A stretch of 42,907 nucleotides of DNA from Lachnospiraceae bacterium (GTDB taxonomy: Bacteria; Bacillota; Clostridia; Lachnospirales; Lachnospiraceae). Where the stretch lies: positions 1 through 42,907 of the forward strand of contig JAUNGL010000009.1 of NCBI GenBank assembly GCA_030524665.1, read 5' to 3'. This document shows positions 1-42,907 of the stretch, piece after piece (position 1 is the first letter of the stretch; each line of letters opens with the position of its first letter). The notes under the pieces were generated by a model that searched no databases, was not told where the DNA came from, and saw only the letters and a list, made by a program, of their open reading frames with translations. The position numbers were made by a program, and so were the translations under genes.

Positions 1-73
1 AAGTGAGTAACGCCAGAATGAACATACCAAAAGCCATAAGGTCTTTGAAATCAAAACGATTGTTATTGTTCAT
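1..73 (-). CDS. putative holin-like toxin (type I toxin-like small membrane peptide), partial
   Basis: This reading frame starts at ATG 73 and runs off the left edge of the window, so only 24 residues are visible: MNNNNRFDFKDLMAF and then a hydrophobic stretch GMFILALLT that begins a membrane helix. A strong purine-rich ribosome site (GGGGGCGGTG) lies just upstream. Short peptides with this polar N-terminus, a DLMxFGMF core and one membrane helix are usually annotated in Bacillota as putative holin-like toxins, often paired with an antisense RNA. The C-terminus and any antitoxin RNA lie outside the window, so the toxin role is inferred from resemblance only. The gene sits in the AT-rich DNA that begins where cotJC is broken. 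Confidence 0.6.
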   Translation of the reverse strand, partial: MNNNNRFDFKDLMAFGMFILALLT

Positions 74-143
74 CAGCACCGCCCCCATTCTATGTAAGAA
101 TAGAGGACAATCAAGCCTGTAAAACGGCTGATTCCATATTAGA

Positions 144-172
144 ATCATATCATATATACCTATTCGATTCAA
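144..172 (-). promoter_or_regulatory. sigma-A-type promoter for the holin-like toxin gene
   Basis: On the minus strand a -35 box TTGAAT (172-167) and a -10 box TATGAT (149-144) are separated by exactly 17 nt. The predicted start of transcription is about 65 nt before the toxin ATG. No competing gene uses this sequence. Confidence 0.5.
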
Positions 173-305
173 CGATTTTCTACACTAAAAGACTCTGGAT
201 TTTCCAATTAAATCAAGTGAATAAACTTACTGAAATCAGTAAATCTACGCTGGTCCGATTTAAACGATATAAAATTAAAGGAGATTTTGCCCTATAATTG
301 TATTC

Positions 306-419
306 TTATCTGTTATGACTATAAGGCCCTCCGTATTGTGTAATTATGATCTGTGCCAGCTTTGCGTTTGGGGTAGTGATATGAATCGGATATTCCAGTC
401 TTTTCTCATAATGCCACAT
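306..419 (-). pseudogene. cotJC: cotJC 5' fragment (manganese-catalase-like spore coat protein), broken after codon 32
   Basis: The frame starts at ATG 419, which overlaps the cotJB stop as TGATG and has an AGGAGG site 9 nt upstream, as expected for the third gene of cotJABC. The first residues (MWHYEKRLEYPIHITTPNA, then a segment ending QYGGP) match the N-terminus of CotJC, where the family normally continues into the ferritin-like manganese catalase body of roughly 190 residues. Here the match stops at about nt 324; the frame adds five unrelated residues (YSHNR) and ends at TAA. The start signals look intact, so the break seems recent or maintained. Either the gene was truncated, or an element lies inside it and the 3' part is to the left of the window. 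Confidence 0.75.
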
Positions 420-928
420 CAGCAGGCACCTCCTTCCAGCTCCCATGGCCACGGCTGTGTCATCCACTCCCAGGAATCGCAGTCTGTGCCGTCAATATCT
501 GCAAGTGTCAGCGGACCATATTTCTCTGCATAAGCTGCAAGCGCACGGTTCCGCAGCATATTATATTTTCTGAAATACTGCATGGCTTCCTGATCTTCCG
601 GGTGGGTATCCAGATAGAGCATTGCTTCATAGGCAGCAAAACTGACTTCATTCAGGAAGTCCAGAAGCTGCATGCGGTTTCCGGAAGGGATAGAATCACA
701 GGAATATTCCTGCCTGCATGGACACGACATGTTACAGGCTTCCTTCATCGGCCGCTTATCCTGCATACGTTCCCTGTAACTTCCCATATTGCTCCTCATC
801 GTATTCTGGCACTGGGATGTATAACCCTGCTGCATATGGTTCTGCCCCATACAGCCCTGATGCATCATATTCTGATATCCGGAGCCCCGGTTCATCGAAT
901 TCTGATTCATACAGTTCCTGCTGTTCAT
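419..928 (-). CDS. cotJB: spore coat protein CotJB with long Met/Asn/Gln/Cys-rich N-terminal extension
   Basis: CotJB is a small protein of the spore coat, made in the mother cell with CotJA and CotJC. The C-terminal 85 residues carry the family pattern: LLDFLNEVSFAAYEAMLYLD, a THPEDQEA segment, then YGPLT and the tryptophan-rich end WEWMTQPWPWE. The usual CotJB is only about 80-90 residues. This one has some 85 extra residues in front, rich in Met, Asn, Gln and Cys. I chose ATG 928, which overlaps the cotJA stop as ATGA and lies 9 nt after AGGAGG; ATG 934 is only 3 nt from it. The ATGA overlap suggests translational coupling. Confidence 0.85.
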   Translation of the reverse strand: MNSRNCMNQNSMNRGSGYQNMMHQGCMGQNHMQQGYTSQCQNTMRSNMGSYRERMQDKRPMKEACNMSCPCRQEYSCDSIPSGNRMQLLDFLNEVSFAAYEAMLYLDTHPEDQEAMQYFRKYNMLRNRALAAYAEKYGPLTLADIDGTDCDSWEWMTQPWPWELEGGAC

Positions 929-1152
929 CGGCATGCACCTCCTTTTCCGCAGAATGGCTTGCAAAGGCATGGGAAAATTGTACCAAGCTGCAGACCACGG
1001 CACGGTTCAAAGGTCTGATTCCAATGCTGATAAGGAACATAAGCCATGGCAAGCGGTGCATCCGCCATAGTCATATGGTGATATATTTCGCTGACTCTGC
1101 TGTTTGTCTTTTCCTTCTGACATGCACAGTCTGAACGGGATATCTCCTGCAT
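925..1152 (-). CDS. cotJA: spore coat associated protein CotJA
   Basis: This 75-residue protein contains the CotJA signature PLAMAYVPYQHWNQTFEP followed by a segment ending in GTIFP and a cysteine-containing tail. CotJA is the first product of the cotJ operon and joins the inner spore coat together with CotJC. The N-terminal 30 residues are not conserved in what I recognise. ATG 1152 follows an AGGAGA site by 9 nt. The gene is first in the operon and its stop overlaps the cotJB start. Its presence is the best sign that the organism makes endospores. Confidence 0.85.
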   Translation of the reverse strand: MQEISRSDCACQKEKTNSRVSEIYHHMTMADAPLAMAYVPYQHWNQTFEPCRGLQLGTIFPCLCKPFCGKGGACR

Positions 1153-1191
1153 ATATGCTCATCTCCTGACAAAAATGATTGATTTCATAAT

Positions 1192-1199
1192 AATATATG
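1192..1199 (-). promoter_or_regulatory. possible sigma-E -10 element upstream of cotJA
   Basis: The minus strand reads CATATATT here, close to the sigma-E -10 pattern CATAnnnT, about 40 nt before the cotJA start. A weak -35-like GTCATTT lies about 12 nt upstream, slightly closer than usual. cotJ in Bacillus subtilis is sigma-E dependent, which makes the site plausible, but the match is short. Confidence 0.35.
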
Positions 1200-1245
1200 A
1201 AACAAAAAAGAAAATGACAGTTGTACTGGAAAAATGAAAAAAGAT

Positions 1246-1255
1246 ATGGTATGAT
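1246..1255 (+). promoter_or_regulatory. possible extended -10 promoter for the SEDS gene
   Basis: TGGTATGAT ends at 1255, an extended -10 element with no clear -35 box. It is the best candidate in the 229-nt divergent gap between cotJA and the SEDS gene, and would give a leader of about 120 nt. Confidence 0.3.
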
Positions 1256-1381
1256 AACCCGGTATATGATTTGCAGCCAAATATATAAGCAAGTGCAAGA
1301 CGAACTGTCATTCATGGCAGGAGAGGGCAGTACAGATCTTCTCCGTCTGGCTTGCTGTTACGCGGAAATGAAAGGATTATT

Positions 1382-2746
1382 ATGGCAGTACAATCTGATA
1401 ATTTACGCCCCGTCCGCGGGACAAAAGCCTCTCATTCACAGGCAGCAAAAAAACGCCCGGTGGATCAGAGACAGAAACAAAAACTGAAGCAGCAAACGGC
1501 CGAGCGTCAGAAGCAGCGTATCAATCAACAGACAGCTCAGCATCAGAGATCCAATATAAAGTCACAGGCAGGACAGCGGAAAAAGAAAAAGTCCGGCTAC
1601 AGAGCTTTAAGCTCCGTATTGGTATCAGAACCGGATTATTATGATTACAATTTACTGGCAGTTGTGATCCTTCTCACCTGCTTCGGTCTGGTTATGCTCT
1701 ACAGTACAAGTGCATATGAGGCAAGTCTCGGTGAGAATGGAAACGATATGTTCTATTTCGGGAAGCAGGCAGTGATCAGTGCAGGTGCACTGATTCTGGT
1801 ACTTCTTGGCTCCCAGATTGATTATCACTTTTTGTCGAAATTTTCCATGCATCTGTACTGGATTGCAGTTGTATTCCTGATCGCGACGAAATTTATCGGA
1901 AGAGAGGTCAACGGTGCGAAGCGCTGGATTTATTTCGGACCGATTTCCTTCCAGCCGGCCGAACTGGCCAAGCTGGCGATTATCCTGTTTTTACCGACGC
2001 TGATTGTGAAAATGGGACATAAGCTGAAGGGATGGAAAGCACCTGGTGTCGTTTTCCTGTTCGGAGGGTTTGCCTCCTTCTGCACATACGTGTTTACAGA
2101 TAATCTGAGTACGGCACTGATTATTCTCGGAATTACCGTCATTCTGATTTTCATCGCACATCCAAAGACTATGCCCTTTGTCATTGGGGGAGGGATCGGA
2201 GCAGTTCTGGTCGTGATTCTCGTATGGTTTCTGGTAACTATGGCAGATGGCAGCGGAAGTTTCCGTATCCGCCGTATTCAGGTCTGGCTTGACCCGGAAT
2301 CCTATTCGAGTGTCGGCGGTTATCAGGTCATGCAGGCACTTTATGCAATCGGTTCCGGCGGCTTTCTCGGCAAGGGCCTTGGAAACAGTGCACAGAAGCT
2401 CGGCGCACTGCCTGAAGCACAGAATGATATGATTTTTTCCATTATATGTGAGGAGCTTGGAATTTTCGGAGCAGCACTTCTGATGCTGATGTTTATATTC
2501 ATGCTGTACCGTCTGGTATTTATCGCACAGAATGCACCGGATTTACTGGGCTCCCTGATAGTATCGGGTATTTTTGTCCACATTGCACTTCAGGTAGTGC
2601 TGAATATCGCGGTCGTGATCAATCTGATCCCCACCACAGGTATTACGCTGCCGTTTGTCAGCTACGGTGGTACATCCATCCTGTTCCTGATGGCAGAGAT
2701 GGCACTGGCACTCAGTGTATCGAGACAGATACGATTCCGGTCATAA
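1382..2746 (+). CDS. FtsW/SpoVE/RodA (SEDS) family peptidoglycan glycosyltransferase with basic N-terminal tail
   Basis: SEDS proteins polymerise lipid II in the membrane together with a class B penicillin-binding protein. This 454-residue protein has about ten hydrophobic helices from residue ~85 onward and the family landmarks FQPAELAKL, ALPEAQNDMIFSI (with the loop acidic residue) and TGITLPFVSYGGTS near the C-terminus. Residues 1-76 form a cytoplasmic tail rich in Lys, Arg and Gln, unusual in length. Start ATG 1382 follows AAAGGA; a TTG at 1352 would add ten residues without a good ribosome site. The gene stands alone, away from a dcw cluster, so whether it is the division FtsW or the sporulation SpoVE cannot be told. 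RodA is the separate gene at 33636-34745. Confidence 0.85.
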   Translation: MAVQSDNLRPVRGTKASHSQAAKKRPVDQRQKQKLKQQTAERQKQRINQQTAQHQRSNIKSQAGQRKKKKSGYRALSSVLVSEPDYYDYNLLAVVILLTCFGLVMLYSTSAYEASLGENGNDMFYFGKQAVISAGALILVLLGSQIDYHFLSKFSMHLYWIAVVFLIATKFIGREVNGAKRWIYFGPISFQPAELAKLAIILFLPTLIVKMGHKLKGWKAPGVVFLFGGFASFCTYVFTDNLSTALIILGITVILIFIAHPKTMPFVIGGGIGAVLVVILVWFLVTMADGSGSFRIRRIQVWLDPESYSSVGGYQVMQALYAIGSGGFLGKGLGNSAQKLGALPEAQNDMIFSIICEELGIFGAALLMLMFIFMLYRLVFIAQNAPDLLGSLIVSGIFVHIALQVVLNIAVVINLIPTTGITLPFVSYGGTSILFLMAEMALALSVSRQIRFRS

Positions 2747-2800
2747 CTATAACTGCACCTCGTTGGCTTTAGCGTCAACGGGGAATTTGCTCAATTTGTA

Positions 2801-2917
2801 ATGTATCGTATCGGAAAATGTCCGGATTTGCAGAGTTTTATCATTACTGCCCACGGAAAGGACAGGACTATTTCCGATATGATATCGACAGAATCAGCTG
2901 ATTCTGGAGTGCTGTGA
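2801..2917 (+). CDS. possible small ORF (38 aa), unknown
   Basis: An ATG-initiated frame of 38 codons lies in the gap between the SEDS gene and gltX. The frame is open further upstream to about 2753, giving 54 sense codons, and its composition reads like protein, beginning MYRIGKCPDLQ. There is no convincing ribosome site. It may be a remnant of a gene or chance. The end overlaps the two perfect dyads at 2889-2934. Confidence 0.2.
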   Translation: MYRIGKCPDLQSFIITAHGKDRTISDMISTESADSGVL

Positions 2918-3000
2918 GAATAAGCTTCTCACAGTGCTATATATTATGCCGTACTGCAGCGGAGTTTTTGAGATTTGTCTCCGGATTTGCTGCGGCAGTC
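2889..3000 (+). promoter_or_regulatory. structured 5' region of gltX with three dyads
   Basis: Three inverted repeats follow one another upstream of gltX: a perfect 18-nt palindrome CAGAATCAGCTGATTCTG (2889-2906); a 9-bp stem CTGTGAGAA/TTCTCACAG with 5-nt loop (2912-2934); and a bulged stem pairing GCAGC-GGAG (2956-2964) with CTCC (2979-2982) and GCTGC (2989-2993). None is followed by a T-run, so they are not simple terminators, and no T-box sequence (AGGGTGGAACCGCG) is present. Confidence 0.35.
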
Positions 3001-3058
3001 AGGGGAGTATGGAATCATTTCTCCTGTTTCAGAATGATTATGGAAAGAGGTTAAAAAA

Positions 3059-4519
3059 ATGAGTAACGTCAAGACAAGATTTGCACCCAGCCCGACAGGA
3101 CGGATGCATGTGGGAAATCTGAGGACTGCTTTGTATGCGTATCTGATCGCAAAACACTCGGGCGGTACGTTTATGCTCCGTATCGAAGACACTGACCAGG
3201 AGCGTCTGGTAGAAGGCGCCGTTGATATTATTTACCGGACCCTGGCTAAGACCGGGCTGGTACACGATGAGGGGCCGGACAAGGACGGCGGATGCGGTCC
3301 ATACGTGCAGAGTGAGCGTCAGAAAGCCGGTATTTATCTGGAATATGCAAAGAAACTGATTGAAAAAGGCGAAGCATATTACTGTTTCTGCGACAAGGAG
3401 CGTCTCGATTCCCTGAAGCAGGAGGTAGCAGGAAAAGAAATCGTTGTTTACGACAAGCACTGCCTGCATTTGTCGAAGGAAGAGGTAGAAGCGAAGCTGG
3501 CTGCCGGAGTCCCGTATGTTATCCGCCAGAATGTACCAAGGGAAGGTACGACGAGCTTCGTCGATGAGATTTATGGCGTGATCGAGGTTCCGAACGCAGA
3601 GCTGGATGATATGATCCTGATCAAATCAGACGGCTATCCAACCTATAATTTCGCCAATGTAGTAGATGACCATTTGATGGGAATCACCCATGTAGTGCGT
3701 GGAAATGAATATCTTTCATCTGCTCCGAAGTATAATCGGCTCTATGAAGCATTTGGATGGGAAGTTCCTGTATACGTACACTGCCCGCTGATCACAAACG
3801 AAGAACACAAAAAGCTCAGCAAGCGTTCCGGTCATTCTTCCTACGAAGATCTGCTGGAACAGGGCTTTGTATCAGAAGCAATTGTTAATTATGTGGCTCT
3901 TCTCGGCTGGTGCCCGGAGGATAATCGTGAGATTTTCTCTCTTGAAGAGCTGGTAGAAGCATTTGACTACCATCATATGAGCAAATCCCCGGCCGTATTT
4001 GATATACAGAAGCTCCGCTGGATGAACGGAGAGTATCTGAAAGCTATGGACAGCGAGGATTTCTACCAGAGAGCACTTCCATATCTGCAGAAGGTCATTA
4101 CAAAGGATATGGATCTGCACAAGATTGCGGAGATGGTCAAGACACGGATCGAAGTCTTCCCGGATATCGCTGAGATGGTTGATTTCTTTCAGGAAGTACC
4201 GGAATATGATCCGGCTATCTATACACACAAGAAAATGAAGACAAATATGCAGAGCTCTTATGAGGTATTAAAAGACCTCCTTCCCCTCCTCACAGCACAG
4301 GAGGATTACAGCAATGATGCCCTCTATGCGCTCCTGAAGGGCTACACGGAAGAGAAGGGCTATAAGAATGGCTACGTACTCTGGCCGGTACGGATTGCAG
4401 TATCCGGCAAGCAGATGACTCCTGCCGGGGCAACCGAGATCATGGAAGTCATCGGCAAGGACGAGACCGTGGCAAGAATCGGCAAAGCAATCGAACTGTT
4501 AGGAGAAGCATGCAAATAA
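3059..4519 (+). CDS. gltX: glutamyl-tRNA synthetase
   Basis: GltX charges tRNA-Glu with glutamate, using ATP, in the cytoplasm. The 486-residue protein has the class I signature [12 protein letters not shown] at residues 9-20 (HIGH motif), and KLSKRSG near residue 250 (KMSKS motif), followed by the helical anticodon-binding region. Length fits the bacterial family (about 470-490). ATG 3059 is preceded by AGAGG. The stop overlaps the start of the downstream helicase by 10 nt, so the two are co-transcribed. Whether it also charges tRNA-Gln (non-discriminating type) cannot be judged without seeing gatCAB or glnS in the genome. Confidence 0.97.
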
Positions 4520-6339
4520 GCGAAGCACAGTCAAGGGCAATCGCCCACCAGACGGGACCGGCTATGGTACTTGCCGGTCCCGGTTCCGGAAAAACCCTCG
4601 TAATCACAAACCGAACCAGATATCTCATTGAATCCTGCGGCGTAAAGCCTGGAGAAATACTGGTCATTACCTTTACAAAAGCAGCTGCGGCAGAGATGCG
4701 GGAGCGTTTTTCACGTATGTCAAACGCACGAGGAGTGACATTTGGGACATTTCATGCCGTTTTCTTCGGCATTTTAAAACATGCCTATCACTATACAGCC
4801 GCCAACATCCTGCGTGAAGATCAGAAGTATCACATCTTACAGGAGCTGGTACATGAAACCAAGGTTGTGATGGAGGATGAGAAAGAGTTTCTGTCTGACC
4901 TGATTTCTGAAATCAGTATGGTCAAAAACGAGCGGATCGATCTGAATCATTACTACTCACGCCTTTGCCCGGAGGAAACCTTCCGCACAATCTTCCGCCG
5001 GTATGAAGAAATCCATAAGAACCAGGGATTACTCGACTTTGACGATATGCTGGTCTACAGTTATGAACTATTGAAAGCCCGACCGGATATCCTTTCCGGA
5101 TGGCAGAAACGGTTCCGCTATATTCTGGTCGATGAGTTTCAGGATATCAATGCGCTGCAGTATGAGATCGTCCGGATGCTTGCCATGCCTGAAAACAATC
5201 TGTTTATCGTCGGTGATGACGATCAGTCCATCTATCGTTTCCGCGGAGCCAAACCTGAAATCATGCTGAATTTCCCAAAGGACTATCCGGATGCCGCCGT
5301 TATTGAACTGGACTGCAATTTCCGTTCCACCCCGGCAATTCTGCACGGTGCCCTGGATGTAATCTCAGAAAACCAGCACCGTTTTCCGAAAAAACTGCGC
5401 GCAATGAGAAGCGGCGGACAGGCAATTGACCTTCGTGAGCTTCAGGATCAGGATCATGAAAGCCTTTATCTGGTGAAATGTATCCGTAAAAGTCTGGAAC
5501 AGGGGCTGGAACTGTCGGATATCGCGATTTTGTTCCGCACAAATCAGGGTGCACGTCCGTTCGCAGAGCGGCTTCTGGAATTCAATCTTCCCTTCGTGAT
5601 GCGGGATGCCCTGCCAAATATTTATGAACACTGGATTGCAGGAGATATCTTCGCTTATCTTCATCTGGCACGGGAGCGGCTGGACCGCAGAGAATTCCTG
5701 CGTGTCATGAACCGTCCGAAACGGTATTTCAGCAGAGACAGTATCGATTCTTCTGTCGTATCTTTCGAGACATTGCGTACCTATTATGAAGAAAAAGAAT
5801 GGATGCAGGATCGGATTGACCGGATGGAGACTGATCTGCGGGTCATTCGTTCCCTGAAACCGTATGCTGCGGTCAATTATATCAGGTTTGGCATCGGATA
5901 TGAGGATTTTCTGAAAGAATATGCCGCATACCGGAAGCTGAAGGCAGAAGACCTGATCGACCTTCTGAATGAAATTCAGGAAGGTGCCAAGCCTTTCCAG
6001 ACTGTCGATGAATGGCTTACGCATATCGAAGAGTATAAGAAAACACTGGAAGAGAAGGGACATCAGACGAAATCTGAGAACGACGCTGTCACACTGGCCA
6101 CTCTGCACAGTTCCAAAGGGCTGGAATTTCGTGAGGTTTTTCTGGTTGATATCAACGAAGGGGTGATCCCCCACAAAAAGGCATCGCTGGAAGCCGATCT
6201 GGAAGAAGAACGGCGTCTGTTTTATGTAGGTATGACACGGGCAAAAGAAAAGCTGCATTTATTTTACGTGAAAGAGCGCTACGGTCATGTAATGGAACCT
6301 TCCGAATTTCTGGATGGGTGGCTGACAGAAGAGATGTAA
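4510..6339 (+). CDS. ATP-dependent 3'-5' DNA helicase, UvrD/PcrA family (short form)
   Basis: A superfamily 1A helicase. In order: Walker A GPGSGKT (residues 23-29), motif Ia [15 protein letters not shown], Walker B/motif [10 protein letters not shown] (~208-215), motif [16 protein letters not shown], motif IV FRST, motif [11 protein letters not shown] and motif [17 protein letters not shown]. Such proteins unwind DNA during repair and clear replication forks. At 609 residues it is shorter than PcrA or UvrD (about 720-750); it lacks the C-terminal tail that binds RNA polymerase in those proteins. ATG 4510 lies inside gltX and has AGGAG upstream. It is probably a second UvrD-like helicase rather than PcrA itself. 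Confidence 0.92.
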
Positions 6340-6420
6340 TGATTTAAGTGTCAAATGGCGAATCTAAAATCCAGACTGTTGTATTTGTATATTAGCAAAC
6401 AAAATGCCGCAAAATGCAAG

Positions 6421-6507
6421 TCAGTTACCATGTCTGATATCTGTCAAAGGATTCTTGATACCATACATCGCAACTGCCTGCAGTCTTGCGGCATCCTCTT
6501 TTATCAT
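6421..6507 (-). CDS. possible small ORF (28 aa) downstream of the DUF1292 gene
   Basis: ATG 6507 lies 13 nt after the DUF1292 stop and 4 nt after a GAGGA site. The frame encodes 28 residues beginning MIKEDAARLQAVAMYG and ending in DIRHGN. The composition is protein-like, and the gene is in the right place for a second cistron. An 8-bp inverted repeat (TGCCGCAA / TTGCGGCA) has its left copy near 6404-6411 and its right copy near 6486-6493, so it brackets the 3' part of the frame. I do not recognise a family; it could equally be the tail of a lost gene. Confidence 0.3.
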   Translation of the reverse strand: MIKEDAARLQAVAMYGIKNPLTDIRHGN

Positions 6508-6520
6508 CGATCCTCAGAAC

Positions 6521-6862
6521 TTAGTCCTCAGCCGGAACAAGCTCATCGTATTCCAGGGAATCCAGCCATTCGTCAAATCCGTCTGATGCTGCCTCATACT
6601 CGGCGTCATCTTCGATATTTTCCAGAGACGGCATCCCATTTTCTTCTGTGTAGCGGTAAATAAATACTTCACCGTCTTCATTCTCACCATTCTCGTTCAG
6701 CGGAAGAAGGGCGATATAATTGTTTCCTGCTGCTTCAAAAATAGTCAGGATCGAACATTCCAGAGTTTCATCATTATCAAGTGTCAGAGTAATGGTAGCT
6801 CCACCTCCGCAGTCTGAACCGCAGCTATTGCAGTCACCATTACAATTTTCAAAATCGCTCAT
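6521..6862 (-). CDS. DUF1292 domain protein (YrzB-like), Cys-rich N-terminus
   Basis: The 113-residue protein has the DUF1292 pattern: ITLTLDNDETLECSILTIFE, then YIALLPL, an acidic stretch, GEVFIYRY and an acidic C-terminus. Function of the family is unknown. The N-terminus carries four Cys in CNGDCNSCGSDCGGG, which could bind metal; this is visible, but its role is inference. ATG 6862 is chosen because AGAGAGG lies 8 nt upstream and the domain starts shortly after; an upstream in-frame start at 6949 would overlap the promoter. In many Clostridia DUF1292 genes sit near yrrK and ribosomal genes, which is not the case here. Confidence 0.85.
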   Translation of the reverse strand: MSDFENCNGDCNSCGSDCGGGATITLTLDNDETLECSILTIFEAAGNNYIALLPLNENGENEDGEVFIYRYTEENGMPSLENIEDDAEYEAASDGFDEWLDSLEYDELVPAED

Positions 6863-6920
6863 TTGTAATCCCTCTCTTAACTGTTTTGGACTGGCCGCAA
6901 AAACAGCGGCTGTTATTGAC

Positions 6921-6949
6921 ACTTTATCAGAAAAGCGCGTCAATGGCAA
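6921..6949 (-). promoter_or_regulatory. promoter for the DUF1292 gene
   Basis: Minus-strand TTGCCA (6949-6944) and TAAAGT (6926-6921) are spaced by 17 nt, and the -10 has an upstream TGA. It lies about 60 nt before the start codon. Confidence 0.5.
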
Positions 6950-6997
6950 GATTATTTTGTGAAAACATAAAAATAGCTGGGAAATTCATGGGATTGA

Positions 6998-7006
6998 TGT
7001 TATACT
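6998..7006 (+). promoter_or_regulatory. extended -10 promoter for xth
   Basis: TGTTATACT is a near-perfect extended -10 element about 30 nt before the exonuclease start. No good -35 is visible, which is common when TGn precedes the -10. Confidence 0.45.
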
Positions 7007-7036
7007 GATACTAAAGTGTTTTGGAGGAAACTGAGA

Positions 7037-7792
7037 ATGAGACTGATATCATGGAATGTAAATGGGCTGCGCGCATGTGTACAGAAGGGATTTCTTGATT
7101 ATTTCAAAGAAGCGGATGCAGATATTTTCTGTATTCAGGAGAGCAAATTGCAGGAGGGACAGATAGAACTTGACCTGCCGGGATATTATCAATACTGGAA
7201 TTACGCGGAGAAAAAAGGATATTCCGGGACTGCCGTGTTTACGAAATCAGAACCTCTGTCAGTTACTTATGGCATAGGTATAGAAGAACATGACCATGAA
7301 GGGCGGGTAATCACGCTGGAATATCCGGATTTTTATCTGGTTACGGTCTATACTCCGAATTCACAGAACGAACTGGCACGTCTGGATTACCGTATGAACT
7401 GGGAAGATGCATTTCTGGCCTACCTGAAAAAGCTGGAAGAGAAAAAGCCCGTAGTGTTCTGCGGAGACCTGAATGTAGCTCACCGGGAAATCGATCTGAA
7501 GAACCCAAGGACGAACCGCAAAAATGCAGGCTTTACAGACGAAGAGCGTGCAAAATTCACCAGATTGACCGAACAGGGCTTCATTGACACCTTCCGGTTC
7601 TTTTATCCGGAACAGGAGGGAATCTACAGTTGGTGGTCCTACCGCTTCAAGGCGCGTGAGAAGAATGCAGGGTGGCGTATTGATTACTTCTGTGTCTCGG
7701 AATGTCTGAGGAACAAACTGAAGGATGCAAAAATCCACACCGAAGTCTATGGTTCGGACCACTGCCCTGTAGAGCTGGATATTTCATTGTAA
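7037..7792 (+). CDS. xth: exodeoxyribonuclease III (AP endonuclease)
   Basis: Xth removes nucleotides from 3' ends and cuts DNA at abasic sites during base excision repair. The 251-residue protein has the metal-dependent phosphatase-fold motifs in order: [10 protein letters not shown] (Asn), CIQESKLQ (metal-binding Glu), [11 protein letters not shown] (Asp/Asn), WWSYRF and WRIDYF, and the terminal catalytic SDHCPV (Asp-His). ATG 7037 follows GGAGG by 9 nt; the frame is open seven codons further upstream but without a better site. It has its own promoter and no close partner. Confidence 0.95.
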
Positions 7793-7872
7793 TCTGTCAT
7801 ATGATTATGGTATTCGGTATCACACTGACCCGGATGCCCGATTCCAGGAATCAGACATAGGAGAAAGGTTGA

Positions 7873-9915
7873 ATGCTAGACATGGATGAGACAACAAAAT
7901 ACCGTATTTCAGAAGGAACATATGATCGGCCAGGCGTCGTGGTGGAAAAAGACGGCGTAAATTTTGGCTGTATATCAGGGAATGGCATTCCCACACTGCT
8001 GCTTTACAGACGGGGATCTGATCACCCGGAATGTGAAATCCCATTTCCGCAGAAACGGCTTCCGGGCGGCCTTTACAGTCTGAAGGTCCGGCTTCCGAAG
8101 CCATCCGAATATGAATATAATTATCAGATCAACGAAACCGTTATAACTGATCCGTATGCCCCGGAAATAGCCGGACGTGAACAGTTCGGACAGCCCGGTA
8201 CCGCATCCCCTCATACGATCCGCGGAAGAATTCCCGGGAGAAAGTATGACTGGAAGGATGATGCTTTACCTGAATTGCCATATGAAGACATTGTAATGTA
8301 CCAGCTTCATGTGCGCGGCTTTACAATGCAGAAAAACTCCGGAGTCAGACACAGGGGAACTTACCGCGGACTCCGTGAAAAAATCCCATACCTGAAAGAG
8401 CTCGGTATCAATCAGCTCCGGTTAATGCCTGCCTATGAATTCGATGAGATTATACGGCAACTTCCGACTGGAAGTACGGCGCAGATGACGGATTCTTTCC
8501 GGCAGCTGACCGCACAGCAGATCGCGGCAGATCAGGCGCGCTTGAAAGAACATCCCTCTGAAGCCGGAAATCGGAAAACCCAGAAGCCATTGCCTGAGGC
8601 GTCTGAATTGGTCCCGGATCAGTCCTTCCGCGTCAATTACTGGGGATACGGACCCGGATATTATTTTGCACCGAAAGCTTCCTATGCGTCCATACCGGAA
8701 CGTGCTTCTGAGGAATTCAAAGATCTGATCTGTACCTGCCACAGTGAAAAGATCGAAGTGATTATGGAATTTTATTTCGGCGACGAGGCCGATTTCGGGA
8801 TGATATCCGCCTGTCTTGACTATTGGGCGAAAGAATACCATATTGATGGGTTTGCAGTCATGGCGCGTGACAGTATTCTTACAGAGCTTGTCCGGATGCC
8901 GTTGTTCACCGACCGTAAGCTGATAGGTACTTGGTTCTCAGAAGATGTTCTGAACCACAGGAAAAATACAGAGCACAGAATGCTCGCAGAATCGAACGAC
9001 GGCTTTATGAATGACTGCCGGCGCCTCTTGAAAGGGGACGAAAACTGTCTCGGCAGCTTCAGCGGAAGAATCAGGCGCAATCCGAAGAGTCATGCAGTGA
9101 TTAACTATATGACACACCATGACGGATTTACGATGCTGGATCTCGTTTCCTATGACCGGAAGCACAACGAAGCAAACGGACAGAAGGGTGCTGACGGTAC
9201 AGATTACAATTTCAGCTGGAACTGCGGCCAGGAAGGAACTGTACGCAAGAAGGCGATCCTTGAGCTCAGGCAGCGTCAGATGAAAAATGCCTATGCCATG
9301 ATGCTGCTTTCGCAGGGAACACCAATGCTGCTTTCCGGTGACGAATTTGCCAATTCGCAAAACGGCAATAACAATCCTTACTGCCATGACAATGAATTGT
9401 CCTGGGTAGACTGGAGCAAAAAGCGAAGAGAGCAGTATCTGACGGATTTCGTGCGAAAGCTGATTTCATTCCGCCAGAAACATCGGATTCTGCATATGAA
9501 ATGTGAATTGTACGGTTCCGATATGCTGTCCTGCGGCTATCCGGATCTATCCTTCCATAGTTCCAAGGCATGGTACGGCGCTTTTGAACCGACAAACCGC
9601 CATATCGGCTGTATGTATGCCGAACAGTATGCAGAAGCGTCAGGCTTTCTCTATATTGCCTACAACATGCACTGGGAGTCCCATGAATTCGCACTTCCTC
9701 TGCTTCCAAAGAACACCTGCTGGTGTCAGGTGATTGATACATCCAAAAAAGAAAGCTTTATCGCAGGAGATGAACAGACTGTCTATGAAAATGAAAAATA
9801 TTTTACAGTTCCGCCGAGAACTGTCATGGTACTTGAAACAAAAGAAAGAGACATTCGCCCGGCTAAAAAAAGCCGTCGGACTGCTGACATGGGAGAAGAC
9901 AAAGGGACACTTTAA
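7873..9915 (+). CDS. GlgX/isoamylase-like GH13 family protein, probably catalytically inactive
   Basis: The N-terminal part (to ~residue 110) resembles an isoamylase early-set (CBM48) domain, then a GH13 barrel. GlgX-like landmarks are clear: MYQLHVRGFT, NYWGYGPGYYFAPKASYAS, HHDGFTMLDLVSYDRKHNEA, and GNNNPYCHDNELSWVDW. In GH13 region II the family has GFRFDLA with the nucleophile Asp; here the sequence is DGFAVMARDS, so the Arg and Asp are lost. Region III (AEPWD, acid/base Glu) is replaced by GTWFSED, and region I (DVVYNH) by EFYFGDE. Only the region IV His-Asp remains. Active GlgX debranches glycogen; this one may bind glucan without cutting it. ATG 7873 follows AGGAGAAAGG. The 3' end overlaps the next gene. 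Confidence 0.8.
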   Translation: MLDMDETTKYRISEGTYDRPGVVVEKDGVNFGCISGNGIPTLLLYRRGSDHPECEIPFPQKRLPGGLYSLKVRLPKPSEYEYNYQINETVITDPYAPEIAGREQFGQPGTASPHTIRGRIPGRKYDWKDDALPELPYEDIVMYQLHVRGFTMQKNSGVRHRGTYRGLREKIPYLKELGINQLRLMPAYEFDEIIRQLPTGSTAQMTDSFRQLTAQQIAADQARLKEHPSEAGNRKTQKPLPEASELVPDQSFRVNYWGYGPGYYFAPKASYASIPERASEEFKDLICTCHSEKIEVIMEFYFGDEADFGMISACLDYWAKEYHIDGFAVMARDSILTELVRMPLFTDRKLIGTWFSEDVLNHRKNTEHRMLAESNDGFMNDCRRLLKGDENCLGSFSGRIRRNPKSHAVINYMTHHDGFTMLDLVSYDRKHNEANGQKGADGTDYNFSWNCGQEGTVRKKAILELRQRQMKNAYAMMLLSQGTPMLLSGDEFANSQNGNNNPYCHDNELSWVDWSKKRREQYLTDFVRKLISFRQKHRILHMKCELYGSDMLSCGYPDLSFHSSKAWYGAFEPTNRHIGCMYAEQYAEASGFLYIAYNMHWESHEFALPLLPKNTCWCQVIDTSKKESFIAGDEQTVYENEKYFTVPPRTVMVLETKERDIRPAKKSRRTADMGEDKGTL

Positions 9916-10444
9916 AACCATTACGGAACACAAGCTGCTCGTCATGCAGTACTGCTTCCGTATAGGACTGTACCGTCAGGGCCTGATGCACGACCTGTCC
10001 AAATATATGCCCTCTGAATTCCTGCAGGGCTGTATGTACTATCAGGACGGGAAGCGCAGCCCCAATAACGGTGAACGCGAGGACAAAGGTTATTCCTTCG
10101 CATGGCTGCACCACAAAGGACGCAATCGGCATCATTTCGAATTCTGGCTGGATTATACGCTGCAGCCTTCAAAGGACACTTATCCGCTGCAGCCCATCCG
10201 GATGCCCCGGAAATACGTAGCAGAAATGCTGATGGACCGGATCAGTGCCTCCAAGAACTACAACAAAGAAGCATACACGCAACATGATCCTCTGAAATAC
10301 TTTGAGCATGGGCGCAGCCATTACCTGCTGCATCCGCAGACATCCCGTGAGCTGCACGGGATGCTCCGGATTCTCGATCAGCGTGGAGAAGAAGAGCTGA
10401 TACGGTTTGTGAAGCATTATTATCTGAAAGGGAAAGAAATCTAA
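9785..10444 (+). CDS. DUF5662 family protein
   Basis: The conserved part begins at about KGHFKTITEHKLLVM and continues through GLMHDLSKY, SPNNGERE and AWLHHKGRNRHHFE, which are typical of DUF5662; the conserved His and Asp residues (HDLSK, HHKGRNRHH) hint at a metal site, but no function is established to my knowledge. The gene overlaps the end of the GH13 gene by up to 131 nt in another frame. The start is uncertain: ATG 9770 touches its AGGAG, ATG 9785 is 15 nt from it, and a TTG near 9833 would fit the shorter proteins of the family. The overlap implies co-transcription with the GH13 gene. Confidence 0.8.
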   Translation: MKMKNILQFRRELSWYLKQKKETFARLKKAVGLLTWEKTKGHFKTITEHKLLVMQYCFRIGLYRQGLMHDLSKYMPSEFLQGCMYYQDGKRSPNNGEREDKGYSFAWLHHKGRNRHHFEFWLDYTLQPSKDTYPLQPIRMPRKYVAEMLMDRISASKNYNKEAYTQHDPLKYFEHGRSHYLLHPQTSRELHGMLRILDQRGEEELIRFVKHYYLKGKEI

Positions 10445-10485
10445 GACCGGCAATCTATGTTCCGGAATCAGAAAGGAACCTGCAT

Positions 10486-10965
10486 TTAGTCCGGATAGAC
10501 CAGCCGCTCCTCTGAGACCTGATCCAGAACCTCTGTCAGATATTTATTGGCATAGTAGTGAGCCATCGGCAGGCTCATATCCAGATAGTTTCCGCAGTCT
10601 TTCGCAGATGCACCGGGAATCTCTCCTTCAAAGTCACGGATAAATGTAAACATTTCTCTCATCAGCGGTACGATCGCAGCAGATTCATAGTCTCCTGCGA
10701 GCAGTAGATAAAATCCGGTACGGCATCCCATTGGCCCGAAATATACGGTCTGGCTGCCGTATACCGGATGATTTCTGAGAAAGGTGGCAGCAAGATGCTC
10801 AATGGCATGAACCTCTGCCGTATTCATAACAGGTTCCTCATTTGGTTTTGTGATGCGGATATCAAAAGTAGTGATCGTTTCACTGCCGACATGATCCTTG
10901 CGTGAAACATAAAGCCCCGGCAGGAGCCGGATATGGTCAATTGTAAAACTTGCAATCTTTTCCAT
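10486..10965 (-). CDS. luxS: S-ribosylhomocysteine lyase (autoinducer-2 synthase)
   Basis: LuxS splits S-ribosylhomocysteine into homocysteine and the precursor of autoinducer-2, as part of the activated methyl cycle. The 159-residue protein carries the metal-binding HAIEH at residues 53-57, GCRTGFY with its conserved Cys-Arg, and the second metal ligand Cys ~126 in AKDCGNY. ATG 10965 follows AAAGGA by 5 nt. It is alone on the minus strand, with no pfs or metabolic partner next to it. The 5' region contains three GTCACAG repeats, one in the promoter spacer. Confidence 0.97.
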   Translation of the reverse strand: MEKIASFTIDHIRLLPGLYVSRKDHVGSETITTFDIRITKPNEEPVMNTAEVHAIEHLAATFLRNHPVYGSQTVYFGPMGCRTGFYLLLAGDYESAAIVPLMREMFTFIRDFEGEIPGASAKDCGNYLDMSLPMAHYYANKYLTEVLDQVSEERLVYPD

Positions 10966-11023
10966 AGTGATCCTTTCTGAAGTATAACTTCTATTCTGTA
11001 ATAAATGACAGTTCAGCTCCTGT

Positions 11024-11096
11024 CTGTGACCTGCACAGCCTGTGACCGAGCTGTTATTCTTCAAGCTGTAGCTATTTTAGCAGATTGGGCTGTGAC
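11024..11096 (-). repeat. three GTCACAG repeats in the luxS promoter and leader
   Basis: Read on the minus strand, GTCACAG occurs at 11096-11090 (directly after the -35 box), 11046-11040 and 11030-11024. The two leader copies are 16 nt apart and lie inside an imperfect stem closed by CAGCTC/GAGCTG. The arrangement suggests an operator or RNA structure. No SAM or SAH riboswitch consensus was recognised. Confidence 0.4.
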
Positions 11097-11102
11097 TTAC
11101 AA
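11074..11102 (-). promoter_or_regulatory. promoter for luxS
   Basis: Minus-strand TTGTAA (11102-11097) and TAAAAT (11079-11074) with 17-nt spacing. The leader would be about 100 nt. Confidence 0.55.
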
Positions 11103-11162
11103 CTAAAAATTTCCGTATGATCCATTCAGGACCGCAATAGAGCCTACGTAGAGGAGTACAAA

Positions 11163-11300
11163 ATGAGATATAATAACCACATAAATTTAATAAAAGAACA
11201 TGCGGTTTTCCGGTCGTATATTACATATATCAATCATTTCCCGGAAATATATTGCATAACTCTGCATATTGCACAAATTTCCGGCAGCAGAGTAGTTTGA
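11163..11300 (+). CDS. possible 45-aa leader peptide upstream of the aminoglycoside nucleotidyltransferase
   Basis: ATG 11163 is preceded by GAGGAG with a 6-nt spacer, a good ribosome site, and the frame runs 45 codons (starting MRYNNHINLIKEHAVF) to TGA 11300, 34 nt before the next gene. Its 3' half contains a dyad: CCGGAAAT (11241-11248) pairs with ATTTCCGG (11277-11284), with an inner bulged stem. Ribosome position on this frame could therefore change folding before the downstream start. I recognise no family; the AT-rich codons make a chance frame possible. Confidence 0.35.
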   Translation: MRYNNHINLIKEHAVFRSYITYINHFPEIYCITLHIAQISGSRVV

Positions 11301-11334
11301 AAACAATACTTCACATGATAAAGGAGAGACGAAC

Positions 11335-12225
11335 ATGCGCACCGAACAGCAAATGTATGATATTATTCTGAAAACGGCAGAGAGCGATCCACGTATCCTC
11401 GCAGTCTATATGAATGGTTCACGTGTGAACCCAAATGTACCAAAAGATATCTTTCAGGATTACGATATTGTCTATGTGGTCGCGGACACGAAACCATTTT
11501 ATGAGGATGAAACATGGATCGACCACTTTGGCGAACGTCTTTATATGCAGATGCCGGAAAAGATGGATGCCCTGAGAGGACGTGAATTTCATTTTGATGA
11601 GATCTACGGCTGGCTGATGCAGTTTGCCGACGGCAACAGGATTGATCTTCATGTGGTATCACCGGAATACGCCCAAAAAGACATTCTGTCAGACAAGCTG
11701 TGCAGAATCCTGCTGGACAAAGAAGGAATCTTACCAGCCATACCGGACGCCACGGATGAAGACTATCACGTAAAAAAACCTTCACATGAAGATTTCTGGT
11801 GTGACTGCAACAATTTCTGGTGGTGTATGAACAATGTTGCTAAAGGACTCTGGCGCAGGGAAATCCCTTACGTCATGGACATGCTCAACATGATTATCCG
11901 CCCTCATCTGGTCAATCTGCTGTCCTGGGAAATCGGAATAAGAACCAATTTTGCGTGCAGCGTCGGCAAATCCGGGAAATACATGTACCGCTATCTGGAG
12001 CGGTGCGACTGGGAAGCTTTTCTGAAGACATACCCTGACAGTGATACGGAGCATATCTGGCAATCTGTATTCGTAATGTGTGACCTGTTTGAGAAAACAG
12101 CTCTTCAGGTCGCAGATCAACTCGGTTATATTTACCAGAGAGAAGAAGCAGCGGCCAGCCGGTATTTTCTGGAGCATGTGAAAAAGCTGCCGGAAGACGC
12201 AGAAGAAATTTTTGTATCGGAATAG
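11335..12225 (+). CDS. aminoglycoside 6-adenylyltransferase family protein (ANT(6)/AadK-like)
   Basis: Members adenylylate streptomycin at position 6 of the streptidine ring using ATP. The 296-residue protein matches the family throughout: an N-terminal nucleotidyltransferase domain with MNGSRVNPNVPKD and the metal-binding DYDIVYVV, a further Asp in RIDLHVV, and the helical C-terminal half with FWWCMNNVAKGLWR and the segment ending IGIRTNF. Length fits the ANT(6)/AadK group (about 285-300). ATG 11335 follows AAAGGAGAG. It may be an intrinsic chromosomal version like Bacillus aadK; no transposase or other resistance gene is adjacent. Actual resistance is not shown by sequence. Confidence 0.9.
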   Translation: MRTEQQMYDIILKTAESDPRILAVYMNGSRVNPNVPKDIFQDYDIVYVVADTKPFYEDETWIDHFGERLYMQMPEKMDALRGREFHFDEIYGWLMQFADGNRIDLHVVSPEYAQKDILSDKLCRILLDKEGILPAIPDATDEDYHVKKPSHEDFWCDCNNFWWCMNNVAKGLWRREIPYVMDMLNMIIRPHLVNLLSWEIGIRTNFACSVGKSGKYMYRYLERCDWEAFLKTYPDSDTEHIWQSVFVMCDLFEKTALQVADQLGYIYQREEAAASRYFLEHVKKLPEDAEEIFVSE

Positions 12226-12269
12226 CCAAATAAATATTATTTCATGCCAAGACACAACAAGAGTAATAC

Positions 12270-12419
12270 ATGCACAGAAAAATGCGAGACCTGATTGCAC
12301 AAGGTCTGTCCGGGGATGATCTCTTAGCAGCCTTCAGGGAAATACAGGCAAAAATACGTCCAGCTATCGAAACAATGTTGAATGATACTATTATTTCAGG
12401 AGTTGGGCATTACGCCTGA
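12270..12419 (+). CDS. possible small ORF or gene remnant (49 aa)
   Basis: In the 344-nt gap between the nucleotidyltransferase and the patatin gene, a frame from ATG 12270 encodes 49 residues beginning MHRKMRDLIAQGLSGDDLL. The amphipathic, Leu/Ala/Glu-rich composition is protein-like. The ribosome site is weak (AAGAG). I do not recognise it; it may be a fragment of a larger lost gene. The remaining 150 nt of the gap (12420-12569) show no clear gene or terminator. Confidence 0.25.
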   Translation: MHRKMRDLIAQGLSGDDLLAAFREIQAKIRPAIETMLNDTIISGVGHYA

Positions 12420-12569
12420 CTGGTATAAAATCCGATACTATATTCTGCTGGATGAGTTGTTTTAAATCCACATTCATGTATTTTTGTGCCCCGACTGCAT
12501 GGTTTGAAACATGGAAGCATCATCACAAATTGATATGAAATATATTATAGGAAATTCGGAGGAGACATT

Positions 12570-13457
12570 ATGAAAAAAGTTGGTATGATTCTGGAAGGCG
12601 GAGGGCAGCGCGGCATTTTCACAAGCGGTGTCCTGGATTATCTGATGGGACAGAAGCTGGAAATCCCGTATGTCATCGGGGTTTCAGCCGGAGCCTGCAA
12701 TGCACTGGATTACGTTTCAGGACAGATTCTGCGGACGAAAGAATGTATGCTGGATTCCCAGCTGAATTATGAGCTTTACGGCATGCGCACGATGATGAAA
12801 ACAAAATATTTTATGAATATGAATCTGATTTTCAACCAGTTTCCAAACGAGGATTATCCGTTCGATTTCAAAACATTTGTGAAATCGCCCTCTCGCTGCC
12901 TGCTCGCCACCACAAACTGTCTGACGGGAAAGGCCGTATTTCTGGAAGAGTACCGCGACCGGGAACGTCTGCTGGATATCTGCAAGGCTTCGTCGAGCCT
13001 TCCGTTCGCTGCCCCGATGGTCAAAATCGACGGGATACCCATGCTCGATGGAGGAATTGCTGATTCCGTACCGGTGAAAAAGGCAATAGACGACGGATTC
13101 GATTATAATCTCGTGATTCTGACCCGCAGGAGAGGATATTATAAGAGCGAAGGTAAATCCACCATGCAGCTTGCAAATATATACTATAAACGGTATCCGA
13201 TGCTTGCCAAAGCACTGATGCAGCGGAACCATAATTACAACCGGACGATGTTTCTGATCGAGAAGCTGGAACGCCAGGGCCGTGTATTTGTAATCCGTCC
13301 GGAAATGCCATGTGTGAGCAGAACAGAACGTGATCTGGAAAAGCTGGAGGATTTCTACTGGCATGGATATGACATGGGAGAGAAGGTCTGGCCGGAACTG
13401 AAAAAATGGATGGCAGCACGCGAGGAGTGTATCAGCCGGAAGCGGATGCTCAGATAA
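12570..13457 (+). CDS. patatin-like phospholipase family protein
   Basis: A serine hydrolase expected to cleave acyl chains from lipids. The 295-residue protein has the oxyanion loop EGGGQRG (residues 9-15), the nucleophile elbow GVSAG (Ser 39) and the dyad Asp in LDGGIAD (~159). The C-terminal third (about residues 200-285) resembles the region described as DUF6363 in related bacterial patatins, with HNYNR and a conserved charged end. There is no signal peptide, so the protein is cytosolic. ATG 12570 follows CGGAGGAGAC. It is followed by the separate L21 promoter and appears monocistronic. Confidence 0.93.
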
Positions 13458-13487
13458 TCAAACTGCGCTGAACCATTATAAAACGGT

Positions 13488-13536
13488 GTTACTGCTCACG
13501 AACCGCAGGGGCGTGAACAGTAACAAAATGGTTACA
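13488..13536 (+). promoter_or_regulatory. large hairpin between the patatin gene and L21 promoter
   Basis: An 11-bp stem with one mismatch pairs TTACTG-C-TCACG with CGTGA-A-CAGTAA around an 11-nt loop. The right arm overlaps GTAAC, which can instead pair with GTTAC a few bases on, so two folds are mutually exclusive. There is no T-run directly after, so it is not a standard terminator for the patatin gene, though that is its likeliest role. Confidence 0.35.
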
Positions 13537-13563
13537 AAATACCTGTTTTTCTGCAAAAAAAGA

Positions 13564-13592
13564 TTGACGTCCTCCCAAAGATGTGCTACTAT
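13564..13592 (+). promoter_or_regulatory. sigma-A promoter of the L21-Prp-L27 operon
   Basis: TTGACG (13564-13569) and TACTAT (13587-13592) with 17-nt spacing. Transcription should start near 13599, at the 5' end of the L21 leader. Confidence 0.8.
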
Positions 13593-13601
13593 AACGAAGT
13601 A

Positions 13602-13665
13602 TGCCGCACAAAGAGGTTTAAGTGTCAATCGACCACCATATTTGGCGAGTAATGATAATAGGAGG
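13602..13665 (+). ncRNA. L21 ribosomal protein leader RNA
   Basis: The stretch between the promoter and rplU contains the conserved blocks of the Bacillota L21 leader: GCCGCACAAAGAGG, TTTAAGTGTC, CGACCACCA, TTTGGCGAGTAA, ending in AGGAGGTG. In Bacillus-type bacteria this leader is thought to allow feedback by ribosomal protein on its own operon. The identification rests on remembered consensus; a covariance search would confirm it. Confidence 0.8.
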
Positions 13666-13671
13666 TGCCAT

Positions 13672-13977
13672 ATGTACGCAATTATTGCAACAGGTGGTAA
13701 ACAGTACAAAGTAGCCGAAGGCGATATCATTAACGTAGAGAAGCTTGGTGTAGAAGCTGGTGAAGTTGTTACTTTTGATCAGGTGCTTGCAGTAAGCAAT
13801 GACGGTCTGAAGGTTGGGGCTGACGTAGCAGATGCTACCGTTACAGCTACCGTAGTAAGAAATGCCAAGGCAAAGAAAGTCATCGTTTACAAGTACAAGA
13901 GAAAAACCGGATACCACAAGAAAAACGGACACAGACAGCAGTACACACAGGTTAAGATTGAAAAGATCAATGGTTAA
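13672..13977 (+). CDS. rplU: 50S ribosomal protein L21
   Basis: The 101-residue protein starts [18 protein letters not shown], has the [17 protein letters not shown] rRNA-binding block and ends in VKIEKING, all standard for bL21, a component of the large subunit that binds 23S rRNA. ATG 13672 follows GGAGGTG. It heads the operon rplU-prp-rpmA. Confidence 0.98.
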
Positions 13978-13982
13978 TTGTG

Positions 13983-14300
13983 ATGATACGGTTTGCAGTA
14001 TCCAGATCAGATGGTCATTATACAGGCTTTACGTGTGAAGGACATGCCGGATTTGGGGAAGAAGGACAGGATATTGTCTGTTCCGCAGTATCCGCATTGA
14101 CAATCAATACCGTGAATTCAATCGAAGCATTGACAGAGGACGGATTTGAAGTAGTGCAGTCGGAGGATGGAGGTTATCTAAAGCTTACGCTTACAGATGT
14201 GCCGTCAGATTCTACGACGCTGTTGATGGACAGTCTGGTTTTGGGAATCCAGAATATTTCGGAAAGCTATGGGGAAGATTATATTCAGATCATAGAATAA
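13983..14300 (+). CDS. prp: ribosomal-processing cysteine protease Prp
   Basis: Prp (YsxB) removes a short N-terminal extension from ribosomal protein L27 in Bacillota, which is needed for a working ribosome. The 105-residue protein has the catalytic His in GHAGFG and the Cys in DIVCSAVSAL, as in the family. It sits between rplU and rpmA as usual. I chose ATG 13983; a GTG directly before it (13980) would add one residue, and neither has a strong ribosome site, so translation may be coupled to rplU, whose stop is 5 nt upstream. Confidence 0.95.
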   Translation: MIRFAVSRSDGHYTGFTCEGHAGFGEEGQDIVCSAVSALTINTVNSIEALTEDGFEVVQSEDGGYLKLTLTDVPSDSTTLLMDSLVLGIQNISESYGEDYIQIIE

Positions 14301-14353
14301 GTTTCCTCAGCTTTGACAGAATTGATTTACTAAACATCTGAGGAGGTGTAACT

Positions 14354-14641
14354 ATGTTGAAAATGAACCTTCAGTTGTTTGCTCATAAAAAGGGAGTTGG
14401 TTCTACAAAGAACGGACGTGATTCTGAGTCCAAGAGACTTGGTGCCAAGAGAGCAGACGGCCAGTTTGTAAAAGCCGGCAACATTCTTTACAGACAGCGC
14501 GGAACAAAGATTCACCCGGGTGTGAATGTAGGACGCGGCGGTGATGATACACTGTTTGCAATGGCAGACGGTATCGTTAAGTTCGAGAGAAAAGGAAGAG
14601 ACAAGAAACAGGTTTCAGTTGTTCCGGTTGCAGCAGAATAA
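14354..14641 (+). CDS. rpmA: 50S ribosomal protein L27 with Prp-cleaved N-terminal extension
   Basis: The 95-residue protein has the bL27 core [20 protein letters not shown] and the [15 protein letters not shown] segment. L27 reaches the peptidyl transferase centre. Before the mature AHKKG lies the extension ending MNLQLF, the site where Prp cuts after Phe; the presence of prp next door supports this processing. ATG 14354 follows AGGAGG by 7 nt. A strong terminator follows, although obgE comes only 61 nt later. Confidence 0.98.
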
Positions 14642-14651
14642 GCTACATGCA

Positions 14652-14684
14652 GGCTTCAAATCAGTTTGGTTTGAAGCCTTTTTT
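14652..14684 (+). terminator. Rho-independent terminator after rpmA
   Basis: A 9-bp stem GGCTTCAAA/TTTGAAGCC with a 9-nt loop is followed by TTTTTT. It separates the ribosomal protein operon from obgE, probably with partial read-through because no clear promoter precedes obgE. Confidence 0.9.
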
Positions 14685-14693
14685 GTAATATGA

Positions 14694-15996
<1,303 letters not shown>

Positions 15997-15998
<2 letters not shown>

Positions 15999-16023
15999 AA
16001 CAGATCTCCTGTTGCTGTTTTTC
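15997..16023 (+). terminator. possible weak terminator after obgE
   Basis: AAAACAG pairs with CTGTTTT around an 11-nt loop and is followed by a short T-run ending at 16022. The stem is short and starts within the obgE stop codon; it also overlaps the -35 of the next promoter. Confidence 0.4.
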
Positions 16024-16040
16024 CGTATTTCGTGTAAAAT
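16012..16040 (+). promoter_or_regulatory. promoter for the yhbY-nadD operon
   Basis: TTGCTG (16012-16017) and TAAAAT (16035-16040) with 17-nt spacing, and TG before the -10. It lies 27 nt before yhbY. Confidence 0.5.
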
Positions 16041-16067
16041 AGCAAAGGGAGATTAAAGGAGAATATT

Positions 16068-16382
16068 ATGACAAGTAAGCAGAGAGCTTATTTAAAAGGA
16101 CTCGCCATGAACATTGACCCGATTTTCCAGATTGGAAAATCAAGCCTGACACCGGAGAATACTGCCGCCATCGCAGAAGCACTTGAAGCAAGGGAGCTGA
16201 TCAAGATCAGTGTCCTTCAAAACTGTATGGACGATCCGCACGAGATCGCATCCATTGTGGCAGAACGTACCCGTTCCCAGGTTGTTCAGGTAATTGGCAA
16301 GAAAATTGTGCTTTACAAAGAGGAGAAAGATAATAAGAAAAAGATAGAGCTTCCAAAAGCCAAATCTTCCGCAAAAGCGTAA
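16068..16382 (+). CDS. yhbY: YhbY family RNA-binding protein (CRM domain)
   Basis: This 104-residue protein has the CRM fold pattern: MTSKQRAYLKGLA, then PIFQIGKSSLTPE (GxxG-type loop) and ELIKISVLQN, VVQVIGKKIVLYK. YhbY-type proteins bind pre-50S particles and are thought to act in ribosome assembly. The tail (about residues 85-104) is Lys-rich. ATG 16068 follows AAAGGAGA. The order obgE-yhbY-nadD-yqeK-rsfS is conserved in Bacillota. Confidence 0.93.
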   Translation: MTSKQRAYLKGLAMNIDPIFQIGKSSLTPENTAAIAEALEARELIKISVLQNCMDDPHEIASIVAERTRSQVVQVIGKKIVLYKEEKDNKKKIELPKAKSSAKA

Positions 16383-16415
16383 CAGGAATGACTGTAATCT
16401 TCGGAGGTTGAAAGG

Positions 16416-17060
16416 ATGGAAACGGAAGGAATACATCGTGTTGGAATTATGGGAGGCACATTTGATCCCGTTCACAATGGTCATCTGATACTGGCAGAAC
16501 ATGCATATGAACAATTTCATCTGGAAAAAGTCCTGTTTTTGCCGAACGGAAATCCACCTCATAAGAGAGCTCAGGGAGACGAAAGAGCTTCACAGGATGC
16601 CAGGCTGGAGATGGTGCGGCTGGCAATTCAGGATAATCCTCATTTTGAGCTGGATGACGAAGAGATTCACCGAAGCGGCTACAGTTACACCAAGGATACA
16701 CTGAAGCGCATGAGCAAAGTGTACAAGGACACTGTTTTCTACTTCATTATCGGTGCGGATTCCCTGATGTCCTTTGACCAATGGTGCGAACCAGCTGAAA
16801 TCTGCCGCTACTGCGTACTGGCTGCTGCCGTACGCAATCAGCTTGACAAGGTGACAATGGAACGTCAGATGGAGCTTTTAAGAAAGAAATATCATGCACG
16901 AATCGTACTGCTTGAGACTCCGGATCTGGATATTTCCTCCAGCTTCCTGCGTCAGCAGCACGCTGCCGGAAAGTCAGTCCGTTATTATCTTCCAGACACA
17001 GTATATGATTATATCAGGCGGTCAGGGCTATATCAGCCAACCAGAAACAATAGAGGATGA
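16416..17060 (+). CDS. nadD: nicotinate-nucleotide adenylyltransferase
   Basis: NadD joins ATP and nicotinate mononucleotide to deamido-NAD in NAD synthesis. The 214-residue protein shows the nucleotidyltransferase motif GGTFDPVHNGH near the N-terminus and SSSFLRQ near residue 174, both part of the ATP site, and GADSL in the middle. ATG 16416 follows GGAGG. The stop overlaps the yqeK start as ATGA, so translation is coupled. Confidence 0.96.
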   Translation: METEGIHRVGIMGGTFDPVHNGHLILAEHAYEQFHLEKVLFLPNGNPPHKRAQGDERASQDARLEMVRLAIQDNPHFELDDEEIHRSGYSYTKDTLKRMSKVYKDTVFYFIIGADSLMSFDQWCEPAEICRYCVLAAAVRNQLDKVTMERQMELLRKKYHARIVLLETPDLDISSSFLRQQHAAGKSVRYYLPDTVYDYIRRSGLYQPTRNNRG

Positions 17061-17653
17061 GTAGTATGAGCAGTTACAATATTTATAAGATTCAGAAAAA
17101 ATTGCGGAAGTATATTGACGAAGAACGTTATTGGCATACACTCGGGGTTATGTACACAGCAGCTTCGCTTGCCATGTGTCATGGTGCCAACCTGGAGAAA
17201 GCACAGGTGGCAGGACTCCTGCATGATTGTGCAAAGTGCATTCCAAATTCAAAAAAGCTGAAGCTCTGTAAATCTTATCACATCCCGATTTCCGAGACAG
17301 AAGAAAAAGCACCGTATCTTCTGCACGCACCGCTCGGAGCGAGTATTGCAAAGGACAAATATGACGTAGAAGATCCGGAAATTCTGAGCGCAATTGCATG
17401 CCATACGACGGGGAAACCAGGAATGACGCTCCTTGAAAAGATCATATTTATCGCAGATTACATTGAACCTATGCGTACCAAGGCTTCGAATCTTCCTGAG
17501 ATACGCAGTCTTGCATTTGAGGACATCGATCTCGCAGTATATTCAACCCTTCGGGATACCTTGCTTTATCTGAAGGATAATGCCAATCTGGACCGGCAGA
17601 CGGAAGAAGCATATTATTATTATAAGGAAATTATTGAGAAAAGGGAGACATAG
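17057..17653 (+). CDS. yqeK: HD-domain hydrolase YqeK, diadenosine tetraphosphatase
   Basis: YqeK-type HD proteins split Ap4A into two ADP. The 198-residue protein has the metal-binding HD motif LLHDCAK, an upstream His in RYWHTLGV, and downstream His/Asp in CHTTG and FIADYIEP. ATG 17057 overlaps the nadD stop by 4 nt. The pairing with nadD and rsfS is standard in Bacillota. Confidence 0.94.
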   Translation: MSSMSSYNIYKIQKKLRKYIDEERYWHTLGVMYTAASLAMCHGANLEKAQVAGLLHDCAKCIPNSKKLKLCKSYHIPISETEEKAPYLLHAPLGASIAKDKYDVEDPEILSAIACHTTGKPGMTLLEKIIFIADYIEPMRTKASNLPEIRSLAFEDIDLAVYSTLRDTLLYLKDNANLDRQTEEAYYYYKEIIEKRET

Positions 17654-17656
17654 CAG

Positions 17657-18013
17657 ATGGCAGAAAAACAGTCAAAAATCATGGCAAAGCTTGCATATGA
17701 AGCACTGGCCGACAAGAAAGCCTCTGATATCCGGATTATTGATATCGAAGAGGTATCTGTTCTTGCAGATTACTTTATCATAGCTTCCGGAAGCAACCGC
17801 AATCAGGTGCAGGCAATGGCCGATAACGTAGAAGAAGAACTCCACAAAGCCGGATATCCGGTTCGCCAGACAGAGGGCTACAGCTCAGCAAATTGGATTC
17901 TGATGGACTATGGCGATCTGATCGTCCATGTATTTGATTCAGAGAACCGGCTTTTCTATGATCTGGAGCGTATCTGGAGAGACGGAAAAAATATTTCCAT
18001 CGAGGAATTATAA
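17657..18013 (+). CDS. rsfS: ribosomal silencing factor RsfS
   Basis: RsfS binds L14 on the 50S subunit and blocks subunit joining when nutrients are short. The 118-residue protein has the family core: DYFIIASGSNRNQVQAMAD and WILMDYGDLIVHVF, followed by YDLERIW. ATG 17657 is 3 nt after yqeK, with GGGAG upstream. It is the last conserved gene of the yhbY-rsfS block. Confidence 0.96.
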   Translation: MAEKQSKIMAKLAYEALADKKASDIRIIDIEEVSVLADYFIIASGSNRNQVQAMADNVEEELHKAGYPVRQTEGYSSANWILMDYGDLIVHVFDSENRLFYDLERIWRDGKNISIEEL

Positions 18014-18133
18014 AGAATACAACAGCTCCCGGCGGAGCAAAGTTAAACGGCTGTGGAATAAAGACCGCAGCTTGAAAAGACAGTATTGCTGTCCGAAGCA
18101 GAAACAGAGAGACAGCAGAACAGGAGAAGCATT

Positions 18134-18931
18134 ATGGCAGTAGATAAGAGTTTTTTAATCAGAAGCATTCAGAAAAAAGAATCAATGATCGTCGCATACT
18201 GTGCTTTTACCAATATGCCGTTCGTGATATGTGACCCGGAAACCTTCAATGATCAGGTATATCTGTTTGATACGGAAGCACAGCTTCAGGAATTCGCAAA
18301 GCCTTACACAGAAAAGAAAATTCTGCTGAAAGGCATCAAATACGAGAACAAGAATTTTCTCGGATTCTTCTCCATGCTGTTCAATATCGGTGTGAATGAA
18401 CTGGTTTTTGTCAATGAGGCAGGAGAGGAGCATTTACAGCTGGAAGAGCTGGTAAGACGTCCGGATTTTTCCAAGCTTCCCAAGGAACAGCAGCCGGTTT
18501 CCAACCCGGAGCTTCAGCTGACCGGCCTTTACTTTATGCAGGAAGCCTCCCGACCGATTCCAAACGAGCAGAAAACCCAGCTTCCGGAACTGGAGGAAGA
18601 GCTTTCCGCCAATCTCCTGAAAGCGCGTTATATTGTACCAATCGAGCTTTTGGAAGGACCTGAAACGGATGCTGAGAAGCTGAAGAACCGAAAATACCGC
18701 CTTCCGATCCTGAAGAACAAGAACGGAGATGTGCTTCAGCCGCTGTTCACGGATCCAGTTGAGCTGGCGAAGTTCAATCGTGAAAATAAATTTAAGGCTC
18801 TTGCAATGCCGTTTAGCAACCTCTCCAAGCTCGTAATCAAGGATTCTAAGGGATTTCTGCTGAATCCGGGTGGATTCCATATCGTTATGCCAAAAGCGCT
18901 GCTAGAAGGGCTTACAAAGCGTTTTGAATAA
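18134..18931 (+). CDS. SseB family protein
   Basis: The 265-residue protein has one SseB-like domain in its C-terminal half: LPILKNKNGDVLQPLFTD, FKALAMPFSNL and LNPGGFHIVMPK, a pattern seen in SseB N-terminal domains, and a poorly conserved first half that also contains an SseB-like strand pattern (MPFVICDPETF). The family has no settled biochemical role. The start is set at ATG 18134, 6 nt after AGGAGA; 48 nt of open frame upstream looks non-coding. A strong terminator follows. Confidence 0.75.
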   Translation: MAVDKSFLIRSIQKKESMIVAYCAFTNMPFVICDPETFNDQVYLFDTEAQLQEFAKPYTEKKILLKGIKYENKNFLGFFSMLFNIGVNELVFVNEAGEEHLQLEELVRRPDFSKLPKEQQPVSNPELQLTGLYFMQEASRPIPNEQKTQLPELEEELSANLLKARYIVPIELLEGPETDAEKLKNRKYRLPILKNKNGDVLQPLFTDPVELAKFNRENKFKALAMPFSNLSKLVIKDSKGFLLNPGGFHIVMPKALLEGLTKRFE

Positions 18932-19012
18932 GACAGTTGACAGCCTCTCCAAAGCGAAATGAGCAAGATGAAAATCTGCCGCTGTCCGAAACCATCAAAT
19001 AACCAGATAACA

Positions 19013-19056
19013 AACAGCCGCTGCCTGTGTAATAAGCAGGCAGCGGCTGTTCCTTT
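19013..19056. terminator. bidirectional terminator between the SseB gene and lexA
   Basis: A 15-bp perfect stem begins AACAGCCGCTG on the left arm (19013-19027) and ends CAGCGGCTGTT on the right (19037-19051), around a 9-nt loop. TTCCTTT follows on the plus strand and TTTGTTAT on the minus strand, so it can end both converging transcripts. Confidence 0.9.
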
Positions 19057-19079
19057 AGACTTATACAGCTTACCGGAAG

Positions 19080-19697
19080 CTAATTAAAAAAACGGAATAC
19101 TCCGAATACTTTCCCAAGTATCTGTACCTCATTTACAATAATCGGATCCATCATATCATTCTCAGGCTGCAGGCGGAAATAACCATTCTCCTTATAAAAT
19201 GTCTTGACCGTCGCAGAATCCTCAACTAATGCCACCACGATATCTCCATTATCTGCATGAGACTGCTGCTTCACGAGAAGGCGGTCTCCATTGAAAATGC
19301 CTGCATTGATCATACTTTCCCCCTTCACCTTCAGCATGAAAGTCTGGTCATTCGGCATATACTCGGCAGGAATCGGGAAGTAGCTGTCGATATTCTGCTC
19401 GGCAAGGATCGGTTCACCTGCCGCCACAGTACCGATAACCGGGACATTTACCATCTCACGGCGGAGCATATTAAAAGACTCGTCCAGAATCTCAATCGCA
19501 CGCGGCTTCGTCGGATCACGCCGGATATAGCCATTCCGTTCCAGAGACTCCAGATGGGAGTGTACTGAAGAAGTAGATTTCAGATTGACAGCCTGACAGA
19601 TTTCACGGACTGCAGGCGGAAAACCACGCTCCAATATCTCATTTTTTATGTATTCCAGGATCTCTTCCTGTTTTTTCGTTATTTTACCACCAGCCAT
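19080..19697 (-). CDS. lexA: SOS repressor LexA
   Basis: LexA represses DNA-repair genes and cuts itself when RecA filaments form. The 205-residue protein has an N-terminal winged helix-turn-helix (about 27-65: PPAVREICQAVNLKSTSSVH), the cleavage bond Ala-Gly at 93-94 in TVAAGEP, and the catalytic Ser 128 (KGESMI) and Lys 165 (ATVKTF). ATG 19697 follows GGGAGG by 7 nt. An open frame extends upstream into the promoter, which I take as non-coding. Two LexA-box-like dyads lie in its own promoter, so it is probably autoregulated. Confidence 0.97.
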   Translation of the reverse strand: MAGGKITKKQEEILEYIKNEILERGFPPAVREICQAVNLKSTSSVHSHLESLERNGYIRRDPTKPRAIEILDESFNMLRREMVNVPVIGTVAAGEPILAEQNIDSYFPIPAEYMPNDQTFMLKVKGESMINAGIFNGDRLLVKQQSHADNGDIVVALVEDSATVKTFYKENGYFRLQPENDMMDPIIVNEVQILGKVFGVFRFFN

Positions 19698-19710
19698 GCT
19701 GTGTCCTCCC

Positions 19711-19722
19711 GCACATATGTTT
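19711..19722. promoter_or_regulatory. putative LexA box 1
   Basis: The minus strand reads AAACATATGTGC, two mismatches from the Gram-positive SOS core GAACATATGTTC. It lies between the -10 box and the lexA ribosome site. Confidence 0.5.
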
Positions 19723-19727
19723 TGTTC

Positions 19728-19756
19728 AGTATAACATATCTGAAACAAAAAAGCAA
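19728..19756 (-). promoter_or_regulatory. promoter for lexA
   Basis: Minus-strand TTGCTT (19756-19751) and TATACT (19733-19728) with 17-nt spacing, and TG before the -10. Putative LexA boxes flank or overlap both ends. Confidence 0.55.
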
Positions 19757-19766
19757 ACAGATGTTT
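19755..19766. promoter_or_regulatory. putative LexA box 2
   Basis: AAACAGATGTTT is a perfect 5-bp dyad (AAACA/TGTTT) resembling an SOS box and overlapping the lexA -35 box by two bases. Confidence 0.45.
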
Positions 19767-19815
19767 CAAAACGGAAAACTAAGAATCCCTTAATAATTCT
19801 CCTTCTTTTGTTTTC

Positions 19816-19844
19816 TTGTCATTCCATCCCTCGAATGGTATAAT
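19816..19844 (+). promoter_or_regulatory. sigma-A promoter for the DUF1002 gene
   Basis: TTGTCA (19816-19821) and TATAAT (19839-19844) with 17-nt spacing, a near-consensus promoter, about 58 nt before the start codon. Confidence 0.8.
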
Positions 19845-19901
19845 CTTCAAAAGAATCAACATCAGATCATTTTACTTTAGCGAAAGAGAGGATGACACAG
19901 T

Positions 19902-22112
19902 ATGAAACATAAACTTACAGCTCTTATCATGAGCGCAATCTGTCTTGCCGCAGCAATCCCTTCCACAGTGGTTCTTGCTGACGGACAGAAGGTTGTTACG
20001 CTTGGAGCTGACCTGTCAGAAGAGCAGCGTCAGATGATTCTCCGCTATTTCGGCGTGGCAGGCCAGAATATTGAAACACTTACCATTACGAATCAGGACG
20101 AAAGAAATCACCTTGGTTCCTACGTACCGTTAGAGCAGATCGGTACCCGCACGTATAGCTGTGCACTGGTAAATCCGACCGCATCCGGCGGTATCCAGGT
20201 GAAGACCGCTAATCTCTCCTGGGTAACCAGCAATATGATCGCGACTACTCTGTCTACATCGGGGGTTGTCAACTGCGAGGTTCTGGCAGCTGCACCATTT
20301 GAGGTATCCGGTACAGGCGCATTGACCGGTATTATCATGGCATATGAATCTGCAGTCGGAGAAGCTCTGGATGAACAGAAAAAGGAACTGGCAACGCAGG
20401 AACTGATTACCACCACATCGATTGCAAATTCCATCGGACAGCAGGAGGCAACCAACATTGTCAATGAGAGTAAGATTCAGGTCATTCAGGGTAATGTGAT
20501 TCACATGGACGATATTAACGTGATTGTCGACAAAGTGGCAGAAGAAGAAAATGTCTCCCTGACAGATGAGGACAAAGCAGGCCTTCTGGACCTGCTGGAA
20601 CAGATTGCAGAAGAGGATTATGACTACGAAGAGATGAAAGACACGCTTGAACGTGTCGAGTCTAATACGTCTTCCACTGTAATTGATGATGCTGCCATAG
20701 TCGACGAATCCGGCGACGGCACAGCAGAGACAAACAGCACTGTCGAATTAAATACTTCGGAAGCCTCCGGCGAATATGAAGAACAGACTGAGGAAACTGA
20801 AACTCCTGAAACACTTGCCGAAGACAGCATATTGATGAATACGGATGATTCTGTCCTTGGAGAAGCTGTTATCATAGATGCGACGAATGAAGATGCATTG
20901 ATTGATGCCTCCCCTGATATAGATTCTGAGACCTCATCAGAGGAAAACAGCGGTATCAGCGATGAACTGCAAAATGCACTGGATGATGTTCTCGGAGGAA
21001 CGCTTGATGATGCCCCGGAAGTAGACTCTGGTACAGAAAGTACACTACCTGATGACAATTCTTTTGACGTACCTGATAACACAGAGCAGCTACCGGAAGA
21101 TATGAATGCATCTTTCTCAGAAGAAACAGGTGAAGATTCCGTAGGTGATACGGCTAATGTTCTGGATGGAGCAACTGACATCATGGAAGAGATTCCCGAC
21201 AGCGGAGAGCCGCTTACAGAAAAGGCAATCGACGATGCGGCAGATACAACTGAACAAAATCCTGAAATTACAGATGCTGTATTAGACAATGCAGCACAGA
21301 TTCCGGAAAATGGAACAGATCATACACCGGACAATTCCAGTGAACTTCCGGCTGAAACGGATGTCATCGACAGCGCTGTCGAAAGTCCGGAGCTTACAGA
21401 TGAGTCTGTCGGTTCGGCTTTGTTGTCCTTCGATGATTTCCGGTTTGAACCGGTTACTTCTGAAGCAAACGGTTCCCTGATTCAGCCGGCTGGAATTAAC
21501 GAGCTGACAATTTACTTCCTGCGTTCAGATATCACGGTCGGCAGCGGCGCTCTTGTTGTATATGATACCGCTAATGATTCCGTTCCATATGATACAGTCA
21601 ATATGAACGATACTTCCAGAGTAGCTGTCAAGATGATGAACAACACAGAGCTTGCCAAGTACGGCTGGACGGAAGGCTGCAAAGCAGTGATTGAACTGAA
21701 TCAGCCGCTTGGACAGTCATCCAGCTATTATGTCGTACTGACAGAGGATGCATTCATGACAAGCGACAGTCTGTCCCATACGGAACCAGTGGAAGATCAG
21801 AGATGGACAATTAAAACTTCCCAGAATGGATTTTATATTCAGCAGAGTCCGGATGGCACACCGGCAGGTGCATCACTGACAGCACGCATTCTGATGGATA
21901 CTGCAGGAATGTCTGCGGATGGCGCCACAGTCTATGCGGCCATTCAGAACGTAGATACAGCGATTGCTGAATTCAGTCAGTATGAATTTCATGAGACAAC
22001 GGATATTACAATTACATGCCTTCAGCCAGGAACCACCACATTTACTGTTACATATTTTGATGGCGCTGGAAACCAGATTGGTTCCGAAAATCATACATTA
22101 ACAATAGAATAA
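19902..22112 (+). CDS. secreted DUF1002 protein with long acidic linker
   Basis: Three parts are visible in 736 residues. Residues 1-26 are a signal peptide ending near VVLADGQ. Residues ~27-252 are a DUF1002 domain (YpuA-like), with VVTLGADLSEEQRQMILRYF and a run of ATNIVNES-type conserved residues. Residues ~253-506 are a low-complexity linker of Asp, Glu, Ser, Thr, Asn and Pro that contains a single Lys and no Arg. Residues ~507-736 form a C-terminal beta-rich domain of unknown type, ending NHTLTIE. No LPxTG anchor or transmembrane end is visible, so it is secreted or non-covalently held. ATG 19902 follows GAGAGGATG. Function unknown. Confidence 0.85.
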   Translation: MKHKLTALIMSAICLAAAIPSTVVLADGQKVVTLGADLSEEQRQMILRYFGVAGQNIETLTITNQDERNHLGSYVPLEQIGTRTYSCALVNPTASGGIQVKTANLSWVTSNMIATTLSTSGVVNCEVLAAAPFEVSGTGALTGIIMAYESAVGEALDEQKKELATQELITTTSIANSIGQQEATNIVNESKIQVIQGNVIHMDDINVIVDKVAEEENVSLTDEDKAGLLDLLEQIAEEDYDYEEMKDTLERVESNTSSTVIDDAAIVDESGDGTAETNSTVELNTSEASGEYEEQTEETETPETLAEDSILMNTDDSVLGEAVIIDATNEDALIDASPDIDSETSSEENSGISDELQNALDDVLGGTLDDAPEVDSGTESTLPDDNSFDVPDNTEQLPEDMNASFSEETGEDSVGDTANVLDGATDIMEEIPDSGEPLTEKAIDDAADTTEQNPEITDAVLDNAAQIPENGTDHTPDNSSELPAETDVIDSAVESPELTDESVGSALLSFDDFRFEPVTSEANGSLIQPAGINELTIYFLRSDITVGSGALVVYDTANDSVPYDTVNMNDTSRVAVKMMNNTELAKYGWTEGCKAVIELNQPLGQSSSYYVVLTEDAFMTSDSLSHTEPVEDQRWTIKTSQNGFYIQQSPDGTPAGASLTARILMDTAGMSADGATVYAAIQNVDTAIAEFSQYEFHETTDITITCLQPGTTTFTVTYFDGAGNQIGSENHTLTIE

Positions 22113-22167
22113 AGGATGAAGGGCAAAGATCAGGTATAATGAAGCCTGAAGCAACCGCATCTTAAAT

Positions 22168-22212
22168 AAAAGCTTATGTTATTTTCAGTACAGATTCTAA
22201 CATAAGCTTTTT
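22168..22212 (+). terminator. terminator after the DUF1002 gene
   Basis: AAAGCTTATGTT pairs with AACATAAGCTTT (12 bp) around an 18-nt loop and runs into a T-run ending at 22212. Confidence 0.85.
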
Positions 22213-22231
22213 GCATTTAAAAAACAAATAC

Positions 22232-22260
22232 TTGACAAAATTTCGTTATTATTTTAATAT
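22232..22260 (+). promoter_or_regulatory. sigma-A promoter of the tyrosine recombinase gene
   Basis: TTGACA (22232-22237) and TAATAT (22255-22260) with 17-nt spacing. It implies an unusually long 5' leader of about 165 nt containing the dif-like repeat at 22356-22382. Confidence 0.8.
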
Positions 22261-22355
22261 ATGAGAGTACGATACATCTATACGACAAACACATGTTTTT
22301 CAAATAGATCTGGCTTATAAATAACTCTATATATCATTTTATAAAAACCGGTTAT

Positions 22356-22382
22356 GTTTTACATAATTATTTTATGTAACCT
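22356..22382. repeat. left dif-like inverted repeat upstream of the recombinase
   Basis: Arms GTTTTACATAA (22356-22366) and TTATGTAACCT (22372-22382) face each other across 5 nt. The right arm differs at one base from TTATGTAAACT, which I recall as the XerD half of Bacillus subtilis dif. The geometry 11-5-11 is the same as that of the repeat downstream of the gene. Confidence 0.6.
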
Positions 22383-22387
22383 TTTTT
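22359..22387 (+). terminator. hairpin plus T-run in the recombinase 5' leader (possible attenuator)
   Basis: TTACATAA (22359-22366) and TTATGTAA (22372-22379) form an 8-bp AT-only stem followed by CCTTTTTT. It lies between promoter and start codon, so it would act as a premature terminator or as a recombinase operator. GGTTA at 22350-22354 gives an alternative pairing with the right arm. Confidence 0.5.
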
Positions 22388-22433
22388 CAATTCTACTTTG
22401 ATATTTTAAAAAACAATTTGAAAGGAAGAATCA

Positions 22434-23489
22434 ATGGATAAACCAATCACTTACCATGAACAGGTCAACATCGAAAATACCTTAAGGCTGCGTGAAGTTC
22501 TAAAAACCCTGCCTCCGTTTGCAAAGGATTATTTCCGGGCAATTGAACCTACGACCAGTACCAGAACAAGAATTTCTTATGCTTACGATATCCGGATCTT
22601 TTTTCAGTTTCTGCTTGCAGAAAATCCATTATTTAAAAATAAAGATCTCACAGATATCACCGTGGATGTTCTGGACAGGCTTCAGGCCGTCGATATTGAG
22701 GAATATCAGGAATATTTAAAGGTATATGATAATGATGATAAAACTTTGACAAATGGAGAACGCGGCCTGAAACGTAAAATGTCAGCGCTGCGCAGCTTTT
22801 ATGCGTATTATTACAAGCGTGAAATGATTAAAACGAATCCCACACTTCTTGTAGATATGCCCAAGCTTCATGACAGGGAAATTATACGTCTCGATCCTGA
22901 TGAAACAGCCGAACTGCTTGACTATATTGAGCATTGCGGCGACCAGCTTTCCGGCCAGCAAAAGGTTTATTACGAGAAAACAAAAGTTCGTGACCTTGCG
23001 ATTGTCACCCTGCTTTTGGGCACCGGAATCCGTGTGTCGGAATGTGTGGGACTGGATGTCAATGACATTGACTTTAAAAACGGCGGAATCCGCGTTGTGC
23101 GAAAAGGTGGTTCTGAGATGATGGTATATTTCGGAGAGGAAGTGGAAAAGGCTCTGCTCAATTATCTCGAAATCAGGGAAAACATTACGCCGATAGCTGG
23201 TCATGAGAATGCCCTCTTCTACTCTACCCAGCGCAAAAGAATCGGCGTACAGGCTGTCGAAAATATGGTCAAAAAATATGCACGCAACGTCACTACCACA
23301 AAGAAAATCACGCCGCATAAGCTCCGCAGTACGTATGGTACCACCTTATATAAAGAAACCGGCGATATTTACCTGGTGGCCGATGTCCTTGGGCATAAGG
23401 ACGTAAATACTACCAGAAAACATTATGCAGCTATGGACGAAGACCGGAGACGGAAAGCTGCCAGTGCTGTACATCTGCGTGAGTCATAA
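22434..23489 (+). CDS. XerS/XerC-like tyrosine site-specific recombinase
   Basis: Tyrosine recombinases cut and rejoin DNA; Xer members resolve chromosome dimers at dif. The 351-residue protein has an N-terminal SAM-like DNA-binding half and a catalytic half with the expected residues: Arg in GTGIRVSE (~199), Lys in RKGG, HKLRST (~292, His and Arg), His in LGHKD and the nucleophile Tyr in RKHYA (~330). Length and the insert around residue 150-180 (GQQKVYYEKTKVRDLAI) are closer to streptococcal XerS (about 356 aa) than to XerC/XerD (about 300). ATG 22434 follows AAAGGA. It lies between two inverted repeats with dif-like arms. It could be the sole chromosome-dimer resolvase or the recombinase of a small element. 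Confidence 0.85.
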   Translation: MDKPITYHEQVNIENTLRLREVLKTLPPFAKDYFRAIEPTTSTRTRISYAYDIRIFFQFLLAENPLFKNKDLTDITVDVLDRLQAVDIEEYQEYLKVYDNDDKTLTNGERGLKRKMSALRSFYAYYYKREMIKTNPTLLVDMPKLHDREIIRLDPDETAELLDYIEHCGDQLSGQQKVYYEKTKVRDLAIVTLLLGTGIRVSECVGLDVNDIDFKNGGIRVVRKGGSEMMVYFGEEVEKALLNYLEIRENITPIAGHENALFYSTQRKRIGVQAVENMVKKYARNVTTTKKITPHKLRSTYGTTLYKETGDIYLVADVLGHKDVNTTRKHYAAMDEDRRRKAASAVHLRES

Positions 23490-23511
23490 AAATAAATATC
23501 CTTTGCCAAAA

Positions 23512-23558
23512 GCCGTATAGTTTACATAAATAAATTATGTAAACTATACGGCTTTTTT
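23512..23558. terminator. bidirectional terminator between recombinase and dtd
   Basis: An 18-bp perfect stem: GCCGTATAG followed by TTTACATAA on the left, and its complement on the right (23535-23552), with a 5-nt loop ATAAA. TTTTTT follows on the plus strand and TTTT on the minus strand. The inner part of the stem is the dif-like repeat at 23519-23545. Confidence 0.9.
23519..23545. repeat. right dif-like inverted repeat downstream of the recombinase
   Basis: Arms AGTTTACATAA (23519-23529) and TTATGTAAACT (23535-23545) are exact reverse complements separated by 5 nt. TTATGTAAACT is identical to the XerD half-site of Bacillus subtilis dif as I recall it. Canonical dif has a 6-nt centre and two different arms, so this is dif-like rather than a textbook dif. 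Confidence 0.6.
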
Positions 23559-23565
23559 CTCTCCA

Positions 23566-24003
23566 TTATGCCTCCAGAATAATCGTAAACGGCCCATCAT
23601 TGCAGAGATTCACTTCCATATGCGCCCCGAATACCCCTTTTTCGACCACGGGAATACTCTTCTTGCATTCCTCTATAATATATTCATATAATTTTTCTGC
23701 CATCTGCGGGTCTCCCGCTTCAATGAAAGAAGGTCTGTATCCCTTGGTACAGTTCGCATAAAGCGTAAACTGTGAAATCAAAAGTAGCTCTCCTCCTACG
23801 TCCTTCAGTGAAAGATTCGTTTTTCCATTTTCATCTGAAAAAATACGCAGTCCCGTCATTTTTTTTACAAGCTTGTCGGCCTCTGCATATGTATCGTTCT
23901 GTCCTACACCAATCAACACCAGAAAGCCCTTTCCAATGGAACCTACCACTTCGTTTTCTACGGTCACAGATGCACTCGTAACTCTCTGTATTACAAATTT
24001 CAT
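23566..24003 (-). CDS. dtd: D-aminoacyl-tRNA deacylase
   Basis: Dtd removes D-amino acids (and glycine) wrongly attached to tRNA. The 145-residue protein has the two signatures SQFTLYA and the cross-subunit NxGPFT (NDGPFT), plus GYRPSF. Length is standard. ATG 24003 is preceded by AAGGAG, though spaced by 13 nt. The gene converges with the recombinase and shares its terminator. Confidence 0.96.
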   Translation of the reverse strand: MKFVIQRVTSASVTVENEVVGSIGKGFLVLIGVGQNDTYAEADKLVKKMTGLRIFSDENGKTNLSLKDVGGELLLISQFTLYANCTKGYRPSFIEAGDPQMAEKLYEYIIEECKKSIPVVEKGVFGAHMEVNLCNDGPFTIILEA

Positions 24004-24126
24004 GGTTCTTTCTACTCTCCTTCTCTATTATAAATATATTTCCGATTGACTACCTTTTTCCTATGTGCTATCTTCGATACGGATATAAATCACTGGCGAT
24101 ATACGAAAGACAGAAAGGACACGATT

Positions 24127-24900
24127 ATGACTTTGCAGAAACTTATGAGCCTGACCCGCAAGGCAGTCGATGAATACCATATGATACAGCCGGGAGATAA
24201 AATTGCAGTTGGTATTTCCGGAGGCAAAGACAGTCTGACACTGCTGTATGCGCTGAATGGTCTCAGACGCTTTTATCCGAATCCTTTTTCCATCGAAGCC
24301 ATAACAGTAAGCCTTGGCTACGAAAACTTCAATCTCGAGCCGATCAAGGCCCTGTGTCATGAACTTGAAGTTCCTTATACAGTCATTGACACAGAAATCG
24401 GCAAAATTATCTTCGAGGAACGCCGCGAAGGAAATCCCTGCTCACTCTGTGCCAAGATGCGCAAGGGTACGTTCAATGAAAAGGCGCGGGAGCTGGGATG
24501 CAATAAAATTGCATATGCACACCATAAAGATGATTTGATCGAAACGCTTCTGATGTCTCTGGTTCTGGAAGGGCGGATTCATACCTTTTCCCCGGTCACC
24601 TATCTGAACCGCATGGAGCTGACACTGATCCGGCCTCTGATGTTTGTCGATGAAGCAGATGTCAAGGGCTTCATGAACAAGTATCAGCTTCCGACCGTCA
24701 AAAATCCATGCCCGGCAGATGGTCATACACAGCGCGAATATGCCAAGCAGCTCGTCGCGAAACTGAATCACGAGCATCCGGGTGCAAAAGAGCGGATGTT
24801 CACCGCAATCCTGAACAACAATTTCTCAGACTGGCCGGAACGTTTCCCGAAGAAATTCCGGACAAAGTCAGAGAAAACGTCAGCCACGCAGCTTCTTTAA
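24127..24900 (+). CDS. ttcA: tRNA 2-thiocytidine biosynthesis protein TtcA family
   Basis: TtcA-type enzymes activate cytidine 32 of tRNA with ATP and insert sulfur. The 257-residue protein has the PP-loop SGGKDS (~34-39), the cysteine pair CSLC followed by AKMRKG (~104-107) and a third Cys in NPCPADG, all consistent with an iron-sulfur-binding TtcA. ATG 24127 follows AAAGGA by 7 nt. Its last 21 nt overlap the convergent RluD-family gene tail to tail, leaving no room for a terminator between them. In Bacillota the exact tRNA target of TtcA-like proteins is less certain. Confidence 0.85.
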   Translation: MTLQKLMSLTRKAVDEYHMIQPGDKIAVGISGGKDSLTLLYALNGLRRFYPNPFSIEAITVSLGYENFNLEPIKALCHELEVPYTVIDTEIGKIIFEERREGNPCSLCAKMRKGTFNEKARELGCNKIAYAHHKDDLIETLLMSLVLEGRIHTFSPVTYLNRMELTLIRPLMFVDEADVKGFMNKYQLPTVKNPCPADGHTQREYAKQLVAKLNHEHPGAKERMFTAILNNNFSDWPERFPKKFRTKSEKTSATQLL

Positions 24901-25920
24901 CAGCTGTTCGAAATATTCCGGCAGAGGAGCCTGAAACTCCAGATATTCACCCGTAACCGGATGCACGAACCCGAGCGTCATCGCATGAAGCGTCTGGCCT
25001 TCCAGCCCGGCAAACGGACACTTGGAAGGTCCATAGACATCATCCCCGATAATCGGATGGCCGATGCTTTTCATATGGACTCTGATCTGATGCGTCCGGC
25101 CTGTCTCAAGCCTGCATTCAATGTAAGTAAAATTTGAAAATGTCTCAAGGACATGATAATGCGTCACAGCATCCTTGCCGCCAGGGACGTTTACAGCCAT
25201 TTCCCGGCGTTTTACCGGGTGACGCCCAATCGTAGTATGAATAACACCATCTTCCGTCAGGCGGCCGTATACAATGGCACGGTAGCGTCTCGTAATCGTA
25301 TGCTCTTTCAGTTGCTGTGCGATACTGCGGTGTGCCGCATCATTTTTGCAAATAATCAGGGAACCTGTCGTATTCTGGTCAATCCTGTGCACAATCCCCG
25401 GCCGCAGAACACCGTTAATCCCGGAAAGCTCATTCTGGCAATGATACAGCAGGGCGTTCACGACTGTGCCGCTGTAATGGCCTGCCGCCGGGTGGACTAC
25501 CATCCCCTTAGGTTTATTGATTACAATCACATCTCTGTCTTCATACAGGATATCAAGCGGAATATTCTCCGCTTCAACCTCAAGCTCTGCTGCTTTCGGA
25601 ACTGTCAGTACAATCATATCACCTTCATTTACTTTATATCCTGTTTTGGATGCTTTGCCGTTAACCGTTACATTTCCCTCTTTGATCAGCTTCTGCAGAT
25701 AAGACCGGGTCAAATCCCCGGCCTTATCTGAGAGAAGCTTATCCAACCTGATTCCGCTTTCACTTTTCTGAACTGCAAATGAGACAGAAGTATCGGTAGC
25801 CTCTTCCGGAAGGCTCTCATTTTCCATCTCTCCATCTTCCATCAACAGGCTGAAATCACTGACATTTTCACAACCGCTGTTTTCTTTCTGCGTTACATTG
25901 ATTTGATCGTTCTCTGTCAT
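24880..25920 (-). CDS. RluD/RluA-family 23S rRNA pseudouridine synthase
   Basis: The enzyme isomerises uridines in RNA. Residues 1-45 are an acidic, unconserved extension; then an S4 RNA-binding domain (GIRLDKLLSDKAGDLTRSYL, ~56-115) and the catalytic domain with PKGMVVHPAAGH and HRIDQNTTG, which holds the catalytic Asp. The family usually has HRLDxxTSG, so this is a mild variant. GRTHQIRVH and the C-terminal PFAGLEGQTLHA are typical. ATG 25920 follows AGAAAGG and is 2 nt downstream of lspA. It is the last gene of the sepF-lspA operon; the lspA-rluD pair is common in Bacillota. Confidence 0.93.
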   Translation of the reverse strand: MTENDQINVTQKENSGCENVSDFSLLMEDGEMENESLPEEATDTSVSFAVQKSESGIRLDKLLSDKAGDLTRSYLQKLIKEGNVTVNGKASKTGYKVNEGDMIVLTVPKAAELEVEAENIPLDILYEDRDVIVINKPKGMVVHPAAGHYSGTVVNALLYHCQNELSGINGVLRPGIVHRIDQNTTGSLIICKNDAAHRSIAQQLKEHTITRRYRAIVYGRLTEDGVIHTTIGRHPVKRREMAVNVPGGKDAVTHYHVLETFSNFTYIECRLETGRTHQIRVHMKSIGHPIIGDDVYGPSKCPFAGLEGQTLHAMTLGFVHPVTGEYLEFQAPLPEYFEQLLKKLRG

Positions 25921-25922
25921 GG

Positions 25923-26432
25923 TTAACCTTTCTCTCCGTGGAACAGGAATTCAAAGGAGTCATCCTTATAATAAGTAAACATTAAAATCAACAGTACTAA
26001 AATCCCAATGCAGACATAACAATCGGCTACGTTGAACACCGGAAAGTCAATCAGAGAGAAGTACAGGAAATCGATTACATAGTTATGCAGCAGCCGATCC
26101 AGCATATTTCCAAGCGCTCCGGCAGACACTGTTATGCACACCAGACGCAGCGGAAGGTACTTGCGCTGCAACGGAATCCGGCTATATACAAAGAATGCAG
26201 CAGCAAGGATCAATGCAGCAATTATGATAAAGAAACTCTGGTGATTTCGCAGCATCCCAAAAGCAGCCCCGCGATTTTCAAGATAGTAAAATTCAAACAC
26301 TTCCGGAATTACCTCAATACTCCGGCAATCTTTCAAAAAGATACAGGCAGCGTATTTAGTAAGCTGATCAAGGATAGTAAGCAAAACCAGTCCCAAACCT
26401 CCCCAAAGCAACGTGTACGATTTCTTTTCCAT
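25923..26432 (-). CDS. lspA: lipoprotein signal peptidase (signal peptidase II)
   Basis: LspA cuts signal peptides from prolipoproteins at the membrane. The 169-residue protein has four hydrophobic helices, the Asn in ENRGAAFG, and the two catalytic Asp in GNMLDR and FNVADC. ATG 26432 follows AAGGAAGGA. It stands between aroB and the RluD-family gene. Confidence 0.96.
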   Translation of the reverse strand: MEKKSYTLLWGGLGLVLLTILDQLTKYAACIFLKDCRSIEVIPEVFEFYYLENRGAAFGMLRNHQSFFIIIAALILAAAFFVYSRIPLQRKYLPLRLVCITVSAGALGNMLDRLLHNYVIDFLYFSLIDFPVFNVADCYVCIGILVLLILMFTYYKDDSFEFLFHGEKG

Positions 26433-26469
26433 CTTTGATTCCTTCCTTCACATACCACACCTGCCGATT

Positions 26470-27642
26470 TTATTCGGGACAGTCGGCAGAACCGGAAAAG
26501 ATCCCCTGTCCTGACCGATTTCCTTCCTCGTCCGCAATATCCGCATTCAGGAAATTCACAGCCTCCAGCATCTCCTGATCTGTCACATCCAGATCAATAT
26601 AAGCACGTCCCATCTTCTTCAGCAGAATGAATTTGATACGGCCGGCATCCATCTTTTTATCTTTTCTGGTAGCAGCTACGATATCTTCTGATTTCAAGCC
26701 GTCAAAGGAAATCGGAAGGCCGAAGCCCACATTCATATCACGGATTTCATAGAATTCATCCTCGTCGAGATAACCCCTCTTCCAGGAAATATAAGCTGCT
26801 GCCACAATCCCAAGCGCTACACATTCACCGTGTGTCAGCTGAAAATCCTTCAGTTTTTCGATTGCATGTCCAATCGTATGTCCGAAGTTCAGGATTGCCC
26901 GCTCTCCTTTTTCGTGCGGATCTTTCTCAACCACCGAACGCTTGATCTGACAGCTCTTTTCTACCATATAGATCAGCGTTTCACTGTCACGCTCTTCAAT
27001 CTCGCTCATATGCTCAATCGTCCACTCATAGAAGTCGGCGTCACGGATCAGCCCTGCCTTCAGGATCTCACCCATGCCGCTTGCAAACTGCTCTTCCGAA
27101 AGCGTACGGAGCACAGAAGTATTGATATAGACCAGCGCAGGCTGATGAAAAGCACCGACCATATTTTTGTACCGGTCAAAATCCACGCCTGTCTTGCCTC
27201 CGATGCTGCTGTCAACCTGAGACAACAGCGTAGTCGGTACCTGAATAAACCGGATTCCCCTCAGGTACGTAGCTGCAGCAAAACCAGTCAAATCACCGAC
27301 AACGCCTCCACCCAATGCCAAAAGCAGATCATGGCGGTCAAATCCTGCCTGAATCAGAGCTTCATAGAGACTGCGCACCGTATCCAATGTCTTGAATGCC
27401 TCACCGGCTTGAAATACAAAGACTTCTGTCTGGCTGCAGCATGCAGAAACACAGCTCTTCACTTCCTCCAAATATAAACCTGATACATTGCTGTCTGTCA
27501 CAATACAGATACGGTGTCCCTGACATCCAAGTGCTTCCAGCTTCTCCTTCAACTGTCCGAACGAGTCGCGCAAAACGATCTCATAGGAAAATCTTCCATT
27601 CTCTTTTACGGCAATTACCGAATCTTTTTGTTTTGTACTCAT
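26470..27642 (-). CDS. aroB: 3-dehydroquinate synthase
   Basis: AroB converts DAHP to 3-dehydroquinate, step two of the shikimate pathway, using NAD and a metal. The 390-residue protein has the NAD-binding LALGGGVVGDLTGFAAA, PTTLLSQVDSSIGGKTGVD, and metal ligands in GHTIGHAIE and THGE. It carries about 25 extra residues at the C-terminus (beyond EAVNFLN). ATG 27642 follows GGGAGG. It is the only aromatic-pathway gene here; its position in a division/lipoprotein operon is unusual but short gaps suggest co-transcription. Confidence 0.97.
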   Translation of the reverse strand: MSTKQKDSVIAVKENGRFSYEIVLRDSFGQLKEKLEALGCQGHRICIVTDSNVSGLYLEEVKSCVSACCSQTEVFVFQAGEAFKTLDTVRSLYEALIQAGFDRHDLLLALGGGVVGDLTGFAAATYLRGIRFIQVPTTLLSQVDSSIGGKTGVDFDRYKNMVGAFHQPALVYINTSVLRTLSEEQFASGMGEILKAGLIRDADFYEWTIEHMSEIEERDSETLIYMVEKSCQIKRSVVEKDPHEKGERAILNFGHTIGHAIEKLKDFQLTHGECVALGIVAAAYISWKRGYLDEDEFYEIRDMNVGFGLPISFDGLKSEDIVAATRKDKKMDAGRIKFILLKKMGRAYIDLDVTDQEMLEAVNFLNADIADEEGNRSGQGIFSGSADCPE

Positions 27643-27672
27643 TTTTTCCTCCCTTGTAAGCTTAAATACTAA

Positions 27673-28431
27673 TTATACATATTTATCAATTTCCACCCAG
27701 ATACGTCCCTTCTTTGACTGTCCGGATACATCACAATAGCGGAACCGCCCATGCCCGCGCACAGATACCAGATCCCCCGACTTCAGGCTGTATGCATTAG
27801 TAGTAATCAGGCGGCCATTCACAAATACGCTGCCACCCTCAATCAGAGAGATCAGACTGCTGCGAGATGCATGGAAAGCCAGCGCAATCACTGCATCGAG
27901 ACGGACGGATGCAACGCTGCCGCGGATTCGCTCGAGAGATGGCGCATACGTAAAATCCTCCGGCTGGCAGACGGTACACCGGACTGTTGTATGGCGTATC
28001 CGGTTCAGTTCGTCACAGACCAGTGAAGCAAACTGGCTGCTGCAAAACAGAAACGCTTCCTGTTCCAGCACAGCGATATCCCCCGTCTTGCTGCGCTCAA
28101 TTCCGAGGTTCATTAACGCTCCTAAAATATCCCTATGCGAAAGCTGCTCAGCGAACTTTCTCTGGGCCGGAACAATACGAATGCAGGAAATCGGATAAAC
28201 CGCATCCTGCATACTGGCATCTGACGGCAAAAAGGCTGCCATTCTCCGCTCTGCTCCCTCATAACCGCCAAAAGTTTCCCCATGAATCCAGGAAAACTTT
28301 TGTAATAGGTCAAATAATATATTCTGTTCGTATAAACTCAAAAAATCAGAGTACAGGATACAACCACGCCTGTCTGCAAGTAAGGCCAGATCCTGTATTC
28401 TGCGTTTCAAAACCTCATCGTTTTTTTCCAT
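27673..28431 (-). CDS. ylmH: YlmH family S4-domain RNA-binding protein
   Basis: The 252-residue protein has a YlmH N-terminal region (ADRRGCILYSDFLSLYEQ, YPISCIRI) and a C-terminal S4 domain (RLDAVIALAFHASRSSLISL, GGSVFVNGRL, GDLVSVRGHG). YlmH homologues bind ribosomes and have been linked to rescue of stalled 50S-nascent chain complexes; the gene normally sits after sepF in the division cluster. Start ATG 28431 is 11 nt after sepF. Confidence 0.92.
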   Translation of the reverse strand: MEKNDEVLKRRIQDLALLADRRGCILYSDFLSLYEQNILFDLLQKFSWIHGETFGGYEGAERRMAAFLPSDASMQDAVYPISCIRIVPAQRKFAEQLSHRDILGALMNLGIERSKTGDIAVLEQEAFLFCSSQFASLVCDELNRIRHTTVRCTVCQPEDFTYAPSLERIRGSVASVRLDAVIALAFHASRSSLISLIEGGSVFVNGRLITTNAYSLKSGDLVSVRGHGRFRYCDVSGQSKKGRIWVEIDKYV

Positions 28432-28442
28432 ATCACACCTGA

Positions 28443-29009
28443 TTAAAACTTGGTTCCGAATGCCGGAACATCGAACGCACCACTCAGATATTCCTGATAA
28501 TCACCTGAGATATCAACGCCGCTCGGAGTCACAATAAAGATATAATTGCTGACTTTCTGCAGGTTGCCGTGAATCGCATAGCATGAACCGGAGGAAAAAT
28601 CAATGATCCGCTGTGCCAGATCAAGGTCAATCCCTTCCATATTCAGGATAATTGTACATCCCTCCAGAAGGGTCTCTGTAATCTCACTGCAATCCTCCAT
28701 ACTGCGTGGCTTAATCACACAAACTTCCATCGCACCGGATGACTTTTTCTGGCGGATCGGAGATACCTTCGGAGTCTTAACCTGCTTCGGACGTGCTGCC
28801 CTGACAGGCTCTTCCTTTTCCTGATAGGAATCCTCCTGCTCTGACGCATCGTAAGCTTCTTCTTCCTTCCGCGGAAGGAAGCGCCGCTTCGGACGCTCTT
28901 CTACGTAGTCATCCTCATATCCGTCTCCGTCATCCAGATATCCTTCTTCTTCCATATCGTCATCGTCGTTGAGTTTCATTGCATTTAAAAACTTATCTAA
29001 AACACCCAT
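28443..29009 (-). CDS. sepF: cell division protein SepF
   Basis: SepF anchors FtsZ to the membrane and helps the ring assemble. The 188-residue protein starts with the membrane-binding amphipathic helix MGVLDKFLNAMKL, then a long acidic, disordered linker (~14-90), and the conserved core (~95-175) with VIKPRSMEDCSEI, DLDLAQRIIDFSSGSCYA and IFIVTPSGV. ATG 29009 follows TTGGAG. The order yggS-sepF-(ylmG)-ylmH is kept, but ylmG is missing. Confidence 0.95.
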   Translation of the reverse strand: MGVLDKFLNAMKLNDDDDMEEEGYLDDGDGYEDDYVEERPKRRFLPRKEEEAYDASEQEDSYQEKEEPVRAARPKQVKTPKVSPIRQKKSSGAMEVCVIKPRSMEDCSEITETLLEGCTIILNMEGIDLDLAQRIIDFSSGSCYAIHGNLQKVSNYIFIVTPSGVDISGDYQEYLSGAFDVPAFGTKF

Positions 29010-29032
29010 TCTGTATTATCTCCAATCTGATT

Positions 29033-29731
29033 TTATGCCCGGACCGTATAGTCACGCTCACCAAAGATTCCCGTTCCTACACGAACCATGGTCGCACCTT
29101 CCTCAATCGCGACCTCATAATCTCCTGTCATGCCCATGCTCAAATTGCACATATCCACATTATCAATGTTTTTTTGCTGTATGTCAACACATAATTTCTT
29201 TAAATTTCTGAAATACGGCCGATTTTCCTCGGGATTTTCTGTATATGGGGCGATTGTCATCAGCCCTTCGACATGAATATGAGGCAGAATACTGATCTCC
29301 CGGATAAAAGCTTCTGTCTCTTCCGGCGTGATTCCAAATTTAGATTCCTCCCCGGCCATGTTTACCTCAACCAGTACCGGAACCGTAATCCCATGTTTCC
29401 CAGCCTCCTCGTCAATCGCTTCCGCCAGCCTGACCGAATCGACAGAATGAATCATACACACCTTATCAATAATATATTTAATCTTATTACGCTGCAGATG
29501 TCCGATCATATGCCAATGAACATCCGACGGCATCCCGGGAAACTTATCCCTCAGTTCCTGAGGCTTGTTCTCTCCAAATTCACGTGCCCCAACGTCATAT
29601 GCCTCGCGGAGCATCTCCAGCGGTTTGGTCTTGCTCACTGCGATCAATGTTACTTCGCTCTGGCTGCGCCCTGCTCTCTCACAGGCAGCAGCGATCTTTC
29701 GCAAGACGGTTTCCAGATTTTCTTTTATCAT
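29033..29731 (-). CDS. yggS: YggS family pyridoxal phosphate homeostasis protein
   Basis: YggS (YlmE in Bacillus) binds pyridoxal 5'-phosphate and keeps its free level in balance. The 232-residue protein has the PLP Lys in LIAVSKTKP (~36), GENKPQEL, HWHMIGHLQRNK, and near the end SMGMTGDYEVAI and VRVGTGIFG. ATG 29731 follows AAGGAG. The gene is 33 nt after the HlyD-like gene and 24 nt before sepF. Confidence 0.95.
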   Translation of the reverse strand: MIKENLETVLRKIAAACERAGRSQSEVTLIAVSKTKPLEMLREAYDVGAREFGENKPQELRDKFPGMPSDVHWHMIGHLQRNKIKYIIDKVCMIHSVDSVRLAEAIDEEAGKHGITVPVLVEVNMAGEESKFGITPEETEAFIREISILPHIHVEGLMTIAPYTENPEENRPYFRNLKKLCVDIQQKNIDNVDMCNLSMGMTGDYEVAIEEGATMVRVGTGIFGERDYTVRA

Positions 29732-29764
29732 ACTTACAGCACACTCCTTATATAGTTACATTTA

Positions 29765-31138
29765 TCAATTAATAATCTGATCCACATCAACCTCCGATGC
29801 ATTCAGAACAATATAATCATAAGCGGCAAGTCCGTAAATATTGTTGCTCTCTACGATACAGTATTCTTCATTCTGGTCTATGACCGTAATCTCCCGGAAC
29901 ACCGCATATCCTTTGTTGATATTGTAGACACCATGCAAAATAGTCAAATCCTTTGATGAAAGCTGAAACCGCTTGGCAGACTCTTCCTTCAGAATATAAT
30001 CCCCTTCAGACAACAAGCTCTCATTGACCAGATAAGCGCCATCCGTATGACTGTAGACATTTGCTGTAACATAGCTTACCTCAGAGGAACCATCAGAGCG
30101 GAAATGCTCTACCTTCAATGTGATTTCTTTCTCCGTATCCTCATTTACAATTGCATATTCTTCCGGAATATTGTAAAACTGCTTTTCCACAATGGCACTG
30201 GCTGGTATCTTCAGTCCTGTCTTCTTATTCAGAACCAATTCAATCTCCAGAAAACGCTCAGTCGCATAGCGAACCAGAGAATTATCCAGAGTAATCTCAC
30301 CAAAAGATTCATTTCCATTCGTAATAATAGTGAACGGGGCAGAAAACGTCTGGTTGTCTTTCAGAAAACGGAAACGGATGCTGGTTCGTCCGGAAAGCTC
30401 CGTGACCAGCTTATCATCCATCGGGAAATACAGCTTCCAATTCTCGCTCGTAATCAGCTTGTATATCGTATCCCCAGTCCTGACCTGTTTATTACTCCGC
30501 AGATCTGTCATATGATAACTGTTCTGGTCAAACATCTCAGACGTTAGATCCGCCCCTGTCAGGCTTTCGAATCCATCCGTATTATAAATGACAAATCCGG
30601 ACTTCGGAGCATAACATCTGTTCTGAAAGCTGACATAATCCGTATCGAGGTCTCTGGTCACTTCAGAAAGAACACCCTCCACTCCTGCTTTCATATCGTA
30701 TGTTTTCTGGAAATTGCTTTCAGAAAAGTTCATAGAAAAGCTGGACATAATATTCTGAAGACGTTCAAGATCCCGCTCGCCCGGTTCAAAATCTTCATAT
30801 GCAACCAACTCCGAAGAACCACTCTCATTTATAGAGCATACCGTACTTCCTGCCGATGCCTTCGCGCCTTCGCGCGCATAATACCGGATGCTGCCGGATT
30901 GGGTAGCCGTAACGATCTCTTCCGTCCGGAGTGACATCGCCTGAAAACGATAATTGCCGCTGATAGTACCTCTGACCACCTCATACGGTGTCACATGTGT
31001 TTCAGTCAGATAGATAAAAATAAAAACTATCATATAGATAAACACAATACCGAAAAGCAGCGTACCGATATTTAAAAACGAATAACGTCTGTATTTCGTA
31101 ACTTTACTGTTTTTTTTCCTGAATTTCAAAAGCTTCAA
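29765..31138 (-). CDS. HlyD-like membrane-anchored adaptor protein of the sepF operon
   Basis: The 457-residue protein has a short basic cytoplasmic N-terminus, one membrane helix (about residues 22-42, IGTLLFGIVFIYMIVFIF) and a large external part. A biotinyl-lipoyl-like segment (SGSIRYYAREGAKASAGSTV, ~78-97) and a beta-barrel-like region with GLKIPASAI resemble HlyD-family adaptors, but no transporter partner is nearby. The start is TTG 31138, because AGGAGG lies exactly 7 nt before it; a TTG at 31195 lacks a comparable site. It is the first gene of the operon leading to yggS, sepF and ylmH, which hints at a role in the division envelope. Confidence 0.75.
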   Translation of the reverse strand: MKLLKFRKKNSKVTKYRRYSFLNIGTLLFGIVFIYMIVFIFIYLTETHVTPYEVVRGTISGNYRFQAMSLRTEEIVTATQSGSIRYYAREGAKASAGSTVCSINESGSSELVAYEDFEPGERDLERLQNIMSSFSMNFSESNFQKTYDMKAGVEGVLSEVTRDLDTDYVSFQNRCYAPKSGFVIYNTDGFESLTGADLTSEMFDQNSYHMTDLRSNKQVRTGDTIYKLITSENWKLYFPMDDKLVTELSGRTSIRFRFLKDNQTFSAPFTIITNGNESFGEITLDNSLVRYATERFLEIELVLNKKTGLKIPASAIVEKQFYNIPEEYAIVNEDTEKEITLKVEHFRSDGSSEVSYVTANVYSHTDGAYLVNESLLSEGDYILKEESAKRFQLSSKDLTILHGVYNINKGYAVFREITVIDQNEEYCIVESNNIYGLAAYDYIVLNASEVDVDQIIN

Positions 31139-31207
31139 AAAACTGCCTCCTAAATCATGGTTCTGGTCTATCTCCGTAAATGTATATCTCCCCAAAACCT
31201 TCTTGTT

Positions 31208-31236
31208 ATTTTACCATGTCCCCGGAAATGATACAA
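31208..31236 (-). promoter_or_regulatory. promoter of the HlyD-yggS-sepF-ylmH-aroB-lspA operon
   Basis: Minus-strand TTGTAT (31236-31231) and TAAAAT (31213-31208) spaced by 17 nt, about 65 nt before the TTG start. Confidence 0.6.
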
Positions 31237-31370
31237 CCATTGTTTTGCATAAAAAAATTAATTTTGGGAAAACTGGTTATTATTCACAAGCGCTGATCGT
31301 GGGATTACCTCGCGGAATATCGGCTGTGAATCGCAACAAACTGGCATCCCATCAAAAAGGAGGAAATTTT

Positions 31371-31580
31371 ATGAGCAAGGGAATGGATTATACAGCTCTG
31401 ACACTCGTCATAGTCGGAGCAATCAACTGGGGACTGATTGGAATTTTCAAGCTGGATCTGATCAATCTGCTGTTCGGCAACATGTCCTGGATATCAAGAA
31501 TCATCTATATCCTGGTCGGACTTGCCGGGCTTTATCTGCTGAGTCTCTATGGACGAGTCACCGCCATGGGGGAAGAATAA
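31371..31580 (+). CDS. DUF378 family membrane protein
   Basis: The 69-residue protein has two membrane helices (TALTLVIVGAINWGLIGIF and IIYILVGLAGLYLLSLY) around a short loop with the family Asn-Met segment. DUF378 (YuzA-like) has no known function. ATG 31371 follows AAGGAGG by 7 nt; 168 nt of open frame upstream is not protein-like. It is divergent from the HlyD-sepF operon and stands alone. Confidence 0.9.
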   Translation: MSKGMDYTALTLVIVGAINWGLIGIFKLDLINLLFGNMSWISRIIYILVGLAGLYLLSLYGRVTAMGEE

Positions 31581-31583
31581 TAT

Positions 31584-31632
31584 ATAAAAGCGCCTGCCGT
31601 CCTACGGATTCTTCCGTGATACAGCAGGCGCT
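31584..31632 (-). terminator. terminator of the mre-min-rodA cluster
   Basis: On the minus strand GCGCCTGC (31631-31624) pairs with GCAGGCGC (31597-31590); an inner stem CACGGA/TCCGTAG lies in the loop; TTTTATAT follows. The plus strand has no T-run, so it mainly ends the minus-strand cluster. Confidence 0.75.
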
Positions 31633-31664
31633 GTCCGATTACTAAAAGCCCTGGAACCGTGTGA

Positions 31665-32084
31665 TTATAACTCTGCAATCACATTTTCACGATATGTATC
31701 AGCGATAGATGAAGCTGCTACGGAAACGCTGATTACAAAAGTAATCTGATACTTCTCACCGATCTTTGCAAGCTTTGTAAGAAGATCATTTACATTTTCC
31801 TCATCTGAAACAGAAATCTTCAGGAAGCTGTCAAGATACATCTGCTCAAGGTCATGATCCTGAGAAATAATTCCATAGATAAAACCGATAAACTCATCGC
31901 TGGAAGCGAGGTCAAATGATGAAACATCGATCAGACGGACCTTGTTATTCAGCTCGTACATATGCTTTGTACTCTTGTCCAGATAAACGATATTTCCATG
32001 TGCGGTCTTAATCTCGGAATTCACCTTGTCAAGCAGAATTTTTGTCTTTCCTTTTCCTTTTTCACCTACGATTAACTGTATCAT
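31665..32084 (-). CDS. small P-loop ATPase-like protein
   Basis: The 139-residue protein begins with MIQLIVGEKGKGKTKIL, where GEKGKGKT is a Walker A motif; IVYLD and ITFVISVS look like the core strands that follow. Such proteins are often labelled PilT-like, but no pilus genes are here and I would not assign that function. ATG 32084 follows AAGGAGGAG. It is the last gene in the cluster. It lacks a clear Walker B Asp-Glu and sensor motifs, so it may bind nucleotide without much hydrolysis. Confidence 0.7.
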   Translation of the reverse strand: MIQLIVGEKGKGKTKILLDKVNSEIKTAHGNIVYLDKSTKHMYELNNKVRLIDVSSFDLASSDEFIGFIYGIISQDHDLEQMYLDSFLKISVSDEENVNDLLTKLAKIGEKYQITFVISVSVAASSIADTYRENVIAEL

Positions 32085-32160
32085 GGTTATCTCCTCCTTA
32101 TAGTAGCGGATATAATTTTCATGTATCAATTATAGACTATTCACGCCCAAATTACAACAC

Positions 32161-33243
32161 CTAATTCTCAATCATTGACAATAACTCATTCATTTCTGAA
32201 TAGAGAGAATCTTTTGTTTCGGAATGCAGGATAATAGACAGATATGGATTGCCGTACAGATCCTTCGTCATCAGTGCCAGACATGCCCCCGCATCATCTG
32301 TCGTTCCTGTTTTCCCCCCAAATACCGTGATATCCTCCGGTGCCTCCGCCTCGTTCGTGAAGTAATGATTCGTGGACTCCCAGGTCACGGCTACATCCGA
32401 ACCATCCAGACGCTTGTATTCAGCATAATAATTCTTCCGGTTTATGATATCCCGAAACAGATCATACTTCAGGGCTTCCTGAAAGATCAGATAAATATCA
32501 TAGACTGTAGTATAATGTTCAGAGTCCGTCAGTCCATGCGGATTCGTAAAATGTGTACCTGTAGCACCGAGACTTGCCGCTTCCTCATTCATCATGGCAA
32601 CAAAATTGTCTACAGAACCGCCGATGTACTCTGCAATCATCATAGAAGCGTCATTTCCGGATGCAATCATCATACCATAAAGAAGCTGTTTCAATGACAG
32701 TACATCTCCCTCTTTGATATCGCAGACAGAAGAACCATATTCAATATCTTTGACAATTGATGTCACAGTAACCAGTTCATCCAAATTTCCATACTTCAAA
32801 GTCAGAAGTGCCGTCATAATCTTAGTGATGCTGGCCGGGGATCTTCTGGTAAAAATATCCTTGGCATACACGACCTCTCGACCATTTAAGTCAAAAAGAC
32901 CTGCTGAATATGAATTTAAGGTCAGAAGATTCGTATTCTTATCCCCATCTGTGACGCAAAGCCCATCTGCAAACGGAGTATCCGTGCTTCCTGCCTGAAG
33001 GCTGCTGCTGAATCCGTATACGGGACTGGTATTTTCATAAGGCAAAAACAGGTCATAGTCATGTGAGCGAAGCACAAAATAATAAACCATGAACACAAGG
33101 GCACCGCAGAGCACTGCAAGTCCTGCCAATATCAATCCGAGCTTTATCAGATGTTTTTTTTCTTCTTTTTCTTTTGCCTGAAGTCTTGCCCATTCCCGTT
33201 CGGTGTAAAACGAACGCTCTTCTCTGTTATCTGTACATTTCAC
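32161..33243 (-). CDS. D-alanyl-D-alanine carboxypeptidase (class C low-mass PBP, DacF-like)
   Basis: It trims the terminal D-Ala from peptidoglycan stem peptides. The ~360-residue protein has a cytoplasmic N-terminus, one anchor helix (~residues 35-57, LGLILAGLAVLCGALVFMVY) and an external serine peptidase domain with SITK (nucleophile in SPASITKIMT), SGN and KTGTTDDAG. Usual DacF proteins have a signal peptide and a C-terminal amphipathic anchor; here the N-terminal anchor replaces them. The start is uncertain: GTG 33243 lies 12 nt from GAGGAG and overlaps the mgsA end by 17 nt; TTG 33252 is only 3 nt away. The gene is downstream of rodA and mgsA. Confidence 0.88.
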   Translation of the reverse strand: MKCTDNREERSFYTEREWARLQAKEKEEKKHLIKLGLILAGLAVLCGALVFMVYYFVLRSHDYDLFLPYENTSPVYGFSSSLQAGSTDTPFADGLCVTDGDKNTNLLTLNSYSAGLFDLNGREVVYAKDIFTRRSPASITKIMTALLTLKYGNLDELVTVTSIVKDIEYGSSVCDIKEGDVLSLKQLLYGMMIASGNDASMMIAEYIGGSVDNFVAMMNEEAASLGATGTHFTNPHGLTDSEHYTTVYDIYLIFQEALKYDLFRDIINRKNYYAEYKRLDGSDVAVTWESTNHYFTNEAEAPEDITVFGGKTGTTDDAGACLALMTKDLYGNPYLSIILHSETKDSLYSEMNELLSMIEN

Positions 33244-33622
33244 GCCACTCAAGATCTCCTCTTTCCAATGATTTGAGCAACAGCTCCGCCGAAGCGATAT
33301 TCGTCGCAAGCGGCACATTGTGTACATCACAAAGCCGGATTACCTTGTTGATATCCGGTTCATGGGATCTCGGATTCAGCGGATCCCTGAAAAAAATCAC
33401 AAGGTCAATCTGATTCTGCTCAATCATTGCCCCCATCTGCTCCTCGCCGCCGATGTGTCCTGCGAGGAACTTATGGATATTCAATCCTGTTACCTCCTCA
33501 ATCAGACGCCCCGTCGTTCCCGTTGCATACAGTTCGTGCCGGACAAGTATGCTACGATAGGCAATGCAGAGATTCTGCATCAGTTTTTTCTTGGAATCAT
33601 GTGAAATAAAAGCCACATTCAT
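33227..33622 (-). CDS. mgsA: methylglyoxal synthase
   Basis: MgsA turns dihydroxyacetone phosphate into methylglyoxal, a bypass when phosphate is short. The 131-residue protein has NVAFISHDSKKK, the phosphate-binding ATGTTG (~41-46), GGEEQMGAMI and IFFRDPL (catalytic Asp in FRDP). ATG 33622 follows GAGGAGG by 9 nt; an extra in-frame 14 codons upstream overlap the rodA end. The rodA-mgsA pairing is common in Clostridia, with no clear reason known. Confidence 0.95.
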   Translation of the reverse strand: MNVAFISHDSKKKLMQNLCIAYRSILVRHELYATGTTGRLIEEVTGLNIHKFLAGHIGGEEQMGAMIEQNQIDLVIFFRDPLNPRSHEPDINKVIRLCDVHNVPLATNIASAELLLKSLERGDLEWREMYR

Positions 33623-33635
33623 AAACAACACCTCC

Positions 33636-34745
33636 TCAATACTTTCTTGACTGTAACCCCACATTCAGAACAAACCCAATACCAATACAAAAACTAACCA
33701 GTGACGTCAGACCGTAACTCACAAAAGGCAGTGTAATACCCGTATTGGGCAGCAGCCCCGTCGCCACTGATATATTTAGAAAACTCTGGAAAAATATCAG
33801 TGATGCCATACCGCAGCAGATCAGAGTCCCTGAAAGCGCCTTGGCACGTCTGCCTATGATAAGGCATTCAAGCGCAATCAGAAATTCCAGTAATACGATC
33901 ATGCAGCATCCAATAAATCCCAGTTCTTCTCCCGCAACTGCAAATATAAAATCTGTCTGAGGCTCCGCAATAAAATTTCCATTCTTTACGGAGGAGACTT
34001 CGTCATTATTTAATCCCTTTCCATAGAGCTGCCCCGTACCGATCGCTACAATGGAATTCTGCTGCTGGTATGCCTCCTGCGGATATTCCTCCGGCTTCAG
34101 CCATGCATAAATTCTGGTAAGCTGATACCCGTGCAGCAGTTCCGTATCCGGCTGCATCAGGATACTCATACCGATGACCGCAATCGGAATACATACCATG
34201 AAGATTCCGCCGATCACCTTGTAGGTAAGTCCTGCAGCAAAATAAATCACACAGAAAACAGCCGCTGCCACAATCGTGGTGGACAGGTCAGGCTCCTGAT
34301 AAATCAGGAACAACTGGATTCCGATCAACGCAATCGCCTCCAGTATCGTCCGGACTTTATTGAGATCATCCTCATGTACCTCAAAAAATTTTGCGAAAAA
34401 CAGGATCAGCATAATTTTTACAATATCAGACGGCTGGAAACGCAGTCCCCCGATATTAATCCATCTGGTAGCACCGTTTACGTTAACACCTACACCGGGA
34501 ATAATAACGGATATCAAAAGTATACTTCCAACCAGATAAATAATCCAGTAAAAATTCAGAATCCATGTATAATCAAAGAGAGAAACTATGAGCATCAGAA
34601 CCAGACCCAATATAAGGCCAAAAATCTGTTTCTGCTGATAGGATTCACGGGCGCTTCCGATCACCAGAATTCCCAGCGTGGATAGCGCCAGAACCCAAAG
34701 GATCAAACGGAACCTGTAGTCACTTAATTTGTACTGTCTTAACAT
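33636..34745 (-). CDS. rodA: rod shape-determining glycosyltransferase RodA (SEDS)
   Basis: RodA polymerises peptidoglycan for elongation, paired with PBP2. The 369-residue protein has ten hydrophobic helices and SEDS motifs: NVNGATRWINIGGLRFQPSD, FIAEPQTDFIFAVAGEELG, TGITLPFVSYGLTS. ATG 34745 overlaps the minE end by 26 nt, with AAGGGG upstream. Its partner PBP2 is four genes upstream, in the same cluster. Confidence 0.95.
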   Translation of the reverse strand: MLRQYKLSDYRFRLILWVLALSTLGILVIGSARESYQQKQIFGLILGLVLMLIVSLFDYTWILNFYWIIYLVGSILLISVIIPGVGVNVNGATRWINIGGLRFQPSDIVKIMLILFFAKFFEVHEDDLNKVRTILEAIALIGIQLFLIYQEPDLSTTIVAAAVFCVIYFAAGLTYKVIGGIFMVCIPIAVIGMSILMQPDTELLHGYQLTRIYAWLKPEEYPQEAYQQQNSIVAIGTGQLYGKGLNNDEVSSVKNGNFIAEPQTDFIFAVAGEELGFIGCCMIVLLEFLIALECLIIGRRAKALSGTLICCGMASLIFFQSFLNISVATGLLPNTGITLPFVSYGLTSLVSFCIGIGFVLNVGLQSRKY

Positions 34746-34968
34746 ATGGAACCCCTTGTTTTATCTCGTGTACAATTTCAACACGTATTTCTGAAACAGT
34801 CCCGTCAAGCTCAAGATACTTTGACAGAACGGTCATGATTTCCTTTTTCATTTGCATAAACTCTTCCGGTGTACAGGAAAGCCGGTCCGAAGCGACCGTC
34901 TGCTTCGCGCGCAGCTTGGCAATCCGGCTGGAATCATGTACTGCCTGATGATGTCTGCAAATTCCCAT
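34720..34968 (-). CDS. minE: cell division topological specificity factor MinE (atypical N-terminus)
   Basis: MinE stimulates the MinD ATPase and moves the Min system. From about residue 14 the 82-residue protein fits the family: SSRIAKLRAKQTVASDRLSC, then MKKEIMTVLSKYLELD. The first 12 residues (MGICRHHQAVHD) do not look like the usual hydrophobic membrane-targeting start (MLDFF-type). ATG 34968 follows GGAGGAG and no frameshift was found that restores such a start. It sits between minD and rodA. Whether MinD here oscillates cannot be told. Confidence 0.88.
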   Translation of the reverse strand: MGICRHHQAVHDSSRIAKLRAKQTVASDRLSCTPEEFMQMKKEIMTVLSKYLELDGTVSEIRVEIVHEIKQGVPYVKTVQIK

Positions 34969-34979
34969 CCGTCTCCTCC

Positions 34980-35771
34980 TTATTTCAGCCGAAGCAGAGA
35001 AGATACTTTCTGTAAAAAGGAAACTGTAGGATGGAACTCGGCCAGCGGCACTGTCTCACCGTTAATCCTGCGACAGATATTCATAAAAGCAATGCCTGCC
35101 ATACTGTCATTGCCAACCACCGGCTCTCCATGATTCGCTGCGATCACCACGCTCTCCTCATCCGGAACAGCCCCCAGAAGATCAACTGCGAGAATATCAA
35201 TTACATCCTCCACAGACATCATCTCTCCTTTTCGAATCATATCAAGACGCATCCGGTTCACCAGAAGATCTATTTTTTTAATTCCGGCAGCTTCCAGCAA
35301 ACCAATGATACGGTCTGCATCCCTGATCGCGGCAACCTCAGGTGTCGTAACTACAATTGCACGCGATGCGGCAGCAATTGCATTCCGGAATCCCTGCTCA
35401 ATCCCGGCCGGGCAATCCATGATAATATAATCAAACAATGGTTTCAGGCTGTCCGCCAGCTTAATCATCTGTTCCGGCGAAACAGCACTCTTATCTCTCG
35501 TCTGTGCAGACGGCAGCAGGTAAAGATTCGGATAATGCTTATCCTTGATCAGAGCCTGCTTCAGGCGGCAGTTCCCCTCAATCACATCCACAAGGTTGTA
35601 AATAATCCTGTTTTCCAGTCCCATCACAACATCCAGATTCCGAAGCCCGATATCTGTATCAACCAGAACTACTTTTTTATTCATTCTCGCAAGTCCGGCT
35701 CCGATATTCGCCGTCGAGGTCGTCTTTCCGACACCACCTTTTCCCGATGTAACAACAATCACTTCACTCAT
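34980..35771 (-). CDS. minD: septum site-determining ATPase MinD
   Basis: MinD binds the membrane when ATP-bound and recruits MinC to block division near poles. The 263-residue protein has the deviant Walker A GKGGVGKTT, VDTDIGLRNLD, DCPAG and, at the C-terminus, an amphipathic helix VSFLQKVSSLLRLK for membrane binding. Start set at ATG 35771 (MSEVIVVTSGKGG), matching the family; an in-frame extension of 24 residues upstream is not conserved. A -10-like TATAAT lies at 35904-35899 on the minus strand, so minD may also have its own promoter. Confidence 0.96.
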   Translation of the reverse strand: MSEVIVVTSGKGGVGKTTSTANIGAGLARMNKKVVLVDTDIGLRNLDVVMGLENRIIYNLVDVIEGNCRLKQALIKDKHYPNLYLLPSAQTRDKSAVSPEQMIKLADSLKPLFDYIIMDCPAGIEQGFRNAIAAASRAIVVTTPEVAAIRDADRIIGLLEAAGIKKIDLLVNRMRLDMIRKGEMMSVEDVIDILAVDLLGAVPDEESVVIAANHGEPVVGNDSMAGIAFMNICRRINGETVPLAEFHPTVSFLQKVSSLLRLK

Positions 35772-35898
35772 TTCATTTTCCATCCTTTCCCATTCCTCAT
35801 CCCCGGACACGACAGTGGTTTCTGACGTGCATTTCTCTTTCACAGTAAGTCTGACCTATGTACTTTCTCCTTACAGTTCAGCCATTCATGGCAGCTGA

Positions 35899-35904
35899 AT
35901 TATA
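35899..35904 (-). promoter_or_regulatory. possible internal promoter for minDE-rodA
   Basis: A perfect -10 box TATAAT without a good -35 lies in the 193-nt gap between minC and minD, the longest gap in the cluster; a stem TTCAGC/GCTGAA with an 11-nt loop follows it directly. Confidence 0.35.
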
Positions 35905-35964
35905 ATATTTATCGCAGGATATCATGTCGGAATGGTTTTCCGGCAAAACAAGAAACCGGGAAAT

Positions 35965-36642
35965 CTATCCCAGATACTCGCCGAGTGTGTCACTCGAAAT
36001 CGCTTTTATCTGAATATGTCCGTCTTTCAGGTAAGCAATTCTTGGTTCGATCGGGTAATCTCCCGTATCGACACGCTTTACGATCGCACTTCTGACAATC
36101 TTATCAGCAATCCTTATTTGTAAAGGCTTCAGGGTAAGAGCAGCTGCAAAACACGAAGTGTCGCCCCCGGCTCCTGCATAGACGGTTCCCATACAGCAGC
36201 CAAGGATCACAATATTTCCCTTGGATATCACCTGTGCACCGGGATTCACATCTCCGATCACAACGATACTTGCTTCACATTCCAGTACCTGACCGGAACG
36301 GAGCGTCCCGCGGTAAAACTGCCCTTCCTCTGTGGCAGGCCGCTCCAGCGCCCGTGTTACAGCCTGCTTATAGTATTCTTTTGATTCCTTCTGTTCATCT
36401 ACCAGACACAGAATATTGAGTTTCGAATTCTGTACTACCGTATCTACCAGCAGGCGCTCCTGCTCTTTTGTCAGGACCCTTCCCCTGAAGGTGAGAGCTA
36501 CATTTGCATTCTTAAAGAACCCGGCAGCGGCGGCAAATTTTTCACCGACCGCCCGGTTCAGCTCTTCAAAAGGTAGATCAGGGTCAAGTATGAGAATCAA
36601 TCCGTAGGGATTACTCTTGATAATTACAGCACTCTTCTCCAT
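35965..36642 (-). CDS. minC: septum site-determining protein MinC
   Basis: MinC inhibits FtsZ polymerisation together with MinD. The 225-residue protein has the N-terminal FtsZ-inhibiting domain (1-100, VIIKSNPYGLILILD) and the C-terminal beta-helical MinD-binding domain (~105-210), with RSGQVLECEASIVVIGDVNPGAQV in two parts and the RG/G-type turn GNIVILGCCMG. ATG 36642 is 30 nt after the PBP2 stop. Confidence 0.93.
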   Translation of the reverse strand: MEKSAVIIKSNPYGLILILDPDLPFEELNRAVGEKFAAAAGFFKNANVALTFRGRVLTKEQERLLVDTVVQNSKLNILCLVDEQKESKEYYKQAVTRALERPATEEGQFYRGTLRSGQVLECEASIVVIGDVNPGAQVISKGNIVILGCCMGTVYAGAGGDTSCFAAALTLKPLQIRIADKIVRSAIVKRVDTGDYPIEPRIAYLKDGHIQIKAISSDTLGEYLG

Positions 36643-36672
36643 TGTGTCCCCTTCTTTCCGGTCATTGCTGCA

Positions 36673-39558
36673 TCAGTCTGTACGTGTATAATCCTCCAGA
36701 ACATTCGTTGCAGCATGTCCGGTAATCAATGTATCCTTGTCTTCCAATCCATAATAGTACGAAATAACATCTCTTGCAACCATTGCTGCGTTGGTTGAAT
36801 TATAACCGTTTGTGATCCTGACTGCAATTGCAATTTCAGGATCCTCATACGGAGCATAACCGATAAACAGACCATGGTTCGGAACCTTTGTACTCTGCTG
36901 TGCCGTACCTGTCTTTCCAGCTACAGTAACTTCTGTAAAACCGCTGAACGCCTTGTGATTCCGTACTACATCCCTCATACCGGTATGAACGGTATTCCAC
37001 AACTCTGCTGGAAGCTCCACTTCATTATGTATTTTGGCCGTATTCTCCTCAAGTACACTTCCGCTGGAATCCTTGATCTTATCAATCAGTGTCAGATCGT
37101 AACAAGTTCCGCTGTTTGCTATAGTCGTGACATAACGTGCAATCTGTGTCGTTGTAAAAGCATTATCACTCTGTCCCATAGCACCACGGACCGGGTCCGC
37201 CGTAAACATATGCGGTGATGATTCCGGTACCTCAATCCCGGATTTGGCATCCAATCCAAACATGGCAGCATACTTTGAGAGCGTTTCTGTTCCTACTTCA
37301 TCGTTATACTCACCGCCAACCTGGCTCAAACGCCAGCCAACTGTATTAAAAAAGTAGTTACAGGAGTCCCTGATTGCAGTAGTCACCGTTTCTGTTCCAT
37401 GCCCATACAGATTCCAACAGTTAATATCCTTCGGCAACTCAGTAAAAGCACCGGTACAGTAAATACCTTCTCCATAGTTGATCACACCCTCCATAATACC
37501 CGCCACAGCAGAAATCGGTTTAAACGTAGAACCGGGAGCGATCGTCTCCATCGTTGCACGGCTGTAGAATGGGCTGGACTTATCATCATTCAGCTTTCTG
37601 TAATACGCCGTATCCATCTCGTTTGCCAGACGGTTATTATCATAACCAGGGTAGGTGACACATGCAAGTATCTTTCCTGTATTTGGATCCGTCATGACAA
37701 AAGACGCCGAACAGGGATTCAGCGCGAGCTGTGACGGCTTAATCTCAAGATTAAAAATCTTCTCCTGCATAAATTCAAACCCGCCGAGAGATCCGTTTGA
37801 CAACCGCTCATAATCATCCGCATCCATCTCCAGAACTCCCTGATCAAACAGAAGCAGACAGATTTGTGCACCAGTGATGATCTCCTGCTGGAGCATGTAA
37901 CGGTACACCTTTTTACAGAAGTCATTGTCTTCATACAGATAATCGGCAATGTAATCCGCGATCATTGTGTATACTTCCGCAGAATCCATATATGCCGCAT
38001 CCTCAGAAATCCTCGTGATATCAATCCAGTTCTTTGAAATCGCATAGGTCAGATACTCCTGAAGGCTGATCGTCTCTTCCTTAGTCCATGCGAGATACGT
38101 TTCATCTGTCTTGTCAATGGCTTCACTGTTCAGAATCCCTGTATCTTCCATCAACATATCATTGACAATGTAGGACATATAGACCTTGTATTCTTCGGTC
38201 AGATCCTTATAAGGAATCGGATCGTCAGTCAGAAGTTGATTTTTGATTGTAGCAAAAATATCGGACGCCTTTACCAGGAACTGATTGTACACGTATTTTT
38301 CATTTTCGGTGGCACTCTCCGTTTTCAGATGGCCTACATCGAGAACGTTATTTTCAAAAAGCGCATAATACACATCATAAATCGGAATCCGGACATCGTC
38401 CGCCGAAGAATACCATTCTTCATTGATTTCTTTCTCCGGTACCAGATTCTTATAAACGATACCGGCAATATACTGTTCCAGAAGCTGATAGATCGTATTC
38501 TGAAGCTCGCTGTCAATCGTCAGGATCAGATCCTCCCCTGCGATCGGCTCCACACGGTTCTCTACGGCAAGCGTCCGTCCGAGATTGTCCACGGAGAGAA
38601 GCTCACTTCCTTTCGTTCCCTGCAGTGTAGTCTCCATGACCTTCTCAAGTCCGGTCTTTCCTACAATATCATTTGCATCGTAGTCTTCATTTTCTTCCTG
38701 CAGCTCTTCCAGTTCCTCCTGAGAAATCTTTCCGGTATACCCGATCAGCGGAGCAAGAGACTCCGCATTCGCATATACGCGGCGATATTCTTCTGTTATA
38801 TCAATTCCCGGAAAATCAGCCATGTTTTCCTGTATCTGTGCCATCGTATCCTGACTGATATTACGTGCGATCGTCACAGACTGATAACGCTGGAAGCTGT
38901 TGGCCGCGATATCTGCACGCAGCCCGACAAGCTGCAGAAGTTCATGATCCGTATAAGATTCCGGAAGCTGATATTCTTCCCGCTCTGCCGCAGTGATCGT
39001 CGGATCAAGTAGCCCATAATGCTCATCATCACAGAGCCGTTTCATCAATGCTTCTGCCGTGATATCTCTTTGCTCATCCGTTAATTTGTCTGTATACGCC
39101 TGACCAAACAGGTCAGCCTTAAAACGCAGCAGAGTAAATCCGGAGACATTGTAAACGTAGCTCCCATCCGCCGCCAGTTCAATCTCAAAATCATCCACGA
39201 CAGAATCGCCGTGGCTTTCGATCATCTTAATAATACGGTAGAGAATACTGTTCACAGCGAGATTCTTCTCATGGGTACTTTCATACGTTCCGCTGTCCTC
39301 AAATACAACACAGTAGGAAAGCTCATTGTATGCAATCGGAACTCCGTTCTTATCGTAGATATTTCCCCGGGCACTGCTCACCTGCCGCTCCTTCTTGATG
39401 GAAAGGGAAAAGTCATTCTGATACGTCTCCCCCTGAATGATCTGGAGCTGGAACAGTCTCTGAACCAGAATTCCCGCCAGCAGTGCAATGACCACAGCCA
39501 AAATGATAATTCTGGAGTTCAGAGCCCTTGAAAATCTGTGTTTCATCTTATCAAACAA
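36673..39558 (-). CDS. mrdA: penicillin-binding protein 2 (elongasome transpeptidase) with large insertion
   Basis: A class B PBP that crosslinks peptidoglycan with RodA. It has one membrane anchor (~14-32), a pedestal with ARGNIYDKNGVPIAYNE, and the transpeptidase motifs STFK (~677-680), SCN (~732-734) and KTG (~882-884). At about 961 residues it is some 250 longer than most PBP2s; a mostly acidic, helical insertion lies at about 365-615, between LTIDSELQNTIYQLL and SASFVMTDPNTGKI. Start TTG 39558 is 11 nt after AGGAG; a GTG at 39570 overlaps that site itself. It follows mreD with a small overlap. Confidence 0.9.
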   Translation of the reverse strand: MFDKMKHRFSRALNSRIIILAVVIALLAGILVQRLFQLQIIQGETYQNDFSLSIKKERQVSSARGNIYDKNGVPIAYNELSYCVVFEDSGTYESTHEKNLAVNSILYRIIKMIESHGDSVVDDFEIELAADGSYVYNVSGFTLLRFKADLFGQAYTDKLTDEQRDITAEALMKRLCDDEHYGLLDPTITAAEREEYQLPESYTDHELLQLVGLRADIAANSFQRYQSVTIARNISQDTMAQIQENMADFPGIDITEEYRRVYANAESLAPLIGYTGKISQEELEELQEENEDYDANDIVGKTGLEKVMETTLQGTKGSELLSVDNLGRTLAVENRVEPIAGEDLILTIDSELQNTIYQLLEQYIAGIVYKNLVPEKEINEEWYSSADDVRIPIYDVYYALFENNVLDVGHLKTESATENEKYVYNQFLVKASDIFATIKNQLLTDDPIPYKDLTEEYKVYMSYIVNDMLMEDTGILNSEAIDKTDETYLAWTKEETISLQEYLTYAISKNWIDITRISEDAAYMDSAEVYTMIADYIADYLYEDNDFCKKVYRYMLQQEIITGAQICLLLFDQGVLEMDADDYERLSNGSLGGFEFMQEKIFNLEIKPSQLALNPCSASFVMTDPNTGKILACVTYPGYDNNRLANEMDTAYYRKLNDDKSSPFYSRATMETIAPGSTFKPISAVAGIMEGVINYGEGIYCTGAFTELPKDINCWNLYGHGTETVTTAIRDSCNYFFNTVGWRLSQVGGEYNDEVGTETLSKYAAMFGLDAKSGIEVPESSPHMFTADPVRGAMGQSDNAFTTTQIARYVTTIANSGTCYDLTLIDKIKDSSGSVLEENTAKIHNEVELPAELWNTVHTGMRDVVRNHKAFSGFTEVTVAGKTGTAQQSTKVPNHGLFIGYAPYEDPEIAIAVRITNGYNSTNAAMVARDVISYYYGLEDKDTLITGHAATNVLEDYTRTD

Positions 39559-40069
39559 AGCTGTCAACACTCCTTTTATCTGTCAAGCTTAACCTTTTAT
39601 TGATATGGTACAAAATCTGATAACAAATAATTGTCAGCAACAATGTGTAAATCACTTCCGGGATAATAATCCTGCGCAGATAATAGAAAAAATGAATCCG
39701 TCCCCGCAGCAGAAACATAAAACAGTACTGCAAGATTCCATATGCAAAATCACTGATCGAAATCAGGAAAATCGGAGTCTTGATATCGTCATCATAAAAG
39801 ATACGGTAAAAATAACCGCTGAAATAACCTACCCATAAGTACAGAAGCGCATTGAAACCGATCACACTCTCAAAAAAGAGATCGGTCAGAAGGCCACACA
39901 GGAAACCTGTCACCATACCATCCTTCTTGCCGCGCATCAACCCGAACGCAACAGTTAGTATAATCAGGAGATTCGGTTTCACCGATGCAATTGCAATCAT
40001 CTGGCATACGGTAGACTGCAAAATGATACTGACCAGTATCAAAACCAGCATAGTCACTTTCCGTCTCAT
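39551..40069 (-). CDS. mreD: rod shape-determining protein MreD
   Basis: A small membrane protein of the elongasome. The 172-residue sequence has five or six hydrophobic helices and the conserved GLMRGKKDGMVTGFLCGLLTD-type cytoplasmic turn. ATG 40069 overlaps the mreC stop as ATGA with GAGGAGG upstream, so translation is coupled. MreD links MreC to PBP2 and RodA. Confidence 0.92.
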   Translation of the reverse strand: MRRKVTMLVLILVSIILQSTVCQMIAIASVKPNLLIILTVAFGLMRGKKDGMVTGFLCGLLTDLFFESVIGFNALLYLWVGYFSGYFYRIFYDDDIKTPIFLISISDFAYGILQYCFMFLLRGRIHFFYYLRRIIIPEVIYTLLLTIICYQILYHINKRLSLTDKRSVDSFV

Positions 40070-41010
40070 GTCTCCTCCTCCGTCTGTTCTGTCTGGTCCT
40101 CTGCAAGAAATGTATTGGCAGAAATAATACCGGATCCATCCTCCGCAGTGGTGGAATCAGCAGGCACATAGTCCTTCAATTCCAGAATGACAAGTACCTC
40201 CTGTAAATGACGGAAATCCACAACCGGGGTCAGATAACCGGACTTGGTCATATTGTTGGAATCATTATTCAGCTCACTGATATAACCAATCAGAATACCC
40301 GGAAGAAACTTTTCACTGATATAGGAAGTCACGACTTTGTCCCCGACGTGTACTTTATTGTCAGAATCCGTCAGACGCACCAGATTCAGTTCTCCTTCAT
40401 CAAGAAGCCGTAAATCTCCCGCAATAATACACTGGTCTGAGGTCGTGGAAACCATAGCGCTGACGCTGCTGTTGTCATCGATAATCGAACGCACGGTAGC
40501 CCAGTTTGTGCCGACCTCCGTGACAATCCCCACCAGACCGCTGCCGGAAATCACGTTCATATCCTTCTTGATTCCGTCACTGGAACCCTTGTCTATGGTA
40601 AAGAGCTGGAACCAGTTGCCGGATTCCTTCGCGATAATACGCGCCCCTACCTTTTCATAATCCTCATACTGCTGATCCAGTTCAAACAATTCACGGAGCC
40701 TGTCCAGCTCCTCTTTATTCTGAATCAGCTGGCTGTTCTCTGCCGTCAGCGAATCTACTTTTGCCTTCAGTTCCTCATTTTCTGCACGGAGTGTCACCGC
40801 ATCCTCAAAATTGTCTGTAAGCCCCGCCAGCCAGGAACCGAAACCGTTGATCCCCTTCTGTACCGGGGTGATCAGAAAACCGCTGACCTGTTTCACCGGT
40901 GACACCAGATTACTTCCAAGAAAGGAGACTGTGATCAAAACCACACACAATACACTAAGCCCCACCAGCAGATATTTATTTGTCTTATTGTCATTTGTCT
41001 TTTTTCTCAT
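40066..41010 (-). CDS. mreC: rod shape-determining protein MreC
   Basis: MreC is a single-pass protein that binds and regulates PBP2. The 314-residue protein has a helix near 13-33 (YLLVGLSVLCVVLITVSFLG), a coiled coil (~70-105, LRAENEELKAKVDSLTAENS) and the beta-rich periplasmic core with GSSDGIKKDMNVISGSGLVG, TVRSIIDDNSSVSAMV. The C-terminus is acidic. ATG 41010 is 11 nt after mreB. Confidence 0.95.
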   Translation of the reverse strand: MRKKTNDNKTNKYLLVGLSVLCVVLITVSFLGSNLVSPVKQVSGFLITPVQKGINGFGSWLAGLTDNFEDAVTLRAENEELKAKVDSLTAENSQLIQNKEELDRLRELFELDQQYEDYEKVGARIIAKESGNWFQLFTIDKGSSDGIKKDMNVISGSGLVGIVTEVGTNWATVRSIIDDNSSVSAMVSTTSDQCIIAGDLRLLDEGELNLVRLTDSDNKVHVGDKVVTSYISEKFLPGILIGYISELNNDSNNMTKSGYLTPVVDFRHLQEVLVILELKDYVPADSTTAEDGSGIISANTFLAEDQTEQTEEET

Positions 41011-41021
41011 AATTAAGCCAC

Positions 41022-42041
41022 CTATCTCATTGCCGCAAGATCCTGAAGTGAGTAAGTGATCTGCTTCAGGTCGTGATTATTCAAAATCTCTACCAGACCA
41101 CGTATCGTACTGTTGGCCGGATCTTGAATGTGATGAAGCGGTATGCCGATTTCCCTTCGGATATAGTCAGGGAGATTCAGGATCATCGAAACACCGCCTG
41201 CCAGATAAATTCCCTCCTGGGTAATATCCTTCATGACCTGCGGCGGAATCCGGTTATACACTGATTTGATATTTTCAATGATCGCATCGACCGTATCAAT
41301 AATTGCCACACTGACCGCCAGCGACGGAATCATATCGGACTTCGGCAGCCCTGATAATGTATGTATTCCGAATACCTTCTGCTCAAGGCGCGGTCCATTG
41401 ATCATAAAGGCCAGATTGTTCTTGAGCGCTTCCGCCGACTTATGGCTGATATTGAGATTGAATTTTCTCCGTACCATCGTCATGATATCCTCGTCGAGCT
41501 TCCGCCCACCCATTTTCAATGTCTGACTCAGGATCACCTTCCCGGAAGAAATTACAGCAATCTCAGTCGTGTCGGCTCCTATATTAACAATCATATGACC
41601 ACGGTTTGACAGTACAGGAAGCCCCGCCCCTGCCGCATCTGCGATTCCCTTATCCACAAGATGTACCTTTCCCGCATGAATTTTGCTGCTCATGACATGG
41701 AAAAAAGCACGCCGTTCTACCTGCGTGATATCACTTGGCACTGCTATATAAATTGTACTGTTGCCGCCTCCAAAACCATGAAACCGCTTCAGGATATGGT
41801 AGAGCACAAGCTCCATCTCTGTTGCATTGGCAATCACGCCGTTTACCATAGGCCATATAACATTTACATTCTGCGGTGTCTTTTCATACATGGCATAGGC
41901 CGCATCCCCGACTGCCAGTACGGAACGTCCATCCCTCAATGCAATAACGTTCTTATCATACAGGAAATGTTTCCCGCTTTTATCGCGTATTTTGATCGTA
42001 TCTGTACCCAGATCAACTCCGCAGACCTTTTGAAACAACAT
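41022..42041 (-). CDS. mreB: MreB-like actin protein (divergent)
   Basis: The 339-residue protein has the actin-fold nucleotide motifs: phosphate-1 GVDLGTDTIKI, the LAVGDAAYAMYEKTPQNV and GVIANATEMELVLYHIL regions, phosphate-2 NIGADTTEIAVIS and adenosine loop LAGGVSMILNLPDY. Several positions differ from typical MreB (DIGGGTTE becomes NIGADTTE; GERTAEEIK is not visible). Position before mreC and mreD makes it the cluster's MreB. It may be one of several paralogues. ATG 42041 follows AAGGGGAG. Confidence 0.9.
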   Translation of the reverse strand: MLFQKVCGVDLGTDTIKIRDKSGKHFLYDKNVIALRDGRSVLAVGDAAYAMYEKTPQNVNVIWPMVNGVIANATEMELVLYHILKRFHGFGGGNSTIYIAVPSDITQVERRAFFHVMSSKIHAGKVHLVDKGIADAAGAGLPVLSNRGHMIVNIGADTTEIAVISSGKVILSQTLKMGGRKLDEDIMTMVRRKFNLNISHKSAEALKNNLAFMINGPRLEQKVFGIHTLSGLPKSDMIPSLAVSVAIIDTVDAIIENIKSVYNRIPPQVMKDITQEGIYLAGGVSMILNLPDYIRREIGIPLHHIQDPANSTIRGLVEILNNHDLKQITYSLQDLAAMR

Positions 42042-42056
42042 ATCCGGCTCCCCTTA

Positions 42057-42782
42057 TCAAATTTCCCCAGACGGAATCAGGATCCCCAGCTCCCGCATAC
42101 TGACCGCCTGTCTGTCCCCGATAATGATGTGATCCAGAAGCTCAATCCCAATCAGCTTTCCCGCTTCAAGTACACGCTGCGTAAGCAGAACATCATCCCG
42201 GCTCGGATCCGGTATTCCGCTTGGATGATTATGCAGCAAAATAATACCGACAGCCCGGTACCTGAGTGCACTGATAAAAATCTCTCTCGGAGATATCAAT
42301 GATGCCCTGACTGTCCCTCTTGAAATGATTTCCTCGTGAAGCAGCATACTCTTACTGTTCAGCATCAGGACAAGCAGCACCTCCTGCTCTTCATGACGAA
42401 GCTCTTCCATATAATATTCCGCTATGGTATCCGGATTTGAAAAGGACAGGCCTCCGGATGCCTGCGCGCGCGCAAACCTCCGTGAAAGCTCCGCAATGCA
42501 TTTTAACTGTACTGCTTTTACCTTTCCCACACCGCGGATTTTCTGCAAATCAGACAGTGACCTGTGATAAATGCCAAGCAGACCGCTGCCTGCCCCCTGA
42601 TCGGCAAGAATCGTCCTTGACAGTTCCAGAACGGACGAACCCTGCGCACCGGTACGGAGTATCACTGACAGAAGCTCCGCATCAGACAGAGATTCCGCTC
42701 CTCCGGAAAGGCATTTTTCGTATGGACGCTCTTCCTCCGGGATTGCTTTCATGGAACATGGCTTAATATTTGTATTATTCAT
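42057..42782 (-). CDS. radC: RadC family JAB-domain protein
   Basis: The 241-residue protein has a helix-hairpin-helix region (LSDLQKIRGVGKVKAVQL, ~75-95) and a JAB/MPN domain with the metalloprotease-type motif HNHPSGIPDPSRDD. RadC was once thought to be a repair protein; its real role is unclear. It is the first gene of the mre-min cluster, as in many Bacillota. ATG 42782 has AGGTG upstream; ATG 42752 is another possibility. No LexA box was seen in front of it. Confidence 0.95.
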   Translation of the reverse strand: MNNTNIKPCSMKAIPEEERPYEKCLSGGAESLSDAELLSVILRTGAQGSSVLELSRTILADQGAGSGLLGIYHRSLSDLQKIRGVGKVKAVQLKCIAELSRRFARAQASGGLSFSNPDTIAEYYMEELRHEEQEVLLVLMLNSKSMLLHEEIISRGTVRASLISPREIFISALRYRAVGIILLHNHPSGIPDPSRDDVLLTQRVLEAGKLIGIELLDHIIIGDRQAVSMRELGILIPSGEI

Positions 42783-42832
42783 TCAGACACCTGATACCCT
42801 CCGCCTGAACGTTTCTTCTGAATCATCTTCGT

Positions 42833-42838
42833 ATTTTA
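42833..42838 (-). promoter_or_regulatory. possible promoter -10 box for the radC-mre cluster
   Basis: TAAAAT with an upstream TGT (extended -10), about 50 nt before radC; the -35 (GTACTT) is weak. The rest of 42783-42907 is AT-rich with no gene. Confidence 0.4.
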
Positions 42839-42907
42839 ACATAAAACCCGGGTAAAGTACACACCCAGTATATTAATTTTTTGTGATCAAAGTTAAGTTC
42901 GTGTTTA

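What the first reader, a model, noticed from the sequence alone, without database searches (positions are those of the whole stretch)
1..419. cotJC is cut after codon 32 and joined to AT-rich foreign-looking DNA: possible element inside a spore gene
Seen: an intact start (AGGAGG, TGATG overlap with cotJB), 32 codons matching CotJC, then a sharp break near nt 324, followed by AT-rich DNA that holds the start of a holin-like toxin gene. Known: spore formers often carry elements in sporulation genes (skin in sigK, SPbeta in spsM) that excise in the mother cell and restore the gene. Inference: the rest of cotJC may lie to the left, past such an element. A plain truncation is the simpler alternative.
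Basis: partly seen in the sequence, partly recalled or inferred. Interest (0 to 1): 0.8.

Follow-up and report, generated by a model that had tools for sequence, protein, structure and literature searches.

The report
Spore-coat gene split by mobile elements
A gene for a spore-coat enzyme (cotJC) is cut into pieces by DNA elements that carry their own cutting-and-joining enzyme, here probably at two places at once, and the same gene turns out to be cut at the same few spots in many related bacteria, so that some spore formers may have to splice this gene back together at the DNA level.

Summary
The cut is real: window 419-324 (-) is cotJC codons 1-32, followed by AT-rich DNA up to the contig end. 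The window is a whole contig of an 82%-complete MAG. The rest of cotJC (codons 62-end) lies on another contig of the bin, C144, directly after a large serine recombinase (LSR) gene on the same strand. The two breaks are at different codons (32 and 62), and codons 33-61 were not found in the bin. Comparison explains this. In Clostridia cotJC is broken at four recurrent positions (about codons 32, 62, 131, 175), each within some 8 codons of a Mn-catalase ligand. Three of the positions have their own LSR family (the fourth was not examined). Of 80 loci holding relatives of the C144 LSR, 59 have a cotJC piece within 600 bp. Some genes are cut two or three times, including two cuts on one contig (G066) and two in the complete Anaerocolumna sp. 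AGMB13025 chromosome. Joining the edges rebuilds an unbroken CotJC frame in 16 of 19 junctions tried. So the window most likely holds one edge of a doubly interrupted cotJC. Excision during sporulation is inferred, not shown. Nothing in the papers searched describes cotJC as such a target.

The parts
324..419 (-). cotJC 5' piece, codons 1-32 (ATG at 419, last CotJC codon CCT at 326-324)
325..332 (-). presumed recombination core (GGAGGGCC, codons 30-32), the place where site-33 elements sit in relatives
   Evidence: inferred from the sequence compared with the cores of G016, G021 and G019
300..324 (-). element-side arm of the attachment site next to the core (inferred)
   Evidence: position only; in G016 and G021 the two element-side arms form inverted repeats beyond 300 shuffles, in G019 a 13-base match not tested by shuffles; the partner arm of the window's element was not seen
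1..323 (.). left end of the interrupting element, AT-rich, cut by the contig end
   Evidence: GC 0.334 against 0.457; contig starts at base 1
   Evidence: no curated family above cut-off; not seen in the other loci held
419..1003 (-). ORF with the CotJB domain, overlapping the cotJC start
   Evidence: Pfam CotJB E 1.1e-27
925..1152 (-). cotJA-like ORF upstream of cotJB
   Evidence: ORF; the name rests on position and recall, not on a family search
1241..1267 (-). sigma-E-like promoter match upstream of the cotJ operon
   Evidence: consensus match only

Best explanation
The window ends at the left edge of a site-specific mobile element ('site 33') inserted about codon 32 of cotJC, the spore-coat manganese-catalase gene. 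A second, unrelated element ('site 62'), whose right edge with its LSR is on contig C144, sits about codon 62 of the same gene. The gene is thus in three pieces, and the short middle piece with most of the first element is missing from the bin. Shown: the two end pieces, their reading frames, the C144 LSR with a small upstream ORF, and the recurrence of both break points with family-specific LSRs in many genomes, some cut two or three times. Inferred: each LSR, helped by the small protein as directionality factor and expressed in the mother cell from a sigma-E-like promoter, cuts its element out precisely during sporulation and so rebuilds cotJC; the inherited copy keeps the elements, because the mother cell is a dead end.
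For: Own genome: only two cotJC pieces found. On C144 codons 62-end follow the LSR (ORF end 3572; GGT of codon 62 at 3635), 146 codons open. The C144 piece is 83% identical to the main cotJC of G006, where the second copies of other genomes give 66-68% over their length. LSR families: 11 LSRs from cotJC elements fall into three groups by insertion site, 50-99% identity within and mostly 20-29% between; C144 groups with site 62. 59 of 80 loci with relatives of the C144 LSR have a cotJC piece within 600 bp; 19 of 29 loci with site-33 LSR relatives hold a cotJC piece, three of them weak matches. Multiple cuts: G066 contig C11, the Anaerocolumna complete chromosome, G067, G068, L195, and G040, G123, G151. 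Restoration: of 19 junctions tried, 16 give one uninterrupted ungapped alignment to CotJC. The smallest element (L114, 2.3 kb) holds little but an LSR and a 58-aa ORF. Promoter motif upstream of the LSR operon in 19 of 80 loci, 60 shuffles mean 1.4, max 5. The 3' parts of split genes are under purifying selection.
Against: The middle piece (codons 33-61) and any site-33 LSR are absent from the bin as searched, so a deletion that fused two elements cannot be excluded. C144's downstream genes were not found in the 15 stretches of relatives searched, so linkage of the two contigs rests on uniqueness and homology. Stricter promoter patterns were not enriched, and the best gap (17) was picked from the same data. 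21 of 80 site-62 LSR loci have no cotJC piece within 600 bp and 10 of 29 site-33 loci have none in the stretch held. Some split genes look dead: G028 and G037 have several in-frame stops, and one 3' copy in G004 has one. Synonymous sites are near saturation in the selection test, and purifying selection could be a legacy of recently intact genes. No excised form was seen.
Confidence: 0.7

Rival explanations
1. Relic: cotJC was hit by elements and then rearranged, losing codons 33-61. The left edge of a site-33 element is fused to a site-62 element and the gene cannot be rebuilt.
For: Codons 33-61 and a site-33 LSR were not found in the bin. Decay exists elsewhere: in-frame stops in G028 and G037 and in one of two 3' copies of G004.
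Against: The bin is 82% complete in 242 contigs. A middle piece flanked by two elements would lie on element-only contigs, which binning often loses (general knowledge). Other genomes keep the middle piece between the two elements. Both own end pieces are open.
Confidence: 0.18
2. Chimeric bin: the two contigs come from different strains, each with a single interruption.
For: Breaks at two codons; no synteny link for C144.
Against: Estimated contamination 0.85%; one piece of each kind only; double interruption on single contigs elsewhere.
Confidence: 0.08
3. Plain integration hotspot: phages and mobilizable elements use cotJC as a dispensable landing site with conserved DNA, and there is no regulated excision during sporulation.
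For: Elements include prophages and a MobV/CHC2 element. Disruption of the C. difficile CotJC homologues lowered catalase activity but gave no significant coat defect, as cited in PMC11222575 (passage). Some split genes carry stops.
Against: A minimal element of LSR plus small ORF persists; promoter motif enrichment; open frames on both sides under purifying selection.
Confidence: 0.25

Closest known systems
Sporulation gene-intervening elements: skin (sigK), SPbeta (spsM), vfbin (spoVFB), gin (gerE), yin (yabG)
   Same: Mother-cell sporulation gene split in one orientation; recombinase at an edge; short core at both edges (seen in relatives); a small partner protein, as SprB (58 aa) for SprA (PMC4191935 passages); prophage or non-phage content (PMC5595907 abstract; PMC10747680 passages).
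   Different: Target is cotJC; three LSR families at three positions plus a fourth position; one gene cut two or three times; found in several families of Clostridia. Developmental excision is reported for those elements and not shown here.
Heterocyst interruption elements of cyanobacteria (nifD, fdxN, hupL)
   Same: Several elements in one gene (10 of 87 genes; four in nifD of Rivularia; PMC4874684 passages); minimal elements hardly larger than the recombinase gene. The C144 LSR scores on the XisF model, far below its cut-off (112.6 of 375 bits).
   Different: Different bacteria and cell type; excision is known for that system (recalled), not here.
Phage phi027 of Clostridioides difficile R20291
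   Same: Prophage next to a CotJC homologue (CDR20291_1465, cotG).
   Different: Beside the gene, not inside it, according to the passages read in PMC11222575 and PMC12122855.

Membership tests
Sporulation gene-intervening element (skin/SPbeta class) | Interrupts the coding region of a sporulation gene; both halves in one orientation and open | tested here: met
   Own: codons 1-32 and 62-end open, linkage and relative orientation of the two contigs not shown. Relatives on one contig: G016, G019, G066, G167, G084, G070.
Sporulation gene-intervening element (skin/SPbeta class) | Site-specific recombinase in the element, close to an edge | tested here: met
   C144 LSR with Resolvase and Recombinase domains ends 62 bp before codon 62. 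For the window's own edge (site 33) no LSR was found in the bin.
Sporulation gene-intervening element (skin/SPbeta class) | Same short core at both edges of the element | tested here: inconclusive
   Only one edge of each element is in this bin. In relatives cores of 15, 18, 13 and 13 bp (G016, G021, G023, G003), the other 15 junctions 2-9 bp.
Sporulation gene-intervening element (skin/SPbeta class) | Small directionality factor | tested here: inconclusive
   An ORF of 40-139 aa ends close upstream of the LSR in 75 of the 80 LSR loci listed, C144 included; a loose motif fits 50 of 80. No Pfam match for the four tested. Function not tested.
Sporulation gene-intervening element (skin/SPbeta class) | Expression of recombinase or factor in the mother cell | tested here: inconclusive
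   Sigma-E-like pattern enriched upstream of the LSR operon; C144 has one with a 16-base gap; stricter patterns not enriched.
Sporulation gene-intervening element (skin/SPbeta class) | Excision during sporulation rebuilds the gene | not testable with these tools
   Only sequence: joining the edges gives an unbroken, ungapped CotJC frame in 16 of 19 junctions.
Mn catalase / CotJC | Mn_catalase domain, cotJB context | tested here: met
   Pfam Mn_catalase and CotJB; alignment to 1jku and 6j42.

The most novel reading that the evidence does not exclude
cotJC is a developmentally spliced 'gene in pieces' across much of Clostridia. Up to three unrelated serine-recombinase elements, each locked to one of the DNA stretches that encode the metal-ligand motifs of the enzyme, must all leave the mother-cell chromosome before the spore-coat catalase can be made. 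The gene works as a shared docking site where phages, mobilizable elements and minimal LSR cassettes live at no cost to the germ line.
Probability: 0.48. Interest if true: 0.88.

Novelty: new variant of a known kind. Interest (0 to 1): 0.78.

Why it matters
The spore-gene elements described in the papers seen are each tied to one gene and mostly one element. Here one gene is a recurrent target: 24 of the 62 order-level genomes with a cotJC match have it split with both a first and a later piece found. Several genes are cut two or three times by LSR families with different targets. That gives natural sets of LSR families with closely spaced targets and paired small proteins, a test bed for regulated excision, and a warning that a 'truncated cotJC' in such genomes is often a split gene. 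It also makes testable whether spores of common gut Clostridia depend on DNA splicing.

Tried and rejected
Plain truncation or decay of cotJC was considered. It was set aside because both breaks fall on recurrent integration points and the C-terminal piece lies beside a matching LSR. Contamination was set aside as less likely (0.85%).

A search for the window's attachment-site arm (24 bases) in viral contigs gave 0 matches. No site-33 LSR was found in the own bin. Synteny of C144 with relatives found no shared downstream genes in the 15 stretches searched. A first selection analysis stopped with an error and was replaced. The strict sigma-E, sigma-K, sigma-G and sigma-A patterns were not enriched; only the looser ATA-N13..17-CATA-N3-T pattern was (21 of 80), which refined. 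In one search gap 17 stood out (19 of 80), but gap 25 also gave 10 and gap 13 gave 7. A looser test (gaps 16-18, no final T) was weaker: 29 of 80 against 22 on the reverse strand. G018 looked split by match length but its contig simply ends inside an intact stretch, so it is not counted. G009 and G014 have two overlapping cotJC pieces on one contig and look like frameshifts; not counted. G017, G020 and G061 are unclear and not in the count of 11.

Literature: nine full-text searches showed no paper on elements inside cotJC. The library holds only openly licensed PMC papers and no preprints. I saw search listings for all; outline with abstract only for PMC5595907; passages of PMC11222575, PMC12122855, PMC10747680, PMC4874684, PMC4191935, PMC3789822 and PMC10083194. 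The supplementary target-gene tables of PMC10083194 could not be read and may list cotJC.

Full report
THE OBSERVATION. The window is the whole of contig C190 in a MAG of 242 contigs, 82% complete. On the reverse strand cotJC starts at 419 and follows CotJC for 32 codons. The next codons read YSHNR and stop. The left 320 bases are AT-rich and the contig ends there, so the window itself cannot say what lies beyond.

THE REST OF THE GENE. A search of the own bin with full CotJC found two pieces only: C190 codons 1 to about 32, and C144 codons 61-205. On C144 the reading frame begins at GGT, codon 62, at 3635 and runs on for 146 codons to the stop. An LSR gene on the same strand ends at 3572. It has the Resolvase and Recombinase domains. 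A 66-aa ORF lies just upstream of it (1612-1812), then a reverse-strand ORF with weak HipA-like similarity, below the cut-offs. The two breaks are thus at codons 32 and 62, not at one point. Codons 33-61 were not found. With a site-33 LSR as query the bin gave only the C144 LSR (32% identity) and one on C92 (24%).

THE SAME BREAKS ELSEWHERE. In the genus (47 genomes), 45 have a cotJC match. By my reading of the rows at least 11 have it split: G000, G002, G003, G004, G010, G016, G019, G021, G023, G042, G056. The breaks fall at about codons 32, 62 and 180 in match coordinates. The 11 LSRs taken from elements in these genomes form three groups that follow the insertion site: identities of 69-86% (site 33), 60-99% (site 62) and 50-62% (site 180) within groups, and mostly 20-29% between (one short alignment of 34%, one pair not detected). 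The C144 LSR belongs to the site-62 group.

PREVALENCE. An even draw of 116 genomes from the order, at least 85% complete apart from the own genome, gave 62 with a match. With simple rules 32 are intact only, 24 are split with both a first and a later piece, and 6 have one-sided fragments. One of those six, G148, is also split by eye, and G025 has an extra paralog piece. Some of the 24 carry in-frame stops (G028 and G037 clearly). A fourth position near codon 131 appears in G034, G040, G111, G121, G123 and G151; its recombinase was not examined. These counts use one query and draft genomes, and one-sided pieces can be contig ends.

LSR FAMILIES TIED TO cotJC. A cotJC piece lies within 600 bp of the LSR in 59 of 80. 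In 9 more a piece lies further off in the locus, and 12 have none, three of which end within about 150 bases of the LSR. Hosts among the 80 include Lachnospiraceae, Oscillospiraceae, Caldicoprobacter and Anaerocolumna (record titles). For site 33, 24 of 200 family genomes had a strong relative; 19 of their 29 loci hold a cotJC piece, three of them weak (L347, L368, L371) and 10 none. For site 180, 13 of 200 did; 5 of 15 loci hold a strong cotJC piece, all five with at least 61% identity to a known site-180 LSR, and one more (L386) a weak one. The other site-180 relatives, below 50% identity, are not beside cotJC.

GENES CUT MORE THAN ONCE. In G066 (WRAG01000011.1, an Oscillospiraceae MAG) one contig holds, on one strand, codons 1-34, 28-66 and 56-190 at 2535, 16171 and 21138. 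In the complete chromosome of Anaerocolumna sp. AGMB13025 (NZ_CP121445.1) codons 1-64, 58-181 and 170-198 lie in order on one strand at 6194685, 6186883 and 6150223, and an intact second copy lies elsewhere. Record L195 has a site-33 LSR, a piece of codons 22-65 and a site-62 LSR side by side. G068 has four pieces (three cuts) over contigs, and so have G040, G123 and G151. The own genome fits this pattern with the middle missing.

PRECISE JOINING. In 19 chosen junctions I joined the flanks at the shared core with the best alignment. 16 gave one uninterrupted ungapped alignment to CotJC; where a gene has two cuts the joined product covers only the neighbouring pieces. The residues at the join of G111 fit poorly. 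G010 and G034 needed small gaps, and G004, whose nearer 3' copy carries a stop, was not rebuilt. Three of the 19 (G021, G111, G034) join pieces from two contigs. Cores of 2 bases are fitted, not proven. In G016 and G021 the element-side arms are inverted repeats beyond 300 shuffles, as expected for LSR attachment sites (general knowledge); in the two site-180 cases 1 or 2 of 300 shuffles reached the score.

WHY THESE POSITIONS. Aligned to Mn catalase 1jku, CotJC E35, E65, H68, E136 and H169 match the five metal ligands E35, E66, H69, E148 and H181 (alignment, motif positions; ligand numbers recalled). The joins end at codons 30-33, 62-65, 128-135 and 175-177 (G004 apart), each within about 8 codons of a ligand. 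Conserved active-site DNA is a plausible reason for stable attachment sites.

WHAT THE ELEMENTS ARE. G016 (about 41 kb) has head, tail tape-measure, terminase-like, replication and lysis genes; G023 (about 64 kb) has portal, terminase and tape-measure genes; both are prophages. G004 carries a MobV relaxase and a CHC2-type primase fragment beside the LSR, and G056 has near-identical ORFs. G010 carries a sugar kinase and a GPH symporter. Of 15 elements with both cotJC halves in the locus (2.3-8.5 kb), the smallest, L114, has little besides the LSR and a 58-aa ORF; L146, L101 and L108 (2.7-3.3 kb) add two further ORFs each. An ORF of 40-139 aa ends close upstream of the LSR in 75 of 80 LSR genes (79 of the scanned loci plus C144); a loose motif fits 50 of 80.

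SIGNS OF REGULATED EXCISION. The pattern ATA-N17-CATA-N3-T occurs upstream of the LSR operon in 19 of these 80 (17 of 73 after removing near-duplicates), against means of 1.4 in 60 shuffles, maxima of 5 and 4, and 1 on the reverse strand. Gap 17 was noticed in the same data before this test; gap 25 gave 10. In C. difficile the sigma-E -35 motif is ATA, and cotCB and cotD (CotJC homologues) are lowered in sigE and sigK mutants (PMC3789822 passages). C144 has a similar match with gap 16. The 3' parts of 7 genes taken as split (G017 and G020 among them are presumed) have pN/pS median 0.145 among themselves (21 pairs) against 0.193 for 8 intact genes (28 pairs). Synonymous change is near saturation, so this shows constraint but not when it acted. 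The best own match to the sigK model is unbroken (C13:1686-2294), but no genome of the genus passes that model's cut-off.

MECHANISM PROPOSED. In the mother cell, sigma-E-type transcription makes the small protein and the LSR; each LSR recombines its own attL and attR, the circles leave, and cotJC is restored for coat assembly. The germ line keeps the elements. Shown: anatomy, recurrence, family specificity and restorable frames. Inferred: timing, the small protein's role, and the two-element state of this genome.

NOVELTY. The principle is known from skin, SPbeta, vfbin, gin and yin, and multiple elements in one gene are known in cyanobacteria. I found no print record of elements inside cotJC. 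Hence a new variant of a known kind.

Noticed in passing
G009, G012, G013, G020, G045, G049, G051, G053, G054: The best matches to the sigK model are partial, covering only profile positions up to about 122 or from about 96 on, in a subset of the genus; consistent with skin-like elements in sigK. For some only one part was listed, and the list was cut off.
   Followed up: no
G061:C8:26173-26610 and G004:C38:1050-1487 (L065, L064): An extra cotJC 3' part (codons 59-203) lies a few kb downstream of an intact (G061) or split (G004) cotJC, as if an element had brought or displaced a replacement 3' end.
   Followed up: partly
G017:C24 end and G017:C33 end (L086, L070): Two contigs end exactly at the site-33 core with 2 bases in common, as if the assembler met both a joined and an interrupted form in the sample.
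   Followed up: partly
G141:C3:116139-129324: Three further cotJC-like pieces covering codons 98-192, besides the split main copy; origin unknown.
   Followed up: no
L062 (G010:C27), contig positions 18788-22545: The site-180 element carries an SDR-like dehydrogenase (by eye), a sugar kinase and a GPH symporter and no obvious phage genes: a metabolic cargo in a spore gene.
   Followed up: partly
L024:352-1440 (-) with an HTH-like ORF at the contig start: Beside the LSR on C144 lie a weakly HipA-like protein and, by eye, a helix-turn-helix-like ORF, perhaps a toxin-antitoxin-like pair in the element.
   Followed up: partly
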